Virus record (IMG/VR): IMGVR_UViG_3300033144_002169 | Location: 1 to 47,465 of that record | Source: a virus | Strand: one strand, 5' to 3' | DNA: 47,465 bases | Part shown: one piece after another, positions 1 through 47,465 of the stretch | How positions within the stretch are numbered: position 1 is the stretch's first letter | Layout: every line of letters starts with the position of its first letter | The notes under the pieces: model-generated | What the model was told of the DNA's origin: nothing | Database searches by the model: none | Seen by the model: only the letters and a program-made list of their open reading frames with translations | Made by a program: the position numbers and the translations under genes

Positions 1-2
1 CG

Positions 3-176
3 GGCCTTCGGGAACAACCGATCACGTCGGAGCTTATCGACGCCGTGCGCAAGATCAGGGCGAGCAAGAGGAGGCGCAACCTGCTAACGCTCGCGTGGTT
101 CAAGGGCTACCCGCGCCGACTGTGGAAGCATCGTGCATCGGACAACTTCCTAGGACTGCCTCGGAGGACTCGCTGA
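3..176 (+). CDS. 3' end of an unidentified gene (cut by the window edge)
   Basis: An open frame enters from the left edge and ends at TGA 174-176, which overlaps the ATG of the next gene. The visible 57 residues are very basic (RKIRASKRRR and several more Arg/Lys) and end in PRRTR, suggesting a nucleic-acid-binding tail. The stop/start overlap with the next gene matches the coupling seen throughout this strand, which supports it being a real gene end. No family is recognised. Confidence 0.5.
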   Translation, partial: GLREQPITSELIDAVRKIRASKRRRNLLTLAWFKGYPRRLWKHRASDNFLGLPRRTR

Positions 177-790
177 TGGGACGCTACAAAGAGGCTGGAT
201 GGGAGCCGACCATCCACTACGACACGGGGCACCCTACGCTACTCCAGACCCATACGCGCCTCGGCGCTATGGTCGCGCAGCACGGCGAGCCGAGCAAGAT
301 CGAGAGACGCGGGCAGGGCTGGCACCTCGAATGGTGGCCGCTCTACCCTGGACTGCCGACCGAGACCTACGACATCCAGCGCGACCCGTGGAACGACGGA
401 CGCACGCTCGTGCGCGTGTCCGCCCGGATCGTCTGGAAATACGTGCAGTCCGATTTAGAGAGGCAGACTGGCACCGTGGACTCGCGGCCGTGGATCTTCG
501 CCCGAGCGCAAGTACGGACCCCGAAACCAGCGCTGGAACGCGCGAGGCTGTTAGGACTAGAGACTATGACGCGAGACGCAAGGATTGACGAGATCGGGCG
601 CGAGCTGAACAAGCTCGAAGACACGCTCACCGGCTGCGACTGGTGCTGCGGTGGCGGCGACGTGATACGCGACTCGCTCCTCAAGGAGCTGGAGGAGCTA
701 GAGGGTCACTACGTCCGCGTGACCGCGTTCGCGGGCGAGGTCCGCCGCTCGGTCAAGTACGATTTCCGACCCGAGGACCAACGCTCGTGA
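176..790 (+). CDS. hypothetical phage protein with a C-x2-CC cluster
   Basis: About 204 residues. I chose ATG 176 because GGAGG lies at 163-167 with good spacing and the upstream stop TGA overlaps this ATG; the frame is open further upstream but without a ribosome site. The N-terminal half is rich in Trp and Tyr and looks globular. The C-terminal part has two helical stretches around a GCDWCCGGGD motif that could bind metal or form disulfides. It may be translationally coupled to its neighbours. Family not recognised. Confidence 0.7.
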   Translation: MGRYKEAGWEPTIHYDTGHPTLLQTHTRLGAMVAQHGEPSKIERRGQGWHLEWWPLYPGLPTETYDIQRDPWNDGRTLVRVSARIVWKYVQSDLERQTGTVDSRPWIFARAQVRTPKPALERARLLGLETMTRDARIDEIGRELNKLEDTLTGCDWCCGGGDVIRDSLLKELEELEGHYVRVTAFAGEVRRSVKYDFRPEDQRS

Positions 791-843
791 AGAAATCCGA
801 GAAACTACTTGCGCGGACGACGAGAGTGCGCTACCGTACCCCC

Positions 844-1221
844 ATGGAGGAGACTTGGAAAGGCATCCCAGACTTGGCAGGTTATGAAGTCAGCACCTCG
901 GGACGGGTGCGTAAGTGGATCACAAAGAAAGAGGGGCCTCGCCCAGTGCTCTACAAAGGGCTGGCGACCGGAGGCACCGTGACATACAAGCTGCGAGGTG
1001 AGAGCTACCCCATCGACGAGCTGATGCGTGGGGCCTTCGGGGACAGGGCCGACGAGATGGAGGTTGTGGACAACTCCTACCTGGACCGAGACCGTACTCT
1101 GAGCGGGCACGAGCTGGGAGAGATCAGGCAGGCCGAAGGTTGGAAGCCCGCCTTCAAGGTCGCCGAGGACTTCCGCATCGACTCCGCGAGGGTACGCTCT
1201 ATCTGGGATGGTACACAGTGA
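844..1221 (+). CDS. NUMOD4 motif protein (HNH-associated DNA-binding module, no HNH)
   Basis: About 125 residues from ATG 844. The N-terminus (W-K-x-I-P...G-Y-E-V-S-x-x-G-R-V-R) matches the NUMOD4 motif, a small DNA-binding module usually found in front of HNH homing endonucleases. The C-terminal third (IRQAEGWKPAFKVAEDF...VRSIW) looks like a helix-turn-helix or NUMOD1-type module. No H-N-H catalytic triad is visible, so it is either a DNA-binding protein or the remnant of a homing endonuclease. A longer form from GTG 787, which overlaps the previous stop as GTGA, is possible and would add 19 basic residues. The stop TGA 1219-1221 overlaps the next ATG. Confidence 0.7.
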   Translation: MEETWKGIPDLAGYEVSTSGRVRKWITKKEGPRPVLYKGLATGGTVTYKLRGESYPIDELMRGAFGDRADEMEVVDNSYLDRDRTLSGHELGEIRQAEGWKPAFKVAEDFRIDSARVRSIWDGTQ

Positions 1222-1550
1222 TGAAAGACCGAGAACAATACGAGGACTTGGTTCGGAGACGCGACATCATCCGAGGATTGATGGATAGGACTCGCGACCA
1301 ACTGGAAGATGCGATTGCCGAATCTGAGGAGACCAAGGAGTGTGGCCCCTCACTGATACTCAGAATTCAGTATCTCACGCTACAGGCCAATGTCCTGGTG
1401 AGGGTCATGGACAAGCTGGTGGAAGAGAGTGCCTCGTTTGTTCGGGAGTTGCATACTAAGAACACGGACGCGATTGCTCGACGAGTTGCGCCACCTATAG
1501 ACCCTACTGAGATCGACGTACCAGACTTCATGCCTGACTCGCTACTATGA
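1221..1550 (+). CDS. hypothetical coiled-coil protein
   Basis: About 109 residues starting at ATG 1221, one base overlapping the preceding stop. The sequence is mostly predicted helix (MKDREQYEDLVRRRDIIRG..., then VLVRVMDKLVEESASFV) with heptad-like spacing of hydrophobic residues, followed by a Pro/Asp-rich tail (PPIDPTEIDVPDFMPDSLL). No transmembrane segment or signal peptide. It ends at TGA 1548-1550, inside the ATGA overlap with the GGDEF gene, so the two are probably co-translated. No family recognised; a role with the GGDEF protein is only a guess from the overlap. Confidence 0.65.
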   Translation: MKDREQYEDLVRRRDIIRGLMDRTRDQLEDAIAESEETKECGPSLILRIQYLTLQANVLVRVMDKLVEESASFVRELHTKNTDAIARRVAPPIDPTEIDVPDFMPDSLL

Positions 1551-2062
1551 CCGACGCGAACCAACCTACTGAACATGACCACTCAACCTTCATGCAGATG
1601 AAGGAAGCGCAGATCGCCGCTGAGGAGCGGGCTGATAGATTCTTACTAGAGGCCGATACTTGCCAGCTCACCGGCATGCTGAACAGGCGCGGACTAATGC
1701 GCAGGACGAACAACCGAGACTGGGGATGGTACGTCGTCGCCGATCTCGATGGCTTCAAGACGGCGCAGGACAAGCCCGGACGAGGCCACGCATACGGCGA
1801 CGCGACCCTTCAAGAGTTCGCCGACTACATACTCACGAACACTCGCCACCGAGACCTGCGGGCACGCGACCTGATCGCAGCCCGCACGGGCGGGGACGAG
1901 TTTACCGTCTGGACCGAAACCCGAACAGGCGCTCGGCGGATCAAGGAGGCTCTCAGAGAGTGGGTATCCGTCGATACCGAAGTAACCGCTTCGGCAGGCA
2001 TCGGGCAGACGCCCGAAGCTGCGGACGCGGCATGTTACATGGACAAAAAACGAAAGAACTAA
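1547..2062 (+). CDS. stand-alone GGDEF-domain protein (diguanylate cyclase-like)
   Basis: 171 residues, the size of a minimal GGDEF domain with a ~35-residue helical N-terminus. Visible family marks: LTGMLNRRGL (residues 41-50), metal/substrate loop DLDGFK (66-71), GHAYGD (80-85), intact R-T-GGDEF (GGDEF at 115-119), and the C-terminal SAGIG...ADAACYMDKKRKN (149-171) matching the usual S-x-G-I-A...AD-x-A-L-Y-x-A-K end. In the usual K-x-I-N-D, the Asn is replaced (KTAQD) and a 4-residue insertion precedes GHAYGD, so activity is not certain. No I-site RxxD is obvious just before GGDEF. No sensor or membrane segment: it should be cytosolic. Family members make cyclic di-GMP; some relatives make other cyclic dinucleotides. 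It may perturb host second-messenger signalling. Confidence in the fold is high, in catalysis moderate. Confidence 0.85.
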   Translation: MTDANQPTEHDHSTFMQMKEAQIAAEERADRFLLEADTCQLTGMLNRRGLMRRTNNRDWGWYVVADLDGFKTAQDKPGRGHAYGDATLQEFADYILTNTRHRDLRARDLIAARTGGDEFTVWTETRTGARRIKEALREWVSVDTEVTASAGIGQTPEAADAACYMDKKRKN

Positions 2063-2068
2063 CATAAC
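2040..2068 (+). promoter_or_regulatory. weak candidate promoter
   Basis: TGGACA at 2040-2045 and CATAAC at 2063-2068 are 17 bp apart, at the end of the GGDEF gene, in an AT-rich patch with a short direct repeat (AACATAACT). It would serve the 2124 gene, whose leader has no Shine-Dalgarno sequence, as with other promoter-proximal genes here. It lacks the spacer dyad of the six better promoters, so confidence is low. Confidence 0.25.
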
Positions 2069-2123
2069 TAACATAACGCACTTCCGCAACACCTCCAAAC
2101 CCGAAACCAGCAAGACCTTTCTC

Positions 2124-2372
2124 ATGTTCGACGCAATCCGTAAAGGCTTCAATAGAGCCCGAGACATCTTCAAGCCATTGTTCGCAGCGAGAGGAGACGC
2201 CGCGCCCACGCAGAACGAGATGCGTCTCGACGCTGACGAGTGGGCAGTCAAGCGCAAGCTGGGCCGGTCGTTCTTCACTGGGCGCGTGACGCCGAACACC
2301 CGAGCCGCGCGCATAGCGTCGCTGACCAATGGTGAGTACCAGCTTGCTCGTGATCGGGGGTGGGTCCGATGA
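2124..2372 (+). CDS. small basic hypothetical protein
   Basis: 82 residues from ATG 2124 (MFDAIRKGFNRARDIFKPLF...). The N-terminal 25 residues could form an amphipathic helix with Lys/Arg on one face, suggesting membrane-surface or nucleic-acid contact; the C-terminus is also basic. There is no Shine-Dalgarno sequence upstream. The 61-base leader is C/A-rich and includes CCAGCAAGACC, which resembles CCAACAAGACC just before the ATG at 3087. The stop overlaps the next gene (ATGA). Function unknown. Confidence 0.6.
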   Translation: MFDAIRKGFNRARDIFKPLFAARGDAAPTQNEMRLDADEWAVKRKLGRSFFTGRVTPNTRAARIASLTNGEYQLARDRGWVR

Positions 2373-2719
2373 CTCCCTCCAAGCCGAGCGAATGCGCCGC
2401 TGCCATCTCACTGTCTGAGGACGGTGCGGATCACCCCTTCGTGTCGATCTTCTACACGAAGGAAGACGGAGCGCTGTACTTCTTCGCGCTCACGGTCCAC
2501 GGCAAGACCGAGCCCAACGTGGATGGGGAATCACTCCTCACCTACAACGACCAAGGCGAGACCGAGCCGGACGGCATCGTCCGCATCGCGCAAGGCACTG
2601 TCTACGACGACGGCAGCGGCGCGATCGAGGATACCGAGTTCCGCAACGAGGGCGAGGTTCTGACGTTCATCGCAGCGCTGCGCGCGGTGTACCAGATGGT
2701 CGGAGAGATGACGACATGA
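2369..2719 (+). CDS. hypothetical acidic protein
   Basis: About 116 residues from ATG 2369, which overlaps the upstream stop as ATGA; a GTG three codons earlier is also possible. The sequence is acidic and beta-rich (HPFVSIFYTKEDGALYFFALTVHGKTEPNV..., GIVRIAQGTVYDD), reading like a small globular beta-sandwich or PAS-sized fold, with a helical C-terminus (VLTFIAALRAVYQMVGEM). It ends in an ATGA overlap with the next gene. No family recognised. Confidence 0.65.
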   Translation: MTPSKPSECAAAISLSEDGADHPFVSIFYTKEDGALYFFALTVHGKTEPNVDGESLLTYNDQGETEPDGIVRIAQGTVYDDGSGAIEDTEFRNEGEVLTFIAALRAVYQMVGEMTT

Positions 2720-2964
2720 GGGATCTACCTCGCCCGCTGCTCGAAGCCTTGCACAACACGGAGACAGCTTTCCTAGAGCAAAACCTCGAACCTCCCACGG
2801 TGATGATCGTCGGCGAGGACATCCAACGCATGCTTCTGCACGCAGGCTTTCGCCCGCACAAGGGGAGCTGGGGCACGATCCTCGGCGTCGAGATCCGTGG
2901 CGTGTCAGACTCCATCGGGAAAGCTACCCTTCCGCATCGGACCTACGGGGGAGACTGCCAATAA
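2716..2964 (+). CDS. small hypothetical protein
   Basis: 82 residues starting in an ATGA overlap at 2716. MRDLPRPLLEALHNTETAFLEQN is helical; the remainder alternates short strands (PPTVMIVGEDIQRMLLHAGF, GTILGVEIRGV) as in a compact alpha/beta fold. It is the last gene of this small operon; the next 120 bases hold a short GC-hairpin/T-run (ACCCCCGGGTTTTTT, near 2988-3000) that may act as a terminator, then a strong promoter. Function unknown. Confidence 0.6.
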   Translation: MRDLPRPLLEALHNTETAFLEQNLEPPTVMIVGEDIQRMLLHAGFRPHKGSWGTILGVEIRGVSDSIGKATLPHRTYGGDCQ

Positions 2965-3011
2965 GGCAGGCTAGTCAGATTTTCGACCCCCGGGTTTTTT
3001 CGAGATCGTTC

Positions 3012-3041
3012 TTGACATTGACCCCCCGGGACCGTTATACT
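3012..3041 (+). promoter_or_regulatory. sigma70-like phage promoter 1
   Basis: TTGACA 3012-3017, 17-bp spacer, TTATAC 3035-3040 (TATACT one base later). The spacer contains the palindrome CCCGGG (3025-3030). It faces the gene at 3087. The predicted transcript has an early hairpin (GGCC-CACG-GGCC, about 3059-3070). Confidence 0.75.
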
Positions 3042-3086
3042 GCTCTCAGATCCAAGACCGGCCCACGGGCCTTCACCAACAAGACC

Positions 3087-3509
3087 ATGATAAAGAACAT
3101 CGAACAACTGATCGTCAGCGACGAAGCCGCGCTTGCCCTGAGCCGCCTGGGCCACCTGAACCTCGCCTCCAACGCCAACGCCAAGGAGCTGCGCGGAAAC
3201 GTCGGCCCCGGCCAGTACCAAGGAGACGTGACCGTGCGCCTCGTGTACGACATCAAGGTCGGCGAGAGCCACGAGGCCGACGTGGCCGCGAGCGTGCCGT
3301 GGAAGGCCATCGCGGGCGCGCTGTTCGCCAAGCTGAACGCTGCCACCCGAGACAAGCTCGTGCGCGAGCTGCTGGCCGACGACTTCACCGTGAAGCCGGG
3401 AGCCAACAACGCCGACGCCGAGGCCGCCATCGCGGAACTGATCGGCAAGACCCGCAAGACCGTCAGTGGCAAGGTCACTGGCAGCGCCGTCCTTCTGGAG
3501 AACGAGTAA
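3087..3509 (+). CDS. hypothetical phage protein, first gene after promoter 1
   Basis: 140 residues from ATG 3087, about 46 bases after the promoter -10. The frame is open further upstream across the promoter, so the internal ATG is the sensible start. The leader lacks a Shine-Dalgarno sequence. The protein is Ala-rich with a beta-strand centre (GDVTVRLVYDIKVGES) and a helical second half (WKAIAGALFAKLNAATRDKLVRELL), ending acidic. Being promoter-proximal, it is likely made in large amounts; a small DNA- or protein-binding role would fit but nothing in the sequence proves it. Confidence 0.7.
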   Translation: MIKNIEQLIVSDEAALALSRLGHLNLASNANAKELRGNVGPGQYQGDVTVRLVYDIKVGESHEADVAASVPWKAIAGALFAKLNAATRDKLVRELLADDFTVKPGANNADAEAAIAELIGKTRKTVSGKVTGSAVLLENE

Positions 3510-3511
3510 TC

Positions 3512-3844
3512 ATGGACCGCATCTGGCACTACACACTGGTGGTCGCCGCCAGCATCCTGGGCTTTGCCCTGGCCTCTCACATCCCGGCCCTCTTCCGCCG
3601 ACTGCGTACGCAGACGCGCACGCTCTACCGGCGCGTGATCGGCATGGAGCACTTCGAGGCTCTGGTCATCGACGACCTGCGGATCTACCGCACCGATGTG
3701 GACCGCTTCACGCGAGACACCAAGCGGAGGCACCTGGAGCTGGCGCACCGAGTGGACGCGCTGATGACGAGCCAAGCCCGGCTGCTGCGCGCCGAAGAGG
3801 AACTCGCCGAGGTCAACGCCCGCATCGCGGGACTGGAGAAGTGA
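3512..3844 (+). CDS. one-pass membrane protein with coiled coil
   Basis: 110 residues from ATG 3512; GGAG lies 12 bases upstream. Residues ~8-27 (TLVVAASILGFALASHIPAL) form a single hydrophobic span, followed by an Arg-rich stretch that would stay in the cytoplasm and then a long charged helix (about 45-110) with heptad spacing ending in AEEELAEVNARIAGLEK. This layout is seen in inner-membrane spanins, some holin-associated proteins and exclusion proteins, but early-operon position argues against lysis. The stop overlaps the next ATG (TGATG). No family assigned. Confidence 0.65.
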   Translation: MDRIWHYTLVVAASILGFALASHIPALFRRLRTQTRTLYRRVIGMEHFEALVIDDLRIYRTDVDRFTRDTKRRHLELAHRVDALMTSQARLLRAEEELAEVNARIAGLEK

Positions 3845-4242
3845 TGCGCCCCACCAAAGAAGAACTCGACGCCAAGGTCGCCAAGCTCCCGCGCTGGGCG
3901 AAGGACCACATCTACCGCTTGGAGATGAACGTGCGCGAGGCTCGCACCGAGCTGCTCAAACTCTCGGAGGGAGCCAACACGGACGAGGCCATGGTCTACC
4001 GTTCGTACCAGCACTCGGACAACGGACTGCCCACGGAGATCGCGCTGCCTCACGGCATGTTGACCGTGAAGCTAGGCAAGGACCGCTGGAACAGGGAGCA
4101 CAACATCTCCATCACTCACGGGCTAGCCACTACCGGCGTGCCCTGCATCGAAGTGCGCGCCGAGACGGGACCGTTGCGGATCATCCCGCAAGTCTCGAAC
4201 GCGGTGAGCATCACAACTCTGGATCCTACCAAGGAAGACTGA
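3844..4242 (+). CDS. hypothetical phage protein (LPRWAKDHIYRLE motif)
   Basis: 132 residues from ATG 3844, overlapping the previous stop. The N-terminus (KLPRWAKDHIYRLEMNVREARTELLKL) resembles a helix pair common in small uncharacterised phage proteins that start with a LP-x-W-A-x-x-x-I motif. The second half is beta-rich. No catalytic motif or membrane segment is visible. Two bases separate its stop from the HD gene, so they are probably co-expressed. Confidence 0.65.
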   Translation: MRPTKEELDAKVAKLPRWAKDHIYRLEMNVREARTELLKLSEGANTDEAMVYRSYQHSDNGLPTEIALPHGMLTVKLGKDRWNREHNISITHGLATTGVPCIEVRAETGPLRIIPQVSNAVSITTLDPTKED

Positions 4243-4244
4243 CC

Positions 4245-4874
4245 ATGAACCGACACCTAAAACTTGACCCTGAGCATCCCGCGCGCACGCACTGCTACAC
4301 GACCACGAACTACGGGGTGAACATCTACTCGCCCGACCAGTTCAAGGCGTGCGAGGTACGCATGTCCGACATCATGGACGGCATATCCAAAATCTGCCGG
4401 TACAACGGGCAGATAAACGAGTTCTACTCCGTGGCCGAGCACTCGGTCCTCGTCTCTCGGTTCGCCGAGCTGATGGGCGACAACGAGGCCGTGGTTCCGG
4501 CGCTGTTCCACGACGCCCACGAGGCGTACTCGGGAGACTACCCTGCGCCACACAAGGTGATGGTGCGCGGGCTCGCCAAGTTCGAGGAGGGCTACGAGCT
4601 GCGCGTCCGCGAGGCCCTGAACTTGCCCGGCCCTGACGATCCCGTGTGGGATCGGGTAGCCAAGTTTGATTCGATGATCCTGCACCGTGAGATGGCCGTG
4701 CTGCGCAGGAATCGGGAGAACCTCCCTTCCTGGTTCAACCCCCACATGGACCGGGACGTGCCGAACGCCATACAACCTGTGGGGTTCGAGTGGCGTGAAG
4801 CCCGCGCGCTGTTCCGCCAGCGGATGCGCAATATCGGCTGGAGCATCGGCGATGATGGTCGAGGAAATCTGTAG
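4245..4874 (+). CDS. HD-domain phosphohydrolase (YfbR/phage HD family)
   Basis: 209 residues from ATG 4245. HD signature: H66 (YSVAEHS), H89-D90 (ALFHDAHEAYSGD) and D98, the usual arrangement for metal-dependent HD hydrolases that cleave (deoxy)nucleotides. The N-terminal I-x-D-I-x-x-x-I-S-K-I-x-R-Y-N-G segment is typical of phage HD proteins of this length. It should dephosphorylate dNMPs or dNTPs and so reshape the host nucleotide pool. The same family includes DatZ, the dATP-removing enzyme of 2-aminoadenine phages, but no PurZ-like adenylosuccinate synthetase is present here, so that role is not supported. It ends just before promoter 2. Confidence 0.85.
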   Translation: MNRHLKLDPEHPARTHCYTTTNYGVNIYSPDQFKACEVRMSDIMDGISKICRYNGQINEFYSVAEHSVLVSRFAELMGDNEAVVPALFHDAHEAYSGDYPAPHKVMVRGLAKFEEGYELRVREALNLPGPDDPVWDRVAKFDSMILHREMAVLRRNRENLPSWFNPHMDRDVPNAIQPVGFEWREARALFRQRMRNIGWSIGDDGRGNL

Positions 4875-4881
4875 GATTCCC

Positions 4882-4910
4882 TTGACAGAGAGCATTTCTC
4901 TGGCTAAAGT
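4882..4910 (+). promoter_or_regulatory. sigma70-like phage promoter 2 with spacer dyad
   Basis: TTGACA 4882-4887, 17-bp spacer, TAAAGT 4905-4910. An inverted repeat CAGAGA (4886-4891) / TCTCTG (4897-4902) with a 5-base loop fills the spacer. GGATTCC lies just upstream of the -35. The transcript would begin with a short GGTC-CAA-GACC hairpin (4921-4930). It drives the primase-helicase-nuclease gene. Confidence 0.75.
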
Positions 4911-4968
4911 GTCCGTAGCTGGTCCAAGACCCGCTGCTAAACCACCCGCGACCTCGAACCGGATCTGC

Positions 4969-7900
4969 ATGAACATCAGCGCCTTCACCACCAAGAGAGT
5001 CCTCGGCCTGAAAAGGCTGGCCGACCTCTCTAACGAGGGGATCCTGCCGTTAGCGGCTTCGGTCAACCTGACCGATGGGATAGACCTCGACGAAGCGCTC
5101 ACCCGCGAGTGGGGTACTGACGCTCACTTCGTCACCTACGTCGCGGACGACGGCGAGGGTAACGAGATGTACGCACGCATCAACAAGGGAGCGTTCGTCC
5201 AGCAACTCGAACAGGCCGGGGGCAACGTGGAGGTGCGCGCCCTCGTCTTCGACCACGACCTGCCTCGCACCGAAGACGGAGAGAAGCGCGAGTGGTCCGC
5301 AGACAGTCTCGACTCATTCCTTGGTGAGTTGGAGGAGGTTGTAGGCAACTCCTACCTGGAACCGACCGCGTGGTACACTACGCTCCACGGTTCCAGGTTC
5401 GTCTACGAACTGACCGAGCCGGTCACCCCGCTCGAAGCGGAGGCCATGATGCTCGGCGCGATGGCTGAGTTCAGGAAGGCAGGCATCGAACTCGACGATG
5501 CGTGCAAGGACTGGACCCGACTGTTCCGTCTGCCGAACGTCGATCGTGAGGAGTACGGACGGTACACATCCAAGTTGCTCAAGGGAGGGCCGCTGCTCAA
5601 CCCGGAGAATGTACCGCGCGGAGTGGTGGAGCAGGCCGAACTGTCCGGGGAGGTGGACCAGTATGCGGGGGAGATGCCCTCGCCCGACGAGGTGGTGGAG
5701 ATCCTCAACCCGATGGGAGACAACGGGCGGCGAGGCAAGTCCGAGCTGCTCAAGCGCGCGAAGATCATGCTGCAAGGCCGCGAGTCTGAGGGCATCGTGT
5801 TCGAGCACAAGCCGATCGTGCGCGGCGACACCAACTGGAACAACCAAGTCCTGCGCAACGTCTCGTCTGTGGTAGGCATGATGAGCGAGGAGGCATGTAC
5901 GTCGCCCGAGGGGATCTACGCCCTTCTGCACGGTGCGATCGAGCAGCTCCAAGACGCAGAGATGCGCGGCGCGAACCAGACCGATTGGTTCGCCGTGTCG
6001 TGGGATCTCATCTGCCGCATGTGGGCGAAGGAAGACGCGAAGCTCGCGGCCCGACGCCTGGAGCACGAGAAGAAACAGATGCACGCCGACGTGCAGCGCG
6101 AGGAGATGATCGAGAAGCTGCGCGAGGCGCGGCCCGACGACGTGCCGACCGACACGCAGGAAGCAGTCGAGTGGTTCGCCCGCAGGATGATCGGATCGAA
6201 TGGATCGCAGCACTACGTCATGCGCCCGGACCAGAGCTACAACGTCAACCCGTGCTCGGACGCGCTGCTGATCGCCATGATCCGCGACCTCGACATGGAG
6301 GACATCATCCCGGTCACGGAGGTGGTGGGCAAGTCGTTGAAGAACCGCTCGGCGCGCGACCTGCTCGCCGACCACGCCATGCCGATCGTGGACATCGAGG
6401 CGAGCGTGCGCACTGACATCGCATTCATAGACGGGCAGCCAGGCTACCGCAAGCTCCACGTTCCCGTCCACTCGCTGAACCCGAAGCTCACTCCGGTGTA
6501 CGACCAGCGCATAGCCGAGTGGCTCGAAGCGCTGGGCGGGGACAAGGCCGAGCTGCTCGTGGAGTGGCTCGCGCACGCGCTCGACGTGAAGCGCGCCATC
6601 TGCGCCCTCAACCTGTACGGTGCGCCGGGCACCGGCAAGGGCATGCTCGCGCAAGGGCTGGCCGAGTGCTTCGAGTCCATGCGCCCGAACGATCACAAGG
6701 CGCTCGGCCAGTGGAACAACGGCCTGCTGGAGAACCCCGTGGTGAACTGCGACGAGGGCGTGCCAACGATCACAAGTGGCGAGTCCTTGTCCCTGGACCA
6801 AGCATTCCGCTCACTTGTGACTGGTGGCAACGTCACCATCCGCAAGATGCGCACCGACCCGTTCAGCGCTCAGATTTTCCCGCGCATCCTGTTCACCTCG
6901 AACGACCGGGACATCATCCGCTCGATCGTCGGCAACCGTGACCTGACGGACGAGGACACGCAAGCCATCGAGCTGCGCCTGCTGTCCATCGAGGTCAGCG
7001 ACCGGGCGCAACGGCTCCTCACGAGCAAGGGCAACTACGACTACACGCGCGGCTGGGTCACGGGAGAGAAGGGCTCGCAGCTCACGCTCGCGAACCACCT
7101 GTACTTCCTGTACCAGAACCGCGAGAAGTCGCAGAGCAGCTCGGGGCGCTTGCTCGTCGAGGGCGAGGTCAGCACGCAGCTCGTCAAGGACATGCGACTG
7201 ACGACGCGCGGCGCAGAGAACGTGCTGATCGCTCTGGTCAAGCTGATCCAGGGCGCGGCTGGCGGCGCAGGGCAGAACAAGCTCCACTTCGACGAGGGCA
7301 CCGTCTTCGTCACGGCAGCCTCGGTCAAGGAGTACGTCGATACCAACATGATGGTGCAGGGCGGCATGACGCTCAAGCAGGCTGGCGGACAGCTCCGCAG
7401 GTTCGCGCACGAGGAAGGGTACGACGCCGACAACAAGCCTCGCAAGCGCGACGTGGAAGGCAAGCGAGGTAGGTGGTATCTGCTCGACCTCGGCATCGTC
7501 TACGAGCAGTCGCTCGTCCACGGTCTCCAGGCGGACCAAGTGCGCAGGCTCCTCTGCGAGCAAGTCGGTGGCGAGATCCGCGCCGCAGCCGTCGACGAGG
7601 GCTGCAACCGCTTCTGGTGGTTCCAACGCATCCTTCGATTGCAGGAGCCGCCCGCCGCGCACTTCACGTTCGGCACGGTGACGCACGGCGTCAACGAGCG
7701 CTACCTCTCGGCGGACAAGAACCAGCGCGTGCCTCGCATGGATGCTACGGGGGGCACCCTCGTGGCGAGCGGCCCTCTCAAGGGTCAGGTCTGCGGCAAC
7801 CCCGTGAACCTGTACCCGCCCGGTTGGGACACCGCGACCGAGCGTGACGGCTCGACGGCGACCGTCACCAAGAACGAGGCGAAGCTCATCCGCAAGCTCG

Positions 7901-9405
7901 TCGAGGAGTCGATCGAGAGCGGCGTGCTGCGCTGGCGCGAGGGTACGCAGGTCGAGCGCAAGGTGCTCGCCAAGGTCATCAGTGGTGTGCAGCTCATCGG
8001 CTACGTAGATGCGTACAAGCCGCCGACCGAGGTGCAGCCGCTCCCGCTGATCGAGGACCACAAGACGTACGGCAAGGGCTCGCTGCGCTACCTCAAGCGC
8101 GAGGACCCGAAGAGTCCGAACTACCTGGGCAAGAACCAGCAGCTCAAGACATACGCCTGGGCGATCTCCGAACTCGACGGCTGGGAAGGCGACGTGACCG
8201 TTCGCCATAACCAGTATCCGAAGTTCCCCGGCAAGGAAGTCACGTCGGTCGAGACCGTCATCACCCGCACGCAGATCCTCAAGCATGGGGAGTACCTGCG
8301 GGACGTGGCCGAGCGCATGGAGCGCACGAGAAAGATCAAGGACTGGGCCGACGTACCTGGCCCGAAGGACACAGGGAAGTGCTCAAGGTGGTTCGGAAAG
8401 CCTTGCACCTTCTCGGACATCTGTGGTCTGGCCGAAACGCCCGACGCCTACAAAGCGAGGCTCGAACGCCTCAAGTCGGGGAGCCCCGCTGCTCGACTGA
8501 ACCTGCCTCTGGCACAACCCAAAAAACGAAACCGTACCAAGGAAACCAACATGAGTATTTTCGACCGAGCCCAGAGACAAAAGGGCGCTCGCGCTAAACG
8601 CAAAGGGAAGGCACGCACCGCCAAAGCCAAGGCCGCTGTGGAGGAGGTGCCGGTCAACGGTGCCGAGCCCGAAGCAGTCGAGACCGTGACCGGAGGTGCG
8701 CCGTGGGCCAACCCGGACTGTAAGGCGTGCAAGGGTCGCGGCCTGACCAGCAAGCACAAGGCGTGCCCTATCTGCGACAACACCTCGAAACGAGGCAAGC
8801 GTCCCACCAGCATGGCCTACGTCGTAGAGGTGGACGACGAGGGCATGGGCATCGCCGTCGCCCGCGAGGAGCAGGTCGAGGCCCTGGAGGCCGCCGGACT
8901 CCCGCTGGAGTGGGATGAGGTCAAGCGTGTCGTGGATGTCGTGCTCGCTGCCGAGGAGGCTCCTGAGCCTGTGAAGCCGAAGGGCACCCGCGCCAAGGCG
9001 AAGGTCGAGCCCGTCGAGGAGCCCTCTGAGGAGACGCAGGAGGAGACCGCTCCCGCTGCGACCCCGAAGGCCAAGAAGGGGCGAGGTCGCCCGAGTGTAG
9101 GGCTCACCATCCTTATCGGAGCCGTGCAGCTCCGGGGCACGAGCCGCCCGAGCATCCTCGCACAAGAGGCGCTCAACCGCTTCGGTGCGGAGCTGGCCGA
9201 GGACATGGGCGCGGAGTCGTACTGGATGCTCGACCCGTTCAAGCGGCGCGAGCGACTGGCGCAGAAGGCGGACTACATCGCGAGCACGCTCGCACGCCAC
9301 ATCCTCGTGGTGCCCGCCGTCACCGACCCCGACACGTCCGCCATGGTGAGCGCGCTCATCGGGCTGGCCGAAGGCATCGAGCAGGTCGTCGAAGGGGTGC
9401 GCTGA
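4969..9405 (+). CDS. primase (AEP-like) - SF3-like helicase - PD-(D/E)XK Fe-S nuclease polyprotein
   Basis: 1478 residues from ATG 4969; the frame is open upstream but crosses promoter 2, so this is the first sensible start, without a Shine-Dalgarno site. Visible domains: archaeo-eukaryotic-type primase (about 80-220) with DHD (95-97), TTLHGSRF and the DWTRLFRLPN box; ATPase/helicase of the phage D5/SF3 type with Walker A GAPGTGKG (551-558), Walker B VVNCDEG (D595-E596) and sensor PRILFTSN; RecB/Cas4-like nuclease with H906 (GTVTHG), D1014 (IGYVDAY), EDHK (1029-1032), and Cys 879, 1138, 1146, 1152 placed as in iron-sulfur nucleases of the AddB/Cas4 kind. After ~1160 comes a Lys/Ala/Arg linker, a CxxC...CxxC zinc ribbon (1251-1269) and a helical end. 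It should prime and unwind DNA at the fork and trim ends. The C-terminal part could be a separate product (see 8551). Confidence 0.8.
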   Translation: MNISAFTTKRVLGLKRLADLSNEGILPLAASVNLTDGIDLDEALTREWGTDAHFVTYVADDGEGNEMYARINKGAFVQQLEQAGGNVEVRALVFDHDLPRTEDGEKREWSADSLDSFLGELEEVVGNSYLEPTAWYTTLHGSRFVYELTEPVTPLEAEAMMLGAMAEFRKAGIELDDACKDWTRLFRLPNVDREEYGRYTSKLLKGGPLLNPENVPRGVVEQAELSGEVDQYAGEMPSPDEVVEILNPMGDNGRRGKSELLKRAKIMLQGRESEGIVFEHKPIVRGDTNWNNQVLRNVSSVVGMMSEEACTSPEGIYALLHGAIEQLQDAEMRGANQTDWFAVSWDLICRMWAKEDAKLAARRLEHEKKQMHADVQREEMIEKLREARPDDVPTDTQEAVEWFARRMIGSNGSQHYVMRPDQSYNVNPCSDALLIAMIRDLDMEDIIPVTEVVGKSLKNRSARDLLADHAMPIVDIEASVRTDIAFIDGQPGYRKLHVPVHSLNPKLTPVYDQRIAEWLEALGGDKAELLVEWLAHALDVKRAICALNLYGAPGTGKGMLAQGLAECFESMRPNDHKALGQWNNGLLENPVVNCDEGVPTITSGESLSLDQAFRSLVTGGNVTIRKMRTDPFSAQIFPRILFTSNDRDIIRSIVGNRDLTDEDTQAIELRLLSIEVSDRAQRLLTSKGNYDYTRGWVTGEKGSQLTLANHLYFLYQNREKSQSSSGRLLVEGEVSTQLVKDMRLTTRGAENVLIALVKLIQGAAGGAGQNKLHFDEGTVFVTAASVKEYVDTNMMVQGGMTLKQAGGQLRRFAHEEGYDADNKPRKRDVEGKRGRWYLLDLGIVYEQSLVHGLQADQVRRLLCEQVGGEIRAAAVDEGCNRFWWFQRILRLQEPPAAHFTFGTVTHGVNERYLSADKNQRVPRMDATGGTLVASGPLKGQVCGNPVNLYPPGWDTATERDGSTATVTKNEAKLIRKLVEESIESGVLRWREGTQVERKVLAKVISGVQLIGYVDAYKPPTEVQPLPLIEDHKTYGKGSLRYLKREDPKSPNYLGKNQQLKTYAWAISELDGWEGDVTVRHNQYPKFPGKEVTSVETVITRTQILKHGEYLRDVAERMERTRKIKDWADVPGPKDTGKCSRWFGKPCTFSDICGLAETPDAYKARLERLKSGSPAARLNLPLAQPKKRNRTKETNMSIFDRAQRQKGARAKRKGKARTAKAKAAVEEVPVNGAEPEAVETVTGGAPWANPDCKACKGRGLTSKHKACPICDNTSKRGKRPTSMAYVVEVDDEGMGIAVAREEQVEALEAAGLPLEWDEVKRVVDVVLAAEEAPEPVKPKGTRAKAKVEPVEEPSEETQEETAPAATPKAKKGRGRPSVGLTILIGAVQLRGTSRPSILAQEALNRFGAELAEDMGAESYWMLDPFKRRERLAQKADYIASTLARHILVVPAVTDPDTSAMVSALIGLAEGIEQVVEGVR
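8551..9405 (+). other. possible internal start giving a separate C-terminal protein
   Basis: ATG 8551, in frame with the polyprotein, follows AAGGA at suitable spacing and opens a typical N-terminus (MSIFDRAQRQKGARAKRKGK). A protein of 284 residues would result: a basic tail, a DnaJ-like CxxCxGxG/CxxC zinc ribbon, an acidic Pro/Glu linker and a helical domain. In the +1 frame a TGA overlaps this ATG as ATGA, exactly the gene junction style of this genome, so the upstream gene may once have ended here, or a base error may have fused two genes. The upstream base run CCCAAAAAAC (8518-8527) would be the place. Confidence 0.4.
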
Positions 9406-9406
9406 T

Positions 9407-9745
9407 ATGGACTTCATCAGACTGACCGACGAGGCCCACCGCAACGCGCGGGACAAGGGCTTCTACCGTGACGTGGAGATCGTCGAGGAGACGATCAAGG
9501 GCTCGGACGACTACGACGCCGTGATACTGCGGCTCAAGATCGCCCGCTTGGCGCTGATCGGCACCGAGGTGTCCGAAGCCGTCGAGGCCCTGCGCGTCGG
9601 GGAGGATGTCGGACCCGAGCTGGCCGACATCGTGATCCGCACCATGGACCTCGCGGGGTTCCTCGGCATCAACCTGGGCGGCGAGATCGTCAAGAAGATG
9701 CAGAAGAACCTTGACAGGCCCGCCATGCACGGTAAGCTGGCCTAG
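9407..9745 (+). CDS. MazG-like nucleotide pyrophosphohydrolase
   Basis: 112 residues from ATG 9407, one base after the polyprotein stop. The ExxE...ExxD metal motif of all-alpha NTP pyrophosphohydrolases is seen as E54-V-S-E57 and E71-L-A-D74, followed by IRTMDLAGFLG and the typical ending K-x-x-x-N-x-x-R-P-x-x-H-G-K. The family removes pyrophosphate from (d)NTPs, or (p)ppGpp in some bacteria; phage copies probably tune dNTP pools or blunt the host stringent response. Its place between helicase genes suits a replication-linked role. The size is normal for single-domain phage MazG proteins. Confidence 0.85.
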   Translation: MDFIRLTDEAHRNARDKGFYRDVEIVEETIKGSDDYDAVILRLKIARLALIGTEVSEAVEALRVGEDVGPELADIVIRTMDLAGFLGINLGGEIVKKMQKNLDRPAMHGKLA

Positions 9746-9748
9746 AAG

Positions 9749-11845
9749 ATGAGCGACCCCTTCCGAAAGGCACGCGGCAAGAAGCGCGACACCGCTGACT
9801 CCCTGGAGATCCAGCGCATCGTGAGCCTGCCGGTCGTGGACGAGGTGGACGAGGAGACCATCGAAGCGTTCTGCTCCGATGAAGTCCAGGGCAGGTATTT
9901 CGAGGAAGGGTTCCGTCTGTTCGGCACGCAGGTAGGCGCGGTGCTCGCGTACGATCTCTACGGGGGAGGCTTCTTCCCGATCGGCGTGGGCTGGGGCAAG
10001 ACGCTCATCACCTTGATGATCGCGAACCGCGCCTACCTGCGAGGCGACTCGGAGCGCTCGATGCTGTTCGTGCCGTCGCAGGTCTACGAGCAGCTCACCC
10101 GCACCGACATCGCGTGGGCTCGCAAGATGGTGGGGCTCCAAGTCCCGTTCCACTTGCTCGGCGGACGCAACCTCGAAGACCGCAGGCGCATGGCAGCGTC
10201 CGGCAAGAAGGGCTGCTACATCCTCCCCTACTCCCTGCTCTCGACGCGCGACTCCGAAGCGCTACTCGGAGGGGACAAGGAGAACCCGCCCCCGAACAAG
10301 CGAGGCATCTCGGGCATCCGCCCCGACCTCCTGATCTTCGACGAGGCACACAACGTCAAGAACGCCAAGGCCGCGCGCACCAAGCGGATCCGCCGCTACA
10401 TGAGCGCGCACCAGCCCGTCGTCGTCGCACTCTCTGGCACGATCACGTCGAAGTCCATCAACGACTACCACCACCTCATAGCCGCAGCGCTGCGCGGGCT
10501 CTCCCCGCTGCCGCAGAGCGACGCGCTCGCGACGAACTGGAGCTACGTCCTCGACCCGGAGAAGCCGGGAGCCGACTTCGGCCTGCGAGGTGGAGGCCAA
10601 GGCAAGACTGGCCCGCTCACTCCGCTCGTGGACTGGGCGCGGCACAACTTCCCGCACGAGGACATTCCAAGCGGCGTCCCCGGGTTCCGTAAGGCGTACA
10701 AGCTGCGGCTAACGTCCACGCCCGGGGTCGTCGCAACCGGGGACGCCGAGATCGGCGTGTCTCTCACCCTACACAATGACCCCGTACCTAAGCACAAACA
10801 GCACACCGACTGGCCGCGAGTAGATGAGTTGATGAAGCAGGTCGAGGACGAGTGGATCTCGCCGAGCGGTGACGAGATCGAGGAGGGCTTCCACAAGTGG
10901 CGCTACCTCAACGAGCTGTCCTCCGGGTTCTTCTACCGACTGCGCTGGCCCGAGATCGAGGAGTTGACCAAGAAGGGCCTGAGCGAAGAGGAAGCGGAGA
11001 CGTACCTGGAGCTGGCGCTTGAGCACCACGAGGCTCGGCAGGAGTTCGCGGCCAAGCTGCGCCGCTGGATCGAGTACAAAGGCAAGCCGGGCATGGACAC
11101 GCCGCTGCTCGTCACGAGCAACATGGCGCACCACGGCAAGAAGCAAGTGGGCGCGGAGCTGTACGTCTTGTGGCGCAAGATGAAGGACATGGAGTTCGAC
11201 GGGATGCCCGAGCGTATCTCCGAGCCCGTCCGCATCTGTGACTACAAGGTGTCACACGCCGTGGACTGGGCGAGCAAGCTCCTGCACAAGACGCGCAACA
11301 AGCAGGGAGGCATCATCTGGTTCCATCACAAGGAGATAGGGGTGTGGATAGCCGAGCAGCTCAAGGCCGCCGGGGTGCCGTTCGTCTACTGCCCGAGCGA
11401 GTCCGTCAAGAAGGGCAGCAACGAGCTGATACGCGACCCGGCGAACGTAGACAAGATCACCGTGGCGAGCATGGGCGGCCACGGCACGGGGAAGAACCTC
11501 CAGCATTTCGAGCACCAGTTCTTCGCGCAGTTCCCCCGCCAGGCCGACACGCTAGAGCAGGTACTCGGGCGCACGCACCGGAACGGGCAGCAGGCCGACG
11601 ACCTGATGCCCGTGACCTGCCACACGACCGAGTTCGATCACCAGAACTTGTGGGCCTGCCTAATCGACAGTCTCTACATCCACCAGACCACCGGCTCCAG
11701 GCAAAAGGCGATCTACGCATCGTACGATCCCCTGCCCCGCCGGTTCCCGAGCGACTTCCTGCGCGAGCGAGGCTTCACCGATGTGGCCCAGCTCGACAGG
11801 GAGGCGAAAGCAAGGCTCTCCGAGAAATTCGGGGAATCCCCTTGA
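9749..11845 (+). CDS. SNF2-type superfamily 2 DNA helicase/translocase
   Basis: 698 residues from ATG 9749. Motif I GVGWGKT (K84), motif II DEAH (198-201, IFDEAHNVKN), motif III LSGT, and in the second RecA domain GKNLQHF and motif VI QVLGRTHRNGQ (604-614), the QxxGRxxRxGQ form typical of SNF2/Rad54-like proteins. Between the lobes is an unusually long insert of charged helices (about 330-480). It would use ATP to translocate on double-stranded DNA, for example to remodel forks or displace proteins. It follows the MazG gene by three bases. A TTGACA-like string inside the MazG gene near 9711 is probably coincidental. Confidence 0.85.
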   Translation: MSDPFRKARGKKRDTADSLEIQRIVSLPVVDEVDEETIEAFCSDEVQGRYFEEGFRLFGTQVGAVLAYDLYGGGFFPIGVGWGKTLITLMIANRAYLRGDSERSMLFVPSQVYEQLTRTDIAWARKMVGLQVPFHLLGGRNLEDRRRMAASGKKGCYILPYSLLSTRDSEALLGGDKENPPPNKRGISGIRPDLLIFDEAHNVKNAKAARTKRIRRYMSAHQPVVVALSGTITSKSINDYHHLIAAALRGLSPLPQSDALATNWSYVLDPEKPGADFGLRGGGQGKTGPLTPLVDWARHNFPHEDIPSGVPGFRKAYKLRLTSTPGVVATGDAEIGVSLTLHNDPVPKHKQHTDWPRVDELMKQVEDEWISPSGDEIEEGFHKWRYLNELSSGFFYRLRWPEIEELTKKGLSEEEAETYLELALEHHEARQEFAAKLRRWIEYKGKPGMDTPLLVTSNMAHHGKKQVGAELYVLWRKMKDMEFDGMPERISEPVRICDYKVSHAVDWASKLLHKTRNKQGGIIWFHHKEIGVWIAEQLKAAGVPFVYCPSESVKKGSNELIRDPANVDKITVASMGGHGTGKNLQHFEHQFFAQFPRQADTLEQVLGRTHRNGQQADDLMPVTCHTTEFDHQNLWACLIDSLYIHQTTGSRQKAIYASYDPLPRRFPSDFLRERGFTDVAQLDREAKARLSEKFGESP

Positions 11846-11870
11846 CAACTCTCCCTCGTGGGAGTATGAT
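11842..11870 (+). promoter_or_regulatory. sigma70-like phage promoter 3 with spacer dyad
   Basis: TTGACA 11842-11847, 17-bp spacer, TATGAT 11865-11870. The spacer holds CTCCC (11851-11855) / GGGAG (11860-11864), and GGGGA-A-TCCCC abuts the -35 upstream. The leader opens with a TGGGCC...GGCCCA hairpin (about 11879-11895). The -35 overlaps the stop of the helicase gene. Confidence 0.8.
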
Positions 11871-11932
11871 GCTCCTGTTGGGCCACTTCGGCCCAGCGCA
11901 TCGAACCCGAATCCAAACCAGAAACTAGAACT

Positions 11933-12448
11933 ATGGGCGCATTCAGTGGACTCCGAGACGCCGCACGAGGCTTCTCCTCTAACCCTCTCCGTGCCGGGCG
12001 CTACGTCGCCCGCATCGACTCCTGCGATTCCTTCGAGGCCGAACAGAAGGGCCTCATGTGGAAAAACACCCTGACCATCCTCAACGTCGAAGACGGCGGC
12101 GAATCGCCGCACAAGGTCGGCGAGCAGGTACACGTCTTTTTCAAGCGAGGAGCGTACCCCAAGGTCTTCCTCCAGAACATCAAGTCGTTCATCGCTGGCG
12201 TCCTCGACGAGCCTGACGACGAGGTGGGCGAAGAGGAAGCAGAGAGGGTGCTCTCCGACGATAACCCGCTTGAAGGACTCGTCACTGTGGTGACTGGCCG
12301 CCAGCAGGCGAGCAAGTCCAGCAAGGACGCTGACGGCAACCCGTTCAAGTACACCGTGTACAGTTGGGGGGCGCAGCTCGACGCCGAGGAGATCACCGAG
12401 GTAGTAGGGAAGAACGCCATCGAGAGGTTCTTCCCGAACGGACTGTAG
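11933..12448 (+). CDS. putative single-stranded-DNA-binding-like protein
   Basis: 171 residues from ATG 11933, the first gene after promoter 3, with a leader lacking a Shine-Dalgarno sequence. The layout (short start, NPLRAGRYVARIDSCDSF, KNTLTILNVEDGG, GEQVHVFFKRG, then KVFLQNIKSFIAGVL and an acidic region) resembles uncharacterised OB-like proteins that sit beside phage helicases and polymerases. Position, strong promoter and acidic character fit an ssDNA-binding protein, although the very C-terminus (FFPNGL) is not the classic acidic tip. The role is inferred from context, not proven by a motif. Confidence 0.5.
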   Translation: MGAFSGLRDAARGFSSNPLRAGRYVARIDSCDSFEAEQKGLMWKNTLTILNVEDGGESPHKVGEQVHVFFKRGAYPKVFLQNIKSFIAGVLDEPDDEVGEEEAERVLSDDNPLEGLVTVVTGRQQASKSSKDADGNPFKYTVYSWGAQLDAEEITEVVGKNAIERFFPNGL

Positions 12449-12630
12449 TAGGACGGAGCACGGCTAGAGCAAGAGCCGACCAAATTAGTTGCCGAGCGGG
12501 TGCGAGGCCCGCACATTTCAACCGAGGAGCCGAGTCGGTCGGTTAGGGTTCGATTCCCGTAGAGCACCCTGGGCGGTGAAGCTGGGCACAGCTATCAGCG
12601 GTTCGACCCCGCCCTCCTAACCTTTCAACC
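12449..12630 (+). ncRNA. structured intergenic stretch with two tRNA T-loop-like motifs
   Basis: About 180 bases without a gene. It holds two T-arm-like strings, GGGTTCGATTCCC (12547-12559) and GCGGTTCGACCCCGC (about 12599-12613), and many stems: CGGCT/AGCCG, GCGGG/CCCGC, ACCGA/TCGGT, and GGTTAGG (12541-12547) with CCTAACC (12616-12622). I could not fold either T-arm into a full cloverleaf with a D-arm and anticodon arm, so I do not call a tRNA. It could be a decayed tRNA, a tRNA-like element or a structured leader of the next gene, which lacks a Shine-Dalgarno site. Confidence 0.35.
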
Positions 12631-12837
12631 ATGAGCACCAAGACCATCACCAAGCCGACGACGGAGGGGCCGCTCGCAGAGTGGCCGCCTCTGGCGCACC
12701 TCACCGCTGACCTGCCCTTGCGCAAGGGCAGCATCGCCTTCTGCGGAGCAAAGCTCATGGGCATCGACTTACCGGACGCATCGAAAATCTGCACCAAGTG
12801 CATCAAGATCGCCAGACAACGCATCTCAGGACTCTAA
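12631..12837 (+). CDS. small zinc-ribbon-like protein
   Basis: 68 residues from ATG 12631. Four-Cys-like pattern: C near 39 (IAFCGAKLMG) and CTKC near 55-58, as in short phage proteins with a one-zinc ribbon between a flexible N-terminus (MSTKTITKPTTEGP) and a basic end (IKIARQRISGL). Only three cysteines are present, so metal binding is uncertain. The stop overlaps the ligase start as TAATG, implying coupled translation. Similar small proteins in other phages have no known function. Confidence 0.55.
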   Translation: MSTKTITKPTTEGPLAEWPPLAHLTADLPLRKGSIAFCGAKLMGIDLPDASKICTKCIKIARQRISGL

Positions 12838-13736
12838 TGTTCAAGCCCATGCTCGCGGGGAAAGCACCCGCCGACCTGACCAAGCTCAACTACCCGGTGC
12901 TCGCATCGCCCAAGCTCGACGGCATCCGCTGTCACATCCACGAGGGCGAGGCCAAGTCCCGCTCGATGAAGCTCATCCCGAACGCCTCGGTGCGCGCAGC
13001 GCTCGCCGGGCTACCGGACGGGATCGACGGCGAGCTGATGGTGGAGGGCGGCTTCTCCGAGTGCAGCTCGGCGTTCATGTCCAAGAGCAAGACCGTCACC
13101 GACTTCTGGTTCTTCGCCTTCGACTGGATCCAGCCCGGCGACGAGGAGTGGTTGGGCCGCGCGTTCGACTCACGCCTCGCCATGCTGACTCAGTGGAGCG
13201 AGGCCCAAGGGCACAACAACCTGCGCGTCGTCGAGCACGTCCGCATCGAGAACGCCGAAGACCTCGCAGCGTACGAGGCCCAGTGCCTCGCGCAAGGCTT
13301 CGAGGGAGTCATGGTGCGCGACCCGCACGGCGCGTACAAGTTCGGGCGCAGCACGACGCGCGAGGGTGGCCTGCTCAAGATCAAGCAGTTCGCCGACGAG
13401 GAGATGACCGTCACCGGATTCGAGGAGCTGATGCACAACGACAACGAGGCAAAGAAGGACGCGTTCGGGCGCACCAAGCGCAGCACATCGAAGGAGGGGA
13501 TGCGGCCCGCCGGGGTCATGGGTGTGATGGTCGGGGAGACCGAGGACGGCGCTATCGTCGAACTCGGGACCGGCTTCACCGCCGAAGAGAGGGGGGTTAT
13601 GTGGAACCTCCGGGAGACCCTCATAGGCAAGCTAGTGAAGTTCAAGCACCTGCCCGACCCCGGCGGGAGGAAAGGCGGCCAGCGTCCGCGTCACCCTGTC
13701 TACCTCGGCTTCCGTGCCAAGGAGGACCTCTCATGA
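12837..13736 (+). CDS. ATP-dependent DNA ligase
   Basis: 299 residues from ATG 12837 (TAATG overlap). Adenylation motif I K-L-D-G with nucleophile K26 (ASPKLDGIR), motif III region DFWFFAFDW, motif IV EGVMVRDP, motif V LLKIKQF, then an OB-fold domain (about 200-299) ending RPRHPVYLGFR. The size and layout match compact phage ligases of the T7 type. It seals nicks during replication and repair using ATP. It lies between a small zinc-ribbon gene and a tiny membrane protein upstream of the polymerase, with overlapping stop and start codons on both sides. Confidence 0.9.
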   Translation: MFKPMLAGKAPADLTKLNYPVLASPKLDGIRCHIHEGEAKSRSMKLIPNASVRAALAGLPDGIDGELMVEGGFSECSSAFMSKSKTVTDFWFFAFDWIQPGDEEWLGRAFDSRLAMLTQWSEAQGHNNLRVVEHVRIENAEDLAAYEAQCLAQGFEGVMVRDPHGAYKFGRSTTREGGLLKIKQFADEEMTVTGFEELMHNDNEAKKDAFGRTKRSTSKEGMRPAGVMGVMVGETEDGAIVELGTGFTAEERGVMWNLRETLIGKLVKFKHLPDPGGRKGGQRPRHPVYLGFRAKEDLS

Positions 13737-13855
13737 ATATCCTAGATTTCGCTGGACAACACCCCTGGGTCGCGCTTTTCTCTCTCATGATTCTGACGCA
13801 CATGCCCGTCGCAATCATCCGTGCCCTAAAGAACAAAAAAGACTTCGATGACTGA
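13733..13855 (+). CDS. 40-residue membrane protein
   Basis: A short gene (40 residues) starting in an ATGA overlap with the ligase and ending eight bases inside the polymerase gene. MNILDFAGQHPWVALFSLMILTHMPVAIIRALKNKKDFDD has one hydrophobic span (about 11-30) and a positively charged then acidic C-terminus, as expected for an N-out or N-in single-pass peptide. The tight overlaps and intact frame support its being translated. It may only serve coupling of polymerase translation. No family recognised. Confidence 0.6.
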   Translation: MNILDFAGQHPWVALFSLMILTHMPVAIIRALKNKKDFDD

Positions 13856-16127
13856 TCTGCTCTTCTTCGACTCCGAGACCCATCGCATCGCGGCGGGCAA
13901 CATCGCGCCGGAAATGATCTGCGGGATCTTCACCGTGGCTGACGACCGCATGCCCCCCAAGACCAAGGTGCTAGGCAACCATCCCGACGACGGGCTGGAG
14001 GAGATGATCGAGTGGATGCTGTCGGACGACGACATCACGGTCGTCACGCAGCGGGGAGGGTTCGACTATGCGGTCATCTGCCGCACGTTCCCGCGCCTCA
14101 TCCCTCTGGTCTACGCCAAGCTGATCGCCGGGCTCGCGACCGATACTATGTGGCGCGAGAAGCTGCTGAACCTCTCGACCACCGGGCGGCTGGACAACCT
14201 GGAGCTGCCGGACGGGTCGAATAAACGCATCAGCTACAGCATGGAGGCGATGGCCTCGCAGTACCTCGGGCTCGACCTGAGCGCGGAGAAGGGAGACATC
14301 GAGGAGAGCTGGCGCGCGAACTACGGCACGCTCGACGGATGGCTCGCGAGCGAGTACCCCGAGGGTGCCTACCAGTACGCCAAGGGTGACGGCGAGACGA
14401 CGGCGGACATCTACTTCGCGCAGGAGTCGCGCCTGGAGCAGTTCAGCTTCGCGTCCACCGAGACCGAGGAGTTCCAGATCGTCAAGGACTTCGTGCTCTA
14501 CATGATGAGCGCGTGGGGGATGGAGACTGACCCCGAGGCCACCGAGGAGATGGCAGGCAAGGTGCAAGTCGTCATGGACGCCACCAAGGACTTGCTCGAA
14601 GAGTCCGGCATCCTCCGAGGCCCCGGGCGCTACGGCCCGCCGTACGCCAAGGACATGGACAAGGCTCTCGACGCCATCCTCACCGAGTTCGGCACTGAGT
14701 TCTATAGCGAGTGGGATGAGCAGAGCGACGACTGGAGCGAGCTTGGCGAGTTCCTCAAGGAGAACGGCGTCAAGATGAAGGTGCCGAAGGGGAAGGACGG
14801 CACGAAGAACAAGGCCAAGCTCCAGGAGCACCTTGAAGCGCTCTACAAGAAGCTCGGCGAGATCCCGCCGATGACTGATGGTGGTGAGAGCGGCGAGCCC
14901 CAGATCAAGTGTGACGCCGAGGTGCAGGAGTACCTCGCGGTGAAGTGCCCGATCATGGGGCAGTACCACGAGCGCGAGGCGCTCGGCAAGATCAAGAACC
15001 AGATGATCCCGGTGCTGCGGAGCGGCCCGGTCGTGTACCCGAGCTACGACGCGATCAAGGAGACGGGTCGCACGTCGAGCTTCGACGGCGGCAAGGTCAA
15101 GGACTCGAAGACCGAGCGCAACTACCCCTCGGTCAACATCCAGCAGATCCCGAACTTCATCCAGGGCCTCGACCCGCGCCGCTGCTTCCGCCCCCGCGCG
15201 GGCACGGTGTTCTTCGACGTGGACTTCACCGGCCTGGAGCTGGCGTGCGTCGGCCACGTCACGGGCGAGCTGTTCGGGCAGTCGGTCCACCGCGATCTCT
15301 ACAACGACGGTGTGGACCTGCACGGCTACCTGGGCGCGCAGCTAGCGCTGCACTCCAACGAGAGCCAGCACGCGCTCCTGCCTGACTTCCAGAGCGCCGT
15401 GCGCGACGAGGGCATCAGCTCCGATCCGATGGGCGTGTACCTCGCCTTCAAGACGCTCAAGACCCACGACGATGAAGAGGTGCGTGAGTTCTTCAAGCAC
15501 TTCCGCTCGTTCGCGAAGCCGGTCGGCCTCGGGTTCCCCGGCGGGCTCGGCCCCGCTACCATGGTGGACTTCGCGCGCAAGAAGTACAAGGTCGTCCTCA
15601 CCGAAGAGGAGGCGTACGACTACCGCGAGTTCTGGCGCGCGACCTACCCCGAGATGCCCCAGTTCTTCGACTGGATCAACGGGCAGACCGACCAGTACAA
15701 CGGCTCGGGCGAGGGCAGCAACTACACCTACACGACGCCGATGGGCCTCGTGCGTCGCGGCGCGAGCTTCTGCGCTGCTGCCAACGGGTGCTGCATGCAG
15801 AGCCCGGGTGCGGAGGCTGCGATGATGGGAGCCATCCTCGTGAGCCGCGCGTGCTACGACCCGACACAGAACAGCATCCTCTACGGGTGCCGACCGATCG
15901 CCTTCGTCCATGACCAGCTCATCGGCGAGACGACCAAGGACAGCTCACTGTGGGCTGCCCAGTGCGAGGAAGTTGCCAGGCTCATGTGCGAAGGCGCAGA
16001 GATGGTGCTGACCTCGATCAAGATGCGAACCGACGAAGCCTTGCTGACTGCCGTTTGGACGAAGGCAGCCGACCCGGTGCGCGACCCTGAAACCCAAGAA
16101 CTTCAAGTGTGGAGACCGACAGTATGA
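13848..16127 (+). CDS. DNA polymerase family A with 3'-5' exonuclease domain
   Basis: 759 residues from ATG 13848. The N-terminal exonuclease is marked by FFDSET (D8, E10). Polymerase motif A is DFTGLEL (D459, E464), motif B is FAKPVGLGFPGGLG, and motif C is FVHDQL (H688, D689, Q690). The usual motif C is HDE; here the Glu is Gln, while the catalytic Asp is kept. No 5'-3' exonuclease domain. A charged insert (about 270-345, Lys/Glu-rich) separates exonuclease and polymerase. It is the replicative polymerase, working with the primase-helicase and SNF2 helicase. It ends in an ATGA overlap with the DUF5664 gene. Confidence 0.9.
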   Translation: MTDLLFFDSETHRIAAGNIAPEMICGIFTVADDRMPPKTKVLGNHPDDGLEEMIEWMLSDDDITVVTQRGGFDYAVICRTFPRLIPLVYAKLIAGLATDTMWREKLLNLSTTGRLDNLELPDGSNKRISYSMEAMASQYLGLDLSAEKGDIEESWRANYGTLDGWLASEYPEGAYQYAKGDGETTADIYFAQESRLEQFSFASTETEEFQIVKDFVLYMMSAWGMETDPEATEEMAGKVQVVMDATKDLLEESGILRGPGRYGPPYAKDMDKALDAILTEFGTEFYSEWDEQSDDWSELGEFLKENGVKMKVPKGKDGTKNKAKLQEHLEALYKKLGEIPPMTDGGESGEPQIKCDAEVQEYLAVKCPIMGQYHEREALGKIKNQMIPVLRSGPVVYPSYDAIKETGRTSSFDGGKVKDSKTERNYPSVNIQQIPNFIQGLDPRRCFRPRAGTVFFDVDFTGLELACVGHVTGELFGQSVHRDLYNDGVDLHGYLGAQLALHSNESQHALLPDFQSAVRDEGISSDPMGVYLAFKTLKTHDDEEVREFFKHFRSFAKPVGLGFPGGLGPATMVDFARKKYKVVLTEEEAYDYREFWRATYPEMPQFFDWINGQTDQYNGSGEGSNYTYTTPMGLVRRGASFCAAANGCCMQSPGAEAAMMGAILVSRACYDPTQNSILYGCRPIAFVHDQLIGETTKDSSLWAAQCEEVARLMCEGAEMVLTSIKMRTDEALLTAVWTKAADPVRDPETQELQVWRPTV

Positions 16128-17272
16128 CCCAGCAAGACGAAGGACCCATTGACCCTTTCGACATGCCGAATCGCGGAGGCATCTCCGAGTTCGCTCGGCA
16201 GGAAGAGCTGCGACAGGAGCGCCTCATCCGCGTGAACGACGAAATGGACAAACTCACCGCTGGCGGTCGAAACGCTCGCCATCTCGCCTTTATGCGCGAG
16301 AACGCGGGCAACATCAAGTCGCAGCTTGAGGCTGACACAACCTGCCTGACCGGCGACGGCAACCAGTTCGAGACCTCACCGATCGAGTATGTGGACGAAG
16401 CTCCCGGGGGCTCTATCGGTCTTCCGTGCTCCGACAACGGGCGCAAGGACACCAACCCGAAGGACGGCGTGGGCTCGCTCAAGCCGAGCTACTCGGCGGT
16501 TCCGATCCCCGTGCTCTACGAGCTGGGCGCGGCGCTGACCGAAGGCGCGCGCAAGTACGGCGGCTACAACTGGCGCGTGGCCGGTGTCCGCACGAGCGTC
16601 TACATCGACGCAGCCCGTCGCCACCTCGACTCCTTCATGGAGGGCGAGGACATCGACCCCGACTCCGGGCTGTCGCACATCACCAAGGCCATCGCGAGCC
16701 TGACGGTGTTCCGCGACGCGCAGATTCAGGGCATGGTGCAGAACGACGACCGCCCGCCGAGCACGCAGGCCCCCTTCATGCAGGAAGTCACGGAGCGGAT
16801 GGCAGACATCCAACGTCGCTACCCCAACCCGGTGCCGAACTTCACACAGGAGCAGGTCCAGCACAAGCGGACCACCCCGGTCTCGACTTACGGCGGGCAG
16901 ACGCTTGGGTTCGACATCGAAGTCATGCTCCCCGCTGACGGAGCGCCCGAAGGCTTCGTGTGGGCGCAGCAGGGCGAACGACGCCTCGACCCGGACCAAG
17001 CGCTCGCAGTCGCTCAGGCGCTCAGGGACGACGGCTACAGGCAACGTGTAGTGCGCGTCATGCGCGCCATGCAGAAGGTCGAGCAGATGGCGGACGCCAC
17101 CGAGTTCGTCGTGGGTGAGATGCGCGAGCCCTTCACCACGGTGTTCGTCGGCGATCCGTCCCTGACGGAGATGACCGAGGACGAGGCGCTGGAGCAGCAG
17201 GCCGAGGAGGCCGAGATCGAGCAGCGCGACGACTTCGAGCAGCCGGACCCGTTCGGCGAAGGGAGGCACTAG
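16124..17272 (+). CDS. DUF5664 / dATP-dGTP diphosphohydrolase-like protein
   Basis: 382 residues from ATG 16124 (ATGA overlap with polymerase; GGAG at 16111). The core (about 105-200) has GRKDTNPKDGVGSLKPSYSAVP, LYELGAALTEGARKYGGYNW and RRHLDSFMEGEDIDPDSGLSHI, the marks of the phage DUF5664 family, some members of which (cyanophage S-2L MazZ) hydrolyse dATP and dGTP. That activity is inferred here. Residues 40-68 are oddly a near copy of the tape-measure C-terminus. The C-terminal 170 residues are unassigned, ending acidic (EDEALEQQAEEAEIEQRDDF). With the HD and MazG-like genes it gives three potential dNTP hydrolases. Confidence 0.75.
   Translation: MTQQDEGPIDPFDMPNRGGISEFARQEELRQERLIRVNDEMDKLTAGGRNARHLAFMRENAGNIKSQLEADTTCLTGDGNQFETSPIEYVDEAPGGSIGLPCSDNGRKDTNPKDGVGSLKPSYSAVPIPVLYELGAALTEGARKYGGYNWRVAGVRTSVYIDAARRHLDSFMEGEDIDPDSGLSHITKAIASLTVFRDAQIQGMVQNDDRPPSTQAPFMQEVTERMADIQRRYPNPVPNFTQEQVQHKRTTPVSTYGGQTLGFDIEVMLPADGAPEGFVWAQQGERRLDPDQALAVAQALRDDGYRQRVVRVMRAMQKVEQMADATEFVVGEMREPFTTVFVGDPSLTEMTEDEALEQQAEEAEIEQRDDFEQPDPFGEGRH
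16241..16327 (+). repeat. dispersed repeat copy A (shared with tape-measure 3' end)
   Basis: These 87 bases match 32678-32761 with about nine substitutions and one extra codon; the first 26 bases are identical. Both are read in frame and encode EMDKLTAGGRNA...LAFMRENAGNI. The motif suits a tape-measure C-terminus and looks foreign in a nucleotide hydrolase. Confidence 0.9.
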
Positions 17273-17275
17273 GCC

Positions 17276-17467
17276 ATGGCGATCATCCTACGCATCCCCG
17301 ACCTCGGGCCGGACTCCATCGTGCAGGCAGAGCGGGCCGTCCTGGTCCGCGCCCTGCGGGACAGCGGGGGGCATGCCGAAACGGCAGCCGCCCTCCTGGA
17401 CATAGGCGCGAGCACGATGTACCGCAAGATCGTAGAGCAAGGCATCGCGGAGGAGGAGAGATTTTAG
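17276..17467 (+). CDS. Fis-type helix-turn-helix DNA-binding protein
   Basis: 63 residues from ATG 17276, four bases after the previous stop. The second half (ERAVLVRALRDSGGHAETAAALLDIGASTMYRKIVEQGI) matches the Fis/NtrC C-terminal HTH pattern: I/L-x-x-A-L-x-x-x-x-G-x-x-x-x-A-A-x-x-L-x-I-x-x-x-T-x-Y-R-K. It should bind DNA as a dimer, probably at inverted repeats. It is the only obvious HTH regulator in the window apart from the NUMOD4 protein, so it is a candidate for acting on the phage promoters. It lies just upstream of promoter 4, which could allow autoregulation. Confidence 0.75.
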   Translation: MAIILRIPDLGPDSIVQAERAVLVRALRDSGGHAETAAALLDIGASTMYRKIVEQGIAEEERF

Positions 17468-17477
17468 CGGATTCCGC

Positions 17478-17506
17478 TTGACGGACTACTGCCTCTGAGG
17501 TAGTAT
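17478..17506 (+). promoter_or_regulatory. sigma70-like phage promoter 4 with spacer dyad
   Basis: TTGACG 17478-17483, 17-bp spacer, TAGTAT 17501-17506. Dyad: CCTC (17492-17495)-T-GAGG (17497-17500), with flanking ACTA / TAGT. AGCGGA-T-TCCGCT overlaps the upstream edge of the -35. The ~95-base leader to the RuvC-like gene holds no other gene. Confidence 0.7.
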
Positions 17507-17599
17507 ACCCCTGAATCTGGAAGCACAATCCGACAAGGGGGAACAGCGGCTCAAAAGGCACACCGCGCCTCCAAGGATGATTTCCAGGACCATGAGATC

Positions 17600-18175
17600 A
17601 TGAACAAGAGTGAGTACACCATCGGAATCGACCCTGACCTCCACGACCTCTCCATCGGGGTGTGGAACGGCAACGGGCCAGTCTCGGCCTACGTCGTCCA
17701 CCTCAAGCGCGAGAAGGGACTGGAGCGAGAGGAGGCAGTTGACCGGATGGTGCGAGAGTTCAGGACTCGACTAGAGCAGCTCGTGGAGAAGAAGTATCCG
17801 GGGCCGCGCGTGGTGGTGATGGAGGGTCAGTCCCTCCGACGACGCGGAAGGGCGCAACACAAGCGACCGGACGACATCGTGCGGCTAGCCCAAGTGGCAG
17901 CCCAGTGTCTAGGCATGCTGCGCATGTCCTTCCACCCCCTGACCTCGTTCGAGTTCCCCGACCCTGAGCGCTGGAAGGGTAGCGTCGCCAAGCACGCGAT
18001 GCAGTCACGCCTTTACCGCGTGCTGGGATGGGGATACACTATCGTGGGGACAGGCGCGAACAAGTACGCGCGCCCGGACAACCCGCCCACCTCTTTCGAC
18101 CACATTTCCAAGGGTCAGTGGAAGCACGTCGGCGACGCGCTGCTACTCGCCAAGTGGGGGTATGAATCCGCATGA
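17600..18175 (+). CDS. RuvC-like Holliday junction resolvase / RNase H-fold nuclease
   Basis: 191 residues from ATG 17600. The RNase H-fold strand IGIDPDLHDLSIGVW holds D11, VVVMEGQ holds E75, and the C-terminal helix QWKHVGDALLLAKWG holds H176 and D179, matching the acidic catalytic set of RuvC-type resolvases. It should cut branched DNA before packaging. An ATG eight bases earlier (17592) is out of frame. It is the first gene after promoter 4 and ends in an ATGA overlap with the phosphoesterase. It could alternatively be another RNase H-fold endonuclease. Confidence 0.75.
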   Translation: MNKSEYTIGIDPDLHDLSIGVWNGNGPVSAYVVHLKREKGLEREEAVDRMVREFRTRLEQLVEKKYPGPRVVVMEGQSLRRRGRAQHKRPDDIVRLAQVAAQCLGMLRMSFHPLTSFEFPDPERWKGSVAKHAMQSRLYRVLGWGYTIVGTGANKYARPDNPPTSFDHISKGQWKHVGDALLLAKWGYESA

Positions 18176-19470
18176 CAAACAAGAAGCCGACCGCCTCAGA
18201 GATCAAGCAGGCCCAGCTCGACGAGATGATGAGCAAGGCCATGGCCGCTCGCGAGGAGAACGTCCACCTCATCCGCGAGGTGAAGCGCGACCCGAAGCTC
18301 GCCAAGCGCATGCGCAAGCTACTCTGCGACGATCTCAAGCGGATCTACTCGATCCCTGCGATGCTCGGCCCGAGCGCGTCGCGCGACCGCTACCGCGAGC
18401 TGGGGCACTACTCGCCCGTGCTGGTGCGCTACCTCATAGGCACCTGGGCCGAGTTCCAACGGCAGGCCGGGATAACCGACTCGCTCGGCTCGAAACAGGT
18501 CGAGCGCAACATCTCCAAGACGCTGCGGGCGCAGCAGATCATGGAGTATGCCGATTCCAACGTCAAGCCGTGGGACGACGCCTATTCGACCCTGGACATG
18601 ACCTCCGACGAGGTGACGCTCCAGATCGGCTCCGACTTTCACTCGAAGTTCTGCGACCCGTTCGCGCTGCGCGTGTGGTTCGAGGTGATGAGGATGGTCC
18701 AGCCGGACGGCGTGCGATACAACGGCGACGTGGTGGACTTCCCCTCGCTCTCCCGTCACCGCCAGCTCCCGGGCGCGTTCGCCATGAGCTTGCAGGAGGA
18801 GTGCAACTTCGTCAAGAACGAGCTATTCGGGCGCGCCCGCAAGCTCCTGCCCGACGCGGACATCAAACTCATCATGGGCAACCACGACATCCGCATGGTG
18901 ACTGCCCTCGCGGACTCCGGGCCTATGTTCATCAGCATGGACTCGCTCAAGTACAACGAACTGATGGGCCTCGACGAGCACGAGGTCGGCCTCGTGGCGC
19001 GCTCGACATTCCTCAACCCGAACGCGATGATGCGCAAGAACGACATCGCGCAGAACTGGGAGACGCTACCTGACGCCTACGGGCGTCCGTTCTACACCAC
19101 GGTCCATGGCTTCCTGACGGGCAAGGGCTCGGCGGCCAAGCACCTCGCGCGCTTCGGCACCAACGGCAACAACGGACACATGCATAACCCTGAGATGACC
19201 ACGGGCGGCAGCCTCGCCACAGGCATCTGCGAGTGGTCGCAGACTGGCACGATGGCCTACCCTCCCGCCGTGGACGCGGGCTACCTGCCTGGTCCGACCG
19301 AAAGCTACGGGCACATGACCACGTTCAACATAGTGCGCTTGTTCCCGAAGGCCCGCCACGTCCAGCACGATCAGGTCAAGATCGGCGAGACTATGGCCTA
19401 CTTCGGCGGGTACATCTGGGAGATTACCGACGAGGAACTTGACGCCCGCGCGGCGATGATGGAAGTATGA
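18172..19470 (+). CDS. calcineurin-like metallophosphoesterase
   Basis: 432 residues. Motifs in order: GSDFH (D155, H157), NGDVVD (D186), GNHD (236-239), VHG (H312) and GHMH (335-338), the complete two-metal phosphoesterase set. About 120 helical, Lys/Arg-rich residues precede the catalytic domain and may bind nucleic acid. Phage members act on DNA ends, cyclic nucleotides or RNA 2'-3' cyclic phosphates; which applies here cannot be told. It overlaps the RuvC-like gene by ATGA, suggesting joint DNA processing. The same operon head also follows promoter 4. Confidence 0.85.
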   Translation: MTNKKPTASEIKQAQLDEMMSKAMAAREENVHLIREVKRDPKLAKRMRKLLCDDLKRIYSIPAMLGPSASRDRYRELGHYSPVLVRYLIGTWAEFQRQAGITDSLGSKQVERNISKTLRAQQIMEYADSNVKPWDDAYSTLDMTSDEVTLQIGSDFHSKFCDPFALRVWFEVMRMVQPDGVRYNGDVVDFPSLSRHRQLPGAFAMSLQEECNFVKNELFGRARKLLPDADIKLIMGNHDIRMVTALADSGPMFISMDSLKYNELMGLDEHEVGLVARSTFLNPNAMMRKNDIAQNWETLPDAYGRPFYTTVHGFLTGKGSAAKHLARFGTNGNNGHMHNPEMTTGGSLATGICEWSQTGTMAYPPAVDAGYLPGPTESYGHMTTFNIVRLFPKARHVQHDQVKIGETMAYFGGYIWEITDEELDARAAMMEV

Positions 19471-19670
19471 AGATCAGCCAGCAAGCAACCCGCGAAGGCG
19501 AGGACATCGTACTGCGAATGCACGAGCATCCGAGTGGGCGACTGATAGGCACCCGCGTCTGGACTGGCGCAGCAAAGTACCTACGACCAATGCAGGTCAA
19601 AGGGTATCTCACAATCATGGTTCCTGAGAAGGGGGGCCTCAACATCAAGCCCGGAAAGTCTAGGAAATGA
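19467..19670 (+). CDS. small basic hypothetical protein
   Basis: 67 residues from an ATGA overlap with the phosphoesterase. Short beta-like segments (EDIVLRMHEH, LIGTRVWT, KGYLTIMVPE) end in a basic tail (NIKPGKSRK). It has no signal peptide or membrane span. Its own stop overlaps the next start (ATGA). The unbroken chain of overlaps supports its reality; function unknown. Confidence 0.6.
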   Translation: MKISQQATREGEDIVLRMHEHPSGRLIGTRVWTGAAKYLRPMQVKGYLTIMVPEKGGLNIKPGKSRK

Positions 19671-20167
19671 ACACAAACCATTCCACGGACACAAAAATAA
19701 ATTTCACGGACATTATAGGACTCTGCATCGGCACCTGTTTGTTGGCAGGGGCAGTCTTTACGTTAGGCCCAAGCACCCCCGCGTTGATTCGCGCCGTAGA
19801 AAGAGTGCCCACGGTTGACGATGTGGTACCGATTCCTAGACCAGCCTCTCGGGCATGTTGTCCCGACCCTCACAGCTTCGTCAGGGTCACCCCCGAAACG
19901 CCGTTCGACGTGCCTGCGGGTAAGGCCTTTGTGGTCACGGCAGTAGGGAGCACGAGTGCTGCGACGCAATCTGTCCAGGTGTTCTTCGACGGCGATCTGT
20001 ATATTTTCTGGCGGGCTGACAGAGTAAACGGCGGAACCGAAAACTGGATCTCGCACCATGTGTCGGCTTACCCTACAGGACTCGCCGCGAATGGTGGTGT
20101 GATCTCCGTCGTAGATTCTGTGGCCGGAACCGATGGAGGCTTTGTCCTTGGGTATCTCTATCCCTGA
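19667..20167 (+). CDS. membrane-anchored or secreted beta-domain protein
   Basis: 166 residues. Residues ~14-42 (DIIGLCIGTCLLAGAVFTLGPSTPALI) form a hydrophobic anchor or uncleaved signal; the rest looks like an extracytoplasmic beta-domain (TPFDVPAGKAFVVTAVGS...VQVFFDGDLYIFW...). Codon usage is slightly more AT-rich at the 5' end than the neighbours. It ends this plus-strand operon, seven bases from the convergent minus-strand gene. It might be a structural or superinfection-exclusion protein; no family recognised. Confidence 0.6.
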   Translation: MNTNHSTDTKINFTDIIGLCIGTCLLAGAVFTLGPSTPALIRAVERVPTVDDVVPIPRPASRACCPDPHSFVRVTPETPFDVPAGKAFVVTAVGSTSAATQSVQVFFDGDLYIFWRADRVNGGTENWISHHVSAYPTGLAANGGVISVVDSVAGTDGGFVLGYLYP

Positions 20168-20173
20168 CAGAAT

Positions 20174-20731
20174 TCAGAGTTCAAACCCGATGTCGGTAAC
20201 GCTCGTCTCTGACCTCGTGGCAGGATCCAAGTCGATCGCTGAGAGCAACCCGCGCTCGAACGTGCGCAGCCCCACGTCGTCGGCACGCTGGGACGCGCCC
20301 TGTGCAAGTCGATCGAAGAACGGGCGCGGGCGGCTAGGCCCCACCGCGTCCACGACATACATAAACGCCCTCCCGCCCCGTCCCGCGCGCTCCCGATTCC
20401 TGCGCAGCCCCTCGCGGTACTGCTCCTCGGTGAGCCTCCGCACGTCCGTCTCCTTCACGGGCCGACCGTTGCGAAGACGGGGATCATCGTTCGGGTCGTC
20501 GAAGAAGACCAGCTTGCGGGCGTTGACAGGTGAGACGGACCCGCGCCCGTCGTGATACCAGACCGCCCAGTAGTGCGGGATGAAGAGATCCGCGCGCTGC
20601 TCCGATTCGTTGATGATGAGCCGGATGGCAGCCCGCAACGTCTTCGAGCCGATCGACTTCCGCACGAGCCGTAGCTCGCGCTCGCCGATCTCTTCAAGCA
20701 CCTTGCGTGTGAGCCTCTTAGGGTCGATCAC
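20174..20731 (-). CDS. putative neck / head-tail completion protein
   Basis: 185 residues on the minus strand, starting at GTG 20731, overlapping the portal stop by one base (TAGTG). Readable features: a helical N-terminus with RELRLVRKSIGSKTLRAAIRLIIN, then HYWAVWYHDGRGSVSP and VGPSRPRPFFDRL, a pattern like HK97 gp10-type tail-completion proteins (central HDG loop and a late P-F-F). It follows the portal gene in the same operon, consistent with a head-tail joint. No clear alternative role; the family call is tentative. Confidence 0.45.
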   Translation of the reverse strand: MIDPKRLTRKVLEEIGERELRLVRKSIGSKTLRAAIRLIINESEQRADLFIPHYWAVWYHDGRGSVSPVNARKLVFFDDPNDDPRLRNGRPVKETDVRRLTEEQYREGLRRNRERAGRGGRAFMYVVDAVGPSRPRPFFDRLAQGASQRADDVGLRTFERGLLSAIDLDPATRSETSVTDIGFEL

Positions 20732-22335
20732 TACTTACCTTGCCTACGCCCGATCTCGGCGTTCCCTGCCTGCGGAGCCTTGCGGCCTATGGCAGCTTGG
20801 TCCGATCGCGACATGGACGGCGAGCGGGTGGCCTTCGGATCGCCGGGCTTGCGGTCCCGCGCACCTTCGAGCAGGCCGTCGTCAGGGTTGCGACCCGAGC
20901 CCGCGATAGGCTCGGCCATGCCCGCCATGGTGTTCTGAGCACCGAGCGTCATGCCGTCGAGGATGGTGGCGAACCCGTTGCCCGGCTGGATGAACTGAGG
21001 CACGCCATTGTCGTCCATAGGCTTCGCGCTCTTCGCGACCCATAGATCCTTGCCGAGCGCCTTCGAGCCTCCGGTCGGCTGCGCGAACTTGATACCCTCA
21101 CCACCAAGGGTGCAGGAGAACACGCGCGAGAAGTTCTTCTGCGCTTGACCCAGCTTCCTCATCTGGAAGGTCAACATGGCGTTCGGTCCTTCGTTCGCCG
21201 CGCCGATCTTGCCGGGCAACGCGATGTTGGCGAGCTGCGGCGGCATGCCGTGGGCGGTCGCGATACGCATGTCGAGCGTGCCCGACTTCTCGGAGAAGCC
21301 GCTGTTCCCAGCGTCCTCCATCGCGAGCTTCTCAATCTGCACGGTCGTCTCCTCTGGGTTGCCGGGTATGTGGACGCCCTGCGCCTTGTGCGAGTTGCCG
21401 ATGCCTTGGTTCGCCTTGAGCATCGTCTCGATCTTCGACCAGCACCCGCCGATGTTCTTGCCTAGCAGGAACAGGAGGAACTCCGGGACACCCCGGTTGA
21501 AGTAGAAGTCGAACTCGTGTTGGGTCATGCACTGGACCAGCTCGATCGAAGGCACCGCGCTCATGTAGTCGGGGTAGCCGTAGTACGCCGAGCGGTTGGT
21601 GCTCTGCCTGATGTGGATGACCTCGCTGTTCACGATCGAGCCACCGAGCACGGAGACTGTACTGCGGTCACTCGGCAGGATCGCGTCGTTGGCGGGCGAG
21701 TTGTCGATCCCGTCCAGGTCGCTGTCGGCCTCTTGGTCGATCTCGCCGAAGCGCCCCTTGAGATCCTCCAGGTCGCCGAACTTCGCGAGCACGCGCGTGT
21801 CGGCTGCATCCTGCTCACCCTCGACGATGTAGTGGTACAGGTTGGCGCTGTCCTCCTCCTCGACCTCGATGTGGATGCCAGCGGACTCGATGTGGTGGAG
21901 CCCGGTCACGAGCCCCTTGTCTTCGTCGTCGCCGTACACCACTTCGAGGAAGCACTCGCCTGTCTCGAAGTAGTCTAGCGCCAGAGCGTCCAGCGAGTCC
22001 TGCCACGAGAACCTCGTCAGCGGGTCAAGCGTGTCGTGGATGTCTTGCTCGCGGTGGCCGAGGCCGACTGTGCTCGACACCTTGGCGTCGATACAGATGG
22101 CGTGCGTGGGGTTGAAGTCCTCCAGATCGCGCGCCGTCATCTTGTCGATGAGGTGGGACTTCTTGCCCACGCTGATGCCCTGATTGGTCTCACCGCGCTC
22201 AGGGTCTTCGGCGGCGATCTTGGCCGCCTTCTTGAGCAGGGTGAAGAGAGTCGAGCCCTCCCCACCATGGAGGTCGGGCGTGTCGGCCCGGGACGAGATC
22301 AGCTTCATCTCGCCGGGCAAGTTGGTGTCGGTCAT
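20731..22335 (-). CDS. phage portal protein
   Basis: 534 residues, starting at ATG 22335. The middle (YYGYPDYMSAVPSIELVQCMTQHEFDFYFNRGVPEFLLFLL) and the later ATAHGMPPQLANIAL...NEGPNAMLTFQMRKLGQAQKNF are typical of PBSX/HK97-type portal proteins, the dodecamer through which DNA enters and tail attaches. The C-terminal 70 residues are low-complexity and Gly/Pro/Arg-rich. Length suits the family. It lies on the strand opposite to the capsid operon, with its start facing promoter 5, which is unusual. The leader has a TCCCAA/TTGGGA hairpin (22367-22382). Confidence 0.8.
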   Translation of the reverse strand: MTDTNLPGEMKLISSRADTPDLHGGEGSTLFTLLKKAAKIAAEDPERGETNQGISVGKKSHLIDKMTARDLEDFNPTHAICIDAKVSSTVGLGHREQDIHDTLDPLTRFSWQDSLDALALDYFETGECFLEVVYGDDEDKGLVTGLHHIESAGIHIEVEEEDSANLYHYIVEGEQDAADTRVLAKFGDLEDLKGRFGEIDQEADSDLDGIDNSPANDAILPSDRSTVSVLGGSIVNSEVIHIRQSTNRSAYYGYPDYMSAVPSIELVQCMTQHEFDFYFNRGVPEFLLFLLGKNIGGCWSKIETMLKANQGIGNSHKAQGVHIPGNPEETTVQIEKLAMEDAGNSGFSEKSGTLDMRIATAHGMPPQLANIALPGKIGAANEGPNAMLTFQMRKLGQAQKNFSRVFSCTLGGEGIKFAQPTGGSKALGKDLWVAKSAKPMDDNGVPQFIQPGNGFATILDGMTLGAQNTMAGMAEPIAGSGRNPDDGLLEGARDRKPGDPKATRSPSMSRSDQAAIGRKAPQAGNAEIGRRQGK

Positions 22336-22404
22336 GGTCCCTCGTCAGGGTTGCGCAGGGAGACCGTCCCAACGTCTTGGGATAGGACTAGCCCCGCTTG
22401 AAGA

Positions 22405-22416
22405 AAATCGCGATTT
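22405..22416. promoter_or_regulatory. 12-bp palindrome between divergent portal and capsid operons
   Basis: AAATCGCGATTT is a perfect palindrome, AT-rich against a GC-rich background, five bases upstream of the -35 of promoter 5 and in the region where the divergent portal transcript must start. It is a candidate operator or RNA-polymerase upstream contact. Confidence 0.45.
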
Positions 22417-22420
22417 CTCC

Positions 22421-22449
22421 TTGACACGGAGGCTTCTCCGTGCTAAGGT
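22421..22449 (+). promoter_or_regulatory. sigma70-like phage promoter 5 with spacer dyad (capsid operon)
   Basis: TTGACA 22421-22426, 17-bp spacer, TAAGGT 22444-22449. The spacer holds a perfect 7-bp dyad, CACGGAG (22425-22431)-GCTT-CTCCGTG (22436-22442). It drives the long late structural operon. Confidence 0.8.
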
Positions 22450-22455
22450 GCTTGT

Positions 22456-22598
22456 GTCTGCCAGATAGGCAGGCGATCTGTCAACTTGGCAGACGTACAG
22501 AAGGTAGCACGAGATTCGAGCCGCCGCAAGTGAAATCCCGGATTTGTTTCACATAGACCGCCGACAACCCAGCCCCGCAGGCTCGAAGCAGGCTACCT
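22456..22598 (+). ncRNA. structured 5' leader RNA of the capsid operon
   Basis: The ~190-base leader has two parts. First, an 8-bp stem GTCTGCCA (22456-22463) / TGGCAGAC (22487-22494). Second, three nested stems: AGGTAGC (22502-22508)/GCTACCT (22592-22598); CGAGCC (22517-22522)/GGCTCG (22580-22585); GTGAAA (22530-22535)/TTTCAC (22547-22552), whose loop can close further by TCC/GGA. The ribosome site GAGGAG of the protease gene follows at 22631. Such nested long-range pairing suggests a regulatory or stabilising RNA. No known riboswitch class is recognised. Confidence 0.5.
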
Positions 22599-22640
22599 CC
22601 CATCTCCAGGGGGGCGGCCCGCTCGCCGTTGAGGAGAACC

Positions 22641-23753
22641 ATGCGTAGAATCAGGTACGCCGAGGTGAAGCGCCTCGCGCTCTGCAAGCGAGGCAAGAAC
22701 GGCCTCCAAACCCTCTACAAGTCGGACGGCACCGCCGAGTACGCGACCCTCACCAAGGGCGACGCGGAGAAGGGCGAGCTGCTGACCGTCATCTGGCCCA
22801 AGGGCCTAGCCGACCAAGATGGCGACTTCGCCGACAGCGACGCGGCTATCGACTCCATGATGAGTTCGCTGATCGCGAACGGCGGGGCCATGGACATCGA
22901 ACACGACGGCAACGTGCTTCCGCGCGACGCCGTGAGCATCACCGAGGTGTTCACCATCCAGCAGTCCGACGAACGCTTCGCCGACTGGAAGGACTACGAC
23001 GACAACTCGGTGGACGTGTCGGGCGGCGCAGCCGCTCGCATCCAGATCAACGACCCGGACCTCCGCGCGGCCTACCGCGAAGGGGAGTGGGACGGTGTAA
23101 GTCTGTTCGGCCCTGCTGCCGTCGAACAAGTGGATATCGTGGCAGCATCACAACGTGTGGCCGCTCGAATGGGCGGCATCCCGGAGACTGAAATGACCAA
23201 AGACGAACTCCAGGCCATCCTGGATGCCCAGAAAAAGAATTTCGCCGAACTGGCGAAGTCCATGAAGGACATCCTCGCGGCCAAGTCCGAGAATGACTCG
23301 GGCGACAACTCCAACGACGGCGAGGGTGTCACCGCCACCTCAGAAGAGAAGCCCACTTTCACAGGTGACGTGAACGACGCCCAAGCTCTCGCCGACTACG
23401 AAAGCGCTCTGCGTGGTTTTGAGCTGCGCAAGTCCGTCGCCTCTGGCGACATGAGCGCCGACGACATCGCGGAAATGCGCAAGTCCATGAGCGAAGCCGG
23501 TCCTACCGTCGATGACCTCAAGGAAGCAGGCATCGACGCCAAGGCCGGGGACTCGAAGGATGTCCGCGCCCTGCAAGTCAAGCTATTCAAGGCGCAGAAG
23601 GGCACCAACGTCCCGTCGCGTCGCACCTCCAGCGAGAACCCGGAAGATGTTCTCGCTAAGGCCGCTCAGGACGAGGGCCTGGCAATCGCCAAGATCATGA
23701 ACGAGCAACTCGGAAACGGTCCCGCCGATGGTGGGATGCGCCTCATCAGCTAG
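22641..23753 (+). CDS. capsid maturation protease (XkdF-like) with scaffold-like C-terminus
   Basis: 370 residues from ATG 22641, preceded by GAGGAG with ideal spacing. The N-terminal domain (about 35-185) resembles XkdF-type prohead serine proteases: VIWPKGLADQDGDFADSDAAI, DIEHDG (His) and EWDGVSLFGPA (Ser in the S-L-F-G position). From ~190 the protein becomes charged helical and Glu/Asp/Lys-rich, like an internal scaffold. It should guide procapsid assembly and then cleave scaffold. It is the first gene of the late operon, followed by decoration and capsid genes. Confidence 0.75.
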   Translation: MRRIRYAEVKRLALCKRGKNGLQTLYKSDGTAEYATLTKGDAEKGELLTVIWPKGLADQDGDFADSDAAIDSMMSSLIANGGAMDIEHDGNVLPRDAVSITEVFTIQQSDERFADWKDYDDNSVDVSGGAAARIQINDPDLRAAYREGEWDGVSLFGPAAVEQVDIVAASQRVAARMGGIPETEMTKDELQAILDAQKKNFAELAKSMKDILAAKSENDSGDNSNDGEGVTATSEEKPTFTGDVNDAQALADYESALRGFELRKSVASGDMSADDIAEMRKSMSEAGPTVDDLKEAGIDAKAGDSKDVRALQVKLFKAQKGTNVPSRRTSSENPEDVLAKAAQDEGLAIAKIMNEQLGNGPADGGMRLIS

Positions 23754-23802
23754 TCGCTGCCGACCTTCACCAACCTCAACAACCTACTAGGAGTAACCAA
23801 TC

Positions 23803-24207
23803 ATGGCACTCTCTCCCAAAGAACTATTCGGCAGCGAGGTTTCGCAAACCACGAACCTCCGAGCCTACCCTGCCGAGAACGGCATCGCGGTGGGCACCCT
23901 CGGCACCCTCGCGGCTGACGCTGAACTCGCCCACCTAACCGCGCTCACCAGCTCTGGCGGCGAGTGGCTCCCCTGGGCCAACGGTGACACCACGAAGGTG
24001 GACGGTCTGCTCTGGTCGCCCAGCGCACCCCACGACGGTCTAGCCGCGTCCGAGACCCACGTTCAGGTCTTCAAGATCGGCGTGGTCCACATCGACGACG
24101 TTGCGCTGCCTGCGGGCCAAACGCTCACCCTGATGGTCACGGCCCTCAAAACCGCCCTCACCCGTTCCGCCGGTCTCGTTGTCCAAGGCGACAGCGGCGT
24201 GGCCTAA
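23803..24207 (+). CDS. head decoration protein (lambda gpD-like)
   Basis: 134 residues from ATG 23803, with AGGAG upstream. It is beta-rich, with no membrane span, containing LRAYPAENGIAVGTLGTLAADAELAHLT and a DGLLWSP...HVQVFKIGVVHIDDVALP segment as in lambda gpD-type cement proteins that trimerise on the expanded capsid. The place directly between protease/scaffold and major capsid genes is the lambda order (C-Nu3-D-E), which supports the call. Size is close to the usual 110-135 residues. Confidence 0.7.
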   Translation: MALSPKELFGSEVSQTTNLRAYPAENGIAVGTLGTLAADAELAHLTALTSSGGEWLPWANGDTTKVDGLLWSPSAPHDGLAASETHVQVFKIGVVHIDDVALPAGQTLTLMVTALKTALTRSAGLVVQGDSGVA

Positions 24208-24247
24208 TCCGAGCTTCTGCTCACCAACCTCCGTCTAGGGGATTCCT

Positions 24248-25309
24248 ATGCCGAACTCTGCTGACGTTCTGAGCTGGAGCACACTGACTCCCGCCGTGAA
24301 CGAGATGAAAGCGCCGAACGCTTTCCTCAAAAACATGCTATTCTCTAGGGACGTTACCGTCCCGACTCGCAACATCGAACTGTCCTTCCTGAACCGTGGT
24401 CGCCAGATCGCGCCGTTCGTGGAGCGCAACGGTGCCGCGATCATGACCGAAGGACGCAACGAGTCCTTCCGCGTCATCACACCCCCGCACATCAGGGTAA
24501 AGCGCCCGATGACTCCGAGCGAGCTTCTTGAGAAGCGTCGTCCGGGCTCGGTAATCTTCCCTGGTGCCGGTGGCATCCAGAAGGCCATGCGTGAATACAT
24601 GGCCTCAGAACTCGCGATGCTCGGCGACGACATCACGAACTCGGAAGAGTACCTCTGCGCCTTGGCGCTCCGGGGTGCGGTAAGCTACTCCGTGGCTGAC
24701 GAAGCCTCCTTCACCATCACGTTCCCTCGTGATGCTACGCATGACTACGCCCTCTCGGGCACTGATTTGTGGGACAACGGGGCCTCTTCGCCCCGCAAGG
24801 ACTTCCTCGATGCTTCCCAACTGGTCAACGACGCGGTGAGTCTGAACGTCACGGACGCGATCATGGGCTCCGACGCTGCCGACGCCTTCCTGGCCGACGC
24901 TTCCGGTGAACTGTCGAGCTTGCTCGACATTCGCCGCATGAGCACCGGCACCGTGGACCTGACCCAGCAGATCGCCGAGTCCGGCGCGCTGTTCCTGGGC
25001 ACGTTCGTCCACGGCATCCGCGTGTGGCGCTACGGTCGTCAGGTGGACGTGAACGGTGTCGCCACTCCCCTCATCCGTGCGAAGTACGTCGAGTTCGTCG
25101 CACGTACCCCGGCTGCGCAGTTCGTCACCTACTACGGCGCGATCGAGGACATGAAGGCGATCGGCGCGGGCAAGGTGCTCCAGTCGAAACGCTTCGCGAA
25201 GTCCTGGGAGCAGGAAGACCCGTCCGCGCGCATGCTGCTGGTCGAGTCGAACCCGATGCCCGTCCCGCGTCGTCCCGACGCCACGGTCTCGGTCCAGGTT
25301 CTCGCCTAG
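24248..25309 (+). CDS. major capsid protein (lambda gpE-like)
   Basis: 353 residues from ATG 24248. N-terminal NAFLKNMLFSRDVTVPTRNIELSFLNRGRQIAPFVERNG...FRVITPPHIRVKRPMTPSELL is the typical lambda E-family opening (protease-resistant HK97 fold with conserved P-P-x-I). Length is near lambda gpE (341). It follows the decoration gene by 40 bases. A GC hairpin follows at 25331. It forms the icosahedral head. Confidence 0.85.
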   Translation: MPNSADVLSWSTLTPAVNEMKAPNAFLKNMLFSRDVTVPTRNIELSFLNRGRQIAPFVERNGAAIMTEGRNESFRVITPPHIRVKRPMTPSELLEKRRPGSVIFPGAGGIQKAMREYMASELAMLGDDITNSEEYLCALALRGAVSYSVADEASFTITFPRDATHDYALSGTDLWDNGASSPRKDFLDASQLVNDAVSLNVTDAIMGSDAADAFLADASGELSSLLDIRRMSTGTVDLTQQIAESGALFLGTFVHGIRVWRYGRQVDVNGVATPLIRAKYVEFVARTPAAQFVTYYGAIEDMKAIGAGKVLQSKRFAKSWEQEDPSARMLLVESNPMPVPRRPDATVSVQVLA

Positions 25310-25330
25310 TCCTGACGGACACCATCGGGG

Positions 25331-25348
25331 GGCCGGGTCTGACCGGCC
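25331..25348 (+). terminator. GC hairpin after the capsid gene
   Basis: GGCCGG (25331-25336)-GTCTGA-CCGGCC (25343-25348). No U-run follows, so it is more likely an RNA stabiliser or partial attenuator than a full terminator. It lies in the 107-base gap between the capsid gene and the next gene. Confidence 0.4.
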
Positions 25349-25416
25349 TGGCTCCCTGTACCTTTCAGGTCATCATCAAACACTTGGCCGACACCGGCCA
25401 CGCCAAGGAGGCAAAC

Positions 25417-25992
25417 GTGAGCGAGCAGAAAACCTACCGAGTCATCCGAGGGGCAATCCGACTCCCTCGGGGCACCAATACCGGCTTCATCATGTCCCGT
25501 CGCGACATGATCGTCCAGGGTGAACTGATCCCGCCCGGCATCGCGACAAATGCCGACATCCAAAGCTGGCTCGACGAGGGCCGCATCGAAGAGGCTGATG
25601 TCTCGGTCGCGCAAGTCGAGGAGCAGATCCAACTACACCAGAGCAACCCGTTCCGCGCTGACCCCTCCGCACTGGTCGGTAAGACCATGGAGGATCTCAT
25701 CATCATGATCCTGGAGATCGACGAGAAGTACGACACGGACCAGCTCGCCGATGAGAAGGCCGCCGTGCAGCTTCTCACGTCCGGCTGGACGCCCGAGATG
25801 CGGCAGATCGTAGCGCCCGTCTCCGACAAGTCGCGCCCCGAGGCGCTCGCCCTGCACAAGCTGGAGCAGGAGCAAAACGGAGGCAGCGCCCTCAAAGCGT
25901 CGAACCGTGAGATGTCCGTCGAAGGCCGAGCGGGTCTAGACGCCCTCGAAGCCGCCAAAGCCCTTGCTGCCGCGCCCGAATCCCAGGAGTAA
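25417..25992 (+). CDS. hypothetical protein of the head-tail region
   Basis: 191 residues from GTG 25417, with AAGGAG at 25405-25410. The first 60 residues are beta-like (KTYRVIRGAIRLPRG..FIMSRRDMIVQGELIPPG), the rest helical and acidic with an Ala/Glu-rich end (EAAKALAAAPESQE). In lambda-like gene order this place holds head-completion proteins (W/FII), but I see no specific match. Expression is probably lower than capsid because of the preceding hairpin. It is not a membrane protein. Confidence 0.6.
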   Translation: MSEQKTYRVIRGAIRLPRGTNTGFIMSRRDMIVQGELIPPGIATNADIQSWLDEGRIEEADVSVAQVEEQIQLHQSNPFRADPSALVGKTMEDLIIMILEIDEKYDTDQLADEKAAVQLLTSGWTPEMRQIVAPVSDKSRPEALALHKLEQEQNGGSALKASNREMSVEGRAGLDALEAAKALAAAPESQE

Positions 25993-25998
25993 TTCGAC

Positions 25999-26559
25999 AT
26001 GGCCGCACCCTTATTCATCACCGACGAAGCCACGCTCAAGACCCGCCTCCGTCTGTCCGCCGTACCCGCGTCCGCTCTGGACACGGAGGCGATCATCGAC
26101 GAGGCGATCCTTCGTGCGCGCGTACGCTTCTATACGGACTTGGGTGCGTCCAGGACCAACGTGCTCGTTGCCCTCCCCTTCACGGAGACGCCGACCACGG
26201 ACGACGAGATCCTTCGAGCCATCTGCAACACCACGGAGGCGAAGCTGGTCTACTGTGGGCTGCTTCGCCTCCTCCCGAACACGTTCATGGATGCCTCTGG
26301 CGACGTAAACTCTCGTTGGCAGGAAGAGGCCCCGACGCGCGAGCGCGGAGGCTTCGAGCTGACCGAGGAGCTAACCCGCTGCGAGCAGGAGATCGTGCAT
26401 GCGATGGTAATGCTGGCCGCGCCGAACGCGACCGAGTGTGACGATGCGCAAGTCATCGACGGCACGCCGGACTGTCAGACCAGCTTTCCCGCGAACACTC
26501 CGCGCATCGGCATGAGCCTCAGAGGAACCAGCGGCATCAACCCACCGCGCGAGGACTAG
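25999..26559 (+). CDS. head-tail connector (adaptor) protein, gp6-like
   Basis: 186 residues from ATG 25999 with AGGAG upstream. The helical N-terminus (TDEATLKTRLRLSAV...LDTEAIIDEAILRARVRFYTDLG) followed by another helical pair (EILRAICNTTEAKLVYCGLLRLLP) fits head-tail adaptor proteins that sit on the portal ring. The C-terminus is Pro/Asp/Cys-rich. Gene order after the capsid gene supports this; sequence evidence alone is moderate. Confidence 0.5.
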   Translation: MAAPLFITDEATLKTRLRLSAVPASALDTEAIIDEAILRARVRFYTDLGASRTNVLVALPFTETPTTDDEILRAICNTTEAKLVYCGLLRLLPNTFMDASGDVNSRWQEEAPTRERGGFELTEELTRCEQEIVHAMVMLAAPNATECDDAQVIDGTPDCQTSFPANTPRIGMSLRGTSGINPPRED

Positions 26560-26562
26560 ACC

Positions 26563-26997
26563 ATGGGGTACAAGACCGCCATCCAAGCAGCTCTTGAAAC
26601 TCGTGCCTACGCAGGCACGTTCCCGGAAGCGGTGTACTCGGTCGCGCGCCCCAGCATCCTTTCAGAAGGCGCAGCGCAGGCCGTCAAGTCCGCAGAGACC
26701 AACGAGGTCCGTGGGGCCTTCGGCATCGACCCGGAGTACGGTCGTGACTTCCGCCAAGAGCGGCAGGGCTGGGCCTGGCTCCTTATCGTGAGCTTCGACA
26801 CCGAGGTGGTGCTCGAAGACTTTGAGACCGCGCTGATGCGGTCGCCCATCACAATCGCCCAGGACACCGCTGACGGCAGAGACCGGCAAGTCATGCTGCT
26901 GCTAGAGGAGTCTTCATACGAACACCCGCCGCGAGGCGGGGCGTCGAATGGCACCGAGGTGACGTATCGTTTCGTCGCTGAGTTGTCCCAGCAGTAG
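26563..26997 (+). CDS. tail terminator / completion-like protein
   Basis: 144 residues from ATG 26563. An N-terminal helix (KTAIQAALETRAY), a strand-rich centre (WAWLLIVSFDTEVVLEDFETAL) and a late strand (GTEVTYRFVAEL) match the small alpha/beta fold of lambda gpU-type tail terminators. It sits just before the tail-tube gene, where that protein is usually coded. Assignment rests on position and fold impression, not on a firm motif. Confidence 0.5.
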   Translation: MGYKTAIQAALETRAYAGTFPEAVYSVARPSILSEGAAQAVKSAETNEVRGAFGIDPEYGRDFRQERQGWAWLLIVSFDTEVVLEDFETALMRSPITIAQDTADGRDRQVMLLLEESSYEHPPRGGASNGTEVTYRFVAELSQQ

Positions 26998-27030
26998 CTA
27001 CTGCCCAACCCAACCTCTTAGGAGATAACC

Positions 27031-27897
27031 ATGCCCGGAATCAACACCAGCGGCGCTCCCAACACCCGGGACTACACTCTCGGGCGTGGCATCGTGCGCC
27101 TCGCTTCTCTAACCGCAGCCGGTCTGCCTGACGCAAACGGCTTTCGTGACCTCGGCAACTCGCCCGAGTTCGGTATCACCGTGTCCTCAGAAGACGTGCG
27201 GCACCAATCTAGTCGCACTCAACTCAAGTTCACGGACAAACGTGTGACCGTCTCGCAAGAGGTCGGCATCACGTTCATCTTGGACGAGATGAACTTTCAG
27301 AACCTCGCGGACTACTTCTCGGGCGGAACCGAGACGTTCACGAACACGCACGACACCGCGTGGGCTGCTCACGAAGATTCGATCGTGGCATCCTCCGTCA
27401 AGATCGGCAACTGGTATCAGCTCAAGGATGACAACGGCAACCGGGTCTACGATCTGGGAGCGGGTGGCCTGATCTACTCGTTTGAGGAAGACCCCGCTTC
27501 GGCGGCGACCCCGCTCGTTGCCAGCGACTATGAGATCGACGAAGAGATGGGCCTCGTGCGCTTCCTCTCCACCGGCACATCCACTCTGGCTGACGGCGAG
27601 GTCATCGGCTTCGCGATCACCACGGGCGCGGGCGCAGGCCAGGACCTCGATCAAGTCAACGCCCTGACAGAAGCCGACGTGACAGGCGCGTTGCTGTTCA
27701 TTCAGGAGAACGCCAGCGACCAAGGGAGCAAGTCCGAGTACCTGTTCCACAAGGTCTCTTTGTCCAGCGACGGCGATCTACCTCTCATCGGCGACGAGAT
27801 CCAGCAGGCGTCCTTCACGGGCGTCGCGGAAGTCAACTCGGGGGTCACGGAGACCAGCCAAGTCCTGACCGTTCGCACCTATGACCAACAAGCGTAG
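27031..27897 (+). CDS. major tail tube protein
   Basis: 288 residues from ATG 27031, preceded by a strong GGAG (CTTAGGAGATAACC). It is beta-rich: GRGIVRLASL...GFRDLGNSPEFGITVSSEDVRHQSS, a conserved opening of siphovirus tube proteins, and the long middle has extra loops (FEEDPASAATPLVAS). It forms the hexameric tube rings. A perfect 10-bp hairpin follows the gene, probably lowering downstream expression so that tube protein outnumbers chaperones and tape measure. Confidence 0.75.
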   Translation: MPGINTSGAPNTRDYTLGRGIVRLASLTAAGLPDANGFRDLGNSPEFGITVSSEDVRHQSSRTQLKFTDKRVTVSQEVGITFILDEMNFQNLADYFSGGTETFTNTHDTAWAAHEDSIVASSVKIGNWYQLKDDNGNRVYDLGAGGLIYSFEEDPASAATPLVASDYEIDEEMGLVRFLSTGTSTLADGEVIGFAITTGAGAGQDLDQVNALTEADVTGALLFIQENASDQGSKSEYLFHKVSLSSDGDLPLIGDEIQQASFTGVAEVNSGVTETSQVLTVRTYDQQA

Positions 27898-27915
27898 TAC
27901 TGATTGAGGCACCGC

Positions 27916-27942
27916 AGCTCCGGGCTCGCAAGGCCCGGAGCT
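27916..27942 (+). terminator. attenuating hairpin after the tail tube gene
   Basis: AGCTCCGGGC (27916-27925)-TCGCAAG-GCCCGGAGCT (27933-27942), a perfect 10-bp stem. It is followed by ACATCTTT, a weak U-run. It is placed to partly terminate transcription after the highly expressed tube gene. Confidence 0.55.
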
Positions 27943-27975
27943 ACATCTTTCAACTCAAGCAAGGCAGATGACACA

Positions 27976-28650
27976 ATGAGCTGGCGCAAACGATTCACCT
28001 TCCGCGACAAGCGGAGCATCAAGCACCAAGTCAACGGGCAGGAGTTTCGCTTCTACCCGAACCGCATGGCCCTGCTGACGCAGGCCAAGGACATCGCGGA
28101 GCCGGTGGCTCAGGCGATCAACACCCTCTTCACCGACCAGAGCCGCGACTCGGGTTCCAACGTGAAGCGCCACCACGAGGGCGACTTCTTTATGGAGGAC
28201 ATCGAGACCCAGCCGCTCGCCATCGAGATGGCGAGGCACCGGCATAGCGAGCGCTCCGGTGCGATCAAGACGATCATAGGCACGCTCGCCGACACGCGCT
28301 CGCTCATGCTGCTAGGCACGCTGTTCATGGACAGCTTGCGCGAGGAGTTCCCATACTCCAAGGAGCGCCACCCGTCAGAGGTGGAGGAGTTTCTGTACGG
28401 GGATGAGGGTGAGGGTAGCGACTACCATGGGCTCGACACGCCCGTGCTCGTGGAGCTGTTCCAAGGCTGGATGAAGGCGAACATGACCACGTTCGGCGAC
28501 ACGGGGGAGTCACTGGTCGGGCTGGTAAAAACCAGGATCGAGGGGATCGTCTCCGAGCAAAACTCGGAGACGCCGGACCCGACCAATGGCGTGCCCTCCA
28601 AAACGCCTTCGTCGCCGCAGTCGGATTCGGATTTGACGCCGACTACCTAG
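27976..28650 (+). CDS. tail assembly chaperone (G-like), upstream part of frameshift pair
   Basis: 224 residues from ATG 27976. SWRKRFTFRDKRSIKHQVNGQEFRFYPNRMALLTQAKDIAEPVAQAI matches the small globular start of tail assembly chaperones. It lies between the tube and tape-measure genes, where lambda G/GT-type genes lie. From about residue 184 it reads into a low-complexity Pro/Ser/Thr tail while the -1 frame carries good protein sequence, as expected for a programmed frameshift. The chaperone and its frameshift product bind the tape measure during tail assembly. Confidence 0.75.
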   Translation: MSWRKRFTFRDKRSIKHQVNGQEFRFYPNRMALLTQAKDIAEPVAQAINTLFTDQSRDSGSNVKRHHEGDFFMEDIETQPLAIEMARHRHSERSGAIKTIIGTLADTRSLMLLGTLFMDSLREEFPYSKERHPSEVEEFLYGDEGEGSDYHGLDTPVLVELFQGWMKANMTTFGDTGESLVGLVKTRIEGIVSEQNSETPDPTNGVPSKTPSSPQSDSDLTPTT

Positions 28651-28868
28651 ACCGACTAGACCTACTCCAATTCAACTCACTCATGGCCTCCATCAACGAA
28701 CACCGAATCCGGCAGCGCGTGTCGGCCATCTACGACATGGCACACGGCGCGCAAGCTGACGGCAAGGCGATCAAGGAATATGCGAAGACGTTGATGAAGG
28801 GGGTAGGCATCGAGAAGGAAACCATGGGGTCGGCTGACGACTTCAACAAGGAGATCGGGAGCATCTAA
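28527..28868 (+). CDS. tail assembly chaperone extension (T-like) made by -1 frameshift
   Basis: An open frame in -1 relation to the chaperone encodes LGDAGPDQWRALQNAFVAAV...FDADYLDRLDLLQFNSLM and runs to TAA 28866-28868, two bases before the tape-measure start. Plausible slip sites in the 0 frame: G-GGG-GAG (28503-28509) and A-AAA-ACC (28527-28533); neither is the lambda GGGAAAG heptamer. The joined product would be about 297 residues. ATG 28683 is an internal Met, not a likely start. As in lambda GT, only a small fraction of ribosomes should shift. Confidence 0.7.
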   Translation, partial: KNQDRGDRLRAKLGDAGPDQWRALQNAFVAAVGFGFDADYLDRLDLLQFNSLMASINEHRIRQRVSAIYDMAHGAQADGKAIKEYAKTLMKGVGIEKETMGSADDFNKEIGSI

Positions 28869-28870
28869 CC

Positions 28871-31800
28871 ATGGTTGATCGCGGTGGACTGAACTACCCT
28901 ATCAGGGTTAGAGATGAGTTCTCTAAGACGACGGCGCTGTTCCGCAAGGAGATACGCGCGGCGAAAAAGGAATTCAGGGATTTCCAAAAGGTCCTCAAGG
29001 GGCGGAAGTCCTCCGCGAAGAACATCCGCGATCAGACCAAGGCAACGAAGGAACTTGCCAAGGCCCAACGCCAGCTCACCAAGAATACGAAGGCTGGCAA
29101 CAAGCCTCTGTCTAAAAGGGAGAAGCAGGCCAGGGAAACTCACAGGGCTAACAAGAGGCTGTCCCGCTCCATCGACCAGTTATCAAAGAGTCAGAAGCAG
29201 CGCGAGCGTACAGCAATCGCTCTCCGCAACGCGCAGAACGCAGACGCCCGCAGGGAAGCCGCGAGGCTCAAGTCCCTTGAGAGGCAAGCCGTCGCCGAGC
29301 GCAAGGCATCCAACGCGAAGAACGTCGAGTTCCAGGCCACGCGCAAGCTGAACCAAGAGTTGTTCCGCGAGGCCGTGGCCCGCAAACAGATCGAGTTGCT
29401 CAAGAGGCAAGCACGCGCTCAGTTCGCGGCAGGAGACTTCTCTGGCGGCACGGAAACGCTGCGCCGTTCGAGAGCGCTGGAGAAGTCGCTCAAGGCCCAG
29501 GTGGGTTCGGCGCAGAAGCTCCTATTCACGTTCCGCCGACTGGTAGGCACGCTCGCCATCTTCACCCTGGCTCGCAAAGGCGTGCAGGTATTCAACGACC
29601 TCGTGCGTGCAGGCGTCAAGTTCAACGACGTGGTGGCGAATGCCCAGCTCGGCATCGCGGGCCTCGTCATTACCCTCGGCGACGTGCGCAACGCCCAGGG
29701 TCAGTCCGTCGAGGCGACCGAGCAGCTCGCGCTAGCGCTCGGTACTGCCCGGGAGCAAACCGCCAAGCTGCGCCAGGACAGCCTCAAGACCGTCGCGACG
29801 TTCGAGCAACTGCTCGACACGTTCCAGGTTAGCGTCGGCCCCGGCCTCGCTGCGGGGCTCAACCTCGACGAGGTGCGTAAGCTCACGGTGGACATCTCAC
29901 AGGCTGCTGCCGCGCTGGGCGTCCCTCAGAACCAACTAGCCGAGGAAGTCCGCTCGCTCCTGAGCGGCACCATTCAAGCGCGCACGACTCGTATCGCGAC
30001 CGCGCTCGGCATCTCCAACGAGGACGTTCGCAGGCTCAAGGAGACGGGCGAGCTGTTCGACTTCCTCGAAGAGAAATTCTCAGGATTCGCCGAGGCTGCT
30101 CAGAAGCAAGCGCGCACGACGTTCTCAGGTATCACCACACTCGTCAAGGGGTTGGTCCAAGAGGTCCTCGGCGAAGCTGCCAGGCCGCTGTTCCAAGAAC
30201 TCATCTCTCTAGGCAACGAACTCTTTGACAACTTCTTGTCGATCACGGATGCCGCCGGAAACGTCAAGCCGAGCCCCGAAGTGGTGGCAGCGTTCCAACA
30301 GGTCTTCGACGCCATCAAACGTACCGTTGAAGCCGTGCGCGAGCTAGGCTCGGGCGGGGGAGGTCTCACGCTTCTGTCGGCCACTATGTCGGCCATCGCC
30401 AACACGATTGACTTCGTGAGAGGCGCTCTCGTCCAGCTCATCTCCGTGTTCCAGACGATCACTGGAGCGTCGCAAGAGTTCTCCAAGTTCCTGGGCATCT
30501 CATCTAAGAACACCGGAGCGATTACTGCCTCCGTGGGTAAGTGGTTGGTCAACATCCTACTTATCCAGAAGGCACTCTCGGTCATAGACTTGAAGATGCT
30601 CAAGATCGCCGCGCGCGTGAGCGCTGTGGCCGTGGCGTTCTTCGCTATCGCTAAGGCTAGCGAGTTTGTCCTGGAGAAAATCTTCGGCGTCGATCTAGGT
30701 ATCCGCGACACGATCGAACTCATCACGATCGGCCTGTACTCTGCATGGATCGGCGTAACGTCGATCGTGCAGGAAGTCGCCATCAAAGCGGTCAACTTCC
30801 TCGCCAACGCGCTCGACACGATCATCACGGCTGCGAAGAACAAGGCATCGTCCGTCAAGGGCTTCCTCAACGCTCTCTTCGGAGACGACAAGGGCGCGCA
30901 GGCTGCCGCGAAGGAGCGCCTCGACCGCGAGCTTGAAGCGACCAACCGCATCGCTGACCGCAAAGCCAAGGCCGCGCTGGAGGTCGCCGCTATCGAACTC
31001 AACGCCAAGGCCAAGCAGAAGGCACTTGAAGGGGAGATCGCTAAGGTCATTGGCGACCGCGCTGACGAGAACGCCAAGGGCGAGGGCTTTCGCGAGGGCT
31101 TCGATCCCAAGGCTGCCGCGAAGGCTGCCGCCGACGCTGCCAAGACGTTCGTGTCTACGGCGAAGCGCTCTATCTCCGACCTGGGCGCTTCGCTCAAGGA
31201 GGTCAACGATGAGCTGGTCTTGGCTGAACAACTATTCAGCCAGGCCACGCGCTCCTCGGGCGTGGGCGGTATCGCGGGTGATGTCGAGAGCGCCTTCGAC
31301 GAGGAGGAGATCGCCAGGGCAGGGAGGTTGCGCAAGATCAAGGCCGATCTCGTCAACGTAGAAAAGGAGATCACTCGTCTCCGTGCAATCGGCCCCGAGG
31401 CCGAGGGCGCGCTCAACTCCGCTCTCCAGGACCAAAAGCTGCTCCAGGTCGCGATTCTGAACTCCGAGGAGCAGAGCCTCGGACTCGCGAGGCTCAAGGC
31501 CGCCACACTGGCAGAGCAGGAGCTTCCGGCGCTGCGCGAGGAGAGCGTGCTCCTGGCAGCTCAGGTCGCCGTAGAGGCCGCCAAGACCGCAGCCCTAAAA
31601 ACCAACGCCGGGAACCGCCAGCTAGCTTTGGTGGCAGCACAGTCCTCCTTAGACCTGGCTAAGTCCGAGCTTGCCGCTACCAAGAGCAAGAACGAGCTTG
31701 AACTCCAGACTCTCAAGGATCGAGCCCTCGAACTAGGGCCGGGCGCAGAACTGACCTCCCTCATCAAGGTGATCTCTGCCCTCTCCATCAGGCAAGGCTT

Positions 31801-32785
31801 CGAGGAGGAGATACTTCGCCTGCGCACCGAGCAACTGGCGAAGGCCCAGGAGGAGGCGAACCTAGTGGCGAACGGCTCGCTGACCGATGGACTCAAGGAA
31901 GGCTTCATGGAGTTCGCCGAGCAGTTCGGCTCGACGTTCAACGCGGGGATGCAGATAGCTCGCCAGAGCACCGCTGCACTCGCCTCCTTCATTAGCCGGG
32001 AAATTACTGCCGCATTCGACCCCACTGTGGACTCCACCTTGGAGGAGCGGTTCGCGCGGTTCATGCAGTCGGTCGCCAACATCATCCTCCAGCAGCTCAT
32101 CCAAGTCGCCATCGCCAAGGGCATCAAGGAGCTAGGGTTCGCCACAACGAAGGCCGCCACAGAGGCCACTGGTGCAGCCGCTACAGGCGCCGTCGAGATC
32201 GCGACAGCTAAAGCCGTCGCCTTCATCCAGGTCACGACAGCACAGACTATAGCCGCCATCCGCGTTGCGAGCGGGGGTGGAGGTGGTTTAGCACAAGGAG
32301 GACTCGTGCCTAGAGGTTTCGCCAAAGGAGGCATGATCGAGCACGCGACCAAGGCCGCGCAGCCGTTCGCCAGAGGGGGATTCTCGAAACCCTCCCACAT
32401 CCCAGCCTCCGACACGATCCCGGCGTGGCTCACGCCCGGCGAGTTCGTGATGCGGAAATCCGTCGTAGAAAATCTCGGATTGCCCTTGCTTGAGGCCATG
32501 AATGGTGGCAATATGCCTGTCGTGGGCAGCTACAGTGCAGAAGCAGCCGGGCCGAGCACGGGCATGCAGTCCGGCGGACTGGTGGCAGATCAGATCGCAT
32601 CGGCCGCGATCGAGAGAGGCTCTGGCGAAGAAGCCTCCAGCACCGTCGTGGTTCCTGCCATCGTGGCCCGGGACGGGGAAATGGACAAACTCACCGCTGG
32701 CGGCCGCAACGCCATGCTCGCCTTTATGCGAGAGAACGCGGGTAACATCAATTCGCTGCTTGACCGCAGCAACGGCAGAGGATAA
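28871..32785 (+). CDS. tape measure protein
   Basis: 1304 residues, the largest tail gene. Residues 1-215 are basic coiled coil (KEFRDFQKVLKGR..., AKAQRQLTKNTK), then a hydrophobic stretch (LLFTFRRLVGTLAIFTLARKG), long helices, a second hydrophobic region near 560-600 and a GGG-rich linker. The end (DTIPAWLTPGEFVMRKSVVENLGLPLL) is a known tape-measure C-terminal motif. By the lambda ratio (about 0.15 nm per residue) the tail would be near 190-200 nm, an estimate only. The last 28 codons before the final tail are shared with the DUF5664 gene. It controls tail length and channels into the host envelope. Confidence 0.9.
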   Translation: MVDRGGLNYPIRVRDEFSKTTALFRKEIRAAKKEFRDFQKVLKGRKSSAKNIRDQTKATKELAKAQRQLTKNTKAGNKPLSKREKQARETHRANKRLSRSIDQLSKSQKQRERTAIALRNAQNADARREAARLKSLERQAVAERKASNAKNVEFQATRKLNQELFREAVARKQIELLKRQARAQFAAGDFSGGTETLRRSRALEKSLKAQVGSAQKLLFTFRRLVGTLAIFTLARKGVQVFNDLVRAGVKFNDVVANAQLGIAGLVITLGDVRNAQGQSVEATEQLALALGTAREQTAKLRQDSLKTVATFEQLLDTFQVSVGPGLAAGLNLDEVRKLTVDISQAAAALGVPQNQLAEEVRSLLSGTIQARTTRIATALGISNEDVRRLKETGELFDFLEEKFSGFAEAAQKQARTTFSGITTLVKGLVQEVLGEAARPLFQELISLGNELFDNFLSITDAAGNVKPSPEVVAAFQQVFDAIKRTVEAVRELGSGGGGLTLLSATMSAIANTIDFVRGALVQLISVFQTITGASQEFSKFLGISSKNTGAITASVGKWLVNILLIQKALSVIDLKMLKIAARVSAVAVAFFAIAKASEFVLEKIFGVDLGIRDTIELITIGLYSAWIGVTSIVQEVAIKAVNFLANALDTIITAAKNKASSVKGFLNALFGDDKGAQAAAKERLDRELEATNRIADRKAKAALEVAAIELNAKAKQKALEGEIAKVIGDRADENAKGEGFREGFDPKAAAKAAADAAKTFVSTAKRSISDLGASLKEVNDELVLAEQLFSQATRSSGVGGIAGDVESAFDEEEIARAGRLRKIKADLVNVEKEITRLRAIGPEAEGALNSALQDQKLLQVAILNSEEQSLGLARLKAATLAEQELPALREESVLLAAQVAVEAAKTAALKTNAGNRQLALVAAQSSLDLAKSELAATKSKNELELQTLKDRALELGPGAELTSLIKVISALSIRQGFEEEILRLRTEQLAKAQEEANLVANGSLTDGLKEGFMEFAEQFGSTFNAGMQIARQSTAALASFISREITAAFDPTVDSTLEERFARFMQSVANIILQQLIQVAIAKGIKELGFATTKAATEATGAAATGAVEIATAKAVAFIQVTTAQTIAAIRVASGGGGGLAQGGLVPRGFAKGGMIEHATKAAQPFARGGFSKPSHIPASDTIPAWLTPGEFVMRKSVVENLGLPLLEAMNGGNMPVVGSYSAEAAGPSTGMQSGGLVADQIASAAIERGSGEEASSTVVVPAIVARDGEMDKLTAGGRNAMLAFMRENAGNINSLLDRSNGRG
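32678..32761 (+). repeat. dispersed repeat copy B (end of tape measure)
   Basis: Codons for EMDKLTAGGRNAMLAFMRENAGNINSLL, residues 1270-1297 of the tape measure. Matches 16241-16327 closely, including 26 identical bases at the start. Confidence 0.9.
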
Positions 32786-32789
32786 CACC

Positions 32790-33839
32790 ATGGCATGTGT
32801 ATGGATAGAAGGTTTTGAAACACACACCCACGACTCCCAGCTCTCGCGTAAGTACGCGATTGCATCAGGGAGCATTCTTGCTGCGTCTGGGCGCGTGTTT
32901 GGAACCTCTGGACAGATCAGTCAGACGATCTTGCTTACACCCTCGATCGGCGCGACTGACAACACCGTCGTGATCGGCTGGGGCTGTCGCCTTGAGAGCC
33001 ACAACGCAAGTCTCAACAGCGGCAACCAAGGACTATACATCGAGACCGGCACTGAGGAGCAGTTCCACATCGAGCTGGAGTCCGACTCTGGCCTCGGCTT
33101 CCGATGGCTGCTCAAGAGCGGAGCCACGACCATAGATACGTCAAGCTACTTCGACTTTGGCGTATGGCACTACTTCGAGGTGAAAGCCACAGTCCGCACA
33201 GGCGTCAATGGCGCTTACGAGCTGCGCCACAACGGCGTGCTTGAAATGAGCGGCTCTGGCATGGACATGGCCGAAAACGGCACAGACGGCTGGGACATCT
33301 TCGGGTTCCGCTACACCTCGTTCAGTAGTGGGCTCCTGTACGATGATATGTACATTCTCAACGGCACGGGCTCGAAGAACAACGACTTCCTCGACCCGTC
33401 CATCGTCGAGGGCCTGCTCCCGAGCGCGGACGGCGACGACACTCAGTGGACGCTGGACACAGGTGGTGTGGCGAACTGGTCCCAGGTCGATGATAGCGCA
33501 ATCAGTGCGCCCGACGATTTCTCCGGGGGAGGAATCAACTACTCAGACACGAACGGCAACCGCGACCTGTACGAGTTCATGGATCTCCAGCAGATCACCG
33601 GCACGATCCACGCGGTACAGGTTGGCACGCAGCTCGCCATGAACACCCCAGGCACGCGCACTGTGAAGACCAAGTACAAGGACCCTGACACGACTCTAGC
33701 GGACGGAGCATCGCACGTCGTGGACTCACCGGCCTACGACGAGTTCACAGAGGTCTTCGACGACAACCCGGCCAGCGCTACAACCTGGGATGTCGCCGAC
33801 ATCGACGACGGGCAGTTCGGCGTAGAGGTGGTGAGCTAA
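32790..33839 (+). CDS. minor tail protein with lectin-like beta-sandwich (paralogue 1)
   Basis: 349 residues from ATG 32790. MACVWIEGFETH... opens a domain that looks like a concanavalin/LamG-type fold (VIGWGCRLES, FGVWHYFEVKATVRTGVNGAYELRHNGV), followed by GTGSKNNDFLDPSIVEGLLPSADGDDTQWTLD and a second beta segment. It shares this plan with the next gene. Carbohydrate or protein contact at the tail tip is inferred. It ends in a TAATG overlap with its paralogue. Confidence 0.65.
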   Translation: MACVWIEGFETHTHDSQLSRKYAIASGSILAASGRVFGTSGQISQTILLTPSIGATDNTVVIGWGCRLESHNASLNSGNQGLYIETGTEEQFHIELESDSGLGFRWLLKSGATTIDTSSYFDFGVWHYFEVKATVRTGVNGAYELRHNGVLEMSGSGMDMAENGTDGWDIFGFRYTSFSSGLLYDDMYILNGTGSKNNDFLDPSIVEGLLPSADGDDTQWTLDTGGVANWSQVDDSAISAPDDFSGGGINYSDTNGNRDLYEFMDLQQITGTIHAVQVGTQLAMNTPGTRTVKTKYKDPDTTLADGASHVVDSPAYDEFTEVFDDNPASATTWDVADIDDGQFGVEVVS

Positions 33840-35005
33840 TGGCACTCCGATGGCTTGAGGGCTTTGAAGGCGCGAACAACAACGAGACCGTACACGGGCG
33901 TATCTACTCCAACGTCCCGACGACCGCGAGCACCCCGCAGGACGGGGCCTCGTCCTCTGTGGACGAGGCGTACAGCGACGACAACTCGTTCCTGACGACC
34001 AACGCGCTCGTGGCTCCCGTGCAGAACTCGTGGATCATAGGCTTCGCATTCCGGCCCGCCCACGGCACCACAATCAACAATCCCGACGTGCCTTACGTCG
34101 CGATGGAGAACACGGACGGCGAGCAGATTCGCATTGAGTTCCTGCAATCCAACCCCGCCATCTCGAAGCCGGGAGGCATCTACTACCGACTGCGCATCAT
34201 GCGCGGTGCCGTGGAGATTGCGACCAGCGACCAAGCCTTCAACCTCGAAGGCGCGCTCGTAGTCGAAGGATGGTGCTACTTCGAGTTCAAAATCACTATT
34301 GACAACTCCGTGGGAGCGGTCGAGGGTCGCTACCGCTGGATTCAGAAGCCCTCGCGCCAAGCGGGAGGCGTACACACCACCCTGACCTGGGATGCTGCCG
34401 TGTCGGGCATCGACACGCAGAACCAGACCAGTGCCGGGGGCGACCGCTTCACCCTAAACACCAACTCAGGCAACGCGGGCAACCAAACGGCGTGGGACGA
34501 CATCTACGTCTGCGACTCGACAGGCTCGAAGAACAACGACTTCCTCGGCAAAATCATCATTCAGAAGCACTCCCTGCCGGACGGCGCGGGCGGCGAGGGC
34601 GACACGACCGACTGGGATCTGGTCACGGCCACGAGCACGGGAGACGCCTGGGAGGAGCCTCACAACACGAACGAGGACGACGAGCGCACCACGAGCGCCA
34701 CGACCAGCCAGATCCACCTCGGTGCGTATGACCCTCTCCCGGACCTGATCTCGGGCGCTCCCATCATCGGTGTCCGCAAGGACATTCACGGGCGCATGGA
34801 GACGACAGGCTCTCTTGATATCGGCCACATGTGGCGGAAGACGACGGTGCCGTCCGGGCAAATCGAGAGCGGCACCGCGCTCACCGTGGACAGCACGACC
34901 ATAGTGGCGAACACCGTCATCGCCGAGGACGACCCCAACACCGCTACGACCTGGGTGAACGCGGACCTGGATACGTACCAGTACGGCGTCAAGAACAACG
35001 GCTAG
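33839..35005 (+). CDS. minor tail protein (paralogue 2 of the preceding gene)
   Basis: 388 residues starting in a TAATG overlap. It repeats the preceding gene's plan: MALRWLEGFEG, WCYFEFKITIDNSVGAVEGRYRW, DDIYVCDSTGSKNNDFLGK, GDTTDWDL, and the closing DPNTATTWVNADLDTYQYGV (compare NPASATTWDVADIDDGQFGV). Divergence is large, so the duplication is old. Such tandem structural genes often diversify host contact. It is probably part of the distal tail. Confidence 0.65.
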   Translation: MALRWLEGFEGANNNETVHGRIYSNVPTTASTPQDGASSSVDEAYSDDNSFLTTNALVAPVQNSWIIGFAFRPAHGTTINNPDVPYVAMENTDGEQIRIEFLQSNPAISKPGGIYYRLRIMRGAVEIATSDQAFNLEGALVVEGWCYFEFKITIDNSVGAVEGRYRWIQKPSRQAGGVHTTLTWDAAVSGIDTQNQTSAGGDRFTLNTNSGNAGNQTAWDDIYVCDSTGSKNNDFLGKIIIQKHSLPDGAGGEGDTTDWDLVTATSTGDAWEEPHNTNEDDERTTSATTSQIHLGAYDPLPDLISGAPIIGVRKDIHGRMETTGSLDIGHMWRKTTVPSGQIESGTALTVDSTTIVANTVIAEDDPNTATTWVNADLDTYQYGVKNNG

Positions 35006-35020
35006 CGGGAGACCGGAGGC

Positions 35021-36661
35021 ATGGCCCAAGTCAACATCACGCGGCAGAACGTCGAAGTCGTCGGAGAACAAGGTGACGTCGATAGCGTGTCCCGCCAGGA
35101 CATCCAAGTCGCCGCTGACTTCGAGGCCACCGCACAGGTGAACGTCACGCGCCAAGCGCTCGAAGTGCTTGCGCCAGAGCCCGACTGCACCGCGATGTCC
35201 CGCCAGGACATCCAAGTCGCCGCTGACTTCGGGGCCACCGCACAGGTGAACGTCACGCGCCAAGCGCTCGAAGTGCTGGCCTCGCCTGATGCCGAGAGCG
35301 CGATGTCCCGCCAGGACATCCAAGTCGCCGCTGACTTCGGGGCCACCGCACAGGTGAACGTCACGAGGCAGTCCTTGGAGTGCCTCGCGAGGGCGGGGGT
35401 CCGCCCGGTCGTCCCAATTCCGCTGGTGGACGACGTGCATATCTTCCTCCACAACTGGGCGACCAAGGCCAAGATGAGAACTTCGTTCAGGACCGACGTG
35501 GTTACTTCGCCCGACTCGGGCGCGGAGTCCCGCCGTGGCCTGAACGTCAAGCCGTTCCGCGTGCTCGACTTGGAGTGGTTGGTCTCCCCTGGTAGCGGCC
35601 TGGAACTGGCCGACTTGGAGCGCCTGGAGGTCTTCCTGCGCCGCATGACGGATCAACGCTTCCAGGTCCCGATCTACATGGATCAGCAAGAGTTGGACGC
35701 TAGCTACACCACGAGCGATTCGACGATCTTCCTGCCCACGAACGAAGGTCGCTTTTTCCCTGGCGCGCGCATCGGCGTCGTTCTGCTCGACGCCGCCAAC
35801 CAGGTCTCCGACTTCGCGTTCTACAACATCAGGTTGATGGAGAACGACCGCATCAAAATCGACGGCACGCTGGGTAGGAGCATCCCCGCAGGCTCGTACG
35901 TCTTCCCCATTATGGACTGCGAAGTACAGCTCGAAGTGGGTGGCAGATACCTCACCGCTCGCACGGCTTCCATCAAAATCTCTGCTGTCGAGGTCCCGGG
36001 CGCGTCGCAGCTCCCTCCTCTCAGGACGGACCTCCCGACCGACGCACCGCTAGCGCACGACGGCCGCCCAGTCTGGTTCGAGCAACCTGACTGGTCCAAA
36101 GGCGTCACCAAAGGGCGTAGTCGCCAGGGCAACCGCTCCAGCGAGGGCCGCGCGGACTTCGTGAGCGTCGAGGGCGACCGCTCCCGTCAAACCCACAGCT
36201 TCGAGATCAGCGGTAGCCGTTCCGATATGTGGAAGGCCCTGGAGTTCTTCGAGACCCGCCGGGGTCGCCTACGGAGCTTCTGGCACATCGACCAAGACCA
36301 ATACTTCGAGACGGTGGACATCGACACGGTTGTCGGCCAGTTCGTCAGTGTCTCCGAGATCGGCGACGTTGCGGACACGCAAGAGGAGTTCAACGGCGAG
36401 GCTGTAGGCATAGTACTCACAGACGGCACCCACATCGTACGCGGTGTGTCCAGCATCCTCGCGAGCGTTACCGTCTTCCGCATCGCGACGACCTCCCCGT
36501 TCCAGACCGGGCTGACGGCCGCCGACGTGCAGCGCTGCGCCCGCGCACGGCTAGTACGCTTCGACAAGGACGAGTTCGTCGAGACGTGGACGCACACAGG
36601 CCACTGTACGGCAGGCATCGACCTCATCGAAGTGCTCAACGAAACCGACTTCACTATCTAG
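35021..36661 (+). CDS. distal tail protein with N-terminal SRQDIQVAADF repeats
   Basis: 546 residues from ATG 35021. The first ~125 residues are three near-identical 36-residue repeats (SRQDIQVAADFGATAQVNVTRQALEVLA...) after a half repeat. The rest is a beta-rich structural domain resembling phage distal-tail or hub proteins (DLEWLVSPGSGLELADLERLEVFLRRM..., IDGTLGRSIPAGSYVFPIMDCEVQLEV, WKALEFFETRRGRLRSFWHID). It lies just before the DUF2163 and NlpC/P60 genes, the position of DUF2460-like genes in gene transfer agents. Its N-terminal repeat array may vary in copy number among relatives. Confidence 0.6.
   Translation: MAQVNITRQNVEVVGEQGDVDSVSRQDIQVAADFEATAQVNVTRQALEVLAPEPDCTAMSRQDIQVAADFGATAQVNVTRQALEVLASPDAESAMSRQDIQVAADFGATAQVNVTRQSLECLARAGVRPVVPIPLVDDVHIFLHNWATKAKMRTSFRTDVVTSPDSGAESRRGLNVKPFRVLDLEWLVSPGSGLELADLERLEVFLRRMTDQRFQVPIYMDQQELDASYTTSDSTIFLPTNEGRFFPGARIGVVLLDAANQVSDFAFYNIRLMENDRIKIDGTLGRSIPAGSYVFPIMDCEVQLEVGGRYLTARTASIKISAVEVPGASQLPPLRTDLPTDAPLAHDGRPVWFEQPDWSKGVTKGRSRQGNRSSEGRADFVSVEGDRSRQTHSFEISGSRSDMWKALEFFETRRGRLRSFWHIDQDQYFETVDIDTVVGQFVSVSEIGDVADTQEEFNGEAVGIVLTDGTHIVRGVSSILASVTVFRIATTSPFQTGLTAADVQRCARARLVRFDKDEFVETWTHTGHCTAGIDLIEVLNETDFTI
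35090..35413 (+). repeat. three tandem 108-bp coding repeats
   Basis: Units start at 35090, 35198 and 35306. The first ~80 bases of each are nearly identical (for example TCCCGCCAGGACATCCAAGT begins each), the last ~25 vary. In-frame length keeps the reading frame for any copy number. Confidence 0.9.
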
Positions 36662-36670
36662 GAGACAACT

Positions 36671-37507
36671 ATGGTAAAAGCATACGCACGCCCTGAGAAG
36701 GAGGGTTTCGTCCTCGTGACATTCTTCTATGGCACTGACCTGGGCACGCAAGCCAAGTACACCGACTGGGACCAGCCTTTCCTAGGGCACACGTCCGAGC
36801 CTCGGATGTCGCTGTCAATCCCAGAGAACACAGGCACGTTCGACAAGCGCGAGCTGAGAATCATCCTCCCTATGGACATCTTCACGACGCGCGCATCGAG
36901 TGGCGTTCCTCACTCACCAATGTACGTCAAGATCGCAGAGTTGACGCAGGGCCTTTCCACTGGGGACCAGTCCTCGCAAAAGGTTCTCTACTCTGGTCGC
37001 GTCATCCGCACGACGCGCAACTACCAGGGTATAAACAACAAAGTAGGCTTCTTCTGTCTGCCGATCAAGTCGCGCCTCGACGTGTCTATGGGCCTGCCCT
37101 GCAATCACCACTGTGCCTGGACCTTATTCAAGGGTGGGTGCGGTCGCGCGCCGGTTAGCATCACCTCCGAGATCGTCTCTGCGGACGGCACGGAAATCAC
37201 CGTGACGGACATCGCGATCACGACACCAGGCTCGGTCGACGCCTTCTACTGGAAGCGGGGCTACCTGCTGAAAGACGGGCTCCGCATCTCCATCCGCGAA
37301 TACAACGGCGCGACAGACACGAGCAAGCTCTACATGGCGCGCCCGGTCCCGGACGACTGGGTTGGAGGCACCAACGACATCCAGTTCATCCCCGGCTGCG
37401 ACAAGACCATCGAGACATGCCGCTCCCGCTGGAACGCCGAGCAATACTTCATGGGCCTCGGCTACGCCATACCCTCCTACTCCCCTAACTTCGAGACGCC
37501 CTCATGA
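36671..37507 (+). CDS. DUF2163 / BR0599-family tail protein
   Basis: 278 residues from ATG 36671, with GGAG upstream. Cysteine-rich signatures LPCNHHCAWTLFKGGCGR (about 143-160) and FIPGCDKTIETCRSRWN...FMGLGYAIPSYSPNF (about 240-274) match the DUF2163/BR0599 family, one of three proteins that sit at the tail tip of gene transfer agents and related siphoviruses. The cysteines probably bind an Fe-S cluster or zinc, as reported for related hub proteins. It overlaps the NlpC/P60 gene by ATGA. Confidence 0.75.
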   Translation: MVKAYARPEKEGFVLVTFFYGTDLGTQAKYTDWDQPFLGHTSEPRMSLSIPENTGTFDKRELRIILPMDIFTTRASSGVPHSPMYVKIAELTQGLSTGDQSSQKVLYSGRVIRTTRNYQGINNKVGFFCLPIKSRLDVSMGLPCNHHCAWTLFKGGCGRAPVSITSEIVSADGTEITVTDIAITTPGSVDAFYWKRGYLLKDGLRISIREYNGATDTSKLYMARPVPDDWVGGTNDIQFIPGCDKTIETCRSRWNAEQYFMGLGYAIPSYSPNFETPS

Positions 37508-38043
37508 CCACGCGCATCTACAGCCCGCAGCTCGTGTGGACCAGAGGCAAGATCGGCGACGTTGCGCTCGATGCGCTCGACCGCTGCCTCTATGCGTGGC
37601 TCAACACACCTTACGAGTCGGGCCAGAGCTTCATCCAGCGCGGCGCTGACTGCACGGGCGCTGTCTTCGGCGTTATAGACTCGATCGACGGGCGCGCACG
37701 CATGGAGCCCGCTGGGTTCCCTCACGACGGCTCCTTGCACGACCGCGCAGGTGCCATCGCCACGGTGCGTGAGATCATGCGTCGCTATTCGCCCTGCCAC
37801 AAGGTCGAGGCTGCGGACAACCGGCTCTATTACGTCGAGCCCGGCGACATCGTGGTGACGGGAATGCCTGGAGGCGGGCCGGGCCACGTCGAGATCGTAG
37901 GCGCACGTCCGAACGAGCTTTGGCACGCACAACCGTCCCCTGGATTCCATCAGGGTGGCTGGTCATTCTTGGAACAACAGATTCTCTACGCGGTCTTCCG
38001 CAGCGATGATAAATACAGGTGGGGGCACCAATGCAACGAGTAG
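37504..38043 (+). CDS. NlpC/P60 tail cysteine peptidase
   Basis: 179 residues. The catalytic set is visible: C50 in RGADCTGAVFG, H128 in GPGHVEIVG and a following H141. The family cuts peptidoglycan stem peptides; in tail operons it opens a hole in the wall during entry (as GTA gp14 or lambda gpK-like). No signal peptide. It overlaps the DUF2163 gene and the tail-tip gene. This is the only clear wall hydrolase in the window. Confidence 0.8.
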   Translation: MTTRIYSPQLVWTRGKIGDVALDALDRCLYAWLNTPYESGQSFIQRGADCTGAVFGVIDSIDGRARMEPAGFPHDGSLHDRAGAIATVREIMRRYSPCHKVEAADNRLYYVEPGDIVVTGMPGGGPGHVEIVGARPNELWHAQPSPGFHQGGWSFLEQQILYAVFRSDDKYRWGHQCNE

Positions 38044-40922
38044 CACAATGGCTTTGGCGTCGCGTGGACGACGTGACGTACAACTGGAACTGCAACCGGC
38101 CGCGCTTTTGGCAGAAGGTCGCGTTGGGTGCTAGCGTTCTCACCGCTGGTTGCATCCTCCAGTTCGGCGAGCCCAGCCCGGAGCCCGGCCCCGATCGGCC
38201 CCAGGTGGCATGGGTCCAGCTCGCTATCCTGGTTGTCTCGGTCGGCCTGTCCATCATCGCCGGGCAGATGCTCGCGGATAAGTCGGACTCACCTCTCGCT
38301 ACCGACAAGCCTACCACCTTGTCAGTTCGAGGCTCCTACACACCCTGGCAAGTCGGCATCCGCCGCGTCGGCCCGGTGTTCTGCTGGGCAGGCGACCGCG
38401 AGATCCGCAAGGAGGAGGGGGAAGGGGGAGGTAAGGGTGGTGGCGATCCACCCGAAGTAGATGTCTACTACGAGGCTGGCTGGCACGTCCTCGGCATAGG
38501 GCCGATATTCGCGCTTCACTCCATCATCCAGGCAGGCGAGACGATCTTCACCGGCCCGATCTCGATTGAGTCCCACCCGAGCGGCACGACCGTCGATCTG
38601 GGCAAGGAAGGCGTCTTCACGATCTACTGGGGCGAGCCCTCGCAGCCGACGAACTCGTTCCTCGGCAACGCCAACCGCGTAGGCATCACGAGCCGCTGGC
38701 CGCACGCCTGTTACGTCGTGTGGAACAAGAAGCGACTGCTCGGGGAGACCTGGAGCATCCTCGACTACGTTACGGAGCGCCGTCCGAGCTACACGGACCT
38801 CACAGAGTCAGATGGGTGGTATACTCCTAACAACACGCTAAGTGGCGACCCGGACACCGTGGTTGACGTGCTCGCGAGCGCCGACGAGGACACCGGCTAC
38901 ATTCAGGTCGATGGCGACCGCTCCTCGACCTACAGGCCGACGTTCGGCATCGAACTGACTGGCGTGGGTATGCCAAACGGTGCCTACGAAGTGCTGCGCA
39001 CGGAAGCCGTCTCGGTCTACGTGAGCGGCTCGCCCCCGTACGAAAAATACGGCACCCAAACGCGCATCTTCCTCCAAGAAGGCACGCTAGGAGCGACCGC
39101 GACCGGCACGGTGGAGGCTCGCGTGGATGATGAGTCGGACGGCGCGAACATCGCGCACCTCATGGGCGAGCTGCTGTTCGCTGACTGGCCCCTTGGACTC
39201 CAGCTCGACCCAAACCACACCGCAGAATCGTGGGACCTGGACTCGCTCGAAGACCTGGGCGTCGAGGCCGAGGCCGCAGACTGGCGCGCATCCATCCTTG
39301 GTACGCAAGGTGAGACCGCCGAGGCCATGCTAGGCTCGATGCTCCAAGATCACGGCACAATGCTGCCGATCGACACCAAGACGGGTAAGATGCTGTTCCA
39401 GCGCGTCCGCTTCCCTACTGGCATACTCTCCGCGTTCGTGGAAGATATCTATGCAGACCGCTTCCCTGAGATAGACACCGTTCACGGCGAGCAGCCGGTG
39501 GACCGACTCATCTTCTCGTTCAGCGACCGAGAGAACTTCTACGGCGACATGACTATCGCCGTGGACGACGACGGGCAGGCTGGCTTCTCCGAGCACCAAC
39601 GAGCGCGCAAGGTCCCGATCGTCAGCACGACGCTGTTCTCCACGGCTGCCAAGCTCGCCGAGCTGCGGTCGCCCGAGGAACTCGCACCAGGCGCGCAGTA
39701 CCGTTTAGACGCATCGCGCGAAGCCCGCGACTTGCTCCCTGGACAGGCGATCACCGCCGAGGGCTTCGACGAAGTGCTCCGCGTGGTAGAAGTCTCGGTG
39801 GACCCACTCTCCGAGCGGGTCGAGCTGAAAGTCATCCCGGACTTCTACGGCGTCCCGCTGTCCGAATTCGTGACGGGCCAGGGTGGCCTGCCCGGCACGC
39901 CCCGAGCCCCGGAGATTGACGAGGCGTTCGCCTACGTCGAGATCCCGGAACAAACCCTCGGCTCACCCTTCCCGGCGACGCAGTACGTCATAGTGCCTCG
40001 CATCCGCAACCACGACCAGATCAGCTTCTCGACGATCCACTTCTCGGCCGACGACACGACCTACATGGTCAAAGGCAACGACCCGAACGTGCAGACAGGC
40101 GGCACGCTGCTGACGGCGCTCGCTGCGGACGGGCCGACGTACGAGGCGCAGTCGGTGGACTTCACAGAGCTGGGGCCGGACAACGCGGCGGTGCAGGACT
40201 TCTCTGCGGACCTGACGAGCTGGGGCCTCGGGCGGCAGCTAGCGGTCCTCGTCTCGGAGGCTGGCACGGAAATCTGCTTCTTGCAGAAGTCCACCATCAC
40301 GGGCGTCTCTACTCGTCGCCTGGACGGGCTCCTGCGCGCTCGCTACGACACGCGCAAGCTCGCGCACCCGGTCGGCACGGTGGTCTACATCCGATCCGGA
40401 TTCACGTCGATCACGGAGTTCACGGACGGACTGCTGGAACCCACGCTCCCGCTCTACGTCAAGTCCCAGCCGGGCACGAGTGCCGGGCAGGTCAACCTGT
40501 CGGCTGTCCAGAACTACGGCGCTGCGCTCGTGGGCAAAGGTCAGGTGCCTATTGCGCCCGACTACGTTCATGTCAAGGCCCCTTACCCGACTGTCCCGGC
40601 CTACGAGGCTGGGGACGACATCACGATTGGCTGGGCCATCTCGACAGGCACCCCCCACACCGGAGCTGGCGGGCAGTCGTCCGGCGTCATCACGGGGATT
40701 GCTGAGATCCCAGGCTCAGTGCAGATCGAGTTTCTCACGACACTCGACTTGGTGAAGCGCACGGTCTTGGTGGATCCGTCCGCCACAGACACCTACGCCT
40801 ACAGCAACGCCGACATCATCGCAGACTTCGGTTTCGAGGCGTCCATGCACGTTCGTGTCAGGCATGTCGCGAACGGGCACGTCTCTCCGGTGAGCCCTAC
40901 GCTCACCATCTCGAAAATCTAA
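38031..40922 (+). CDS. tail tip / host specificity protein (GTA gp15 - lambda J-like)
   Basis: 963 residues from ATG 38031, preceded by AGGTGGGGG; GTG 38019 is an alternative. Two hydrophobic stretches (about 29-44 and 60-80) precede a large beta-rich body. TPWQVGIRRVGPVFCWAG and the VDVYYEAGWHVLGIGPIFALHSIIQAGE segment are typical of J/gp15 hub proteins. An internal LTAGC resembles a lipobox but lies too far in to be a signal. It should form the tip that recognises the host and holds the peptidase. It is the largest tip gene, just before the small fibre-like gene. Confidence 0.75.
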   Translation: MQRVAQWLWRRVDDVTYNWNCNRPRFWQKVALGASVLTAGCILQFGEPSPEPGPDRPQVAWVQLAILVVSVGLSIIAGQMLADKSDSPLATDKPTTLSVRGSYTPWQVGIRRVGPVFCWAGDREIRKEEGEGGGKGGGDPPEVDVYYEAGWHVLGIGPIFALHSIIQAGETIFTGPISIESHPSGTTVDLGKEGVFTIYWGEPSQPTNSFLGNANRVGITSRWPHACYVVWNKKRLLGETWSILDYVTERRPSYTDLTESDGWYTPNNTLSGDPDTVVDVLASADEDTGYIQVDGDRSSTYRPTFGIELTGVGMPNGAYEVLRTEAVSVYVSGSPPYEKYGTQTRIFLQEGTLGATATGTVEARVDDESDGANIAHLMGELLFADWPLGLQLDPNHTAESWDLDSLEDLGVEAEAADWRASILGTQGETAEAMLGSMLQDHGTMLPIDTKTGKMLFQRVRFPTGILSAFVEDIYADRFPEIDTVHGEQPVDRLIFSFSDRENFYGDMTIAVDDDGQAGFSEHQRARKVPIVSTTLFSTAAKLAELRSPEELAPGAQYRLDASREARDLLPGQAITAEGFDEVLRVVEVSVDPLSERVELKVIPDFYGVPLSEFVTGQGGLPGTPRAPEIDEAFAYVEIPEQTLGSPFPATQYVIVPRIRNHDQISFSTIHFSADDTTYMVKGNDPNVQTGGTLLTALAADGPTYEAQSVDFTELGPDNAAVQDFSADLTSWGLGRQLAVLVSEAGTEICFLQKSTITGVSTRRLDGLLRARYDTRKLAHPVGTVVYIRSGFTSITEFTDGLLEPTLPLYVKSQPGTSAGQVNLSAVQNYGAALVGKGQVPIAPDYVHVKAPYPTVPAYEAGDDITIGWAISTGTPHTGAGGQSSGVITGIAEIPGSVQIEFLTTLDLVKRTVLVDPSATDTYAYSNADIIADFGFEASMHVRVRHVANGHVSPVSPTLTISKI

Positions 40923-40939
40923 CGCCAGGAGGCAACCCA

Positions 40940-41380
40940 ATGGTACGACCGATAAAGAACGACATCGACTCAGGCATCCAGTCCTGGGACGGTAAGATAG
41001 ACGACAACGATGAAGCTTTGTTCAACGGCCCCATGCCGATCCACGAGCACTCGGGGGATGAGACCGACCTCGCAGGCACCTTCGCCGCTGCGGCCTTCGA
41101 CCGCTGCGCCGTGATGGTGGACGACACGACCTACGGCTGGTCCATGTTCGTGAGCGACGGGACCTCATGGAACCGGATCCTGAACGTGGAGACGATCTCA
41201 ACGATCGTGGACATCACCGACAGCTCCGGGGGCACGGCGAACGATACAATCTCCGAGATAACCGAGGCGGCCAACGCGGGTTCGGCGGATGTTAGCCCCA
41301 CGCAGAACGCCATCGCGGACCTCGCCGCCAAGCAGCAGGAGATCCTCGACGCTCTCCGCTCTCACGGCCTGATCCTGTAG
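40940..41380 (+). CDS. small tail-tip accessory or fibre-like protein
   Basis: 146 residues from ATG 40940, with AGGAGG upstream. N-terminal MVRPIKNDIDSGIQSWDGKIDDNDEALFN and a DGTSWNRIL motif are seen in phage collar/fibre accessory proteins; the C-terminus (NAIADLAAKQQEILDALRSHGLIL) is a coiled coil of the kind that trimerises. It is the last gene of the long late operon, three bases before a perfect hairpin. Confidence 0.55.
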   Translation: MVRPIKNDIDSGIQSWDGKIDDNDEALFNGPMPIHEHSGDETDLAGTFAAAAFDRCAVMVDDTTYGWSMFVSDGTSWNRILNVETISTIVDITDSSGGTANDTISEITEAANAGSADVSPTQNAIADLAAKQQEILDALRSHGLIL

Positions 41381-41383
41381 AAC

Positions 41384-41401
41384 ATGACGCCTCGGCGTCA
41401 T
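41384..41401 (+). terminator. hairpin ending the late operon
   Basis: ATGACGC (41384-41390)-CTCG-GCGTCAT (41395-41401), a perfect 7-bp stem on a stable tetraloop (8 bp counting C-G). A second imperfect hairpin (GGCGGGAG...CTCCCTCGCC) and TTTTT near 41448 follow. Termination is likely but the U-run is distant. Confidence 0.55.
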
Positions 41402-41465
41402 CTGCCCGGAGTCGGTGGCGGGAGTGCCTCCCTCGCCATCGGCTCCACTTTTTCACAGAAAGGGC

Positions 41466-41493
41466 TTGACTATCACCGAAACCGTGATAGAGT
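41466..41493 (+). promoter_or_regulatory. promoter 6 with lambdoid-operator-like dyad
   Basis: TTGACT 41466-41471 and TAGAGT 41488-41493, 16 bp apart. A perfect 7-bp dyad CTATCAC (41470-41476)-N7-GTGATAG (41484-41490) spans from -35 to -10. Each half (TATCACCG / TATCACGG) resembles lambda CI/Cro half-sites. It points to a gene-free RNA region. Confidence 0.65.
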
Positions 41494-41499
41494 AGCCCT

Positions 41500-41742
41500 A
41501 CAGTTGGTCCAGGCAAAAGAACCTGGATGGGGCGCTCAGGCATGCTCGGACTGGAAACCCAAGAGCGGGAACCTGACGACGACCCAGGGGGTGCGCAAAC
41601 ACCCGCCCCAGCAAGCGCAAGGCCCGAGCGCGCCGTATTCCAGCGGCAAAGGGGACAGGAGCGTCCGGAAGCACCGTCCCCTGGGCCACCTTCAACGCAG
41701 AGCGCCCCGCACGAGTCATCTGACCTGTGCGGGGCGCTCTGC
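41500..41742 (+). ncRNA. probable non-coding RNA between promoter 6 and a terminator
   Basis: About 240 bases with no credible gene: the open frames here are Pro/Ala/Arg-rich and run through the terminator. Stems: TCCAGG/CCTGGA (about 41507-41526), GGGTG-CGCAAA-CACCC (about 41590-41605), GGGGAC/GTCCCC (about 41651-41681) and the 16-bp terminator. A promoter at one end and a terminator at the other define a transcription unit. The 5' end is approximate. Function unknown; it lies beside the terminase operon, so a packaging or antisense role can be imagined but not shown. Confidence 0.45.
41697..41742. terminator. 16-bp bidirectional terminator hairpin
   Basis: GCAGAGCGCCCCGCAC (41697-41712), loop of 14 with an inner GTCA/TGAC stem, GTGCGGGGCGCTCTGC (41727-41742). 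It lies between the plus-strand RNA and the minus-strand terminase operon and can stop both, although U-runs are short. Confidence 0.7.
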
Positions 41743-41764
41743 TTACAGGGCAGCACAGAGCGTC

Positions 41765-42223
41765 CTACGGACACTCCTCCATGTGCGACTCGTCCCCGTC
41801 GTTCAGGGCCTCCAGGACGATCCTGTAGCACCTAGCGAACGCCACGCCCCACATCGGGCCATGACCGTCGTATCCCTCGTCCCGGGAGGCGTCCCACACC
41901 ATCGCGTGCGCCCACTCATGCTCCAAGGTAGAGATGAGGCCCTGGAAGTGCTGCCGCGAGTCCACCAAGATGACGTATTGTTCAGCCTCCTCGTCCCACG
42001 AGCACAGGCCCCAGTACGCGCCGGGAATCTGGACGACCTCGACCAGCACGTCGGCGTTGAGAGGGCATTCGACGGTCAGGACTTCGACGGCCTCGCGAAA
42101 GCGTGCTTCCCGCCAATCCTCTACGGTCTCGACAGTCGGTAGCTCGGGAGCGAGCGGCTCGAAGGTTGGAGTGCTCGCGCACGAGACCAGCAAAAACAGT
42201 GACGGGAGAGGAGCGTGTTTCAT
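41765..42223 (-). CDS. lipoprotein with SprT-like zinc metallopeptidase domain
   Basis: 152 residues from ATG 42223, in an ATGA overlap with the zinc-ribbon gene. Signal peptide with lipobox LVSC (C15) and CASTP after it. The mature part holds HEWAH (102-106) and GHGPMW (H121), the zinc-binding HExxH plus later His of SprT-like or similar metallopeptidases. It should be anchored on a membrane facing the periplasm and cut proteins or peptides there. It is the last gene of the terminase operon. A role in lysis, exclusion or envelope change is inference. Confidence 0.75.
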   Translation of the reverse strand: MKHAPLPSLFLLVSCASTPTFEPLAPELPTVETVEDWREARFREAVEVLTVECPLNADVLVEVVQIPGAYWGLCSWDEEAEQYVILVDSRQHFQGLISTLEHEWAHAMVWDASRDEGYDGHGPMWGVAFARCYRIVLEALNDGDESHMEECP

Positions 42224-42414
42224 ATTACATTTCGAGCGCGGGCTGCTTGTGCTTTTGCCCCATCGCCCCGTGCAGTTACGATAGTGGCCTGCGTGGACAG
42301 TGCGTGGACCCTTCCACACTTCTGACAAGTGGCGCGCTGGAATTTCTCCGACGCTACCGGGTAGGTGTGTGACACTCGAAGAGTGCCCTTGCATTCAGGT
42401 ATTGCGCAGTTCAT
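42220..42414 (-). CDS. small zinc-ribbon protein
   Basis: 64 residues from ATG 42414 (ATGA overlap with the terminase stop). C3-x4-C8 ... C30-x2-C33 with CAIPECKGTLRVSHTYP and FQRATCQKCGRVH resembles zinc ribbons of NrdR or Ogr/Delta-type small regulators. The tail is Ala/Arg-rich. It could bind DNA or a protein and perhaps affect late transcription; this is inferred from the fold alone. It ends in an ATGA overlap with the lipoprotein gene. Confidence 0.65.
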   Translation of the reverse strand: MNCAIPECKGTLRVSHTYPVASEKFQRATCQKCGRVHALSTQATIVTARGDGAKAQAARARNVI

Positions 42415-43868
42415 CTCTTGCGATGGATTCTGGTTCCCACAGTGTGTGTATTCCCGCCGGACTGGACCAACCCTCCGGTCAGGCCGATGTGTGGGTAGAA
42501 GGCGTACACAATCGCGTCGGCCCGGTCGGGCGACTCGCTGACCTCCAAGCGCTTCCTCCATTCATCCTTCGTCTCGACCTTGAGTTTCCCCTTGCGGTCG
42601 GTGTAGTATTGGCGCGTGCTTAGTTGCTTGAGCAGCCGCGCATCGTTAGGAAGGCGGACAATGTGCTCGCGCACGAGGTTCCGCAGCATCCACCATGCCT
42701 CGCTGTAGAGGTCGGCGAACATGGCCGAGTCGTGAGGGCGCGCTTGCGTGTGGAACTCCAGCACGTTCTTGCCCCCCTCATGGAAGGAGTGCATGACACC
42801 TTGGCCGAGACCGCCCGCATCTGGGATGAACCAACAATCCTCGTCGGACCAGTTGTTATCCCGCTGTAGCGCAAACGCTCTGTCCGTGACGCTTATGGGC
42901 TCGGTCTTCACGAACGTCTCGAACTTGGTGATCGCGAGCCCGTGGCGCTGCGCGATGACCGACTCGTCCCCGCCGAAGCGCGAGTAGTCTATGCCGATGG
43001 CCTTGTTGACCACGAGCAGGTCCGTGATGCTGGCGCAGCCTAGTAGGTCCGTCTTGGTGCAGATCGTCAGGTCCCGCAGGCCCATGACGTTGTTCGGGTC
43101 CTCGTGCGGGAACTCGCCGAGCACGCGGATGCGGTACTGGTCGGAGTCGCGCCCGTACTCCCATTCGAGCTGCTTGTTGCGGCTCGGGGAGACGATGTGT
43201 GGATAGTCGTGCGCCGTGTCCTCCGCGTTGAAGCAGAGTCGGTGCCACTGGTCAGCCTGCGAGGTGAAGAAGTTGTAGAACTCGCACGAGCTGGTGTTCG
43301 GGTTGCCAATCGCGAGAAACAGCGCGTCGGGGTTGGACAGCGTGCCCTTGATCGTCTCGATGATGTTCGCCGCGACACCGGAAGCCTCGTCCGCGATGAA
43401 CGTCAGGCGCTTCTCGTGGATCCCCTGGAGGTTTTCCGGGCGCGTGGCCGTCGCGGTGCGGATGCCCCACATCTTCGAGCCGTTGATCTCGACTTTGGTG
43501 CCGTACGTCTTGCACATCTTCTGGAGGACGGGGTGCGCCTCCTTGAGCATACGCGAGCACTCGTCGATCCACTGTTTACACTGACGCATCGACGGGCTCG
43601 TGACGATGCAGAGCGCGTCGGGGTGGCGCAGGCAACGCCAAAGCGCCACGATGACCGAGATCGAGGTCTTCCCCGGCCCCTGGCCCGAGCGCAAGGCGAT
43701 CCGCTTGAGTCTCTTCTCCACCGGCAGCCAAGATTCGAGCTGAACGATGTCCAGCAGCTCCTCCTGCTGCCAAGTGTAGTCGAAATTCATCGCCTCGCGC
43801 GCGAAGATGCGGATGTCACCACGCCAACGCTCGTACAGCGGCTCGAATTGTCGTGAGAAGCGCCCCAT
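42411..43868 (-). CDS. terL: terminase large subunit
   Basis: 485 residues from ATG 43868. ATPase: Walker A SGQGPGKTS (61-69, K67), Walker B TFIADE (156-161). RNase H-like nuclease: GIDYSRFGGDE (D294), FIPDAGG (D350) and SPDRADAIVYAF (D448, D451). All needed residues are present. It packages DNA into heads through the portal. It lies on the minus strand 20 kb away from the portal. The gene just upstream codes for a degenerate copy of its ATPase domain. Confidence 0.9.
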   Translation of the reverse strand: MGRFSRQFEPLYERWRGDIRIFAREAMNFDYTWQQEELLDIVQLESWLPVEKRLKRIALRSGQGPGKTSISVIVALWRCLRHPDALCIVTSPSMRQCKQWIDECSRMLKEAHPVLQKMCKTYGTKVEINGSKMWGIRTATATRPENLQGIHEKRLTFIADEASGVAANIIETIKGTLSNPDALFLAIGNPNTSSCEFYNFFTSQADQWHRLCFNAEDTAHDYPHIVSPSRNKQLEWEYGRDSDQYRIRVLGEFPHEDPNNVMGLRDLTICTKTDLLGCASITDLLVVNKAIGIDYSRFGGDESVIAQRHGLAITKFETFVKTEPISVTDRAFALQRDNNWSDEDCWFIPDAGGLGQGVMHSFHEGGKNVLEFHTQARPHDSAMFADLYSEAWWMLRNLVREHIVRLPNDARLLKQLSTRQYYTDRKGKLKVETKDEWRKRLEVSESPDRADAIVYAFYPHIGLTGGLVQSGGNTHTVGTRIHRKR

Positions 43869-43871
43869 GAC

Positions 43872-44384
43872 CTACCACATCACGATGTGGCGCGCGCCCT
43901 CCAGGTTCCGGTAGGTGTCTATGACCCTCATGGTCTCGCAGAAGTCTGGTTCGGAGCTTCGCGCGCCCAGAATGACGAAGGTGATGGCCTCATCAGGCAG
44001 TCCTTGTAGCCATTCAGGCTTATTCGACACCACTCGAAGCTCGTGACCCGACGCCTCGCCGATCGAGAGACACTTCGAGCCCCTCCAGAGACACACTGAG
44101 GCCAGCGCTGGGTCGATCATGGTCGTCACCTCGCGCAGGAAGAGGAGGAATCGCTGTTCTAGCTCCCTATTGGCCGAGATCACGATGCACTTCGAGCCAG
44201 GCACGCGGAGGAGTCGCCAGAGCGCGGCCAGTGCGACGGCGTTCATGGTCTGCTGGGCCTGGATCTCCTCAACTTCGAGAGGATCCTCGTCCTCGTAGAA
44301 GCGGTGCATCAGCTCGCGCTGGTGCCCGGAGGGCCTAAGACCTAATCGAACGCACAAGTCCTCGGGACTACGCAGACTCGTCAT
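43872..44384 (-). CDS. degenerate terminase-ATPase paralogue (small-terminase position)
   Basis: 170 residues from ATG 44384 (an adjacent ATG 44387 is also possible; GGAG upstream favours the second). Aligned with TerL residues ~25-190: ALWRLLRVPGSKCIVIS / ALWRCLRHPDALCIVTS, RGSKC / NGSKM, PEWLQG...ITFVI / PENLQG...LTFIA. Walker A is lost (AQQTMNAV for GPGKT) and Walker B is TFVILGA without D-E. No nuclease part. It precedes TerL by three bases, where a small terminase is expected, and no other TerS candidate is seen. It could bind TerL as a regulator or act as TerS. It overlaps the membrane coiled-coil gene by 17 bases. Confidence 0.7.
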   Translation of the reverse strand: MTSLRSPEDLCVRLGLRPSGHQRELMHRFYEDEDPLEVEEIQAQQTMNAVALAALWRLLRVPGSKCIVISANRELEQRFLLFLREVTTMIDPALASVCLWRGSKCLSIGEASGHELRVVSNKPEWLQGLPDEAITFVILGARSSEPDFCETMRVIDTYRNLEGARHIVMW

Positions 44385-44682
44385 CATCGTCTCCTTCGTT
44401 CCGCTCGTTGTCAGCATCTTGTACCTCAGTTGGGCGAGCGGGGCATCCCAGCTCGCTGCGCATCGTGGCGTTCTCGACTTCAAGGTGAGCCATTTCGACA
44501 CGAAGGTTGCCCATGCGTCGCTGCATCGACGCCACCACTTTCTCCAATTCACGGATTCTGTCCAGCAGCAGCTCCCGAAAGTCCTTCTTCGCAAGCCGAC
44601 GATTCTCTAGCCACGCGCGGAACCAATGAAGGCCGCCCGCGCCTAGTACGGTCGCGATGGTGTACTTCGCCCATTCGGGCAT
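44368..44682 (-). CDS. membrane-anchored coiled-coil protein (spanin- or holin-like candidate)
   Basis: 104 residues from ATG 44682. A short N-terminal hydrophobic segment (YTIATVLGAGGLHWF) precedes a basic turn and a long coiled coil (DFRELLLDRIRELEKVVASMQRRMGNLRVEMAHLEVENATM), ending in an acidic tail (NERNEGDDDDESA). This is the layout of inner-membrane spanins and of some exclusion proteins. A lipoprotein gene lies just upstream, so an i-spanin/o-spanin pair is possible. No family motif proves it. Confidence 0.55.
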   Translation of the reverse strand: MPEWAKYTIATVLGAGGLHWFRAWLENRRLAKKDFRELLLDRIRELEKVVASMQRRMGNLRVEMAHLEVENATMRSELGCPARPTEVQDADNERNEGDDDDESA

Positions 44683-44718
44683 GTAGTCTTCCGGGAGTTG
44701 CAGGGTGCTGGCTCTGCC

Positions 44719-45114
44719 CTACAGGGCGAGTGAGGCGTGAATGTTGACGGACTCGAACAGGCTGCGAAGGCGCGCGGTGTCTTCCATGTAGACCTCGACT
44801 TCGAGCTGCTCCAGACTCCCCTCGGCGGCACGCTGCATGACGAGCATGTCGTGGAGGTGTAAAAGGGGCGCGAGCGAGACCATCAGCGTAACGCCGCTGG
44901 CCTCTGGCACAAGCAGGACTGCGCGAGCGATGTCGGCAGCCGCTTGGACTTCATCGGTGAACTCCAGGCCGTCCTCGTCGGACATCTGGATGGTGCGGTC
45001 GAGCACGCGCTCGATGGTGCGGGCCACGGGGCCTTCGGCGACGGGCACGCTGCCCGGCGACGTGGAGGCGCACGAGGCGAGAACGAGGCTCAAGGTGAGC
45101 AGCAAATTCTTCAT
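44719..45114 (-). CDS. lipoprotein (possible outer-membrane spanin)
   Basis: 131 residues from ATG 45114, in an ATGA overlap with the SPFH gene. MKNLLLTLSLVLASC has a perfect lipobox at C15, followed by ASTSPGSVP. The mature part is acidic and helical (VEVYMEDTARLRSLFESV). It is exported and lipid-anchored. With the membrane coiled-coil gene it might form a spanin pair, but its size is larger than typical o-spanins. The other lipoprotein in this operon has a similar signal sequence (SCAST). Confidence 0.7.
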   Translation of the reverse strand: MKNLLLTLSLVLASCASTSPGSVPVAEGPVARTIERVLDRTIQMSDEDGLEFTDEVQAAADIARAVLLVPEASGVTLMVSLAPLLHLHDMLVMQRAAEGSLEQLEVEVYMEDTARLRSLFESVNIHASLAL

Positions 45115-45683
45115 TCGGCTTCTTCTTCGGTTACGGCCACGCCAGGAACGTCGCCAGAGTGATTGAGGTCGCGCAGTTCGGTTTCGGCAAACGTCGTGAT
45201 GCCGAGCCCTTTGACTTGCACCCCGAAGTAGCGACCCAGCTCCTTCTGTGCGAGTTTAGTGAGTGCCTCTTCGTCGAGGTCTTGGATCTGGTCGAAGGTG
45301 TGCTGCCGGACGAACTTGAGCAAGACCCTCTGCGCGTCAACGAGGAGCCCCTGCTCCGCGTCTTCGTTCGCCATCAGCCACGTCTCGATATTCGTGATGA
45401 TGAAGGCGAACGAGATGCCTACACGCACCGTGGTTCCATCCATCGTGGTCGCTACCACGTCGGACGGCTCCCGGACCTTGCGGCGCACGTTGTCCTTGTA
45501 GACGGTCGTGCGTGCGGAGTGCATCCAGTAACCCCCGGGCTCCAGCAGCTTGATGCGCTTGCCCGTTACCTTCACTCCCAGCTCGTGCGCCTCTATCATC
45601 CTATGATCTGGCACGCACCACGAGATGACCCAGTGGACCAGCTCGTAGACGAGGTGGAAGAGGGTTTCGAGTCCTACCCCCAT
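45111..45683 (-). CDS. SPFH / Band 7 (stomatin-prohibitin) domain protein
   Basis: 190 residues from ATG 45683. An N-terminal hydrophobic helix (LFHLVYELVHWVISWCV) is followed by an SPFH-type core: VKVTGKRIKLLEPGGYWMHSARTTVYKDNVRRKV..., VVATTMDGTTVRVGISFAFIITNIETWL, VLLKFVRQHTFDQI and ELGRYFGVQVKGLGITTFAETELRDL. Such proteins assemble into membrane rings or microdomains (HflK/C, stomatins) and often modulate proteases such as FtsH. In a phage it may protect or alter the host membrane or host protease activity. It overlaps the lipoprotein gene. Confidence 0.75.
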   Translation of the reverse strand: MGVGLETLFHLVYELVHWVISWCVPDHRMIEAHELGVKVTGKRIKLLEPGGYWMHSARTTVYKDNVRRKVREPSDVVATTMDGTTVRVGISFAFIITNIETWLMANEDAEQGLLVDAQRVLLKFVRQHTFDQIQDLDEEALTKLAQKELGRYFGVQVKGLGITTFAETELRDLNHSGDVPGVAVTEEEAE

Positions 45684-45686
45684 CTA

Positions 45687-45845
45687 CTACCTACTTTCGG
45701 GCTGTTCGACAGGTTCTTCGGTGAATGCTTCAACGGCAGCTTCTAGGGCCTGGTCAATGAGCCCCGCATCGAGGCCGGTGGCCTTGACGAGGTAGATGGA
45801 TGCGATGGCCGCGAGGGCTAAGAGGAGTTTCTTGTAGCGTTTCAT
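45687..45845 (-). CDS. 52-residue membrane or secreted peptide
   Basis: Short gene from ATG 45845 (GGAAGA upstream) to TAG 45687-45689, three bases before the SPFH start. MKRYKKLLLALAAIASIYLV is a signal-like or single-span segment; the rest is acidic (GLDAGLIDQALEAAVEAFTEEP). It may be a small membrane partner of the SPFH protein or a holin-type peptide. The basic N-terminus predicts N-in topology. Confidence 0.6.
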   Translation of the reverse strand: MKRYKKLLLALAAIASIYLVKATGLDAGLIDQALEAAVEAFTEEPVEQPESR

Positions 45846-45857
45846 GGTTCTTCCTGG

Positions 45858-46145
45858 TTAGACGGTGGTGGATTCCACGTCGGGTGTGGCGACAACGGTG
45901 ACGCCGCGAGCGCCTAGGTCCTTGACATCACTAGCCAAGAGGATCGCTTTCGAGCGCGCCTCTAAGGTGTCTTGCGTTATCGTATCGAAGACGATAGTGG
46001 CGTCCAGGTCGCCGTCGTATATGGTGAACGACAGACTGTATGTGCCCTCGCTGTACTCTTTCTCTATTAGATACCTCGCAGCGTCCATCTCTGATTGAGA
46101 GAGTTGTCGGCGCGGTATGGAAATTAGAAATCTGATACTAAGCAT
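45858..46145 (-). CDS. hypothetical protein
   Basis: 95 residues from ATG 46145; a longer form from 46220 would overlap the fibre gene by 31 bases. The sequence is mixed alpha/beta: IRFLISIPRRQLSQSEMDAARYLIEKEYSEGTYSLSFTIYDGDLDATIVFD then a helix and GVTVVATPDVESTTV. No membrane span. Codon use is less GC-rich at its 5' end. Function unknown. Confidence 0.5.
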   Translation of the reverse strand: MLSIRFLISIPRRQLSQSEMDAARYLIEKEYSEGTYSLSFTIYDGDLDATIVFDTITQDTLEARSKAILLASDVKDLGARGVTVVATPDVESTTV

Positions 46146-46189
46146 GTTTCTGCACTTCTTTCGTCGAAGCCTGCGGAAGAAGAGCAAGA

Positions 46190-47464
46190 CTATCGAACCT
46201 TGTGGATTGCCAGCATGCATTGGTTGAGCTGGAGGGTATTGGAGATGGTTCCGATGTTGCGCCCGCTGCGCAGGCGGATCTTGTCGCCTGCCGACAGCTC
46301 GAAAATCTGAGTGTTGGAGATGGTATGCCTCTGGCTGTTTTTCGCGATCACCACGTCCTTGATGGACAGCAGCGCCTCTGCCGGGTTGCTGAACCCGCTT
46401 CCAGTGTCTACCTCGATGTCAGCCCGTATGCGAATGGTCGCGAATGCGAGCCCTGGACTGCCTGTTCCCAGAGTGCCGGTCTGAGTCCATACGTGGTACG
46501 AGACGCTATACAAGCCGCCCTCATCCACTTCGATAGTATCGTTCGCGTCGTCGAACGTGAAGATGCTCGACGCGGGGTGCTCCACGTCGATGTCCTCGAA
46601 CGTCACGACGGTTGTGATTGCGTTCGCGGTGAGTGTGCCCCCCGACGAGTTGCCAAGCTGCATGCCTTGGGCCACGCCATAGGACCCTATGCGCTCGAAC
46701 CACACGCGCGAGCTTGCGCCTCGCACCGTGCCTACCGCCGTGCCCCCGTAGCCGTAGGTCGCTCCTTCGACTTGCGCAACGCGCAGCTCCACGGTGTCGC
46801 CGTCCGTCAGGGCGAAGGGCTCCGACGAGAACTCAATCGTCCAGAAGTCGTAGGAGATGCCCGCGTTCCTGATATAGCTGCCTCCTCGTTGGTCGCCTGT
46901 GGCTACTCCGTTGACGTAGATTTCGACGACGTACTGCGGGCGCTGTGTGGTAGGAACCTGCACGCAGACGTAGCCGCCGAAGCGATAGTTGCCGTCCTCC
47001 TCTGCGGTGAACAGGCCCGTGCTGTAAGTGATGTCCGCGTCGGACTCATCCTCTTCGGAGACATCCCACAGGATGACCGTGGGAGTGCTAGAGAGCGCCT
47101 GCACCGAGGTGGACGAGCGCTTCATGTACGACACAGGGTTAGTGACGTTGCCAGTCGGTCCAGTAGGGCCAGTCGGCCCGGTCGGCCCGGTGATGTTGTC
47201 TTGCAGTGCCCACGCCGAGCTGACGACTTGGTACACGTCGCCGTTCGCGTCGTCGAGGTACATATCCCCCTCCTCGTCGCCCGCGATGATGCCCGGCACG
47301 CCTGTGCCTACACGCCAATCGTTGCCGTCTGTGCCGTCTGTACCGTCTGTGCCGTCTATGCCGTCTGCTCCGTCAGTGCCGTCAGCTCCATCTGCTCCGG
47401 TGATGTCAGCTACAAGCACCCACGCGCCGGTCTGCACTTGGTAAACCTCGCCGTCCGAGGTATC
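46190..47464 (-). CDS. collagen-like tail fibre with C1q-like heads (5' end outside window)
   Basis: At least 425 residues; the start lies beyond the right edge. It opens (in view) with VYQVQTGAWVLVADITGADGADG, a collagen-like G-x-y run, then DVYQVVSSAWALQDNITGPTGPTGPTG, a repeat of the same plan. Two beta-sandwich domains follow, each with the look of C1q/TNF heads (YRFGGYVCVQVP...VEIYVNGV, and LYSVSYHVWTQTGT...TIRIRADIEV). Collagen stalk plus C1q heads suits a trimeric fibre that binds host surfaces. It is separated from the tail operon and lies in front of the terminase operon. Confidence 0.75.
   Translation of the reverse strand, partial: DTSDGEVYQVQTGAWVLVADITGADGADGTDGADGIDGTDGTDGTDGNDWRVGTGVPGIIAGDEEGDMYLDDANGDVYQVVSSAWALQDNITGPTGPTGPTGPTGNVTNPVSYMKRSSTSVQALSSTPTVILWDVSEEDESDADITYSTGLFTAEEDGNYRFGGYVCVQVPTTQRPQYVVEIYVNGVATGDQRGGSYIRNAGISYDFWTIEFSSEPFALTDGDTVELRVAQVEGATYGYGGTAVGTVRGASSRVWFERIGSYGVAQGMQLGNSSGGTLTANAITTVVTFEDIDVEHPASSIFTFDDANDTIEVDEGGLYSVSYHVWTQTGTLGTGSPGLAFATIRIRADIEVDTGSGFSNPAEALLSIKDVVIAKNSQRHTISNTQIFELSAGDKIRLRSGRNIGTISNTLQLNQCMLAIHKVR
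47134..47438 (-). repeat. collagen-like G-x-y repeats in the fibre gene
   Basis: Two collagen runs, GPTGPTGPTGPTG (about 47150-47190) and GADGADGTDGADGIDGTDG (about 47320-47405), separated by a VYQV...AW segment. The short 9-bp DNA periods favour slippage and length change. Confidence 0.8.
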
Positions 47465-47465
47465 A

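Follow-up and report, generated by a model that had tools for sequence, protein, structure and literature searches.

A paralogue of the large-terminase ATPase core that lacks the catalytic motifs adjoins TerL in a group of viruses

The TerL locus

We analysed a window of 47,465 nucleotides, which is the entire IMG/VR virus record IMGVR_UViG_3300033144_002169 and possibly an incomplete genome. The gene under study lies on the minus strand, a point absent from the initial annotation, and immediately upstream of the large-terminase gene (TerL). The features discussed below are the following:

43872-44384, minus strand: putative pseudo-ATPase paralogue of TerL, 170 aa (reading frame, BLASTP, predicted fold and alignment)
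42411-43868, minus strand: TerL, 485 aa (PHROG_2 terminase large subunit, 8e-31)
44368-44682, minus strand: gene directly upstream of the paralogue, 104 aa (N-terminal hydrophobic helix and coiled coil)
42220-42414, minus strand: small basic zinc-ribbon protein directly downstream of TerL (sequence)
20731-22335, minus strand: portal protein (PHROG_68, 1.4e-8)

The paralogue coding sequence runs from an ATG at 44384 to a stop at 43872-43874, and an alternative in-frame ATG three bases earlier (44387) would yield a product of 171 aa. The plus strand of the same interval is interrupted by stops. A good Shine-Dalgarno sequence (AAGGAG) precedes the start, and the first 17-20 bases of the gene are shared with the end of the upstream one. 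At the other end, 3 bases separate the paralogue stop from the TerL ATG, which has no clear Shine-Dalgarno sequence of its own. TerL itself has intact motifs: Walker A SGQGPGKT (residues 61-68), Walker B LTFIADE (the DE being residues 160-161) and motif III GNP. The Asp residues of its nuclease half fall in invariant alignment columns.

Most members of the clade have each of the two flanking genes, yet neither occurs in all of them; the paralogue-TerL pair, in contrast, was present in every record found. The upstream product has weak matches to DUF2730 and to a holin-like PHROG; its gene is present in nearly all relatives and was not found in L023. The zinc-ribbon protein, about 64 aa long from a Met at the TerL stop and with a net charge of +7, is kept in most relatives and absent in L017 and L021. 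It may be a DNA-recognition protein or a late regulator. The portal gene lies about 20 kb from TerL, on the minus strand amid plus-strand head genes, and relatives show the same order.

Homology, fold and catalytic motifs

Homology of the paralogue to the ATPase core of the neighbouring TerL is established well beyond chance. BLASTP aligned the two proteins with 42 bits (E 3e-9, 29% identity over 106 aa), and profile-profile comparison gave an E of 4e-8 across 141 columns. A profile built from paralogues only gave the TerLs of the clade 17-40 bits, while the best of 2000 shuffled TerLs reached 7.6. The initial annotation had aligned the product with the ATPase half of TerL over its whole length; the match holds for residues ~13-170 (TerL ~25-187) and leaves out the first ~12. 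No match to the paralogue was found in Pfam, PHROGs, NCBIfam or the PDB sequences.

An AlphaFold2 model of the paralogue, built with 18 homologues, had a pLDDT of 92.8 and a pTM of 0.90. Eight PDB chains matched this fold at E<=0.001, and all of them were TerL. The best match by VIA-align was T4 gp17 residues 110-286 (Z 15.0, rmsd 2.5, 164 residues). DEAD-box helicases and the NAT10 helicase domain followed at Z 11-13, as expected from the RecA-type core common to both. The predicted fold is thus that of a TerL ATPase (the fold of T4 gp17, P74-26, HK97 and Sf6 gp2) which ends at motif III, without lid, nuclease or helix-turn-helix (HTH). An unrelated HTH fold of the TerS kind, against which the initial annotation was to be judged, was not what the prediction returned. 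We also modelled the paralogue and TerL as one read-through chain. In it, TerL repeated the order of secondary-structure elements seen in the paralogue, but the model had a pTM of 0.38, and a contact between the two is not reliable from such a model.

To compare motifs, we aligned 19 paralogues and 19 TerLs. At the Walker A site, every aligned paralogue that covers it carries variable residues and never a Lys. The Walker B Asp-Glu is replaced by Leu-Gly (each position 95%), and the acids are present in 0 of the 19 copies. The destruction of both Walker motifs, noted initially, is therefore borne out across the family, and no homologue with intact Walker motifs appeared among the 19. Every copy stops at the position of motif III, so that the lid and motif III are gone in addition to the RNase H-like nuclease domain whose loss had been reported. 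The ALWR helix persists as in TerL, and a Gln (residue 22) still occupies the Q-motif site. Judged from its sequence, the paralogue has lost ATP catalysis, with both the P-loop and the Walker B acids gone.

A C-terminal Trp is invariant in the paralogues. In two relatives, L020 and L025, the coupling is looser, and a gap or a small ORF separates the paralogue from TerL. The Trp is present there as well, and thus its conservation does not simply follow from the TerL start site.

Distribution and descent

Related TerLs, 65-94% identical to that of the window, have upstream sequence in 25 viral records, and the paralogue was present in every one; some of these records are near-identical, and they hold about 19-20 distinct paralogue sequences. 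Identity to the window copy ranged from 23 to 82%, and the paralogue profile matched 13 of 13 longer records. Pairwise dN/dS ranged from 0.19 to 0.49 in the paralogue and from 0.07 to 0.19 in TerL. The paralogue is under purifying selection and is no relic. Conservation, structure and dN/dS ruled out a chance ORF. In L003, L004 and L006, the TerL matches that seemed overlong proved to span the paralogue together with the TerL linked to it, and introns were ruled out.

Outside the clade, TerL identity falls to 33% or less. None of 166 distant TerL loci had a second TerL-like ORF within about 2.5 kb, while the paralogue profile recognised TerL itself in 147 of them. With the paralogue alone as query, there were no matches in viral_contigs, phages or plasmids. 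The TerL clade had no close-range match in GTDB genome contigs, and thus no host is assignable.

In a tree, the paralogues formed one clade and their own TerLs another (88/78), with long paralogue branches. The exact point of duplication is unsure because of these long branches. The paralogue profile scores the TerLs of its own clade above most distant TerLs, which favours a duplication from the clade's own TerL.

The small-terminase slot and the proposed role of the paralogue

We wondered whether the slot upstream of TerL is that of a small terminase (TerS). In distant relatives, at least 32 of 60 genes at this position match a TerS PHROG, and in the clade the paralogue adjoins the related TerL in every record, as the assignment to the small-terminase position had implied. 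No small ORF of the window matched a TerS PHROG, and the paralogue itself had no match to a known TerS sequence family. Three TerS families (phrog_2606, 509 and 51) were absent from the window and six relatives, where positive controls matched. The initial statement that no ordinary small terminase is seen thus agrees with these scans; it remains an absence claim, since TerS is very divergent and its profiles can miss members. At matched TerL divergence, median identities were 27, 31, 38, 46 and 58% for the paralogue versus 31, 36, 50, 63 and 66% for outgroup TerS. The tempo of the paralogue is therefore close to that of TerS, its identity being somewhat lower. Most members are neutral to acidic, so the paralogue is no obvious DNA binder.

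The paralogue shares with TerS its slot immediately upstream of TerL, its size (~19 kDa), its close coupling to TerL and a similar rate of divergence. Unlike TerS, it is predicted to be a RecA-like alpha/beta protein rather than an HTH joined to a helical oligomerisation core. It shows significant similarity to the adjacent TerL but, unlike it, has no P-loop, Walker B acids, motif III, lid or nuclease. Split or fragmented TerL genes, seen as short pieces in a viral structure library, also include a short separate gene for the ATPase core. Here, however, a complete TerL lies alongside and the catalytic motifs are missing from the short copy, so the paralogue does not form half of a split enzyme. 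Because it lacks defining features of TerL (catalytic motifs and nuclease) as well as of TerS (fold), we class it as neither. We found no precedent in open-access papers.

TerS stimulates the TerL ATPase through a poorly understood contact mechanism, and the HTH is its most conserved feature (PMC9611059). The paralogue has no HTH, yet it is a dead copy of the very domain that TerS targets; a TerL-binding pseudo-ATPase is thus the most likely mechanism. Probably, the paralogue is a TerL-derived pseudo-enzyme that works like a TerS. We favour, by a narrow balance of probability for the account as a whole, a pseudo-ATPase partner of TerL which arose by duplication and took a small-terminase role in regulation. 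That a pseudo-enzyme derived by large-terminase duplication has taken the place of the small terminase, so that a dead copy of the motor controls the live one, we hold to be an even call. The initial proposal that the gene replaces TerS or regulates packaging is therefore plausible and the best-supported reading, with TerL binding, regulation, replacement of TerS and co-translation being what we infer of the role.

In the favoured account, the group's own TerL would have been duplicated in an ancestor, with a copy of its nucleotide-binding core coming to lie directly ahead of the gene. This copy would then have lost ATP catalysis, lid and nuclease while retaining the fold. It is probably produced together with TerL, by co-translation, and would bind TerL, most likely through the surfaces by which TerL ATPase domains contact each other. 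At initiation, the bound paralogue may set the timing of ATP hydrolysis or DNA cutting by TerL, which is the regulatory half of the TerS job. Recognition of phage DNA would then fall to TerL, to a further protein (a candidate is the conserved zinc ribbon encoded downstream of TerL) or to none. The looser coupling to TerL in L020 and L025 and the neutral to acidic character of most members count against this account.

If true, the arrangement would represent a new architecture in viral DNA packaging, and it would mean that the motor itself can supply the substitute for an ordinary small terminase. With a dead TerL-type core in the TerS slot, one could ask directly whether contact with the ATPase domain is enough for activation, with no need of an HTH ring on DNA. 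Viral motors would also gain a clear instance of a pseudo-enzyme.

Other explanations have to be weighed. The paralogue may be a partner or regulator of TerL while a divergent ordinary TerS is encoded elsewhere in the genome, in which case nothing has been replaced. The divergence of TerS sequences argues for this, as do conserved small genes of no assigned function, for example 2124-2372, 20174-20731 and 25999-26559. However, no tested small ORF of the window matched TerS, the three families were empty in seven genomes in which the controls worked, and the usual slot is already occupied. The 20174-20731 protein, moreover, appears by sequence to resemble a head-tail completion protein and not an HTH protein. 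We consider such a hidden TerS rather unlikely. Alternatively, the paralogues could act not at initiation but as inactive subunits within the TerL ring, forming a mixed motor. The retained ATPase core fold is consistent with this idea, but the missing lid and nuclease domains speak against it, and we regard it as improbable.

A decoy function seems more doubtful still: as a TerL mimic, the paralogue would saturate host defences of the Avs type that sense TerL. Avs3 binds TerL, the structure of Avs3 with a phage terminase (8dgc) is among the fold matches, and the paralogue diverges faster than TerL. Yet ordinary outgroup TerS proteins roughly match its tempo, so that a special arms-race explanation is unnecessary, and each relative has the gene, always next to TerL, which sets it apart from typical accessory anti-defence genes. 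We therefore think a decoy very improbable. If TerL had been duplicated in part and the copy were a non-functional relic, this could account for the short gene, the lost motifs and a frameshift near the end in 1 of 25 copies, but such a relic is extremely unlikely: dN/dS is well below 1, the fold is predicted with high confidence, and the Trp is invariant and the Leu-Gly conserved in a gene retained by all relatives down to 23% identity. The frameshifted copy (L011, 4318-4826) is broken near residue 136; L011 is the sole such relative, and an assembly error could explain it.

Three other genes of the window are recorded here. A small SPFH/Band-7-like protein (45111-45683, minus strand; HflK model, 8e-6) belongs to the cassette upstream of TerL. 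Downstream of TerL lies a putative SprT-like zinc protease (41765-42394, minus strand; Pfam, 2e-4), probably with a lipoprotein signal. Finally, the phage encodes a GGDEF protein of the diguanylate cyclase type (1547-2062, plus strand; Pfam GGDEF, 8e-11), which is present in 5 of 6 relatives.
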